In this document: one piece after another, positions 1-43,659 of the stretch
Position numbering within the stretch: position 1 is the stretch's first letter
Layout of the letters: the number at the start of each line of letters is the position of its first letter
Assembly: GCA_012960845.1 (NCBI GenBank)
Contig: DUAN01000003.1
Coordinates: 6,154-49,812, forward strand
DNA length: 43,659 nt
Direction of reading: 5' to 3'
Origin: Planctomycetota bacterium
GTDB taxonomy: Bacteria > Planctomycetota > UBA8108 > UBA1146
Notes under the pieces: generated by a model
Databases searched by the model: none
Told to the model about the DNA's origin: nothing
The model's input: the letters and a program-made list of their open reading frames with translations, nothing else
Translations under genes and position numbers: made by a program

Positions 1-12
1 AGTCAAGGCTAT

Positions 13-52
13 AGAAAATGGGCCGCTGCGGATTCGCAGCGGCCCATTTTCT
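13..52. terminator. Perfect 18-bp inverted repeat with 4-nt loop, likely bidirectional terminator downstream of rho
   Basis: AGAAAATGGGCCGCTGCG-GATT-CGCAGCGGCCCATTTTCT, about 100 bp past the rho stop, GC-rich core with A/T ends. Confidence 0.8.
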
Positions 53-149
53 GATATGTGCTCTCGTATCGTCGCAGGGGGGTGGCCCTGGAGGGGAAAC
101 CTGTATTACAAACTCACTGAAATCAAGGCCAGGCGCAGTGGGCGACCGA

Positions 150-1658
150 TCAATCCTGCCGTTCGGTGTTGAGTGCCAGCAAGAACTCCACATTGGATGG
201 GGTCTGCTTCAGTTTTGCCTTGAGCATCTCCATCGAATCGACAGGGTTCATGTCATTGAGGACCTTGCGGAGAATCCACAACCTCTTGATCTCCTCGGCA
301 CTCATCAGCAGCTCTTCTTTACGGGTGCCTGATCGATTGATGTCGATGGCGGGCCACACTCTCTTGTCTGCCAGGCGTCGGTCAAGGTGGAGCTCCATGT
401 TTCCGGTTCCCTTGAACTCCTCGAAGATCACCTCGTCCATCCGGGACCCGGTATCGATCAATGCCGTGGCTAGGATTGTCAGGCTGCCACCTTCCTCGAT
501 GTTACGGGCCGCACCGAAGAAGCGCTTCGGTCGTTGCAGTGCGCCGGCGTCGACTCCACCGGAGAGGATCCTGCCAGAGTGGGGAGCTTCATTGTTGTAG
601 GCTCGGCCCAGACGAGTGATCGAATCGAGCAAGATCACCACATCACGGCCATACTCAACCAGTCGCCGCGCCTTCTCGATGACCATCTCTGCCACCTGAA
701 CATGACGACTGGAAGGTTCGTCGAAAGTGGAGGAGATCACCTCTCCACGGACATTCCGCTCCATGTCAGTCACTTCTTCGGGGCGTTCGTCGATCAGCAA
801 CACCATCAGATCCACATCCGGATGATTGGTTGCGATGGCATTGGCGATCAGCTGCAGGATGACGGTTTTGCCGGTCCTGGGAGGAGCCACGATCAGGCCG
901 CGCTGTCCCTTACCGATCGGGGTCACCAGATCGATGATCCGGGTCTCGACGATATCGGTATCGGTCTCCATCAGGAGGCGATCATCGGGATAGAGCGGGG
1001 TGAGGTCATCGAACACGACCTTATCGTGGACCTTTTCCGTATCCTCGTAGTTGATGGCATCGACCTGGAGCAGGGCAAAGTACCGTTCACCTTCCTTGGG
1101 GGGGCGAACCTGTCCCTGGATCACGGTGCCGGTGACCAGTCCAAAACGCCTGATCTGTGAGGGGGAGACGTAGATGTCATCGGCGCAAGGGAAGTAAGAG
1201 TAACGAGGGGAGCGAAGGAATCCGAATCCGTCTGGCAGGACTTCAAGAACTCCCTCGCCGTACATCACTCCTGCCGCCTGCGCGCGCATCTTGAGGATCT
1301 CGAAGATGAGATCCTGCTTCTTCTTGCCGGCGATCTCTTCGAATCCGTCATCTCGAGCCATCTGTTGCAACTCTGCCATCGTCATCTTGTGCATCTCGGA
1401 GAGGTGCAACTCTGGCATGTGACCTGAGATGGGAACAGGAATCTCGTCGAGGTCCTCTACATCCATCGGCAGGCCCTCGAGTTTTGGTGCTGGTGGTGGA
1501 GGAGGCTTGCGGGTGGTTCGTTTCTTGCGCCCGGTAGATCCGCTGGCTTTGCTCGGTCTGCGGCTGATCTTCTTCGAGCGAGAGGATCCAGCTCTGGATC
1601 TGGATCCGCGTTCTCCGGAAGACTCATCTCCGGTTGATTTGGCTGGTCGTGGAGTCAT
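150..1658 (-). CDS. rho: Transcription termination factor Rho
   Basis: 502 aa; [98 protein letters not shown]; basic low-complexity N-terminus. Confidence 0.98.
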
Positions 1659-1679
1659 CAGAAATTCACCTCGGTCTTC

Positions 1680-2378
1680 TCATTCCTGCTCCCCGCGACA
1701 GTGGACGATCCACTGGTCGAGGAATTTCCTGCATTGTTTTTTGATCTCCTCGGTGGACACCTTGTCCGCATTGAAGATCGTTGCGTCCGCAGCCGCCTCC
1801 TTGTCCGCAAGGGGCGCCTGGGAGGCTTCTCTCGAATCTCTCTCTCCTGCTGACCAACCTCTTGATTCCTGGACTCGCTTTTCTCGCTGCTGGGCTGGAG
1901 CCGCCACGAAGAGCACCCGGTCAACATTCTGTTTGAGGGGGGAACTTTCGAGCAGAGGGATATCCAGGAGGATCAATGGCCGCCCTTCAGGGAGCGGGCT
2001 GGACACATCGAACCCCATCCGGGCTATTTCCGCAAGTGTTACCTCGATCTGTTTCCGTACCCTGGGGTGGATGATGCCCTCCAGCAGTTTCAGGGAGCCT
2101 GGATCGGAGAAAACCAGCCGTGAGATGGTCGCACGATCGAGCTTTCCATCCGTCGAGACCACTTGCGAACCGAGCGCCTGCTCCACCTGGATGATGACCT
2201 CCGGAAGATCCAGTTGCTGCTGGGCGATCTGATCGGCGTCGATTCTGTGAGCTCCGAGGCCTTCGAAGATCCTCGCCACGGTGCTCTTTCCAGATCCGAT
2301 TCCACCTGTGACGGCAACGGTCCATGGGGCTGCGACCGCTGGATTCCGATGATTGGAGTGGTTACTTCGAGGCATCAA
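1680..2378 (-). CDS. coaE: Dephospho-CoA kinase
   Basis: VAVTGGIGSGKSTVARIFEGLGAHRIDADQIA plus IIHPRVRKQI and DIPLLES motifs. Confidence 0.93.
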   Translation of the reverse strand: MMPRSNHSNHRNPAVAAPWTVAVTGGIGSGKSTVARIFEGLGAHRIDADQIAQQQLDLPEVIIQVEQALGSQVVSTDGKLDRATISRLVFSDPGSLKLLEGIIHPRVRKQIEVTLAEIARMGFDVSSPLPEGRPLILLDIPLLESSPLKQNVDRVLFVAAPAQQREKRVQESRGWSAGERDSREASQAPLADKEAAADATIFNADKVSTEEIKKQCRKFLDQWIVHCRGEQE

Positions 2379-5187
2379 ACCAGTCCTTGCCGCTACTGAT
2401 CTGGACTTCGAGGGGAACCGAGATCTCCATCACCCCCTCCATGCTGGATTTCAGCCAATCACGACAATCATCCGCCAGTGCCTCGGGAACCTCGAGTAAC
2501 AATTCGTCGTGGATCTGGAGCAAGATTCTTGCCTCGTGTCCTCTCGCTAGCGCCTGCTTGTGTACCTCGATCATCGCCAACTTGATCAGGTCTGCGGCCG
2601 AACCCTGCACCACGCTGTTGATGGCATAGCGTTCTCCCTGCGCTTTTTCTCGAGCGAGGCGGGAACGGATCTCCGGTATCGGGCGCCGGCGCCCGGTGAC
2701 GGTGCGAACCTCTCCGTGCTCGTAGGCATGGCGCTTGGTCGCATCCATCCAGTCTCGGACGGCAGGAAACTGACTGAAGTAGTTCTCGATGAACTCCTTG
2801 GCTTCCGCCACCGATCCACCGATATCTCGAGCGAGTCCAAAGGCTCCCATGCCGTACATCAGGCCAAAGTTGACCGCCTTCGCTGCCGCACGCTCGTCGC
2901 GATCGACCTCTTCGATGCTCTTACCGTGGATTCTCGCTGCGACCGAGGCGTGAATATCGACTCCCGAGTGAAGCGCATGGAGTAGCCCTTCGTCGGCGGT
3001 GAGGTGGGCGAGGAGGCGAAGTTCGACCTGTGAGTAGTCTGCCGAGACGAAGATGCAGCCGGGGCGGTTGGGGATGAACGCGCGGCGAATTTGCCGCCCT
3101 TCCTCGCTGCGGATCGGGATGTTCTGCAGATTGGGGCGGTTCGAGGAGAGTCTGCCGGTGGCGGTCACCGTCTGCCGAAATTCGGTGTGGATCCTGCCCG
3201 TCTCCGGATGCAGGTGCTGGGGCAAGGCGAGGACATAGGTGGAGAGCAATTTCGCCAGGCTACGATAGCGCAAGATCGCCGCGGGTAGAGTGTGCTCGGG
3301 GTGCCGAATCGCCAGCTCTTCGAGGGTCTCCGCCTTGACGCTGATACCAGTCTTGGTCCTGGGGAGGCCCTTGGTGGAGAGCCCGAGGTCCTCGAACAGG
3401 ACCTTTTGTAGCTGTTTGGGGCTGGCGATGTTGAATGGCTCTCCTGCACCTTCGTGGATCTGTTGTTCGATCTGCTCCATCTCGCTGGAGAGGTTCAATT
3501 CCTGTTTCTTCAACTGATCCAGGTCGAGTGAGATCCCCTCACGCTCCATCGAGACCAGTACCTCGACCAGTGGTAGTTCGACCTCCTCGAGTACCTGACG
3601 AAGTTGCAACTCCGTGATCTCTTGGTCCAGATCCTGGTGCAGGCGTAAGGTCCAATCCGCATCTTCTGCAGCATAGTCAGAGATCTTTTCCGGCTCGATC
3701 TGGTCCATCGATGTCTCGGATCCGGCCTCTCCGATCAGTTCCCGGATGGGAATCATGGTGTGACCGAGGCGTTCTCCGACCAGGCCATCGAGGCCGTAGC
3801 GTCCACGAAGAGGATTGATCAGGTAGGCGGAGATCATCGGATCGCCGCAGATTCCAGCCAGATGAACTCCCAGATTCCTCATCACCTGAGCATCGAATTT
3901 GATGTTCTGACCGATTTTCCCGACGCCCTCATCTTCTAGCAGCGGGGAGAGTCGCTCGAGCAACTGTGCCATCGGAATGGGACCGTCACCGGCTGGAGAG
4001 GAGAAGGGAATGTACCACGCCTCCTTCGCTTCGACTGCAATGCTGCAGCCGACCACCTTGCAGCGGATCGTGTCGAGGGAACTGGTCTCGGTGTCGAAGG
4101 CAAAGCGACCCGCATCACGACAACGTTTCACCACCTGCTGCAACTGATCGAGGGTCGTCACCAGCTGGTAATCGACCGGCTCTTCCGGAGTCTTGACAAG
4201 GGTGGGGGGGGACTTGGTGGTGATTGAGGGAGAGGATTCTGCGGAAGCTGAGGGATCTTCAAATCCGCTGAACAGGCTCGCCTGCTTCTCCACCGGTTGA
4301 TCGATCATCTTGAGGAAACGACTGAAGTTCAGTTCCCTGAACAACTCCGCCAGCCGATCACGATCCGGAGAGATCCGTTGCAGTTCGGTCGGCGCCGTGT
4401 CGATGGGGGCATCGATGGATAGCGTCACCAGTTCTTTCGAGAGTTTCATCTGATCGGGGCAAGCTCGAATCTTCTTCAACGCCGCAGCAGGGATCCCCTC
4501 GGGGACCGGATCTTCGAGCAAGGATTCCGGGTCATCGGTCACCGCCAGCACCTTGACCGCAGTCTTGGGACCGATGCCAGCCACTCCTGGAATGTTGTCG
4601 GATGAGTCGCCGACCAACGACTGATATGCGATCACTTGATCGGGTCGAATGCCCTTCTTCTCGAATAATTCCTCGGGACCGTACAGATCACCGCTTCGCT
4701 CGTCGAGAAACTTGACCCGCTCAGAAATCACCTGTTCCAGATCCTTGTCTCGCGTCAGCAGCCTGACCTCGATCTGCTCCATCGCCGCGCGGGTGGCCAT
4801 CGTGGCGATGCAATCATCCGCCTCGTGATCATCGACTTGCAGGATGGGAACTCGAAAGGCCTCGAGCATGCGGTCGATCCACGGCAACTGGAGTCTCAAC
4901 TCCTCTGGCATCGCATCTCGATTGGCCTTGTACTGGGGGTACATGTTGTGGCGAAATGTCGGGCCATCGCATTCCATCGCCACTGCCCACAGTTCGACCT
5001 GCTGGTCGCGGCACAATCTCAGCAGCAGGTCTGCCATCGAGTAGATCGCCTGAACCTGCATACCACGGCTATCGGTCAGGGGTCTCATGCCATAGTGGCC
5101 GCGGTAGATCTGGTAGCGTCCATCGATCAGGAACAGGTGCTGGGACAAGACTTCGCTTTCCGGTGGCCAAGGGGCCTCAGGGCCCAC
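2362..5187 (-). CDS. polA: DNA polymerase I with 5'-3' exo, 3'-5' exo (DTE motif present) and polymerase domains
   Basis: 941 aa; FDTETSSLD, SADYSQVELRLLAHL, RAAAKAVNFGLMYGMGAFGLA, LLQIHDELLLEVPE. Confidence 0.98.
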   Translation of the reverse strand: MGPEAPWPPESEVLSQHLFLIDGRYQIYRGHYGMRPLTDSRGMQVQAIYSMADLLLRLCRDQQVELWAVAMECDGPTFRHNMYPQYKANRDAMPEELRLQLPWIDRMLEAFRVPILQVDDHEADDCIATMATRAAMEQIEVRLLTRDKDLEQVISERVKFLDERSGDLYGPEELFEKKGIRPDQVIAYQSLVGDSSDNIPGVAGIGPKTAVKVLAVTDDPESLLEDPVPEGIPAAALKKIRACPDQMKLSKELVTLSIDAPIDTAPTELQRISPDRDRLAELFRELNFSRFLKMIDQPVEKQASLFSGFEDPSASAESSPSITTKSPPTLVKTPEEPVDYQLVTTLDQLQQVVKRCRDAGRFAFDTETSSLDTIRCKVVGCSIAVEAKEAWYIPFSSPAGDGPIPMAQLLERLSPLLEDEGVGKIGQNIKFDAQVMRNLGVHLAGICGDPMISAYLINPLRGRYGLDGLVGERLGHTMIPIRELIGEAGSETSMDQIEPEKISDYAAEDADWTLRLHQDLDQEITELQLRQVLEEVELPLVEVLVSMEREGISLDLDQLKKQELNLSSEMEQIEQQIHEGAGEPFNIASPKQLQKVLFEDLGLSTKGLPRTKTGISVKAETLEELAIRHPEHTLPAAILRYRSLAKLLSTYVLALPQHLHPETGRIHTEFRQTVTATGRLSSNRPNLQNIPIRSEEGRQIRRAFIPNRPGCIFVSADYSQVELRLLAHLTADEGLLHALHSGVDIHASVAARIHGKSIEEVDRDERAAAKAVNFGLMYGMGAFGLARDIGGSVAEAKEFIENYFSQFPAVRDWMDATKRHAYEHGEVRTVTGRRRPIPEIRSRLAREKAQGERYAINSVVQGSAADLIKLAMIEVHKQALARGHEARILLQIHDELLLEVPEALADDCRDWLKSSMEGVMEISVPLEVQISSGKDWFDASK

Positions 5188-5599
5188 CGCACACCTGTGA
5201 TTCGGAACATCCGTGGCGACAGGTCATTCAGGGGGAGTGTACGGTCGGAAACGGTCCAGGCCCGCCAAAAAACCGATCTCAGCGCCTCCGGATGTCCATC
5301 CGCCTGTTTCTGGGCTGCTTGACGGGCTGGCACCCTCGTCGTAGGATCACCGCTTCCGGTCCCGGGGACGGATCGGTTACGAGGTGGTGTCCGGCGCAGT
5401 CGGTATCCTGCTTCGTGGCTTGGTTCTTCTGCACTTCTGATTCTGGCCTGCTGGGCCCAATCGGTGGTGTAGACAGGGACCCGGAAGGAAATGAACCTTA
5501 ACCGAGTCGTTGCCGGACCCTGGCATTTCATGTTCAGGTCTGGATCGACGATAGTGGCCAGGTTTCGCAATTACTGTGAAACCTGCAGGGAGGAACCCG

Positions 5600-6811
5600 A
5601 TGGCCCGGAACCAGGGGGGAGCTCAGCTCTCTTTTCTCATCGTCTCACTGGTCTTCATTCTTGTGCTCCTTTTCGTAGTGTTCCAAACGATGAGCGATCA
5701 CGAGCAGACCAGATCCCAGCTCACCAGTACCGAGAATGAGGTCGATACCAAGAACAAGAAGATCAAGGAGCAGACCACCAAGATCAATCAACTTCGCGTT
5801 CTGATCCACGGCTCCGACGAGGATGCGGTGCCGGTCTCGGAGTTCGAGACGATGATCGAAAAGGCCGGTAGCGATATCGCCACCGCGCGGGGGACCAGTA
5901 GCGCCCGAGAATACGGATCGATGGCTGACATCTATTCCGATTCGATCGATACGATCCGCTTCCTCCATAACGAGTTGCAGAGCCAGCGTTCTGCCGCAGA
6001 GGCGAAGGATAACGAGTACCAGGAAGTGGTGAGTTCCAAGAGTAATCTCGGATCCCAGTTGAATGAGGAGATCGATACACTTCGCTCCTCCTCGAACGAT
6101 CTACAGGTTCAGTTGGAACAGAGCCGGACCCGCGCTCGCGAGGATAACAACAACCTTCGTGAAGAGGTGGAGCGTCTCGAACAGGATCACAGTGCGGTGG
6201 TTTACAAGTTGCAGCGGGATCTGAGTATCTCGCAGAACCTGCTCCAGCGCTCCAATGACCGCATCGATGAACTCAAGCGTGAAATTGTGCGAGAGCAGAC
6301 CTTTGCCATGGTCGAGCCTGACGGCGAAGTGATTCGTGTTTCAGAAGAACTGGGCAAGGCATGGATCAGTTCAGGGACCCGTGATCGGATGCGACGTGGG
6401 CTGGTCTTCGATGTGTTCACCTACCAGAAGGGTGGAAAACGCATCAGCAAGGGCAAGATCGAGGTCTTGAGTGTCGAGGAGAACTTCTCTGAGGTGGCAA
6501 TCGTCGAGAATCTTGATCGATTCAATCCCATCTCCGCCGGCGATATGATCACGAGCCCCTTCTACGACAGCAACAACATCCCCTCCTTTGTATTTGCCGG
6601 AACGAGCGCGACCAACGGTCGCTATTCGATGGAGGACATGAATCGTAAGATCCAGTTGTTCGGAGGCACCATCTCCGACACGGTCGCACTCGATACCGAT
6701 TTCGTGGTGGCTGTGAAGGGATACGAGGATACTCCAGAGTACAATCTTGCTCGGGACCTCGGTGTGACGATTCTGAGAGAGAAAGAGTTGCTGGAATTCA
6801 TCGATTTCTAG
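5600..6811 (+). CDS. Membrane-anchored coiled-coil protein with BRCT-like C-terminal domain
   Basis: GGAGG ribosome-binding site before ATG 5600; single N-terminal TM (LSFLIVSLVFILVLLFVVF), long coiled coil, C-terminal FVFAGTSATNGRYSMEDMNRKIQLFGGTISDTVALDTDFVVAVKGYEDTPEYNLARDLGVTILREKELLEFI. Confidence 0.75.
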   Translation: MARNQGGAQLSFLIVSLVFILVLLFVVFQTMSDHEQTRSQLTSTENEVDTKNKKIKEQTTKINQLRVLIHGSDEDAVPVSEFETMIEKAGSDIATARGTSSAREYGSMADIYSDSIDTIRFLHNELQSQRSAAEAKDNEYQEVVSSKSNLGSQLNEEIDTLRSSSNDLQVQLEQSRTRAREDNNNLREEVERLEQDHSAVVYKLQRDLSISQNLLQRSNDRIDELKREIVREQTFAMVEPDGEVIRVSEELGKAWISSGTRDRMRRGLVFDVFTYQKGGKRISKGKIEVLSVEENFSEVAIVENLDRFNPISAGDMITSPFYDSNNIPSFVFAGTSATNGRYSMEDMNRKIQLFGGTISDTVALDTDFVVAVKGYEDTPEYNLARDLGVTILREKELLEFIDF

Positions 6812-6835
6812 TGACGAGCCGGTAAGAACAGAAGG

Positions 6836-6867
6836 ACGGCGGCGTGGGCATCCTCGCCGCCGTTTTT
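6836..6867 (+). terminator. Intrinsic terminator
   Basis: ACGGCGGCG-TGGGCATCCT-CGCCGCCGT followed by TTTT, just after the 6811 stop. Confidence 0.88.
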
Positions 6868-7095
6868 CCATCGCGGGCGTTTCGTGGCCAGGAACCCACG
6901 GGATCTCCGGCACAGATCGTGCAGATCCTTACTCTTGTTTGCTGCGGGTCTGCCGGCATGGCATCCTGATCTCTCCGGTGATCCACCTTCAGGCGATGGA
7001 TCCGAGCAGCGCTGGACTCGTAGCATGCGGGTCACGAGACAGCGACTGAAATCGAGAGCCTGAAGTCTTGGTGATTCCTGCAGGAGGAGCAATCG

Positions 7096-8436
7096 ATGGT
7101 CGATCACAGCGAAGCGGATCCCGACGATCAACTGAAGACGATGTCCTTCGGGGATCATCTCGAGGAACTGCGTTCGAGGGTGATCCGATCGCTGATGGTG
7201 ATCCTGATCTTCGGGGTGTCCGCTTTCTTCTTCCAGGACACTCTGATGGAATTGATCACCGGCCCACACCGGGTCGCCATGTCGCAGATCACCGCCCGGC
7301 AGGAGATCCAGAAACTGCAGGAGAAGATCTCCCAGGCGACGGATGAGTTGTCAGGGATCGTAGAAGCCGAAGCGGCTCTGATCTTGAAGATCTCCCGAGA
7401 AGATGAGGACTGGTGGGAGAGATGGGATCAATTCCGCAGTTCTCAAGAAGCCTCCCCGGTGGTCGGCAGGATGGCCCGATTGATCGAGGAACGACTGGCC
7501 GCCCTCGATCCGGCACGCTCCTCGATGCGTGTTCTGGGCGCAACCCCCGAGAGATTCCAGCAAGCTGCGGATCAACTGCAACTGAGTCTGGGTGACTTGC
7601 CCTGGGGAGGGGAAGCTGCGGTGCAAGATTGCATCGACCAGTTGAATAAGAATTCAATTCTCTGGAAACATTGGAGCCATCTGTCTGAGAAAAGTGCCGA
7701 CGGATCGCTGCAGGATCCTCCACCCGCAGATCCACAGCAGGGTGTCGTCAAACCTGTGGTAAGAGTTCCCGATCCACAGACGACCACTACTCTGGAGCAG
7801 GTGGCGCGGCTTTCCATCGTCATCGAGCAGGACTCCGCTCAGTTGAGTGGTTGGCGTCATCGAGCCAAGCCATTGGCTCTCCTCTCCTATTCCGAGGCGT
7901 TCTTCTCCTATGTCAAGTTGAGCCTGATGCTGGGGATGGTTGCTGCCCTACCCTGGATCACCTACGAGATGTGGAAGTTCATCGCTGCAGGGCTCTTTGA
8001 TCGAGAACGAAAAGCTGTTCGACCCTTCTTGCCGGTGGCATTCCTGTTGTTGGCCTCGGGTGTGTCCTTTGCCTACTTGGTACTGATACCCATCGGCCTG
8101 TCCTTTTTGGGCGGATATGGCGATCCTGAGTTGCTTCAGGCAACTTTCACCTTGAAGGAGTATCTGAGCCTGGTCTTCACGCTGATTCTCGGCATGGGAA
8201 TCGTATTCCAGTTGCCACTGGCGATGATCTTTCTCAACAGGAGCGGGATTATCGAGGTGGAATCGTTTCGCAAGTATCGAAAGTACGCAATTCTGGGAGC
8301 GGTTCTGATGGGCGCGATGCTGACCCCTCCGGATGTGGTCACTCAACTGCTGATGGCGGGGCCACTGACCCTTCTGTACGAGATCGGAATCATCGCCTGT
8401 ACGATGATCGGGAAGAAGAAATCAGCGACCGAATGA
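7096..8436 (+). CDS. tatC: Sec-independent translocase TatC with large insertion after TM1
   Basis: FGDHLEELRSRVIRSLMVILIFGVSAFFFQ; YSEAFFSYVKLSLMLGMVAALPWITYEMWKFIAAGLFDRERKAVRPF; QLPLAMIFL; AILGAVLMGAMLTPPDVVTQLLMAGPLTLLYEIGI; AGGAGG upstream. Confidence 0.93.
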   Translation: MVDHSEADPDDQLKTMSFGDHLEELRSRVIRSLMVILIFGVSAFFFQDTLMELITGPHRVAMSQITARQEIQKLQEKISQATDELSGIVEAEAALILKISREDEDWWERWDQFRSSQEASPVVGRMARLIEERLAALDPARSSMRVLGATPERFQQAADQLQLSLGDLPWGGEAAVQDCIDQLNKNSILWKHWSHLSEKSADGSLQDPPPADPQQGVVKPVVRVPDPQTTTTLEQVARLSIVIEQDSAQLSGWRHRAKPLALLSYSEAFFSYVKLSLMLGMVAALPWITYEMWKFIAAGLFDRERKAVRPFLPVAFLLLASGVSFAYLVLIPIGLSFLGGYGDPELLQATFTLKEYLSLVFTLILGMGIVFQLPLAMIFLNRSGIIEVESFRKYRKYAILGAVLMGAMLTPPDVVTQLLMAGPLTLLYEIGIIACTMIGKKKSATE

Positions 8437-8478
8437 TGGAGCGCGGGTCAACTGGGTGAACTGGATGGAGTGGATGCG

Positions 8479-9753
8479 ATGATGGATTCGGATGCGAATG
8501 AGATCTCGCAACCAGGCCAGATTCGTGTCGGAGTCATTGCGGTAGGAGATGAGATCCTCGAGGGCAGGATCCAGGAGTGTCACGGTCGTACCATCTCGAA
8601 CCTGCTGACCCCCTTGGGATTCGAGGTGGCATGGCATCTCTCCGTTGGAGACACTCCGGGAGCGCTGGCAAGCGCCTTGAAATCTCCTCCCGCCGCCACC
8701 GAGGTGATCATCATCAGCGGAGGCCTCGGTCCGACTGCGGATGATCGTACTCGTCAAGAGATCGCCGATGCCGTCGGAGTTCCGCTCGAGCAAGACCCCG
8801 ATTGCTGGCAGCGGATCTGTACCTACCTCGAAGATCGAGGTGTCTCGCCATCGAGCAACAATCGAAACCAGGCATTTCGTCCGAAGGGTTGCGATTGGCT
8901 CGAAAATGATCAGGGTTCGGCACCGGGATTGAAGATAGTACTTCCTGGGGGCGGAATTTGCTTTGCCCTGCCCGGGGTTCCGGTCGAGTTCAATGCGATG
9001 GTGCAGCGTCACCTGCTTCCCTGGGCGAGAGCGAGAGGCGTCGCTGACACCGAGGGAGAGATCCTCGAGTTCATCGCTGTGCCCGAATCAAAACTGGATG
9101 AGTGGATCGTGGAGCAGATGGGTCGTGCGGATCTTCATCACATCTGTGTCAAAGGAACGACCCAGATCGAAGTGAGATTGCCGGCGGGTGTGTCGCTCCA
9201 GGAGGCTGCTTCCAGGCGGTATCAATCACGCTTTTCTGGCTGCGGCGGGATCGGAACCGAGGGGCATCTGGTCGAGGCCGCTCGTTCTTCCGGGCAATCA
9301 ATTGCACTGGCCGAATCCTGTACCGGTGGCATGATTTCGACGAAGATCACCGATGTATCGGGATCCAGTGAAATCTTCCTCGGAGGATGGAACTGCTATT
9401 CGAATTCGATGAAGGTCAGCGAGCTCTCGGTGGATCCATCGATGATCGATGCCTTCGGAGCGGTCAGTGGCGAGGTGGTGGAAGCGATGGCGGCAGCGGC
9501 GCGGGATCGAAGCGGTGCCGATGTGGCGCTGTCGGTGAGCGGTGTGGCCGGCCCTACCGGTGGCACTCACAAGACTCCGGTGGGTACCGTCTGGATGGGG
9601 TTGGCCAGCGCAGCAGGAATCCGATCGCACCGATACCAGTGGAAGGGGAATCGTCAACGGATCCGAGAAGTGGCGACCCAGTACGCTCTCCATGTATTGC
9701 TGGCGACGTTGCGAGGACAGGAGATCCACCGGTGGCCCCACCTGGAATCCTGA
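8479..9753 (+). CDS. cinA: CinA family protein (competence/damage-inducible, nicotinamide-nucleotide amidase domain)
   Basis: VGVIAVGDEILEGRIQECHGRTISNLL, GGLGPTADDRTR, PGVPVEF, LAESCTGGMISTKITDVSGSSEIFLGG, SGVAGPTGGTHKTPVGTVWMG. Confidence 0.93.
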   Translation: MMDSDANEISQPGQIRVGVIAVGDEILEGRIQECHGRTISNLLTPLGFEVAWHLSVGDTPGALASALKSPPAATEVIIISGGLGPTADDRTRQEIADAVGVPLEQDPDCWQRICTYLEDRGVSPSSNNRNQAFRPKGCDWLENDQGSAPGLKIVLPGGGICFALPGVPVEFNAMVQRHLLPWARARGVADTEGEILEFIAVPESKLDEWIVEQMGRADLHHICVKGTTQIEVRLPAGVSLQEAASRRYQSRFSGCGGIGTEGHLVEAARSSGQSIALAESCTGGMISTKITDVSGSSEIFLGGWNCYSNSMKVSELSVDPSMIDAFGAVSGEVVEAMAAAARDRSGADVALSVSGVAGPTGGTHKTPVGTVWMGLASAAGIRSHRYQWKGNRQRIREVATQYALHVLLATLRGQEIHRWPHLES

Positions 9754-10487
9754 CCGGAGACGGCTCAGCGACTCTCTTTCATCGCGAGGTTGGCGAGCAT
9801 TACCACTCCCTCAGTGGAGCACACCTCGAGGCGAGGTACCGGTTCATCGAGCCGTGTCGGGTGGCCCGGACTGCGCTCGTTCGAGGTCAGGTTCGGATTC
9901 TGGACATCGGTTTTGGCCTCGGCACCAATCTCGGCTGGGCGATCCACGACATCCAGCGGAAGGCACCCGGGGCGGCCATCGAGATCGTATCGCTGGAGCG
10001 GGATCTGCTGGATGAGGAGCAGTTGAAGCCGTTCTTCAGGGCTTTGCCCGAGGCACGGCTATCGGTGATGTTGCACCACCTGGTCGATCAGCGTCGGTGG
10101 ATCGAACCCGGGTTACGGTTGACCCTGATGGTCGGTGAGGCGGAGCAGCTGATCGACACGGTGGAAGGTCGATTCGATGCTGTATTCCTCGATCCCTTCT
10201 CGCCAAAACGCAATCCTGGGCCCTGGAGAGCCGGTTTCCTGCGTGCGATCCGAAATCGGATGGTCGAGGGTGGTATACTCTCTACGTACAGTTCGGCCCG
10301 GAGGATTCGACTCTCTTTACTCAGATCGGGGTGGCAAATTGGCCTCGGTCCGGCGGTTGGAATGAAGTCCTCGGGTACCGTGGCGAGTGCTGGTCTGGTG
10401 CAGCCGCCGTTGCCTCCTCTCGATGAGAAGTTGCAACGAAAATTGGCGCGTCAGGTCAACTCAGGACAGGAAGAAGATCAGCGATGA
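9732..10487 (+). CDS. MnmC/MnmD-like tRNA methyltransferase (DUF752-type); GTG start overlapping the end of cinA
   Basis: In-frame GTG 9732; GDGSATLFHREVGEHYHSLSGAHLEARYRFIEP, ILDIGFGLGTNLGWAIHDIQRKA, DAVFLDPFSPKRNPGPW; no FAD oxidoreductase domain. Confidence 0.82.
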   Translation: MAPPGILTGDGSATLFHREVGEHYHSLSGAHLEARYRFIEPCRVARTALVRGQVRILDIGFGLGTNLGWAIHDIQRKAPGAAIEIVSLERDLLDEEQLKPFFRALPEARLSVMLHHLVDQRRWIEPGLRLTLMVGEAEQLIDTVEGRFDAVFLDPFSPKRNPGPWRAGFLRAIRNRMVEGGILSTYSSARRIRLSLLRSGWQIGLGPAVGMKSSGTVASAGLVQPPLPPLDEKLQRKLARQVNSGQEEDQR

Positions 10488-11329
10488 GTGAGAAACGAGA
10501 CGATGTCGGTCACCGCAGCATGATACTACTGCTGCTGCTGGGAGCGCTGCTGCCCACCCCCCTGAAGGGGGATACGGTGCTGCTGGTCAATGGCAGTCGT
10601 ATCGATGGACTGGTTCTCGATCAGGACCAGAAGCGTCTGGTGCTGCAGATCGGTGGATTGGGGACGATGCAGATCCCCAACTCGACGGTCCGCTCCATCG
10701 AGAAAAATCGCCGGATCGGACCTTCTGTTGGCGATTCCACGGGTTCTGATCGCCAGCAGCCAGCTCCACCGGTTACGCCAGTGGTTCCCCCGCAGAAGAA
10801 GACTCGGTCGCCACTACTGCTGCCCAGGGCGGATTCCAGGGTAAAATTGCCAGCGGAACTCCCCGAGTTGTCGGGCCGTAAGATTCAACAGGTGAAGGAA
10901 TGGGTGGGGGAACTGCAGCGCCAACGGGCCCGAAATCGTTCTCGAGCCGAACAACAGCTGGCTACGGTGGGCCCCGCTGCGATTCCCTTTGTGATCCCCG
11001 TGGCCCGCTCCTCCTTCGATCTGGCGAGGATTTCGGCGCTGAGGATTTTGCTCAAAACTCCTCATTTCAGGAGTGTAGATGTGGCCCTGGAAGGACTCTC
11101 TGCAGACAATCGGTGGGTTCGTAAACTATCATGGCAGTTGATCGTGAACATCAGCGGAATCTCCGGTGAGTATTCCTGGGATCGGCAGAAGCTGTCAGCA
11201 AAAAGGGCACAACAAAGCCGACGCTGGCACCTATGGGTCCAGCAACAGCGACGTCTGTACGAGAAGCAGCGGATGTGGAATCAAGATCAGTACAAGTTGC
11301 GCGGTGAGTCAACACACTCCGGCCGATAA
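10484..11329 (+). CDS. Secreted protein of unknown function with signal peptide and small beta-barrel-like N-terminal motif
   Basis: Signal-like MILLLLLGALLPTPLKG then DTVLLVNGSRIDGLVLDQDQKRLVLQIGGLGTMQIPNSTVRSIEK; 4-nt overlap with previous CDS. Confidence 0.7.
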   Translation: MSEKRDDVGHRSMILLLLLGALLPTPLKGDTVLLVNGSRIDGLVLDQDQKRLVLQIGGLGTMQIPNSTVRSIEKNRRIGPSVGDSTGSDRQQPAPPVTPVVPPQKKTRSPLLLPRADSRVKLPAELPELSGRKIQQVKEWVGELQRQRARNRSRAEQQLATVGPAAIPFVIPVARSSFDLARISALRILLKTPHFRSVDVALEGLSADNRWVRKLSWQLIVNISGISGEYSWDRQKLSAKRAQQSRRWHLWVQQQRRLYEKQRMWNQDQYKLRGESTHSGR

Positions 11330-11416
11330 CTGCCTTATCAAGCGTGCTACTTTGTTGAATTGACGACTCTCTGGTAACGCTTCTCTTCCCCAGCAATTTC
11401 AGATCACATCGATGCG

Positions 11417-11769
11417 TCACCCTTGCGAGGTGAGTCTGGCTTTGCTACGGTCGGGCGCTGCCGTGGAGGTGCGAACACGATGAACTTTCGTTGCGATCGG
11501 GAGTTCCTTTCCCCTCCGGCAGATTCGTTCTTGAAGTGACTCCGATCCTGTCATCTGGCAGGAATAAAACGATGCATGATCGACTGGTAAAGTCGATGGG
11601 AGAGATTCGCCCAGGTGCGAATCGACTCCGGGTCCGCATCCACTGAAAGTCTGATGTCTTCTGACGTCGGACAATGGGTAGGAGTTCTTCAGGCAAATCT
11701 GCAGGTCCGTTTTGATCATCTGTGATGACGGAGCGGTCAGATTAGATCTTGCATCGGAGACATCCGATG
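11417..11769 (+). ncRNA. Candidate structured RNA (hairpin-dense intergenic region upstream of dnaA); strand uncertain
   Basis: Consecutive perfect or near-perfect hairpins at 11495-11547, 11547-11562, 11579-11597, 11604-11623, 11649-11672 (nested in ~11625-11685), 11716-11728, 11752-11769. Confidence 0.4.
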
Positions 11770-11981
11770 GTTCGAGAAGAGTGTGTTTGAGTTTGTCGTA
11801 TCGGTGCCACGTGGTGAGGTGAAATGAATTTTTCTGTGGTTCGATTCGACGTCTTCAATGTGTTCCATTTCGTTGAGTGACCGCTGACATGCGGGATCAC
11901 CAGTGAGATATGCAGATGCGTGGATGATTCGAATTCTTGAATGGGGGGGGGAATAGGTTGGGCGCTCAGGAAATTACTTCC

Positions 11982-13418
11982 ATGAACGCAGATCTGCACT
12001 GGGATCATCTCCGTGCGGCCATCACCCCCATCATCGGGGATGCCCAGATGGGAAGATGGTTTCGACGGGTCACACCCGTGGTGGTGGATGCAAGTGTGCT
12101 CCAACTACATCTGGAGAGCCGTTTCTCGCTCGAGAAAATCGCCAACAATTTCAAAGATGTATTGCAGTCTGAAGCCCGAAAATTGGGCCTCGACTCGGTT
12201 CAATTGCGACTCGCTAGCGCCCCTCCTGCGGAGCTGCCGACGGAGGTGCGCCAGCTCCCGTTGGGCGGTCCAGTCGGCCGAGGCGGTCCAGTCGGGCCAG
12301 AGGACCCACCCTTGACGGTAGCAGGCGCGATGGCGCCCGCTCCGGCGACCGATCCGGGGAGCGCAGTGGCGAGGCCCCTGGACGGGGTGCTGACCCGCCG
12401 ACCCGATGGACTGCGCCGCGATCATACGCTGGATCGATTTGTCGTGGGTCAGGCCAATCGACTGGCTTATTCAGCGGCTCTGGAAGTGCTACGGACTCCA
12501 GGGATCTCCTTCAATCCACTGTTCCTCCATGGCGGATGTGGGTTGGGAAAGACCCACCTTCTGCAAGCGATCACCCGGCAGTTCTTCATCCAGGGAGAGC
12601 GACGGATGAGATATCTTCCCGCCGAACATTTCGTACATCAGTTCATTCGAGCTCTGCAGCAAAAAACTCTCCATCAGTTCAGGAAGAGTTTTCGGGAATT
12701 GAGGGTTCTCGCCATCGATGACATCCAGGCCTTCGCAGGCAAGCCGAGTAGTCAGCAGGAACTGCTGGAAACGGTGGATGCGATCGCTCAACGGGGGGGA
12801 CAGGTATTGTTGGCTTGTGATGTTCCTCCTCGGAAATTGGATCGTCTTCATCGTCAGTTGAAGAATCGATTTTCCGCAGGCTTGGTGGTGTTGGTCGACC
12901 CTCCTGACCAGCAGACAAGAATTTCGATTCTGAGGCAGGAAGTCGTGCGCGGTGGAGTTCATGTTCCCGAGGAAGTGATCCACCACATCGCTGGGGAAGT
13001 GAGGAACAGCAGCCGTGAGTTGTTGGGTGCCCTGGTGCGAGTAGTCGCAGAGTGTGAACTGTCCAACTCGGCGGTCTCCCTCCCGCAAGCGAGAGCGATT
13101 CTAGATCCGATCGCAATCACACTTCAGAGAAGGATTACCATCGACATCATCATCGATCGAATCGGCCGGCGCTGGGGCATTCCTCCCGAAGAGATCGTCT
13201 CGAGATCGAAGACCCGCAATACCTCGATGGCGAGAAATGTTGCGACCTATCTCGCGAGGATATTGACGGATCATTCGCTGGCCGAAATTGGCGAGAAGAT
13301 GGGGGGGCGATCCCATTCGACCGTCAGTAGTTCGTTCCGAAAGATCCAGCAGGCGATCTCTACCGATCTGGAACTCCGTGCCGAGATCGATAAAACGATG
13401 AAGGACCTTCGTGGTTGA
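11982..13418 (+). CDS. dnaA: Chromosomal replication initiator DnaA
   Basis: LHGGCGLGKTHLLQAI Walker A, VLAIDDIQAF Walker B, LKNRFSAGLVV, C-terminal HTH MARNVATYLARILTDHSLAEIGEKMGGRSHSTV. Confidence 0.95.
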   Translation: MNADLHWDHLRAAITPIIGDAQMGRWFRRVTPVVVDASVLQLHLESRFSLEKIANNFKDVLQSEARKLGLDSVQLRLASAPPAELPTEVRQLPLGGPVGRGGPVGPEDPPLTVAGAMAPAPATDPGSAVARPLDGVLTRRPDGLRRDHTLDRFVVGQANRLAYSAALEVLRTPGISFNPLFLHGGCGLGKTHLLQAITRQFFIQGERRMRYLPAEHFVHQFIRALQQKTLHQFRKSFRELRVLAIDDIQAFAGKPSSQQELLETVDAIAQRGGQVLLACDVPPRKLDRLHRQLKNRFSAGLVVLVDPPDQQTRISILRQEVVRGGVHVPEEVIHHIAGEVRNSSRELLGALVRVVAECELSNSAVSLPQARAILDPIAITLQRRITIDIIIDRIGRRWGIPPEEIVSRSKTRNTSMARNVATYLARILTDHSLAEIGEKMGGRSHSTVSSSFRKIQQAISTDLELRAEIDKTMKDLRG

Positions 13419-13433
13419 TGGGTTGGAGGCCCG

Positions 13434-15506
13434 ATGGGCGAGGCGAATCCTGAGCCTGACTCTCTTCCCCGGGCCGCGCTAGATCCGGATCCTCTACAGT
13501 CTCCCTTGCAGGAACTGCAAGGGGTCGGTCCTGCCACTGCTCAGCGATTTCAAAGGCTCGGCCTCGAAACCTTCGGAGACTTGCTGCACCATTTCCCTGT
13601 TCGCCATGAAGATTTGATCGTGCACGGCAAGATCCGAGATGTTCCCGATGGTGGTCGCAGGAGTATTTTCGGTACCATCGATGCACCTGCGGAGTGGATC
13701 CCATCGGGACGTGGTCGCTGGGAAGCTCGGCTAAGATCCGCCGATGAGCCGGAGCAGGAGGTGACCCTTCACTGGTTCACCCGCTATCCTCCGCCGATCG
13801 GGGATCGCTGGCAGGGTTGGGCTACCGGAGCGATTCGCCGCTTTCAGACCCCGGTGTTGGCACATCCGAGTTTGAGCCGCTGCGACCAACGGGAACCGCT
13901 TCCGACCGGGCACGGCCAGATCGTGGCGGTGTATCCTTCCACCGATGGACTCTCCCAGGCTTTGATCCGCAATTCCATCCAGCGAATATTCGAGGGTACC
14001 GATCTGGCCTTCGATGATGCGGTGCCAGCGATCATCGGTTGCGATAGAAACCTGCTGGACATTTACCGCGGATATCATTCGCCGGCCAGTTCTGCCGAAT
14101 GCGAAGCGTGTCGATCGTGGCTGGCGCGCATCGAGTTGTATCTTCACGCCATCCAGCAGGCTCGCACGCGGGCTCGGCGGATGGCTCGAGAGATCGATCG
14201 GTTGGTGGTAAGTGCCACTCTGGAGCAGAGAATTCTCGCCAGAATTCCCTACTCCCTGACCAAAGCCCAGCAACGAGTGGTGCAGGAGATTCGCGGTGAT
14301 CTGGCTGCGGGCTTTCCGATGGCGCGCCTGGTTCAGGGAGATGTGGGCAGTGGAAAGACGGCGGTGGCGATCTGGGCCATCCTGGCTCTGGCTGCGACGG
14401 GTCGTCAATCGGTGCTGATTGCACCCACTACCGCTCTGGCGGAGCAGCACCGCCTCACCCTCGAAAAATATCTGGACGGATCACGCCTCAAGGTGGCCGA
14501 GGTGATCACAGGAACCCAGGACGATATCAAGGAATCGATCGCCCGGGGAGAGGTGTTGATCGCAGTGGGGACCACCGCGTTACTCTCCTCCTCGGTGAAG
14601 TTCAACGATCTTGCGTTGGTGGTGGTCGATGAGGAGCAGCGGTTCGGCGTTCAGCAGCGTCAACTACTCGCCTCGAAGGGGGATCACGTTCACCGTTTAC
14701 ATCTGACGGCGACCCCGATTCCTCGGAGTCTTGCGCTGGCTCTTCGCGGAGACTTCGATCTGTCCAGGATCGATGAACGGCCCCCTGGTCGGCCCCAGGT
14801 GAAGACCCGTCGGGTCGACCCGGATCAATTGAACGATGCGATGGAGTTCCTCGAACGGGAAATCGCCGGTGGGAACCGAGTGATGTTCGTGGTTCCTCGC
14901 ATCGAGGATGGGGATGGAGATGATCCGATCGGCGTCGAACAACTGGCCCAGAAGTTGAGGAAGACGGTGCTGGGAGATGTGGGAATTTCGATCCTTCACG
15001 GCAAACTATCCCACGATCAACGGAATTCGACGATGGCGCGATTCCGTGACGGTTCGTCTCCGGTGCTGGTCGCCACCAGCATCGTCGAAGTGGGACTCGA
15101 TGTGCCGGAACTGACGGTGTTGTGGATCGAGGGAGCGGATCGATTTGGCCTGGCTCAATTACATCAGTTAAGAGGAAGGGTCGGCAGAAGTGAGCGTCCA
15201 TCCTGGTGTTTCTTCAGTGCGGAGCCCTCCTCGCAGGTGGCGGCTGAGCGACTCCAGGCGTTCCTCGACGAAGATGACGGATTCCTGCTCGCCGAACGAG
15301 ATCTTCACCTGAGAGGAGGAGGGGATGTCAGCGGAGAGCGGCAGAGTGGTCGCAGTGAGTTCTTACTGGCCAGACCTCTGCAGGATCTCCCGGCATTTCA
15401 GGGGCTGGCAAAGGCCGCTGGAGAACGGTTGGAGGATGGAGAAGAAGAACCGCAGGGCTCTCTCCTCGCACGATTGGGCCGATATTTGGGACCACACTCC
15501 GATTGA
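13434..15506 (+). CDS. recG: ATP-dependent DNA helicase RecG
   Basis: LQELQGVGPATAQRFQRLGLETFGDLLHHFP, LVQGDVGSGKTAVA, VVDEEQRFGVQQRQ, LTATPIPRSLAL, SIVEVGLDVPELTVLWIEGADRFGLAQLHQLRGRVGRS. Confidence 0.97.
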   Translation: MGEANPEPDSLPRAALDPDPLQSPLQELQGVGPATAQRFQRLGLETFGDLLHHFPVRHEDLIVHGKIRDVPDGGRRSIFGTIDAPAEWIPSGRGRWEARLRSADEPEQEVTLHWFTRYPPPIGDRWQGWATGAIRRFQTPVLAHPSLSRCDQREPLPTGHGQIVAVYPSTDGLSQALIRNSIQRIFEGTDLAFDDAVPAIIGCDRNLLDIYRGYHSPASSAECEACRSWLARIELYLHAIQQARTRARRMAREIDRLVVSATLEQRILARIPYSLTKAQQRVVQEIRGDLAAGFPMARLVQGDVGSGKTAVAIWAILALAATGRQSVLIAPTTALAEQHRLTLEKYLDGSRLKVAEVITGTQDDIKESIARGEVLIAVGTTALLSSSVKFNDLALVVVDEEQRFGVQQRQLLASKGDHVHRLHLTATPIPRSLALALRGDFDLSRIDERPPGRPQVKTRRVDPDQLNDAMEFLEREIAGGNRVMFVVPRIEDGDGDDPIGVEQLAQKLRKTVLGDVGISILHGKLSHDQRNSTMARFRDGSSPVLVATSIVEVGLDVPELTVLWIEGADRFGLAQLHQLRGRVGRSERPSWCFFSAEPSSQVAAERLQAFLDEDDGFLLAERDLHLRGGGDVSGERQSGRSEFLLARPLQDLPAFQGLAKAAGERLEDGEEEPQGSLLARLGRYLGPHSD

Positions 15507-15843
15507 CCCTCCGATCGCCGGCTTCCTGGCGACCGATCCTGGCGACCCCTTGCCCATGGGCGGCTCTGGGCTACAATCTACACTCGGGGTGAAGGAGCCA
15601 GATCCAGGCCTTTCTCGCCGCGTGGTTTCCCGAGAGTCCATTCGAGAAACAATGACGAAATGGTGTTGAATCTGCGAGTCGCTGGTGCGTCATCGGATGT
15701 GTCATCGGATGCGGCATCCATCGGATTTCGTTGCCCGATGAGTTGCGAGGGTGACCATCAGTTCAACCGGGATTATTGCAGATCTACTGCTTGTCGGATC
15801 CAGCAGTAGAGAAGTCTTGTGAATCAGATGAAAGGAATCTGAC

Positions 15844-16236
15844 ATGACACGGAATCAAACACAGAACCAAACCACCTCCTCACCGCCGTTGGGCGGACGA
15901 TTCTGGCTTGCGCTGGCGCTGGGGATCTCCCTGGGAGCCAATGGCGTGCTGTGGATGTCTCCACAGGAGTCGAAGTCGGCCTACGGCCAGGACAGTGGCT
16001 CCAGTAACGGGTACATCATGACTTCTTTCGTGATGCAGGGCAAAGGACAGGCGGAAGGGCTTGCCATCCTGGACACCAACGCGAAGAGGTTGTGGACCGG
16101 CTACGAAAGTGGGAACGGTTTCCAACTGTACAGTATTCGTGATATTTCCTATGACTTGGTACCTCAGTCCTACTCGGCCAAGGGCAAGCAAAAACCCACT
16201 GTTGAAGAAATGAAGAAGGGTGGTCGCAACAAATAG
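15844..16236 (+). CDS. Small exported/membrane protein of unknown function
   Basis: 130 aa; N-terminal hydrophobic FWLALALGISLGANGVLW; start follows GAAAGGAATCTGAC. Confidence 0.65.
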   Translation: MTRNQTQNQTTSSPPLGGRFWLALALGISLGANGVLWMSPQESKSAYGQDSGSSNGYIMTSFVMQGKGQAEGLAILDTNAKRLWTGYESGNGFQLYSIRDISYDLVPQSYSAKGKQKPTVEEMKKGGRNK

Positions 16237-16264
16237 TGCGACCACCATGGGAAGGTCCGATTCG

Positions 16265-16906
16265 ATGTCTGATCGCATGAACTTTGACCAGGCGGCTGCG
16301 ATGCTGGGAATCTCTGCAGAGGAACTGCAAGGACTGGTGAGTAACCAGGAGATTCGGGCGGAGCATGATGGAGGCGAAGTGGTTTTCCGCAAGGGAGACC
16401 TCGAAGCTTTTCAGAATAGCCGTTCCACCGAGCCGACCGTGGTCCTTTCGGAATCTTCCGACGGATTGCTGGAGGATGGAGGCCTCGAACTCGAGGACCT
16501 TTCCTCCGAGGAAACCGTGCTCAACATCGAGGGTCTCCTCGAAGATGAAGGTGGAATCCTCGAAGGGGAGATGGAACTGGACCTGGGAGGAGTAGGAGAT
16601 GAGACGGTGCTCGACACCGACGAACTCTCCTTTGATGACTCCTTCGATTTCTCCGATGACGAGACTGTGGGGGATACCGGAGCGGATGATTTACTGCTCA
16701 CGGGTGCCACCGAGATGCAGATGGTGCGGAAGAAGCCTGCAACGGCGATGACTGCGCTGCTGGCCCTGACGGTCTTGCTGATGCTGGTTCCCACCGCATT
16801 GCTGATGAACCTGATCAACGGAGATGGGAGTTTTCCCGCCTGGGGATCGGAAGCGGCTGTGGCCTTCATGAATGGACTTGTGGAATCGGTGGTCGACGCA
16901 TTTTGA
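16265..16906 (+). CDS. Protein with excisionase/MerR-like HTH, acidic linker and C-terminal TM segment
   Basis: MNFDQAAAMLGISAEELQGLVSNQEIRAEHDGGEVVFRKGDLEAFQ; Glu/Asp-rich middle; TALLALTVLLMLVPTALLMNLI. Confidence 0.7.
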   Translation: MSDRMNFDQAAAMLGISAEELQGLVSNQEIRAEHDGGEVVFRKGDLEAFQNSRSTEPTVVLSESSDGLLEDGGLELEDLSSEETVLNIEGLLEDEGGILEGEMELDLGGVGDETVLDTDELSFDDSFDFSDDETVGDTGADDLLLTGATEMQMVRKKPATAMTALLALTVLLMLVPTALLMNLINGDGSFPAWGSEAAVAFMNGLVESVVDAF

Positions 16907-16949
16907 TACGCCAAGTTTGATACGCCAAGTTTGATACGCCAAGTTTGAT
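16902..16949. repeat. Tandem repeat, 14-bp unit TTTGATACGCCAAG x3 plus partial TTTGAT
   Basis: TTTGATACGCCAAGTTTGATACGCCAAGTTTGATACGCCAAGTTTGAT; first unit contains the stop codon of the upstream CDS. Confidence 0.95.
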
Positions 16950-16976
16950 CACAGGTTGAATCCTATCGTTGAGCAG

Positions 16977-17017
16977 GAGCCCGGCTCCGGTGACCCTCGG
17001 TTGCCGGAGCCGGGCTC
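16977..17017. terminator. Strong GC-rich hairpin, probable terminator
   Basis: GAGCCCGGCTCCGG ... CCGGAGCCGGGCTC, perfect 14-bp stem, 13-nt loop, then GTTAT. Confidence 0.65.
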
Positions 17018-17273
17018 GTTATACGTCGGTGGGAGGATCAGGGAACAGCGGGAGGTCAGAGTCGTGGGCCAGAGTGGGAGGCTGGATGAGGATGCCAGTC
17101 GCCGCCGTGATTCCTCCCCAGATCGACGATCTCTGTGAACTGCAAACCGAGCCAAATCGGAATGGATCCATGACTATCGTCCAGGTCGTCCCCGTGGCAC
17201 ACTGTGCGCATCCGGGGGCGCTGCGACCGAGTGGAGCCCGGCCCCGGTGGGCTCCGGAAAGGATCTCCACACC

Positions 17274-18041
17274 ATGATTAGCCTTCCTTTGATTCACCAT
17301 CTGGAGCAGAACCGTAGCGGTTGGACGCGGCTCCTGCTGCTCTTGCTGGTGCCAATATTGTTCAGTTCCTGTGTTCCCTACGTCAAGTACGAAGACGTGG
17401 CGACGCGCTTGAAGCGAGTCAACCGTGTCAACACTGACATGGAAAAGCGACTGAAGGATTCGCAATTGACCGGCTACGAGGGAGATGCACAGTTACAACG
17501 AGCCAGTGCTCGCATCGAATCGCTCCAGGTCGAACTTGCGGGTGTCATGCAAGAACGAGACGTGCTCCAGCATTCTAATTCCGCCTTGTCCCAGAGCCTT
17601 ACGGATGTCCCGAAGGTGATCATATCGACGGAACAGTTTGCTCCCCAGGTGAGGACCAATCCCGAGACCGGTGGGTTGATGCTCAACAACGAATTGCTAT
17701 TTGCCAAGGGACGCAGCGTCCTGGCGAAGAAGGGCAAGGAGTTGATCGGGGAACTGATCAAAATGATCCAGCGAGATTATCCAGGTCGATACATCTTCAT
17801 CGATGGGCATACGGACAACACACCGATCCAGAAATCCAAGAATGCGGATAACTGGGAGCTGGGAGCGAAGCGGGCTCATGTGGTGTTCCAGGAATTTGTC
17901 AAACAAGGAATCGACAAGTCACTGATCAGTCTGACCTCGAATGGTTGGGCCAAGCCAGTTCCAGGGGTGGATCCCGATACAGAGTCGGGTCGTTCTCAAT
18001 GCCGTAGGGTAGAGATTCGCATCGGGTCTGCTGGAAAGTGA
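17274..18041 (+). CDS. OmpA-family (peptidoglycan-binding) lipoprotein
   Basis: Lipobox-like LFSSC; coiled region; C-terminal FIDGHTDNTPIQKSKNADNWELGAKRAHVVFQEFVKQGIDKSLISLTSNGWAKPV...GRSQCRRVEIRI. Confidence 0.9.
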   Translation: MISLPLIHHLEQNRSGWTRLLLLLLVPILFSSCVPYVKYEDVATRLKRVNRVNTDMEKRLKDSQLTGYEGDAQLQRASARIESLQVELAGVMQERDVLQHSNSALSQSLTDVPKVIISTEQFAPQVRTNPETGGLMLNNELLFAKGRSVLAKKGKELIGELIKMIQRDYPGRYIFIDGHTDNTPIQKSKNADNWELGAKRAHVVFQEFVKQGIDKSLISLTSNGWAKPVPGVDPDTESGRSQCRRVEIRIGSAGK

Positions 18042-18093
18042 TGCCATTGCGGCCAGTCGAATGAGCTCGAGAAATAAAAACTGGGTAGATGCC

Positions 18094-18140
18094 AGAGAGA
18101 CGGAGAATCAGTGATGACTGATTCTCCGTCTCTCTTTTCT
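18094..18140 (+). terminator. Perfect 19-bp hairpin overlapping the ksgA start (terminator and/or translational control element)
   Basis: AGAGAGACGGAGAATCAGT-GATG-ACTGATTCTCCGTCTCTCT followed by TTTCT; loop contains ATG 18114. Confidence 0.75.
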
Positions 18141-18983
18141 CGTCAAAGAGTTCTTGAAGATCTTCGAGCTCTGGGCTTTCGGTTTCAGGAAAAACGAGGT
18201 CAGAATTTCCTGTTTGACTCCAACCTGCTCGAAGCCCTGGTTCGCGATTCTGGAATCGAGGCGGGAGATCGAGTGCTGGAAGTGGGGCCTGGTGCAGGGA
18301 CCCTGACCCGGGTGCTGCTCGAGCTGGAATGTCAGGTCACCTCGGTCGAGATCGACCCGTTACTGTGCCAGTACCTGCGCGAGCGATTTGATCAGCCACA
18401 ATTCCGGTTGATCGAAGGGGACGTGCTGGAAACCAAGAATCGACTCTCGAGGAGGGTGCTGGCTGATCTGGACCCTTCGGAGGGGCAGCGCAAGGGGTTT
18501 CACCTGGTGTCAAACCTGCCCTATTCGATTGCCGGGCCACTGGTGGCGATGCTGGTTGCCGAGAGAGAAGACCTCCAGAGCATCGGCGTGCTGGTCCAAC
18601 GGGAGATGGCTCAGCGCTGGGTGGCGTCCGCCGGAAGCCGAGAATTTGGCACCACCTCGGTGCTACTGGCACTGACGGGGATTGGCAAGATCTCCAGGTC
18701 AGTCCCTGCGGCCGCCTTCGTCCCCGCTCCCAGAGTAGAATCCAGTTTCTTCACCTGGACCCGAGACTGCGATCGGGCGCCACTACCGGCAGGCCTGGTC
18801 AAGTTGGTTCGTCATTGCTTCCAGTTTCGCCGCAAGACGCTGGGGAAAATCCTCCGGCAGCAACTTTCACCAGAGGATTCCTGGTGGCATCAAGAAGGGG
18901 TTGAGACTTCGATCCGACCCGACCAGATGACGCCAAATCAGTGGGCCTCCCTGGCTCTTCGATTCGATTCAGAATCGGTCTGA
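18114..18983 (+). CDS. ksgA: 16S rRNA dimethyladenosine transferase RsmA/KsgA
   Basis: EKRGQNFLFDSNLLEALVRDSGIEAGDRVLEVGPGAGTLTRVLLE, VSNLPYSIAGPLV, AAFVPAPRVESSFF. Confidence 0.93.
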   Translation: MTDSPSLFSRQRVLEDLRALGFRFQEKRGQNFLFDSNLLEALVRDSGIEAGDRVLEVGPGAGTLTRVLLELECQVTSVEIDPLLCQYLRERFDQPQFRLIEGDVLETKNRLSRRVLADLDPSEGQRKGFHLVSNLPYSIAGPLVAMLVAEREDLQSIGVLVQREMAQRWVASAGSREFGTTSVLLALTGIGKISRSVPAAAFVPAPRVESSFFTWTRDCDRAPLPAGLVKLVRHCFQFRRKTLGKILRQQLSPEDSWWHQEGVETSIRPDQMTPNQWASLALRFDSESV

Positions 18984-19275
18984 CAGAGATCTTGTGAATG
19001 GTAGCGTCAGCCCAGGAGGAGGAGTACCATGGCCCCTTCGCACAGTCCGGGTGCCCTGATCAGGGTATCTCCCGAGTCACTGGCGACGCCGTAGACGGCA
19101 GCAATCTGATTTCATCCATAGAAATTACGGAGATCCGTTTTCCTTCCCGCATGAGGGTCGGTGGACCGATCATCGCAGTGGCATCGATGCGAGTCCGAGC
19201 CGCTGAGTGTTGGAATCGTCTGTTGGAATCGTGTTGTCGAGTGGGTAGTTGTGCGATCAGAGGAGAGGAATCGGC

Positions 19276-21165
19276 ATGTCGGGGATAGCGGCTACAGATG
19301 AACTGGAGCGGATCCGTGATGCCAATCCCATCGAGGATGTGGTTCCCGAATATGTCGATCTGATTCGCCGAGGGAATGTGTTCAAAGGACTGTGTCCGTT
19401 TCATCCCGATCAGAATCCGTCGATGGATGTGAATCCGGCACGGCAGACCTTCCGCTGCTGGTCCTGTGAAGAGCACGGCGATGTCTTCACCTTTATCCAG
19501 AAGATTGAAGGCATCGATTTTCCTGAGGCGAAGCAAAAGCTAGCCGATCGAGTTGGAATTGAGATCCAGCAGTTTCACCGCGATCCAAGGAGAGAGGAAC
19601 AAGACCAGCAAGATTACGATCTTCTGGAACGCGCTGCGAACTGGTTTCAAAGACAACTTCAATCTGAAAAAGGAACCGCTGCCAGAGAATACCTTCATGG
19701 CAGAGGATTCACCGAGGAGACGATCCAGAAATTCAGGATCGGCTTCGCGCCAGATGGCTGGAGTCATCTCGATGATGATCTGGCATTGCTCGGCAGCGAT
19801 GCCATGCGGATTCGCCAGCGCGCGTGTGAGTTGGGGTTGCTCAAGGAGAAGAGTGAAGGTGGAAGGTATTACGATGCATATCGGGATCGAGTGATCTTCC
19901 CGATTCTCGATCATCGTCGTGGACGGGTGATCGGATTCGGGGGTCGGCACCTGGGTTCGTCTCCAGATCCATCGGGTGGTCCTCCTCCGAAGTACATCAA
20001 TTCACCCGAATCGAGAGTCTTCTCCAAGAAGCATGTGCTCTATGGAGGGCGGGAGGGACGGCTGGAGATCGGCCGTCAGCGACGAGTGATTCTCTGTGAG
20101 GGCTATACCGATGTGATGATGGCGCACCAGTCGGGGTTTGCCACTGCAGTGGCCTCACTGGGAACCGCTTTCACCGACGAACATGTGGCCCTGTTGAAGA
20201 AACTGGTCCACTCGGTCGACCTGATCCTCGATGGAGACGAGGCGGGACAGGCCGCTGCTCGACGCGCTTGTGAGAGATTCATGGGAACCGGATTGGGTGT
20301 ACGGGTCGTCATCCTCGATGAAGGAGTGGATCCCTGTGAACTACTGCTACAGGAGCAAGGGGCGCATCACTTCGAGCAGTTACTGGAAACGGGAGAAGAC
20401 CCCATCGCATTCATCGTGAAGCAGATACTGGTAGAGAATCCAGGAAAAGGGGCTTCCGCCGCTCAACAGGTGCTGGAGCAGGTCTCCAGGGTTGTTCTGG
20501 AGCCCTTCGAGGGGCAGTCGGTGGCGCTCGAGAGCGCAGCTCGGATCGTCGGTGGGGTGACCGGTCTCGGAGAGTTGACGATCCTGGCGGATCATCACCG
20601 CCTCCTTCAACAGCGCGGTCCGCGTAGGGCCCATGGAGCCAGTGGGCGGGGATCTTCGGTGGCGACGACCGAGGTTGTAGGGGAGCCGCTGGAGCGATCC
20701 AGCCGGGGGCTGCCCGATCTTGAGGAGGCGATTCTCGTCTCCATCTTGCGGGATCCATCGCAAGCAGCGCTGTTGCTGCGATTGCGCCCCCCGGTGCAAT
20801 GGTCGAATCGTTGGCTCCGATCGTTGGCGATCCGGATCGAACAATTGAAGGAGATTCCGGATCCGGTTCATCTGCAGGATGAAGCGGAGAAGTCAATATT
20901 CCTCGGGCTACTCGAGCGAGTGGCGGCAGAGCAGGAGTACACTCCGGTGGATGAACGGGTTGAACTCCAGTTCAATCTGGCGATCGATCTGGTGGTGGAT
21001 CACCTGAAGGGGATGATTGGTCGTATAGGAGAGGCAAAATTGGACCTGAAGACCAAGATAGACATTAACAAAACAATACAAACATTGAAACAAGATCGAG
21101 AATCTCATCATAATCTTTCGCTCTTGGGGGAAATTATCAATAAGTTTGAAGGAGGGGAAGATTGA
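19276..21165 (+). CDS. dnaG: DNA primase DnaG
   Basis: CHC2 zinc motif [58 protein letters not shown] and [17 protein letters not shown]. Confidence 0.96.
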
Positions 21166-21206
21166 GTCCAGTCTCCATGTACGAAATTTGTAACGAAGAG
21201 GAAGAT

Positions 21207-23108
21207 ATGAACTCATACCAGGAGCAACTGGATGATGGCGATCTGACGTCCGAAATGTACTGCAAGACGGAAACAGAAGGTCCTGCATTTCAAGGGGATG
21301 AAGAAACCGAAATCAGCATCGCCGATGGCGATGAGGAGGAAGAGGAATCAGAGGAAACCGAAGGAGACCTCCCGACCCTGGGGATCTCTGAAGGACCGAC
21401 CGTCGTACAGGAACCACTGGATGACGGAGAGAATCGCCATCCGGTCGAGGAAATCCCTCGCATCGCCACTGCTCGAAGTGCTTCTCGCGATCTGACCAAG
21501 GAAAAACGCACGATGGAGGAGGGGCTTGCCCGCCTCATCGAATTCGGTTCGGCACAGGGTCATGTCACCTTTGAGCAGTTCAATAATTGCTTCCCAGAGG
21601 AATGCAATACTCCGGAGCGAATTGATCGAGTGTACGACCTCCTCGACAAGCTCGACATCGAGGTCACGGATGATCCGGTGAAGATCGATGCACTTCCAGA
21701 TGATGCCGATTTCACCGGGGAGAAGATCGATGATCCAGTACGGATGTACCTGACTCAGATGGGGGAGATTCCGCTACTGACTCGTGCAGAGGAATTACTA
21801 CTGGCGAAAACCATCGAGACTTGCAGGGATCGATATCGGACATCGATCTACTCATCCGGATTTTGCCAGAAAGAAATGATCCGCTTGTGTCAGGAAGTCC
21901 TATGTGGAGACCAGTCCATCGACAAGGTCATCAAACTGACACCCTCCGCCGGTGAACCCAGTCGCGAAGATATGATTCAGCGAATGAGCCAGAACCTGGC
22001 CACCATCGAGCGGCTCTACCAGCTCAACTTGATCGACAAGAAAAAGCTCGAATCGAAAAAGCTATCCGATCGATACAAGCAGAAACTGGCTGAGAAGGTA
22101 TTTGCCAAGGCGATCAAGATTGGCCTGCTCCTGGGAGAGTTGGTCTTCAAGAGGGAGATCCTCGATAACCTTCGCGACGAGATGCGCAGTCAGCGCCACA
22201 AGGTGATTCAATCGAAGCGAAGAATTGAAATCGTCAACAAGAGGACAGGGCGAAGAGTTACCGACAAGGACCTGGTCGAACTGGAACTTGCCAACATCAT
22301 CGAAATAGAAAAGTGTACGATGGAGAGTTCCATCCCATTTGCTGAGCGTGTGTTTGGCATGAACAAATACTTCAATCGATACGAAGTGGCCAAACGAAAA
22401 CTATCCGCTGGAAACCTTCGATTGGTGGTGTCGATCGCCAAGAGATACCGGAACCGAGGTCTCTCCTTTCTCGATTTGATCCAAGAGGGGAATACAGGCC
22501 TGATGAAGGCGGTCGAGAAATATGAGTACCGTCGCGGATACAAGTTCTCGACCTACGCCACATGGTGGATTCGCCAGGCGATTACTCGCTCCATCGCTGA
22601 CCAGGCTCGGACCATCAGGATTCCTGTACACATGATCGAAACGATGAGCAAGGTTCGAAATGCAACCAAGAAACTGATGCAAAAACTGGGTTACGATCCA
22701 AGTATGAAAGAGATTTCCATCGAGTTGGAAATTCCAGAAGAAGAGGTGAGGAAAGTCCTCAAGATTTCCAAGCATCCGATTTCTCTGGATCGACCCATCG
22801 GGGATTCAGATGATGGATTCTTCGGAGATTTCATCGAGGATCAATCGGTCGAATCACCGATCCATGTGGCGACTCACGAGATGCTCAAGGATCGCCTCAA
22901 AGATGTCCTGAAAACCCTGACCTACCGGGAACGTGAAATCATCAAACTCCGCTATGGCCTTGAGGATGGATACACCTATACCCTCGAAGAGGTGGGGAAG
23001 ATCTTCAAAGTGACCCGGGAACGAGTACGTCAGATCGAAGCCAAAGCCGTGAAGAAATTGCAGCATCCGATTCGTTCTCGCCATCTGGAGGGATTCCTCG
23101 ACGAGTAA
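21207..23108 (+). CDS. rpoD: Primary RNA polymerase sigma factor (sigma-70 / RpoD)
   Basis: [112 protein letters not shown]. Confidence 0.97.
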
Positions 23109-23144
23109 TCCTGATCGTCAGTATGACCAGTTCGGGTAATCACA

Positions 23145-23184
23145 GGGCTTCGAGTCGGGAATACCGATTCGAGGCCCTCTTTTG
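23145..23184 (+). terminator. Intrinsic terminator after rpoD
   Basis: GGGCTTCGAGTCGG-GAATA-CCGATTCGAGGCCC (two G-U pairs) then TCTTTTG. Confidence 0.8.
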
Positions 23185-23237
23185 TGGAAGAAGATTCTTC
23201 TTCCGGCTAAGATCCTCATCTCGCAGGAACAGGAATC

Positions 23238-23951
23238 TTGCGGCAGGAGGAGGTGGACTTGGAATCGCTGGATCGTCTCAGAGAAGTCCAACGGATTTCT
23301 AGCAAGATTTCGCTCTATCAATCAGAGATCGCCAAACGTGAGAAGAAGTTGGAGATCGCACTCGCCGATTATCAGTTGCTCCGTGACCAGATGACACCGA
23401 TCGAGGCTCGTCTCGGCCAGGGACAATCCATCGCCCGGAAACTCGAACTGGATTCCAAAGAGGCCGAAGCGAAGATCGAAAAGAATCGTAAACAGTTGGA
23501 TCAGGCAACCCAAGCTACAGAGTTCACCGGTCTGAAGGAACAACTGGCTCGGTTCGAGCAAGAAAAGGCGGCGATCGAAGATAGTCTGATCCTGGTGATG
23601 GAGAAGATTGAAGAACTGCGCAGCCAGGAATCGGATCTCAACAAACACATCGCCGAGACGGAAGAGCAACTGGAGGAGATTCGAGCCGAAGTCACCGAGA
23701 ACACCAAGGACTATCGCAATGAAGTCGAGTCGCTACAGAAACCTCTGGAGCATGCTCGTGAGGTTGCGGATGATGAGTTGCTGGAAACTTTCGACCGTCT
23801 ATTTCCATCGCTGGGAGCGACCGTGGTGGTTTCGCTCGATGGAAACGCCTGCGGAGGCTGCCACTTGAGTGTCAGTTCTCAGGTGGGGGAAAAGGTACAA
23901 GCAGGAATTTCGGTGGTGAATTGTCCCTCCTGTTCTCGTTTTCTTGGGTGA
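23238..23951 (+). CDS. CT398-like coiled-coil protein with C4 zinc ribbon
   Basis: Long coiled coil, C-terminal NACGGCHLSVSSQVGEKVQAGISVVNCPSCSRFLG; start uncertain (GTG 23253 or TTG 23259 possible after AGGAGGAGG). Confidence 0.8.
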   Translation: MRQEEVDLESLDRLREVQRISSKISLYQSEIAKREKKLEIALADYQLLRDQMTPIEARLGQGQSIARKLELDSKEAEAKIEKNRKQLDQATQATEFTGLKEQLARFEQEKAAIEDSLILVMEKIEELRSQESDLNKHIAETEEQLEEIRAEVTENTKDYRNEVESLQKPLEHAREVADDELLETFDRLFPSLGATVVVSLDGNACGGCHLSVSSQVGEKVQAGISVVNCPSCSRFLG

Positions 23952-24135
23952 AACTGTGTCGGCCCCACGACTTGGGTTTGTGGGTGGTTGATTTCCGAAT
24001 CGAACCGTATCAGAGAACAGTATCAGAGAACTGACAGCTGGTTCCCGATCGCGGTGGTGGGGGATCCCACTCCTTTTTCCTCACCGTCAGTCTGAGTCCA
24101 AAGCCATGACTCGGTACTGAGAGAGAAGCCTCGTC

Positions 24136-25245
24136 ATGTTCCACAAGAGTTGGGTTCGAAATAGCGTGGCCTTCGCTGCAGTGTTGATTCTCATTGCCAT
24201 CGGTACTTTTTTCTATCTGAATGCGGTGTCCGTCGCAAATCACAGGAGGATTGAAGACTATCGACAGCAAGTCGGTGCGATTTCTGCTGCGGATCTGTGG
24301 GCGAAATCGATCGAGCAACGAGATCCTCGACTCTTCGAATTACACGATAGTGGATTTCCTGGCGGCGTTCAGTTTCTCGAGGACACGAAACAGGCTCGCC
24401 GTACTGAACAGGTGGAAGGAGATGCCATCTCCATCACCACGACTCAACTGGAGGAGTTACGCGCTATTCTTCGGAATTCACCGGGAGCGCAGGTACCTGA
24501 AATCGTCGATTTTAACACCTTGCTTCCTGCCAATTTCAAGCAGCTTCGATCGCTCATCTTCGCATGTTGCCAGTCGCAGGAAAAATCGACAGGCACGGAG
24601 ACCGGTACCGCGACCGGCGCCGCGATGATAGAGCAGCAGGAGCGTTGGCTGATCGGAGTCGAACTGGCTGAATCACTCACTGCTGGCGGGTTTCTCGTTG
24701 GCGAATTGAAACGGTTCGCTCTGCTGAAGACGTTGCTGGAGAGAGGGTTGGAATTGATCCAGAGTGATGATCTGGATTTTCTCGAGAATGGTGCAGCGAC
24801 CCTTGCGCGGGTAGCTTCGCCCGAGGATGGAATCGCCAGAGCACTTCAGATCGAGACCCTGGTAGTGATGGATCTGGAAGAGTGGCAAGCATCACCCTTC
24901 ACCAGTTCTCTGGACCTTCGGTGGTATCTCGATCAACAGATTCCTCTATCCCTCGATCCGTCCAGAGAAACTCTCCAGGCGCTTTCAGTCGAGGAGCCTC
25001 CTGTATACGCTCTGTTGAGTAGTGCTGTACTTCCGCTGTTTGATTCCATCATCGAGAAGTCCAACCAAATGGGGGCCCGACTTCTGGCAGTTCGCTGTGC
25101 ATTCGAGGCGACTGCTGCGCAGCTCAGGGGTGTCGAATGGACTCCACCCACTGGTGTGGAACTGATCCCGTCCACCGCGGGTGGCGCAGCCAGGATTCAT
25201 GTCACCGGAAGTTCAGTGGCAACCGACGTCTACCTGCCAAAGTGA
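24136..25245 (+). CDS. Membrane-anchored protein of unknown function, paralog A of tandem pair
   Basis: N-terminal TM VAFAAVLILIAIGTFFYLNAV; N- and C-termini near-identical to 25411..26508. Confidence 0.75.
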   Translation: MFHKSWVRNSVAFAAVLILIAIGTFFYLNAVSVANHRRIEDYRQQVGAISAADLWAKSIEQRDPRLFELHDSGFPGGVQFLEDTKQARRTEQVEGDAISITTTQLEELRAILRNSPGAQVPEIVDFNTLLPANFKQLRSLIFACCQSQEKSTGTETGTATGAAMIEQQERWLIGVELAESLTAGGFLVGELKRFALLKTLLERGLELIQSDDLDFLENGAATLARVASPEDGIARALQIETLVVMDLEEWQASPFTSSLDLRWYLDQQIPLSLDPSRETLQALSVEEPPVYALLSSAVLPLFDSIIEKSNQMGARLLAVRCAFEATAAQLRGVEWTPPTGVELIPSTAGGAARIHVTGSSVATDVYLPK

Positions 25246-25321
25246 TATGAAGAGCGGGATATGAAGAGAGCGATGGGAAGAGAGCACGAGATGTGTGGAT
25301 CGCCAGGGCTAGATTGAAGTG

Positions 25322-25361
25322 GTGATCGGGCCGTAAGCCGAGTCCTGTTCATCGATGCAAG
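25322..25361 (-). pseudogene. 40-nt duplicated fragment of the rnpB 3' end
   Basis: GTGATCGGGCCGTAAGCCGAGTCCTGTTCATCGATGCAAG matches 26571-26610 at 38 of 40 positions. Confidence 0.85.
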
Positions 25362-25410
25362 TCAGTCATGGGTCGTAGCCATGACTCGGTACCGAGAGAG
25401 AAGCCTCGTC

Positions 25411-26508
25411 ATGTTCCACAAGAGTTGGGTTCGAAATAGCGTGGCCTTCGCAGCAGTGTTGATTCTCATTGCCATCGGTACTCTTCTCTATCTGAATGCG
25501 GTGTCCGTCGCAAATCACAGGAGGATTGAAGACTATCGACAGCAAGTCGGTGCGATTTCTGCTGCGGATCTGTGGGCGAAATCGATCGAGCAACGAGATC
25601 CAAAACTCTTCGAATCACATGATGTATCTTTCATCAGCGTTCAGTTTATCCAGGACCAAGTGAAAGAAGATGCCTTCTCCATCACCACGGCTCAACTGGA
25701 GGAGTTACGCGCTATTCTTCGGAAATCTCCGGGAGTGCAGGTACCTGAAATCTTCGATTTTAACACCTTGCGTTTTGCCAATCTCCAGCAGCTTCGATCC
25801 ATCATCATCGCCTGTTGTCAGTCGCAGGAAAAATCGACAGGTACGGAGACAGGCACCGAGATCGGCACCGCGACCGGCACCGCGATGAAAGAGCAGCAGG
25901 AGCGTTGGTTGATCGGAGTCGAACTGGCAGAATCACTCACTGCTGGCGGGCTCATCCGAGATGAACAGATGCGGCTTAGTCTGTTGAAATCTTTGCTGGA
26001 GCGAGGGCTGGATTTGATCGAGAGTGATGATCCAGATTTTCTCGAGAATGGTGCAGCGATCCTCGCTCAGGTATCTTCGCCCGAGGATGAAATCACCAGA
26101 GTACTTCAGATCGAGGCCCTGATGGCGATGGAACTGGAAGAGTGGCAATCGGCGTCCCTCCTCACCAGTTCCCTGGAGCTTCGGTGGTATCTCGATAACC
26201 AGATTCCTCTATCCCTCGATCCGTCTCGTGAAACTCTCCAGGCACTTTCGGTCCACGACCCTCCTCTGTATCTGCTGATGGGAGGTTTTGTACATCCGGT
26301 GTATGTTTATCTCGTCGAGGAGAGCAACCAATTGGGGGCCAGGCTTCGCGCAGTTCGCTGTGCATTCGAGGCGACTGCTGCGCAACTCAGGGGTGTCGAA
26401 TGGACTCCACCCACTGGTGTGGAGCTGCTCCCGTCCACCGCGGGTGGCGCAGCCAGGATTCATGTCATCGGAAGTTCAGGGCTAACCGACGTCGACCTGC
26501 CAAGGTGA
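25411..26508 (+). CDS. Membrane-anchored protein of unknown function, paralog B of tandem pair
   Basis: MFHKSWVRNSVAFAAVLILIAIGTLLYLNAVSVANHRRIEDYRQQVGAISAADLWAKSIEQRDP shared with paralog A; shared C-terminal block. Confidence 0.75.
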   Translation: MFHKSWVRNSVAFAAVLILIAIGTLLYLNAVSVANHRRIEDYRQQVGAISAADLWAKSIEQRDPKLFESHDVSFISVQFIQDQVKEDAFSITTAQLEELRAILRKSPGVQVPEIFDFNTLRFANLQQLRSIIIACCQSQEKSTGTETGTEIGTATGTAMKEQQERWLIGVELAESLTAGGLIRDEQMRLSLLKSLLERGLDLIESDDPDFLENGAAILAQVSSPEDEITRVLQIEALMAMELEEWQSASLLTSSLELRWYLDNQIPLSLDPSRETLQALSVHDPPLYLLMGGFVHPVYVYLVEESNQLGARLRAVRCAFEATAAQLRGVEWTPPTGVELLPSTAGGAARIHVIGSSGLTDVDLPR

Positions 26509-26570
26509 TGGGATGAGAGCGTTGTGAAGAGAGCACGAGATGTTCGAATCGCCATCGCAAGATTGAAGTG

Positions 26571-26952
26571 GTGAGCGGGCCGTAAGCCGAGTCCTGTTCA
26601 TCGACGCAAGGTCGATGTGCGATCATTCCTCTAGGCTGACCGTTGCCAGACAGCTCAAACGACCTACCCGGGCATTCTCCCGACATTGCCGGGAACGGAG
26701 CGGACCACTCCTTTGCCTCTGTTTGGTCTTTCTCCGGGAGGGGTTTACCCTGCCAGGGACGTCACCGCCCCCGCGGTGAGCTCTTACCTCACCATTTCAC
26801 CCTTACCGAGGATCCGAAGATCTACGGCGGTATATTTTCTGTGGCACTTTCCCTGGGATCGCTCCCGGTGGGCGTTACCCACCACCCTGTCCTGCGGAGC
26901 CCGGACTTTCCTCGACATGGAAATCCATGCCGCGACCGCTACACCCGCTCAC
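26571..26952 (-). ncRNA. rnpB: RNase P RNA (bacterial class A type)
   Basis: Reverse complement has GAGGAAAGTCCGGGCTCC, CACAGAAAATATACCGCC, TAAGGGTGAAATGGTGAGGTAAGAGCTCACC, ACAGGACTCGGCTTACGGCCCGCTCAC; ends GTGAGCGGG/CCCGCTCAC pair as P1. Confidence 0.95.
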
Positions 26953-26980
26953 CATCAGCAATGGTAACGAATTGAGATCC

Positions 26981-27166
26981 TTACTGGAAGAGTTCTGAGA
27001 TCACCTCGATGATCAATCCAAGTAAGAGCATTCCTCCGGCAGCGCTGAGGAAGTAGCGAGTAGCCTCCCTACGCATACTAGGAGGACTTTTTGCAGTGCG
27101 GGTTACCAGCACATGGACGACAGAGATGATCAGAGTGAGCAGCAGGAATGCGGCCAGATCACTCAT
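26981..27166 (-). CDS. Small two-TM membrane protein
   Basis: 61 aa hydrophobic; ATGA overlap with upstream CDS 27163..27591. Confidence 0.6.
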   Translation of the reverse strand: MSDLAAFLLLTLIISVVHVLVTRTAKSPPSMRREATRYFLSAAGGMLLLGLIIEVISELFQ

Positions 27167-27591
27167 CGGGAGTTCTCCTCACCGGCTGCCGGGGCTTCCC
27201 TCCTCGAAGGATCGATCCTGGCGTCGAGCAGGTCGAGACAACTCAGTAGATTGAGTAGCCCAGCGCAGTAGACCAGAAGTGCACCTGTATCGTTCCACTT
27301 CGGAACATCCTGATACTTTTGCACCGTTGCCAGACCCCGAAGTGCCAGATCGGAAGCGGGCTCGAACCAGGAGAGAACCAGCGTGCTGCCACATCCGGTT
27401 CCCACCCAGAACAACCACGGATGGAATTGTTGAGATGACGCTTCAAAATTGGACAGCCACATGCCCAGAATCCACAAGCCGTTGATCGCCAGTAGCAGCC
27501 AGATCCCGGTATTCTTTCGACCCGACAGGATGTGTCCCGAGCCAGGTAGTAGCCAAGAGGAGAGGAGCTGTCCGAGAATTGAGTGTTGCAT
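27163..27591 (-). CDS. Multi-pass membrane protein (DUF6677-like by general appearance)
   Basis: ATG at 27591 (MQHSILGQLLSSWLLPGSGHILSGRKNTGIWLLLAINGLWILGMWL) avoids overlap with the upstream ABC ATPase. Confidence 0.6.
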   Translation of the reverse strand: MQHSILGQLLSSWLLPGSGHILSGRKNTGIWLLLAINGLWILGMWLSNFEASSQQFHPWLFWVGTGCGSTLVLSWFEPASDLALRGLATVQKYQDVPKWNDTGALLVYCAGLLNLLSCLDLLDARIDPSRREAPAAGEENSR

Positions 27592-27610
27592 CAGGGGTAG
27601 TATTCCATCC

Positions 27611-28330
27611 CTACATCGAGAACTGTTCGCCGAGATAATATCGACGAGCATCTGCGTCCTGGAGGATTTGATCTTGATTTCCTTGTGCGATGATTCTGCC
27701 ATCATAGATGATGAATGAACGGTCGCAGACATTGAGTGTTTCGCGCACATTGTGATCGGTGAGAAGCACACCGATTCCTCGATCTGCCAGGAACCGGATC
27801 ATATTTTGTAGATCCGCCACAGCAATCGGATCTACACCACTGAAGGGCTCATCGAGAAGAATCAGGTCTGGCTCTGTGACCAGCGCTCTCGCCACTTCGA
27901 GCCTTCTCTTTTCTCCCCCTGAAAGGAATTCCGCCTTGCTGTCGGCCACTCGATTGAGTTTGAATTCGTCGATCAGTTGCTCACGCCTCGCATTTCGTTC
28001 AGGTTCACTGAGTGGCCGTGTTTCAAGTATGGCTGTCAAGTTCTGGCGGACGGTCAGGCCGCGGAAAACGGATGTTTCCTGGGGTAGGTATCCCATTCCT
28101 CGTCGCGCTCTCTGGTACATCGGCAAGTTGCTGATCTCTTCACCATTGAAGAAAACCTGGCCCTGATCCGATCGAATCATTCCCATCGCCATGCGAAAGG
28201 TAGTGGTCTTTCCCGCACCATTCTTACCGAGCAGTCCGATCACCGATCCTGGAGCGACATCGAAGGAGACTCGATCGACGACTCGCCTGTTGTTGTAGGA
28301 TTTACAGAGATTACGGACGGTGAGAATCAT
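27611..28330 (-). CDS. lptB: LPS export ABC transporter ATP-binding protein LptB-like
   Basis: GLLGKNGAGKTTTFRMAMGMIRSDQG, YQRARRGMGYLPQETSVFRGLTVRQNL, LSGGEKRRLEVARAL, LLTDHNVRETLNVCDRSFIIYDGRIIAQG. Confidence 0.88.
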   Translation of the reverse strand: MILTVRNLCKSYNNRRVVDRVSFDVAPGSVIGLLGKNGAGKTTTFRMAMGMIRSDQGQVFFNGEEISNLPMYQRARRGMGYLPQETSVFRGLTVRQNLTAILETRPLSEPERNARREQLIDEFKLNRVADSKAEFLSGGEKRRLEVARALVTEPDLILLDEPFSGVDPIAVADLQNMIRFLADRGIGVLLTDHNVRETLNVCDRSFIIYDGRIIAQGNQDQILQDADARRYYLGEQFSM

Positions 28331-29787
28331 CGGATGAATCCGCTCTCATTACGCCCTGGCAGGGCAGGCCAGAAGATGGAAAAGCCTCGTCCCAGAAGGT
28401 TTGATCTGGCAAACGATCCCCACCAGCGAGAGTCGAGGCTGGATGGACTGTTGTCTCCCAGTACGAAGTACCGATCTTCTTCGATCTTGAACGGTTTCGA
28501 TGTTGCATGCTGAGCGGCCTGAGTCCAGTGCTGATCCCTGTAGAGTTGGACCGATTCGATGAATCCTCCGCAATTGACCGCCGAGATGGCGAATCCGCTG
28601 ACCGGCTGTTGGGCTACCACTCTTCTGACTCCTGAATCGAATTCAGACTCGGGCAGCTCAACATTGGCGAGTAGTTCTCCATCGATGAGCAGTCGCATGG
28701 TTCGATCGACGATCTGAGCCTCGATCTGGTAATCCCTACCGGGTTCCAGGATGAGATCTTCTACCTGGCCGAGAGTGACGATTTCCTCTCCCGGTCTCAA
28801 CAGTAACAGTTCAGTATCTCCCGATTTGAACGGGAAAGAGAAGCGGTATTCAGCGGGTTGGTTCCAGATGGAGATGTTGAGTCGTGCCGGGGATGGGTGT
28901 CGACCACGAGTTGCATTCAGAGTGGTTTTTAGTGAGATGTCTCGGACCGGACTGACTCGCCTGTTCGAATTCATGGCGTTGTAGTTGTAGCGATTGTCGA
29001 TGTCTCGAGTGTATCGAAGTTCACCTTCATCTTGGATCTGGTTAAATCCCCAACCGCCATCCTTCGGCTCCCAGCCAGCCGATGTGGTCCATGGGGGATC
29101 GATCAGTCCTTGTTCCTCGACGCTACTGTCGTGGATCAGCGTCCAGAAGTGGCGCTGGGTCTCATTGGGCTTGGATGAAAGTACTCCATCGATCCACACA
29201 TCTCCGTCGATAATCCGGATCGTCTCGCCCGGCAAGCCGGCCAACCTCTTGATGTAATTGCGCTCACGGTTGAACTTGAAGACCACCACATCCCAGCGCT
29301 TGGGCTCCTGCCAATCATAGGCGAATTTGTCGACCAAGATCTTGTTGCCACCCAGGATGTCGGAATATTCGACGACTACCGGAAAGATGTAGGTGCACTC
29401 GCGACACCAGGTTTGTATTGAGGTAGCGCTCGCCCTTCGCAGGGACTCTGCCGCTGGATGAGTCTGCTTGCACGCAGGACATGTGATGTTGGCCTTTCCT
29501 GCGGTGGCCACCTTGATGGGGATCCCTTTCTCAGGGCAGAGGCCATCATATATTTCCAGGTAACTTCTCAGTTGAATCTTGTTGGTGAGACTGTCGCTAC
29601 TGATACCCACATGGTTTTTGGTACCACAGTTGGGGCATTCGGGCGATACATGAAGACCGTTGAGGCCAGGGGCCATCGAGCCGGTTGGAATTTCGTAGGA
29701 CTCGACGAAGAAGTGGCGGATCACCAGTGCCAGTAGTATGGCCACGGTCAGTGCTTCTATATTTTCTCGCAGTGCGCGCCATTTCAC
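28327..29787 (-). CDS. lepB: Signal peptidase I with Cys-rich and lectin-like insertions
   Basis: ESYEIPTGSMAP (Ser box), NYIKRLAGLPGETIRI (Lys box), VLGDNSPSSLDSRWWG; 486 aa. Confidence 0.9.
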   Translation of the reverse strand: MKWRALRENIEALTVAILLALVIRHFFVESYEIPTGSMAPGLNGLHVSPECPNCGTKNHVGISSDSLTNKIQLRSYLEIYDGLCPEKGIPIKVATAGKANITCPACKQTHPAAESLRRASATSIQTWCRECTYIFPVVVEYSDILGGNKILVDKFAYDWQEPKRWDVVVFKFNRERNYIKRLAGLPGETIRIIDGDVWIDGVLSSKPNETQRHFWTLIHDSSVEEQGLIDPPWTTSAGWEPKDGGWGFNQIQDEGELRYTRDIDNRYNYNAMNSNRRVSPVRDISLKTTLNATRGRHPSPARLNISIWNQPAEYRFSFPFKSGDTELLLLRPGEEIVTLGQVEDLILEPGRDYQIEAQIVDRTMRLLIDGELLANVELPESEFDSGVRRVVAQQPVSGFAISAVNCGGFIESVQLYRDQHWTQAAQHATSKPFKIEEDRYFVLGDNSPSSLDSRWWGSFARSNLLGRGFSIFWPALPGRNESGFIR

Positions 29788-31604
29788 TTTTTCTTGTCCT
29801 CCTCATCGAGCCGCAGGATCGCCATGAATGCATCTTGAGGGATGGCAACGCTTCCCACCTGCTTCATGCGCTTCTTCCCTTCCTTCTGCTTCTCAAGCAG
29901 TTTTCTTTTCCTCGAGATGTCGCCGCCGTAGCACTTCGCCGTAACATTTTTCATCAATGCGCGAATTGTTTCACGGGCGATGATCTTCCCTCCGATGGAA
30001 GCCTGGAGAGCGACCTGGAACATGTGTCGAGGGATCACATTTTTCAGTTTCTTGAGTAACAGCCGCCCTTTTCTCTCGGCGATATCCTTATGGATGATGA
30101 CGCTGAGAGCATCTACAGATTCTCCGTTGACCAGGATGTTGAGCCTCACGAGGCTATCCTTGCGATAACGATTGAAGGTGTAGTCGAGAGTCCCGTATCC
30201 GCGGGTCGATGATTTCAATTTGTCGTAGAAGTCAGAGATGATTTCTGCGAGCGGCGCTTCGTAGCTCATCTGGACCCTGGTAGGGGACAGGTAATCGGTT
30301 TTCTTCCACTCGCCGCGTTTTTCGTCCATCAGTTTCATCACTGCTCCGATGAACTCGGTGGGAACGATGATGTGAGCATCGACGATCGGTTCTCGGATTT
30401 CTTCGACGAGCATCACGTCGGGTAACTGGCTGGGACTGTCGATGAGAAGGGTCTTCTGATCTTTCTGGAGGATCTCGTAGGTGACGGTGGGGGCGGTCTG
30501 GACCACCGAGATGCCAGATTCTCGCTCGAGGCGCTCTTGTACAATTTCCATGTGAAGCAAACCGAGGAATCCGCAGCGGAATCCGAACCCCAGGGCATCG
30601 GATGATTCGGGTAAGAAGGTGAAGGAGGGGTCATTGAGCCACAATTTGTCGAGAGCGGTGCGGAGATCTTCGTAGTCTCCACTCTCAGCGGGGTACGTGC
30701 CGCAATAAACCATCGGATTGGGATTCTTGAAACCTGCCAGGCTCTCGGTGGCCCCATTGAGTCTGGTGGTCACCGTGTCACCGATCCTGACATCGTGGAT
30801 CGTCTTGATGCTGGCAAAGAAGTAGCCCACCTCACCAGCCTCGAGGATTCCTGTAGGGGTCATTCCAGGGGTGAAGACTCCCACATCGTCGACCAGGTAC
30901 TTGCGCCCCGAGGACATCAGGATGACGTCTTCTCCTTTTCGCAGAACTCCCTGCTTGACGCATACATAGATGATCACTCCCCGATATTCGTCGTAGTGGG
31001 AGTCGAAGATGAGCGCCTGGAGAGGGGCCGCTCTCTCGCCTTTCGGATGAGGTACAAAAGTGGTGATCGCCTCCAGTAACTCATCGATTCCGACACCCGA
31101 TTTCGCCGAGCAGCGGATCGACTCTCCCTTTTTGAATCCAAAGGTCTGTGTCATTTCTTCATCGATTTCATCGGGTCGTGCAGTGTTGAGGTCGATCTTG
31201 TTCATCACAGGGATGATTTCCAGGTTTCCTTCGATGGCCAGGAATGCATTGGCGACCGTTTGAGCCTCCACTCCCTGCGCCGCATCGACGACCAGTAGCG
31301 CCCCCTCACAAGCAGCCAGGCTGCGAGAGACCTCGTATCCGAAATCGACATGCCCGGGGGTGTCGATCAGGTTTAACTGGTAGGTGAGACCATCGTCGGC
31401 GGTGTATTCCATCCTGACACTCTTTGCCTTGATGGTGATCCCTCGTTCTTTTTCCAGATCCATGTCATCGAGTAACTGGTTCTTGAAATCTCGTTCGTTG
31501 ATGGTCTCTGTTTTTAACAGCAGTCGATCCGCCAGTGTCGATTTGCCATGGTCGATGTGAGCCACGATGGAAAAATTGCGGATTCGCTCGATGGGGAAGC
31601 TCAT
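29784..31604 (-). CDS. lepA: Elongation factor 4 (LepA)
   Basis: IRNFSIVAHIDHGKSTLADRLL, DTPGHVDFGYEVSRSLAACEGALLVVDAAQGVEAQTVAN, GFGFRCGFLGLLHMEIVQERLERE, C-terminal VTAKCYGGDISRKRKLLEKQKEGKKRMKQVG. Confidence 0.98.
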   Translation of the reverse strand: MSFPIERIRNFSIVAHIDHGKSTLADRLLLKTETINERDFKNQLLDDMDLEKERGITIKAKSVRMEYTADDGLTYQLNLIDTPGHVDFGYEVSRSLAACEGALLVVDAAQGVEAQTVANAFLAIEGNLEIIPVMNKIDLNTARPDEIDEEMTQTFGFKKGESIRCSAKSGVGIDELLEAITTFVPHPKGERAAPLQALIFDSHYDEYRGVIIYVCVKQGVLRKGEDVILMSSGRKYLVDDVGVFTPGMTPTGILEAGEVGYFFASIKTIHDVRIGDTVTTRLNGATESLAGFKNPNPMVYCGTYPAESGDYEDLRTALDKLWLNDPSFTFLPESSDALGFGFRCGFLGLLHMEIVQERLERESGISVVQTAPTVTYEILQKDQKTLLIDSPSQLPDVMLVEEIREPIVDAHIIVPTEFIGAVMKLMDEKRGEWKKTDYLSPTRVQMSYEAPLAEIISDFYDKLKSSTRGYGTLDYTFNRYRKDSLVRLNILVNGESVDALSVIIHKDIAERKGRLLLKKLKNVIPRHMFQVALQASIGGKIIARETIRALMKNVTAKCYGGDISRKRKLLEKQKEGKKRMKQVGSVAIPQDAFMAILRLDEEDKKK

Positions 31605-32320
31605 CAGGAGCCGCCCGTCAGATCGAATTGCTGGTACAACTCGCTGAATCGGCGCAAGGCGCGTCCTCGGTGGCTGATGGCGTCCTTCTCGGCGGCCTCG
31701 AGCTGGGCAAAGGTCCGCGTTTCACCTTCGGGAACGAAGATCGGGTCATAGCCAAAGCCAGCACTTCCCTCGACCTTCTGGGTGATCGATCCGGGGCAGC
31801 CTTCTTCGACCGTCAAGAGGACCTGATCGCCGTCGCAGAGAGCGATGACACACCTGAATTGAGCACTTCTCTGCGCTGTGGGAACTCCACTCAGTTGATC
31901 GAGCACCTTGGTCATATTCTCCTCGAAGGTGGCGTTCTCTCCGGCCCAGCGAGCGGTATGAACACCCGGTGCTCCGTCGAGAGCCGTGACCATCAATCCC
32001 GTATCATCCGCCATCGCGGGCAGGCCACTCCAGATGGAAAAAGCCTGTGCCTTGATGATGGCGTTTTCCAGCAGCGTTTCTCCATCCTCGACGGGATCGG
32101 GAGCCGCGGATCCGACGGTGGCTTCCAGCTGAGAAGGGACCATCAGATGGGCAAATCCTTCGGGTAGTGCACGACGAATTTCGTCGTGCTTATGGAGATT
32201 ACCCGATGCGATGAGCAGAGATCGTGGTGGTGGAGGGGTCAAGCGGTCTCCGGATTTTGATGCGGGGAGGGTCCCCTGAGGGTATGGGCTCGACGCCGAT
32301 GCTACGGAAGGGAGCAGCAA
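31604..32320 (-). CDS. rdgB: XTP/dITP diphosphatase (RdgB/HAM1 family); start uncertain
   Basis: LLIASGNLHKHDEIRRAL, DTGLMVTALDGAPGVHTARWAG, EGSAGFGYDPIFVPEGETRTFAQL, SHRGRALRRF. Confidence 0.92.
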   Translation of the reverse strand: MLLPSVASASSPYPQGTLPASKSGDRLTPPPPRSLLIASGNLHKHDEIRRALPEGFAHLMVPSQLEATVGSAAPDPVEDGETLLENAIIKAQAFSIWSGLPAMADDTGLMVTALDGAPGVHTARWAGENATFEENMTKVLDQLSGVPTAQRSAQFRCVIALCDGDQVLLTVEEGCPGSITQKVEGSAGFGYDPIFVPEGETRTFAQLEAAEKDAISHRGRALRRFSELYQQFDLTGGS

Positions 32321-32418
32321 TCCGCAAGGAGACTCGAGATGCCTCCTGGAACTGATTTGAGGCCTGGAAATGGCGCAGATGGTCGATCCTCAGGGCAATC
32401 GTGGCAGCGGAGGATCCG

Positions 32419-33138
32419 CTACGGGCGAATCGGTGCAATCCGATCGGAGAGTTGTTTGCCGACCTGGGCGATTCCGCCTCGTGCCGCTTCGATCACCTCC
32501 TGCAGCACTTCCATGGCAACCGGGCCATTCTCACAACCGCCGACCACCTCCACCACTTCGCCAGTGGCAGTGCCAATCAGGTTCAGATCCAGCGAGGCAC
32601 CACTGTCCTCCTGGTAGTCGAGATCGACTCTCAGCGAGTTCTGATAGACGCCGGCACTCATCGCCAGGATCAGCGCCCGACGCGGGTCGGTGGCGAAGAT
32701 GCCGCTCGCTAGGTGCTGCTCGACCAGCAAGCCCAGCGCCACCGTGGTGGCATTGATGGAGGCGGTGCGAGTGCCTCCATCCGCATGAAGCACGTCGCAG
32801 TCGACCCGGATGGTGTAGCCGGGCATCAGGGAGAGGTCGAGCCCGGCTCGCAGCGCGCGACCGACCAGCCGACGAATTTCAATCGCTCGCCCATCGGGGG
32901 TGCTTTTGTTGACTCGTTCGAGCCTCGGCGTGACGGAATAGGGCATCATCTGATAGTCCGCAGTGGCCCACCCTTGTCCTGGAGTCATCCACTTGGGTGT
33001 ACCTTCCTCGAGAGTGGCGATGCACAGAATCGTGGTGCCTCCACAACGATATTGAACACTCGACTGGATCTCGGGAATCACAGCGGTAGACACTTCAATC
33101 GGGCGGGGGGCATCATTGCTTCGGTTTTCGCGTGCCAT
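32419..33138 (-). CDS. rph: Ribonuclease PH
   Basis: SVQYRCGGTTILCIATLEEGTP, DGRAIEIRRLVGRALRAGLDLSLMPGYTIRVDCDVLHADGGTRTASINATTVAL. Confidence 0.95.
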   Translation of the reverse strand: MARENRSNDAPRPIEVSTAVIPEIQSSVQYRCGGTTILCIATLEEGTPKWMTPGQGWATADYQMMPYSVTPRLERVNKSTPDGRAIEIRRLVGRALRAGLDLSLMPGYTIRVDCDVLHADGGTRTASINATTVALGLLVEQHLASGIFATDPRRALILAMSAGVYQNSLRVDLDYQEDSGASLDLNLIGTATGEVVEVVGGCENGPVAMEVLQEVIEAARGGIAQVGKQLSDRIAPIRP

Positions 33139-33295
33139 TCAGGATGATCCTCTCGGTTTCAGATTCAGCAATCGTAACTCAAGATCGGTCGGTTGGGGCG
33201 ATTTCTCCCCGGAAACGGAGTAGAATCCGTCTGTTGTGACGGTGTAGCAAGACTTGCACTCCAGCAGGTAGAGAACAGCGAAAGAGAGCCGCAAC

Positions 33296-34504
33296 ATGCG
33301 AATTCTGGTGGTGGGTGGAGCGGGTTATATCGGTAGCCATTGCGTCCTGGAATGCCTTCGAGAGGGCCATGAGGTGGTGGTCCTGGATGACCTCCGTGCC
33401 GGCCACCGTGAGGCGATTCAGGATGTGGAACTGATTGAAGGAAGTACCCACAATCCGAGCACCCTTCGCTCTGCTTTCGAGGCGCATCGATTCGATGCTG
33501 TGTTCAACCTCGCGGCATCGTGTAGCGTCCCAGAATCGGTGCAGATTCCTGCTGCTTATTATCACAACAATCTTGCAGGCACTCTAAATCTGGTCGAAGC
33601 GATGCTCCAGGCCGAGGTTTCGGTGCTGATCCATTCATCGACTGCGGCGGTGTATGGAGATCCTGAAGTGACCCCGATCCCTGAATCGCATCGACGCCAT
33701 CCGGTCAATCCATATGGAGATTCGAAACGGATCGTCGAGGAATCGTTGACCGCCATCGCTCAACGACATCCGCTTCAGCATGTCTGCCTGAGGTATTTCA
33801 ATGCAGCAGGCGCAGATGCCTCGGGTTTGATTGGCGAGGATCACGCAGATGAGAGTCATCTGATTCCGTTGCTCCTGCAATGTGCTCTTGGGATTCGCGA
33901 TCAGTTCATCATCTTTGGCACTGATTGGGACACTCCGGATGGCACCTGCGTGAGGGATTTTGTCCATGTCACGGATATCGCAAGAGCTCACCTGAAGGCA
34001 CTGGGTCGCATCGACCGGGTTGCCGGTGAGTCGATCAATCTCGGTTCTGCAGCGGGGGCTTCGGTTCGAGAGGTGGTGGAAGCAGCAAAGTCCGTCACCG
34101 AAATCGATTTCAAGGTGGTCGAGGAGGGACGCCGAGATGGTGATCCAGCAACCTTGCTCGCTTCCAATCTGAAGGCGAAGGAACTACTGGGATGGACTCC
34201 TGACCACAGCGAAATGTCCCTGATCATGGAAACTGCGTGGCGCTGGCACCGAATGCATCCGACCGGATACAGCAGTACTCGTCAGCCTCTGGGCGATGGC
34301 AGCACTCGCTTTGGAGATCTTGCCGTTCGACTCGGGTTCGTCACTCGGGAGGATGTCGATCGAGTTGTGGTGGAACAACAGCGACTGGAAAACAGTGGTC
34401 GTGGACGCAAGATGATGGGGTTGTGCATGGTCGAGATGGGCCTTCTCTCGACCACCCAGTTGGTTGAAGTTCTGCGCCATTACGAGAAGGGGGACATCCG
34501 ATGA
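33296..34504 (+). CDS. galE: UDP-glucose 4-epimerase-like protein with C-terminal extension
   Basis: MRILVVGGAGYIGSHCVLECLREGHEVVVLDDL, AAVYGDPE, NPYGDSKRIVEE, LRYFNAAGAD, LLGWTPDHS; extra ~75 aa C-terminus. Confidence 0.9.
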   Translation: MRILVVGGAGYIGSHCVLECLREGHEVVVLDDLRAGHREAIQDVELIEGSTHNPSTLRSAFEAHRFDAVFNLAASCSVPESVQIPAAYYHNNLAGTLNLVEAMLQAEVSVLIHSSTAAVYGDPEVTPIPESHRRHPVNPYGDSKRIVEESLTAIAQRHPLQHVCLRYFNAAGADASGLIGEDHADESHLIPLLLQCALGIRDQFIIFGTDWDTPDGTCVRDFVHVTDIARAHLKALGRIDRVAGESINLGSAAGASVREVVEAAKSVTEIDFKVVEEGRRDGDPATLLASNLKAKELLGWTPDHSEMSLIMETAWRWHRMHPTGYSSTRQPLGDGSTRFGDLAVRLGFVTREDVDRVVVEQQRLENSGRGRKMMGLCMVEMGLLSTTQLVEVLRHYEKGDIR

Positions 34505-35544
34505 ATCGTCGATTCCTGATATGGGTGCTGGGAGTCTCGGTGCTGGTGAGTGGCTGTTCCCTGGCAACTTCGGATGGCGTGCGGGAGTCATACCCGGTTT
34601 CGATCGAGTCATCGGCTGGGGGGGCCGGGGATGCTGCAACGTCGCACGAGGGTGCGCGGATCCTGGCTCGGGTCGGACGAGATATCATCACGGATGAGAA
34701 ACTCAAAGCACGAATTCTCGAGCGCTACTACGGGCCAAGGGCCCTCAATGGGCTGGTCAGGGAATCGCTCTTCAGTGCTGAAGCGGAGCATCTGGGAATC
34801 CGTATCGATGCGAAGCAGATCGCCGAGCGAGTGGAGCAGGAGTTGACCGTAATTCTCGGAGAGAGTTTTGTCGCGCGCCGCAGGGCGTTGGCTCAACTGG
34901 AAGCGCAGGGCCTGGTCGAGAGTGACTTGCGTCGGGAAATTGCACTGGAAGTGGGCCCCGCACTGTTGATCCAGTCGGTGGTGTCTCATCACATCCAGAT
35001 CGAGGAGGAGGAAATCCTCGATCTCTGGAGAGTCACCTGGAAAGAACCACGGCGCAGAGTCGATCACATGGCATTCCCCATCGATGCTGCGGATACTGAT
35101 CTTCGCGAACGGATTCAGCGCTGGGCAGTGATCACTGCAGATGAGTTGCGTGCCGGAACTCCGCTGGAGTCTGCCGTGGAACTTCCAGTCGGAATCCAGC
35201 AGAAGTTTGCCCCGAGGATCGGTAGTGGCTGGATCCGTGAATCGGAGCTGGCCGGGAATGCGGCCTTTTTCGAGGTGTTTCAGGTCGCAGAGGGTGAGGT
35301 CCTGGGACCGATCGAAGAGGTCGATTTTGGTTGGCATCTGTTCCGGGTGGTGGAGACGCTGCCGTTGAAACGATTTTCGGAAGTGCGGGAGGAACTGCTC
35401 CAGCAACTTCGGGATGAACCTGTGTCGGATGAAGACGTGCTGGCCGTCGAGGCGATGATCAGAAAAAGGATCCCGGTTCGAATCGAGTCGACTTCGGTCT
35501 TTACCGCAGTTTCTGCCGGCGCGAACCGTTCAAAAGGAGATTGA
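34501..35544 (+). CDS. SurA/PrsA-like peptidylprolyl isomerase lipoprotein
   Basis: Lipobox VLVSGCS; SurA_N-like ILARVGRDIITDEKLKARI...ALNGLVRESLFSAEAEHLGIRI; C-terminal FQVAEGEVLGPIEEVDFGWHLFRVVETLPLKRFSEVREEL. Confidence 0.82.
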   Translation: MNRRFLIWVLGVSVLVSGCSLATSDGVRESYPVSIESSAGGAGDAATSHEGARILARVGRDIITDEKLKARILERYYGPRALNGLVRESLFSAEAEHLGIRIDAKQIAERVEQELTVILGESFVARRRALAQLEAQGLVESDLRREIALEVGPALLIQSVVSHHIQIEEEEILDLWRVTWKEPRRRVDHMAFPIDAADTDLRERIQRWAVITADELRAGTPLESAVELPVGIQQKFAPRIGSGWIRESELAGNAAFFEVFQVAEGEVLGPIEEVDFGWHLFRVVETLPLKRFSEVREELLQQLRDEPVSDEDVLAVEAMIRKRIPVRIESTSVFTAVSAGANRSKGD

Positions 35545-36371
35545 TGATTTCTCGAGATACTCAAGGTCAAGAAGTGAAAGTCACCAACGGCGACCGGAAC
35601 TCGCTTGCGCAAGACGCTGTCGAGGAAGTTGCAGAGGTCGTTCTCGAAGGGGAGGCGTTGCAGTCGACCATCGAAGCGATCCTGTTCGCCTCGGCCGAGC
35701 CGGTCAGCCGACGCCGCTTGAATGCGATGTTAAAGGAAGCTCCCAAAGGGGCGGTCAAGGAAGCGCTGCTGGCCCTCGAGGCCCAGTTGATCACGACTTC
35801 CCGGGGTTACCTGCTACACGAAGATGGAACTGGTTTACGACTCCTGACCAAGCCGGAATACGCACCGTATGTCGCACGATTACGCGGAGAACGGCGGCGG
35901 ATTCGCCTCAGTTCAGCAGCGTTCGAGACCTTGGCGGTGATCGCTTATCGACAACCGGTGCGGCGCTCCGATCTGGAAGCGGTTCGCGGGGTTCAGTGCG
36001 GACCCATCCTCAAGAATCTGATGGAGTGGGGACTGGTCCGGGTGGTGGGGCAGGACGATTCGATCGGACGACCGTTGCTGTATGGCACGACCTCGGAATT
36101 TCTCGAATTACTGGGACTTTCTGGCCTCGATGCCCTTCCCGAGCCGGAGCGGCTACGCGAGCAGGGCTCGGACCGTGGATTGGAGATCCTCGATGGATTA
36201 CTCGAGGGGGAGGCCCCCCAGGGTGTCGATTCTGAGGAGGATCCACCCCCTTCAAGTTCCGGGAAGAAGGAGGACTCCATCGCAGATGTAGGGGCCCCTG
36301 AGAAGGAGGTGCCCACTCCAGAGGAAGAAGATCTCGACGACTGGGTCCCCGATGGGTGGGTAGAGGAATAG
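35544..36371 (+). CDS. scpB: Segregation and condensation protein B
   Basis: STIEAILFASAEPVSRRRLNAML, FETLAVIAYRQPVRRSDLEAVRGVQCGPILKNLMEWGLVRVVGQDDSIGRPLLYGTTSEFLELLGL. Confidence 0.92.
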   Translation: MISRDTQGQEVKVTNGDRNSLAQDAVEEVAEVVLEGEALQSTIEAILFASAEPVSRRRLNAMLKEAPKGAVKEALLALEAQLITTSRGYLLHEDGTGLRLLTKPEYAPYVARLRGERRRIRLSSAAFETLAVIAYRQPVRRSDLEAVRGVQCGPILKNLMEWGLVRVVGQDDSIGRPLLYGTTSEFLELLGLSGLDALPEPERLREQGSDRGLEILDGLLEGEAPQGVDSEEDPPPSSSGKKEDSIADVGAPEKEVPTPEEEDLDDWVPDGWVEE

Positions 36372-36427
36372 CCATTCTTCGGTCGGCTTGACACCCCGAG
36401 GGGGCTGGCTAACATTGGCCCTTCTGC

Positions 36428-36501
36428 GCGCCGGTAGCTCAACTGGATAGAGCACCTGACTACGGATCAGGAGGTTGGGGGTTCGAATCCTCCCCGGCGT
36501 G
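36428..36501 (+). tRNA. tRNA-Arg(ACG), 3' CCA not encoded
   Basis: Cloverleaf: acceptor GCGCCGG/CCGGCGT, D arm GCTC..GAGC, anticodon arm CCTGA-CTACGGA-TCAGG, T arm GGGGG-TTCGAAT-CCTCC. Confidence 0.95.
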
Positions 36502-36536
36502 CTTGTTTGTTTCCTGTGCAGCAGGAAAGGACCTCG

Positions 36537-37028
36537 GTGGGCGTCTCCTGGCTGGATCAAGATCCCGATCGTATCCACATGCAGTGGGCTCTTGAGGAAG
36601 CTCGAGCTGCCGAAGAGGATGGGGAAGTCCCGGTCGGGGCGGTGATCGTTCACCCTCAGCTGGGGGTGATCGGCCGGGCGCGTAACTCCAAGGAATCCCT
36701 GCGCGATCCTACCGCTCACGCCGAGATCCTGGCCATCGGACAGGCTGCTTCGGCGGTCGAAGGATGGCGGTTGGAGGGAACCACCCTCTACTGCACCCTG
36801 GAGCCGTGCCCGATGTGTGCTGGAGCGATTCTTCAGGCGCGGATCGAGCGGGTGGTGTTCGGAGCGTCCGATTCGCGCTGGGGAGCGGTGGAAACAAAAT
36901 TAAAGATTTTCGAACCGGGTCTTTTCAACCATGATGTGACCTGGACTGCCGGAGTGTTCGGCGAAGAATCGGGTGAAATGCTACGATCCTTCTTCAAGGA
37001 TCGTCGGAACCCCCCGAACGAGAAGTAG
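36537..37028 (+). CDS. tadA: tRNA-specific adenosine deaminase TadA (GTG start preferred; alternative start at 36507)
   Basis: GEVPVGAVIV, DPTAHAEILAI, CTLEPCPMCAGAILQARIERVVFGA. Confidence 0.93.
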   Translation: MGVSWLDQDPDRIHMQWALEEARAAEEDGEVPVGAVIVHPQLGVIGRARNSKESLRDPTAHAEILAIGQAASAVEGWRLEGTTLYCTLEPCPMCAGAILQARIERVVFGASDSRWGAVETKLKIFEPGLFNHDVTWTAGVFGEESGEMLRSFFKDRRNPPNEK

Positions 37029-37045
37029 TGTTCGATAGTGAGCGC

Positions 37046-37138
<93 letters not shown>

Positions 37139-37235
37139 CGATCCGGATGACGAACTCGATTCGATAGCGGATCGGGGAGTACTGGAATTGCTGCGGATTC
37201 CGGTGAAAATGACCGCGCAGAACAAGGATGCATCG

Positions 37236-37325
<90 letters not shown>

Positions 37326-37487
37326 ACCTTGTTCTTTGACTATACATTGAGTTCTTTGACGAGACATGGAATGGAAGGACGCCCTCCAGTGGGTGTTCTT
37401 GCCGTTGGATGCAACAGGGTTGGTCTCCACCGCTGCAGTCGAGGTATTCCTGCGGTGGAGCTGGCTCGATGAAGTGATGAATGAATT

Positions 37488-37577
37488 CCGGGGTCCGGGC
37501 GACTGGCGGCCCGTGACCTGGTCAGGCCTTGACGGGAGCAGCCAACTCGGCCCCCGTTGGTGTGCTTCGGGCTCCGG
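37488..37577 (+). ncRNA. ffs: Signal recognition particle RNA, small (4.5S-like) type
   Basis: Helix 8 core GACCTGGTCAGGCCTTGACGGGAGCAGCC with UGAC (URRC-class) apical loop; ends CCGGGGTCCG / CGGGCTCCGG pair over 10 positions; followed by TCTTTTTCTT; lies upstream of dnaX. Confidence 0.85.
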
Positions 37578-37587
37578 TCTTTTTCTT
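37578..37587 (+). terminator. T-rich tract after the closing SRP RNA helix
   Basis: CTCCGG-TCTTTTTCTT. Confidence 0.55.
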
Positions 37588-37698
37588 CAGGACTGTCCTC
37601 ATCTTTTTGACCAGAAACACCCCTAGGCTGTGGAATCATCTGATTCCAGTTTGGATCAGAGGCTTGCAGAAGCCCCTGACCACTGTTCAGATGTCACC

Positions 37699-39417
37699 AT
37701 GGAAAGCCACTCTTCTTCCTCTGAATCTGAGTCTGCGAACGGCGCTGGCGATCACTACCAGGTGATTGCCCGTCGCTATCGTCCTCGACGATTCGAAGAG
37801 GTGGTGGGACAGGAGTCAGTGGCGGAGGTCTTGCGTCAGGCGATCCTGCAGAAGCGCCTCGCTCATGCCTACCTCTTCTGTGGGCCAAGAGGGGTCGGCA
37901 AGACCTCGATGGCGCGAATCTTTGCGAGAACGTTGCAGTGCCCGAAGAGCAAAGATGCAGTGCCCTGCGACCAGTGTGCCACCTGCCAGCAGATCTTCAG
38001 AGGCGAGGATTCAGATGTCACCGAGATGGACGGTGCATCGCACCGTGGAATCGATGATATCCGCAGCCTGATCGAGCATGTTCAGTACGCTCCCACCCAG
38101 GGACCCTATCGCATCTTCATCATCGATGAGGTGCACATGCTGACCAGGGAAGCATTCAACTCGCTGCTCAAGACGCTGGAAGAACCACCGTCTCATGTGA
38201 AGTTCATCTTCGCCACGACCGAACCGGAGCGGATCATCCCGACGGTGCTCTCACGTTGCCAGCGCTGTGATTTCTCGTCGATTTCACGCGACGATATCGT
38301 CCACAGACTCGAACAGATCTGCCAGCAGGAAGGGGCCGAGCCGAGGGACGGATTGCTCGCCAGCATCGCATCTCTGGCCGCCGGTGGGATGCGAGATGCA
38401 CAGTCGTTGCTCGACCAGGTGCTGGCCTTTGCCGGTGATCAGCCTGGCCCGGAGGATCTCGATCGAATCACCGGTAGAGTTTCAAGTGAGCAACTGTCGC
38501 AACTGCTGGCGGCGATCGATGGCGGAGATCTGGCTCTGGTGGTCGAACGACTGACTCCGATCTTCGAGGGAGGTACCGAGGCTTCGGTATTGACCGAGCA
38601 ACTTGCAGAAGAACTCCGATCGCGACTACACCGTGGCGTCTCCGACGGTTGGCAGGAGAGCGACGTGGAGGCCAATCTTCTGGGGCAGGAAATTCTCCAG
38701 GAGACGCGGCAGAAACTACGCCGTCAGGATCGCGGAGACCTGCTCCTCGAGATCGCTCTGATGAGGATGAGCACCCTGCGGTCATTGGTCCCCATCACTG
38801 AATTGACCCGACGAGATTCATCGGTCACAGCAGTGCCCCGGATCGCAGCAGTGCCACAGGTCGCAGCAGCTGCTGTACCGCCCCCAGCATCCGCTTCACA
38901 ACAGTCGTCGGAAATGGCCGTGGATTCGAAGAAATCCGAGTCCGCCAGCGGTGGCGCCAAGGCGGCCAGGGAAGCGCTTCGTAAACCTGCTTCCAGAAGC
39001 GAAGGAACCCCTCCAGTGGTGGAATCTACCGGGGCGGCGCCGAGTCCTGCTTCCGCTGCATCGGCAGAGGAGCAACTGCTGGAGTGCCTCAAGCAAGTCG
39101 ATCGAATGTTACCGAGAAAGTTGAAAATCGATGGGAAACTGGTCCACGTCGATGACCAGTGGCAACTTCGAGCCGCTTCTCACCTGGGAGAGATCCTCGA
39201 ATCTGCGGAGATCCAGCAAGCGATCCGTGAGTGGGAAAAGAGCCACGGTTCCCTGCAGATCCAGATCGATGAAGAGATTCAGGGTAAGTCCCAATCCAGT
39301 GGCGGATCTACCGAAGATTCGCAGAGGCCAGAAATCATCAGCCAAGCAGAAGAGATTTTTTCGAGCGAAGCCCGAAATCGAGGTCCTGTTCACGATGAAG
39401 ATCGGATCCAGGGCTGA
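37699..39417 (+). CDS. dnaX: DNA polymerase III subunit gamma/tau (GTG 37630 is an alternative start)
   Basis: YRPRRFEEVVGQESVAEVLRQAI, HAYLFCGPRGVGKTSMARIFA, CDQCATCQQI, IIDEVHMLTREAFNSLLKTLEEPPSHVKFIFATTEPERI. Confidence 0.96.
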   Translation: MESHSSSSESESANGAGDHYQVIARRYRPRRFEEVVGQESVAEVLRQAILQKRLAHAYLFCGPRGVGKTSMARIFARTLQCPKSKDAVPCDQCATCQQIFRGEDSDVTEMDGASHRGIDDIRSLIEHVQYAPTQGPYRIFIIDEVHMLTREAFNSLLKTLEEPPSHVKFIFATTEPERIIPTVLSRCQRCDFSSISRDDIVHRLEQICQQEGAEPRDGLLASIASLAAGGMRDAQSLLDQVLAFAGDQPGPEDLDRITGRVSSEQLSQLLAAIDGGDLALVVERLTPIFEGGTEASVLTEQLAEELRSRLHRGVSDGWQESDVEANLLGQEILQETRQKLRRQDRGDLLLEIALMRMSTLRSLVPITELTRRDSSVTAVPRIAAVPQVAAAAVPPPASASQQSSEMAVDSKKSESASGGAKAAREALRKPASRSEGTPPVVESTGAAPSPASAASAEEQLLECLKQVDRMLPRKLKIDGKLVHVDDQWQLRAASHLGEILESAEIQQAIREWEKSHGSLQIQIDEEIQGKSQSSGGSTEDSQRPEIISQAEEIFSSEARNRGPVHDEDRIQG

Positions 39418-39437
39418 AGAATTGAAGGAGACTGAGG

Positions 39438-39755
39438 ATGTCGACCGGTGATCTTGGAGGCTTGTTTCAACAGGCGCAAAAGATGCAAAAAGAGTTGAAG
39501 GCCGTTCAGGAAGATCTCAAGCAGCGCACCGTGCTGGGTGAATCAGGGAGTGGGCTGGTCAAGGTCTACGCCAACGGCCAGCAAGAGGTACTGAAGGTCG
39601 AAATCGACCCGAAGGTGGTCGATCCTGAAGATATCGAGATGCTCGAGGATCTGCTGCTGGTTGCGGTCGGTCAAGCTCTGGAGAAAGCCAAGGAACTGTC
39701 GGATCAAGAGACCTCCCGTGTCACCGGGGGAATGTCCTTTCCAGGAATGACATAG
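39438..39755 (+). CDS. ybaB: YbaB/EbfC family nucleoid-associated protein
   Basis: GLFQQAQKMQKELKAVQEDLKQRTVLGESGSGLVKVYANGQQEVLKVEIDPKVV; between dnaX and recR. Confidence 0.94.
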   Translation: MSTGDLGGLFQQAQKMQKELKAVQEDLKQRTVLGESGSGLVKVYANGQQEVLKVEIDPKVVDPEDIEMLEDLLLVAVGQALEKAKELSDQETSRVTGGMSFPGMT

Positions 39756-39763
39756 GAGGACTA

Positions 39764-40381
39764 TTGGCGGGAGAAGGCCTCCTTGGCGAGTTGATTGAAG
39801 CATTTTCGAGTCTTCCAGGAATCGGACAAAAGAGCGCTGAACGACTCGCCTATCATGTATTGAAAATACCCAGAACTGAAGCGATGCGTATCTCCGATGC
39901 CATTCGAAGAGTCAAAGATGACCTTCGACGATGCGACGAGTGTCAGGATATCTGTGAAGAAGAAATCTGCTCCATCTGCTCTGATGATTCAAGGGACCAG
40001 AGTTCCATCTGTGTGGTAGAGCAGCCCAAGGATTTGCGTGCACTTGAAGAGAGTGGCTCTTACCTGGGACTCTACCACGTGCTCGGGGCATCATTTTCTC
40101 CGCTAGAAGAGCGTGGCCCGGAACAGATCGCTCTGAAAAAGTTGATCGAACGAAGCGAAGTCGATGAAGTGACGGAAGTGATTCTCGCCACCAATCCTGA
40201 TTTTGAGGGGGATGGGACCGCACTTCTGGTCACCGAAGCACTATCGAATGCGGGAGTCACCATCACTCGTCTGGCACGTGGCTTACCCGCGGGAGGTCAA
40301 ATCGAATACATGAATCGAAGTATTCTGCGGGATGCTGTTCAGGGTAGGAGTGCCTTCGAGAATGTGACTGGGGGAGAGTGA
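39764..40381 (+). CDS. recR: Recombination protein RecR (TTG start)
   Basis: LIEAFSSLPGIGQKSAERLAYHVL, zinc motif CDECQDICEEEICSIC, ICVVEQPKDLRALEESGSYLGLYHVLGASFSPLE, TRLARGLPAGGQIEYM; AGGAGG upstream. Confidence 0.95.
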   Translation: MAGEGLLGELIEAFSSLPGIGQKSAERLAYHVLKIPRTEAMRISDAIRRVKDDLRRCDECQDICEEEICSICSDDSRDQSSICVVEQPKDLRALEESGSYLGLYHVLGASFSPLEERGPEQIALKKLIERSEVDEVTEVILATNPDFEGDGTALLVTEALSNAGVTITRLARGLPAGGQIEYMNRSILRDAVQGRSAFENVTGGE

Positions 40382-42216
40382 TGAAACAGTACCAGGCGGT
40401 TTTCTCCTGCTGTGCAGTGATGTTCAGTTCGCTTCTGGTCGGCGGAACTGCGCATGGACAAGGTATCGAATCCAAGGACTCGCAGATCCAATTTGAACAC
40501 CTCGAATCCTCGGGTGGTCTTCCCCACAGTGTTAATCAATTTTCTTCTGACTGGGAGCCTTTTTTGATCAAGGTGACCAACAAATCCATGACTGAAGATG
40601 CGGTCTATAAAATCGACTGCAATCGCCAAGTTTACCGATCAAAGGGTGTCCCACTCAACTTTTCGGTGCTCCTGGAAGTGCCGGCAAACTCCACAAGGTC
40701 AACGCTGGTCGGAATTCCGAACGGATATGAAGGCAATCAGTACAATATCGGATACTTGAGTTGCAGTGTGAGTCGCAATGGTGTGCCAGTGCCTTTCAAC
40801 TCGAGCCAACCGGGGCAGTCATCGAACCAGTACTCCATTTCCATCAACGCTTCGAGGGCCACAAACGGCGCCTTTCGTTTCCTCGAGGTCAATGACCAAT
40901 CTCAAGCTCAGTTCAACTGGAAATTCCTGGCCCATGCGAAGCAGACGGTCAACCGAGCTTGGCTCCCCCCGGACCAGTTACCACAGGCGAGGGAAGCGCT
41001 GATCGGGCTCGACGCTGTACTGCTCTCCGGTGTGGACCCGGAAGATGTCTCCGCCGGACAACGAAGCGCCATCCGAGCCGCCGTCCGATCGGGGCTCACG
41101 GTGGTCTTGAAGCCCGATGACAAGGGCCGTGGCCTGCGTTGGATCTCGGGCCTGAAGGTCGAGCCGCAATTGATCTCCGATGCCGCTTCGGGCGCGGAGA
41201 GGATCGAATTTCCGGTGGAGGGGATCGGACAACGAATCGGTACTCATTGTGTTCAGGTAGATGACGGAATGGGGCGTTGGATCGCCCTCGAGCGGCCCAC
41301 CGATTGGTACGACGGTGAGAAACTCACTGTTTCGGGGTCTCCCCTGCATTTGAGGACAGCTCTTGATTTGCTGAAGTTCTCTCCATTTCGGTCGTTGTTG
41401 AGGCAGATCGATGCGAGTCAGCATCCTCCTCATCCGATGAAGTTGATGTTGATACTTGGATTCTTCTACGTGGGAGTGCTGTGGCCCTTGATCGGCATGT
41501 ATTTGAAGAAGCGCAACAAGTTACCTCACATGCTCTGGCTTCAACCGATGGTCGTAACCTCTTGCATCTTACTTCTCTTCGTGGTGTCGATCTGGAGGCT
41601 CGGGATCATGCCCCGTCACCTCGATCATGTGCTGATCATCCGATCTCCCGATGGTTCTCATGCGATGGCTGCCGTGTTCGAAACAGACTATACGCCGACC
41701 GGAGGAATCTCGGTGGAGGAATCGGTCAAGACCTTGGCTCCCCAACCCATCTCCTTCGGCTCCGATTTGTCTCCCTGTCACTATCAGCAGCAACTGGATG
41801 GGAGCATTACTACCACCTTTGGCCGTCGTGTCCGGTCGACCAGTCACATGGTTCGATGGGAGACGATTCCGGTGAATCCGCTGCCTCTGACGATTCCTGC
41901 CTACGACAGGGAAAATCTCGATCCAGAGAAGATCCGTTACTCATGGCAGGTCCTGTGGAATCAACTCAAAGAGACGGAATCCCAGGGGAAATGGGTCTCG
42001 AAGGATGATCTGACTAATGTCCTGAAGAACCATGTGCACCACGTTGACCGCTCCACGAACTGGGGTGTGTACACAGAGAGTGTGATGTGCACAACGGCAT
42101 CTGCACATCTCGAGGAGAAGACTCGAGAACAGCTCGGGATCGGCCCAGAAGCTCGTGTCATCGTGTGGAATGGTACCATCACGGATCAATCCAATGGGCC
42201 AGGTAAGCAGCGATGA
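40378..42216 (+). CDS. Signal-peptide-bearing membrane protein, probable accessory to the downstream ABC transporter
   Basis: Signal peptide ...LLVGGTAHGQG; TM helices LMLILGFFYVGVLWPLIGMYL and MVVTSCILLLFVVSIW; 4-nt overlaps on both sides. Confidence 0.7.
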   Translation: MMKQYQAVFSCCAVMFSSLLVGGTAHGQGIESKDSQIQFEHLESSGGLPHSVNQFSSDWEPFLIKVTNKSMTEDAVYKIDCNRQVYRSKGVPLNFSVLLEVPANSTRSTLVGIPNGYEGNQYNIGYLSCSVSRNGVPVPFNSSQPGQSSNQYSISINASRATNGAFRFLEVNDQSQAQFNWKFLAHAKQTVNRAWLPPDQLPQAREALIGLDAVLLSGVDPEDVSAGQRSAIRAAVRSGLTVVLKPDDKGRGLRWISGLKVEPQLISDAASGAERIEFPVEGIGQRIGTHCVQVDDGMGRWIALERPTDWYDGEKLTVSGSPLHLRTALDLLKFSPFRSLLRQIDASQHPPHPMKLMLILGFFYVGVLWPLIGMYLKKRNKLPHMLWLQPMVVTSCILLLFVVSIWRLGIMPRHLDHVLIIRSPDGSHAMAAVFETDYTPTGGISVEESVKTLAPQPISFGSDLSPCHYQQQLDGSITTTFGRRVRSTSHMVRWETIPVNPLPLTIPAYDRENLDPEKIRYSWQVLWNQLKETESQGKWVSKDDLTNVLKNHVHHVDRSTNWGVYTESVMCTTASAHLEEKTREQLGIGPEARVIVWNGTITDQSNGPGKQR

Positions 42217-43163
42217 GCGATTCCCGTAAATCTATCATCGAAGTCCGAGATCTCAAGATGACTTACGGTCGTAAAGAAGCCGTCGCGGGCATCAGTTTCG
42301 ATGTCGATCGCGGTGTGATCCATGGATTCATCGGTCCCAACGGGGCCGGAAAAACAACCACCATACGAATACTGGCGACCTTGCAGGTCCCCTCCGCCGG
42401 GGGAGCATGGATTGATGGCGTCAATGTCGTGACCGAACCGAAAGAAGTCCGGCGGCGACTGGGATACATGCCGGATTACTTCGGAGTGTATGAAGGTCTT
42501 TCGGTGACTGAGTACCTCGAGTTCTTCGCACAAGCACACCGCTTGGCTCCTGCACGGAGGAGATCAGCGATCTCGGATGTGGTGGAGTTGACTGACCTGG
42601 GATCACTTCTCGAGGTCGAAGTGCACACCCTTTCCAAGGGAATGAGACAACGTCTTTGCCTGGCACAAACGCTCTTGCACGAGCCGGATCTGTTGATTCT
42701 GGACGAGCCAGCCAACGGGTTGGACCCTCGAGCCAGGATTGAGTTCAGGGGACTCTTGACCGAACTCCGAAGACTGGGAAAGACCATCTTCCTCTCCAGC
42801 CATATCCTCTCGGAACTCTCACCCATCTGTGATTCAGTCAGCATCATCGAGATGGGCGCCTTGGTCGCACACGGGCCGCTGGAACAGATACAACAACGGA
42901 TTCGCGGATCCGATGTGACCTTCGAGATCCGGTTGGTCGAAGAGAGTGATGTCGTGGAGGCGGTACTTTCCCAACTTCCTGGAGTTTCAAGGATCCATCA
43001 GGAAGGACGTAGTGTCCGTTTTGATTGGGAGGGCGAAGACTCCGAGATTCATCAGGTCTGGGGAGCATTGTCGGCCAAGAAAATTGCATTCACCTCGGTC
43101 AAAAGGCATGAGGACGATCTGGAGAAGTTGTTCATGGACCTCACGACCGGGGAGGTCCAATGA
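42213..43163 (+). CDS. ABC transporter ATP-binding protein
   Basis: GFIGPNGAGKTTTIRILATLQVPSAG, LSKGMRQRLCLAQTLLHEPDLLILDEPANGLDPRARIEF, LSSHILSELSPICDSVSII. Confidence 0.94.
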   Translation: MSDSRKSIIEVRDLKMTYGRKEAVAGISFDVDRGVIHGFIGPNGAGKTTTIRILATLQVPSAGGAWIDGVNVVTEPKEVRRRLGYMPDYFGVYEGLSVTEYLEFFAQAHRLAPARRRSAISDVVELTDLGSLLEVEVHTLSKGMRQRLCLAQTLLHEPDLLILDEPANGLDPRARIEFRGLLTELRRLGKTIFLSSHILSELSPICDSVSIIEMGALVAHGPLEQIQQRIRGSDVTFEIRLVEESDVVEAVLSQLPGVSRIHQEGRSVRFDWEGEDSEIHQVWGALSAKKIAFTSVKRHEDDLEKLFMDLTTGEVQ

Positions 43164-43659
43164 TTCTATCGATGCTCGAAAGACTTCCCAGTTATGCCAT
43201 CATCCAGAAGGAATTGATCCTGCGGATCCGTCGAGTGCGTTCACTCCTCATTCAGTTGGCCTTCGCAGGCATCGTCGGTGCTTCGATGTGGATCTCAGTG
43301 GTTTTGGGATCTCAAGAGAATTCACCTGAGGATCACGCATTGCTACTGGTCACGATCTATTTCACCGTTCAGGTCGTCGTCCTCGGTTTGATCGTGCCCA
43401 CGCTGGGTGCCGTCAGTATCACCAGTGAGAAGCAGGAAAAGACCTGGGAGTCCCTGGTTACTACCGACTTGACTCCTGGTCAGGTGGTGTCGGGAAAGAT
43501 GATCGGGATCGTCGGAGTACTGTTTTATCTGCTCCTGTTGCCGGCCCCAATTCTCTCGATGACGATGCTATTCGGAGGAGTCTCCCTGGGATCGATTGCA
43601 TTCGAGTACCTGATTCATTTCCTCGGATCGATCCTCATCGTTAGCCTTGGAATTTTATC
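43160..43659 (+). CDS. ABC transporter permease, truncated by the window end
   Basis: ATGA overlap with the ATPase; open to window end: MILSMLERLPSYAIIQKELILRIRRVRSLLIQLAFAGIVGASMW...AVSITSEKQEKTWESLVTTDLTPGQVVSGKMIG. Confidence 0.85.
   Translation, partial: MILSMLERLPSYAIIQKELILRIRRVRSLLIQLAFAGIVGASMWISVVLGSQENSPEDHALLLVTIYFTVQVVVLGLIVPTLGAVSITSEKQEKTWESLVTTDLTPGQVVSGKMIGIVGVLFYLLLLPAPILSMTMLFGGVSLGSIAFEYLIHFLGSILIVSLGIL

Follow-up and report, generated by a model that had tools for sequence, protein, structure and literature searches.

Immediately upstream of dnaA2, the recG-linked second dnaA copy of an uncultured Planctomycetota bacterium, lies an RNA secondary structure that is conserved on one strand, follows a promoter-like site and has no other good promoter between that site and the gene. 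We favour, with moderate confidence, the reading of this stretch as a structured 5' leader of dnaA2, ~500 nt long, that tunes DnaA2 synthesis after transcription initiation. That the stretch is transcribed, that transcripts read on into dnaA2 and that the RNA has a regulatory role are inferences from the sequence. Transcription would start near 11457 (coordinates are those of the window, the whole 43,659-nt stretch of DNA analysed) from a conserved extended -10 promoter, and the product would be a three-domain RNA of ~335 nt (5' hairpin domain, multibranch core and 3' domain). The transcript would continue through an unconserved spacer into dnaA2, and the leader would act in cis to set DnaA2 synthesis once transcription has started, by refolding that a ligand, a protein or the translation of a short ORF upstream may trigger. 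The features of the region are:

11423-11451, + strand: predicted sigma-70-type promoter, conserved across dnaA2 loci
11457-11522, + strand: 5' domain with closing helix CTGCC..GGAGG/CCTCC..GGCAG, from predicted folds
11480-11539, + strand: possible leader-peptide ORF MNFRCDREFLSPPADSFLK, an open frame of 19 codons behind GGAGG
11533-11691, + strand: multibranch core (model R1) with six helices, from covariation and a column-shuffled alignment z of -6.07
11533-11543/11681-11690, + strand: helix P1 of model R1
11546-11552/11557-11563, + strand: helix P2 of model R1
11571-11575/11636-11640, + strand: helix P3 of model R1
11579-11585/11591-11597, + strand: helix P4 of model R1
11599-11610/11617-11629, + strand: helix P5 of model R1
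11649-11658/11663-11672, + strand: helix P6 of model R1
11604-11640, + strand: CCAGGT hairpin loop and invariant strand GGGTCCGCATC, from conserved columns
11689-11791, + strand: 3' domain of the predicted fold, closed by UCAGGCA/UGUUUGA (11689-11695/11784-11790)
11792-11942, + strand: unconserved spacer from the RNA to the dnaA2 ribosome-binding site
11958-13418, + strand: dnaA2, the second, recG-linked DnaA copy (Pfam Bac_DnaA, Bac_DnaA_C and DnaA_N)

A conserved fold upstream of dnaA2

Two dnaA genes occur in most genomes of the class. One copy is followed by dnaN (Pfam DNA_pol3_beta), while the dnaA of the window has recG downstream and cinA, a methyltransferase gene and a HEAT-like gene upstream, a neighbourhood that is in part shared with other families. 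The dnaN-linked and recG-linked DnaA copies are ~35% identical (window; L028-L041). The HEAT-like protein gene (10484-11329), named by eye and without a Pfam match, is kept upstream of dnaA2 across families. Ortholog alignment favours TTG 11958 over the ATG at 11982 given in the earlier note, and dnaA2 thus probably starts at this TTG, behind a Shine-Dalgarno G-run (11943-11951). Elsewhere, the window holds a class A RNase P RNA (26568-26951), a small SRP RNA (37486-37582) and two closely similar tandem genes (24136-25245 and 25381-26508; 369 and 375 aa) that are apparently a recent duplication.

The gap before dnaA had been described as a run of stems forming a candidate undescribed structured RNA. 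Every stem listed in that description can be read in the sequence, and those at 11546-11563, 11579-11597, 11604-11623, 11649-11672 and 11752-11769 are backed by comparative data. Two further proposals fail: the helix GATCGGGAGT/ACTCCGATC is broken in several orthologs, and the nest ACTCC (11625)..GGAGT (11685) is rejected because GGAGT pairs instead with GACTCC at 11538-11543. The folding comparison with shuffled controls suggested at the same time comes out clearly for structure. The folding energy of the + strand of 11417-11780 (364 nt) is -148.2 kcal/mol, where dinucleotide shuffles give -127.4 +/- 5.5 (z -3.76; 0/100 shuffles as low), and the - strand is much weaker (z -0.58). Folds of 240 nt beginning at the predicted start have z of -4.7, -5.4, -5.1, -4.3, -3.5 and -0.9 in the six orthologs; the five species of the window genus span -3.5 to -5.4, and the value of -0.9 belongs to the species of the sister genus g3. 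A column-shuffle test on the alignment of transcript nt 59-204 gives z -6.07 on the + strand and -2.48 on the - strand. Paired cells contain 39 G-U against 5 A-C combinations; the conserved entity is therefore the + strand RNA, and no other strand explains this count.

Covariation within the core was assessed on an alignment of six orthologous sequences (A2), with shuffle controls that leave relatedness in place; as four of these sequences are closely related, independent events are few. Standard pairs occupy 95.1% of pair cells, compared with a mean of 90.6% in shuffles and 31-47% when the structure is slid. The covariation score reaches 0.257 (0.167 in shuffles), and two-sided changes occur at 11 pairs, compared with a shuffled mean of 4.7 and 0/500 shuffles as high. 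The covariation that the earlier note proposed to look for among orthologs is thus present. For example, P5 GATTCGC/GCGAATC is replaced in L015 by GATCCGC/GCGGATC and in L016 by GGATCGC/GCGGTTC, and P6 and P2 likewise show parallel changes on both strands of the helix. The CCAGGT hairpin loop reads CAAGGT in L015. GCATC (11636-11640) can pair with GATGC (11571, P3) or with GGTGC, in the loop region of P5, and these two alternative pairings are a possible switch, a lead with no output tied to it. Together, the folding energy, the covariation, the asymmetry between strands and the negative Rfam search support the description as an undescribed structured RNA.

Sequence identity between the window and L015 outlines the island. 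It is 0.28-0.55 at 11329-11407, 0.72-0.95 over 11408-11667, ~0.55 up to 11747 and 0.75-0.88 up to ~11800; immediately 3' of the 3' domain it drops to 0.30-0.42, and past ~11800 it stays at 0.30-0.62 until the dnaA ribosome-binding site. The limits first proposed, 11417-11769, were nearly right, the conserved island being wider (~11408-11800). Its sequence suggests a layout of promoter, ~335 nt three-domain RNA (11457-11791), variable spacer and dnaA2. The closing helix of the 5' domain starts right at the predicted transcription start, 11457, and encloses an inner hairpin, GAACTTTCG/CGGGAGTTC; covariation in this domain is below that of the core (3 two-sided pairs; 13/500 shuffles as high). 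The 3' domain includes the hairpin CATCGGA-GACA-TCCGATG (11752-11769).

The covariance model R1 finds a single match per genome, at the dnaA2 leader alone, in six genomes: five species of the window genus (g1) and one of the sister genus (g3). A search of 29 genomes of the class and of the other long leaders gave no match elsewhere, so the RNA body of g1 and g3 cannot be recognised in genera g4 and g5 or in families f4, f5 and f6. The g5 alignment shows no significant consensus fold, its sequences being too divergent or poorly aligned.

Predicted promoter and putative leaders across families

The predicted promoter comprises TTGCGA (11423-11428), a 17-nt spacer and an extended -10, TGC-TACGGT (-10 hexamer 11446-11451), with a G+C-rich discriminator, CGGGCGC, just 3' of the -10 and the predicted RNA start ~six bases on, at 11457. 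The site is present in 15/15 dnaA2 loci of the window's family (including g5 and both g4 genomes) and in 8/8 recG-linked dnaA loci of families f4, f5 and f6 with enough upstream sequence. In all 23 loci it lies directly 5' of dnaA2 on the same strand, with no recognised gene in between. With its G+C-rich discriminator it resembles the tRNA-Arg promoter of the same window. A further match to the promoter pattern (G024:C70:15679) was dropped, as it has no adjoining dnaA, and at dnaA loci of other classes, which lack the cinA/HEAT/recG linkage, promoters are merely scattered.

Fifteen loci were scored up to dnaA2 with a promoter matrix built leaving out the group under test. The far promoter scores 10.6-23.7 bits (16.6 bits in L015), and no separate site above 6.5 bits falls between it and dnaA2; in L012 the scanned stretch started immediately 3' of the -35, and the identical hexamers in L015 stand in for this locus. 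In family f3, which has cinA and the HEAT-like gene upstream, one strong promoter (24-25 bits) lies ~78 nt before dnaA2, with another open frame occupying the space upstream of it, so that the promoter is naturally dnaA2's own. With the sole good promoter ~0.4-1.9 kb upstream of dnaA2 in four families of the class and this close position in f3, the RNA is most simply a long dnaA2 5' leader. The same promoter style occurs ~75 nt before dnaN-linked dnaA copies in f5, and promoter style alone is thus no proof of descent. We further note that in g4 a secreted-looking 255-aa protein without a Pfam family is encoded in the stretch from the HEAT-like gene to the dnaA2 promoter, and that the f3 open frame at this place is similar by eye (L068 2011-2775, L133 4418-5246 and L069).

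The distance from predicted start to dnaA start is ~0.4-0.75 kb in g1, g3 and g5, ~0.9-1.3 kb in g4, ~0.63-0.95 kb in f5 and f6, and, for the two f4 genomes, ~0.9-1 kb and 1.86 kb. In f5 (L136, L139, L140 and L142), ~0.8-0.95 kb of non-coding sequence is conserved through to the dnaA2 start, and leader segments have a strong consensus fold (alignment z -7.5 and -5.2). Excess folding is patchy in the families other than that of the window. The features common to the families are the promoter and the place, not the RNA sequence. As separate observations, f5 leaders carry motifs such as CGGGTGGGAGAACTGGTATCGA, and in G018 (L125 2305-4163) several 200-nt windows of the ~1.86 kb between promoter and dnaA2 fold strongly (z to -7.7 on the + strand and -9.8 on the - strand).

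Alternative explanations and known RNAs

The earlier note had left a choice between a multi-stem non-coding RNA, a dnaA leader and DNA-level structure; the leader fits best and DNA-level structure is disfavoured. Several observations stand against a leader all the same. In the window genus the 150 nt nearest dnaA2 lack conservation, which would also fit a separate RNA gene ending near 11791, the fold of g1 and g3 was detected in no other genus, and the leader shows no terminator or element sequestering the ribosome site that would account for a regulatory switch. A possible but less favoured explanation is accordingly an independent ~335 nt structured ncRNA gene, or an RNA cut from the dnaA2 leader, acting in trans. 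Its three domains are compact and closed, at the predicted 5' end and again near 11791, conservation falls sharply past that point, the strong promoter with its G+C-rich discriminator is like that of the window's tRNA-Arg, and in a family without detected 6S RNA an unknown housekeeping RNA is conceivable. This explanation has to face the 23 loci without a recognised gene between RNA and dnaA2, a dnaA2 left without a second promoter, and the f3 promoter directly before dnaA2. Moreover, the spacer (11792-11942) contains neither a terminator-like nor a good promoter-like site; the missing terminator is weak evidence, because the RNase P gene of the same window is likewise without an obvious T-run. 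A broader version, which we regard as rather unlikely, has large multi-domain RNAs (~0.3-1.9 kb) that differ in sequence by family and occupy the same place, acting independently, either in trans or within RNA-protein particles. In one class of Planctomycetota they would couple the second DnaA, in its expression or its activity, to the state of the cell.

A leader-peptide attenuator, in which translation of 11480-11539 would control folding of P1 and the core and hence dnaA2 expression, appears improbable. The frame lies behind GGAGG and is open in four same-genus species, and its stop, TGA, sits in the base of P1; against this, an open frame of 20 codons is often expected by chance, its substitutions are mostly non-synonymous, it differs in L016 and L017, and no terminator was found. 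The ORF is not statistically significant and is at most a possible lead. We give very little credence to an element that acts as DNA, for instance an origin of replication or a region bound by DnaA. The stretch does adjoin a dnaA gene, but the window leader has no DnaA box (<=1 mismatch), no leader examined has an exact one, there is no skew change at the site and thus no origin signature of box cluster plus skew change, the wobble pairs are strand-asymmetric, and a dnaN-linked copy lies elsewhere. Least credible of all are chance hairpins, which the fold z-scores and covariation already contradict, and a protein-coding gene, be it hidden or decayed. Some short ORFs do run across the stretch (e.g. 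MHDRLVKSMGEIRPGANRLRVRIH), but indels are not in threes and in-frame stops occur in L014 and L016, and protein coding was rejected.

Rfam 15 gave no match at gathering or E-value thresholds for the window region and the orthologous loci, an outcome consistent with the undescribed RNA that the earlier note had suspected. 6S RNA has the shape of a rod with one central bubble. The dnaA2 leader is like it in having a stable-RNA-type promoter and differs in its multibranch core and in the absence of a match to RF00013, a model that finds 6S RNA in 0/16 genomes of the window's family and in 5/14 controls. Published work, too, did not find 6S RNA in the Planctomycetes examined (PMC5673643). Models of tmRNA, RNase P and SRP RNA do not match at the leader, and all three match elsewhere in the genome. 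OLE, GOLLD and ROOL are large structured bacterial RNAs that are long, multi-domain and lineage-restricted. The dnaA2 leader shares these traits and is strongly structured, but it is without an Rfam family match and is linked to dnaA2.

The nearest known kind, likened by description, is the dnaA 5' UTR of Caulobacter crescentus, a structured, covariation-supported leader of 155 nt (PMC8443254). The dnaA2 leader is ~500 nt (to ~1.9 kb in related families), belongs to another phylum and precedes a second, recG-linked dnaA copy. The Caulobacter leader was first reported as required for nutritional control (PMC4489657) and was later shown to limit translation, with the nutritional response mapping to the coding N-terminus (PMC8443254). 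This remapping to the coding sequence calls for caution in functional claims on the dnaA2 leader. We found no paper on a dnaA leader in Planctomycetota.

Implications for DnaA control

Control of the replication initiator is largely unknown outside model phyla, and these Planctomycetota have two dnaA genes. Four families keep a long leader at dnaA2 despite turnover of its sequence, with strong structure in at least two of the four. Model R1 is a structure model absent from Rfam, and the region offers a concrete, testable candidate RNA element for post-transcriptional control of DnaA. The dnaA2 leader of these uncultured Planctomycetota is a previously uncatalogued folded RNA, probably the beginning of the dnaA2 mRNA and a control on the amount of this DnaA.
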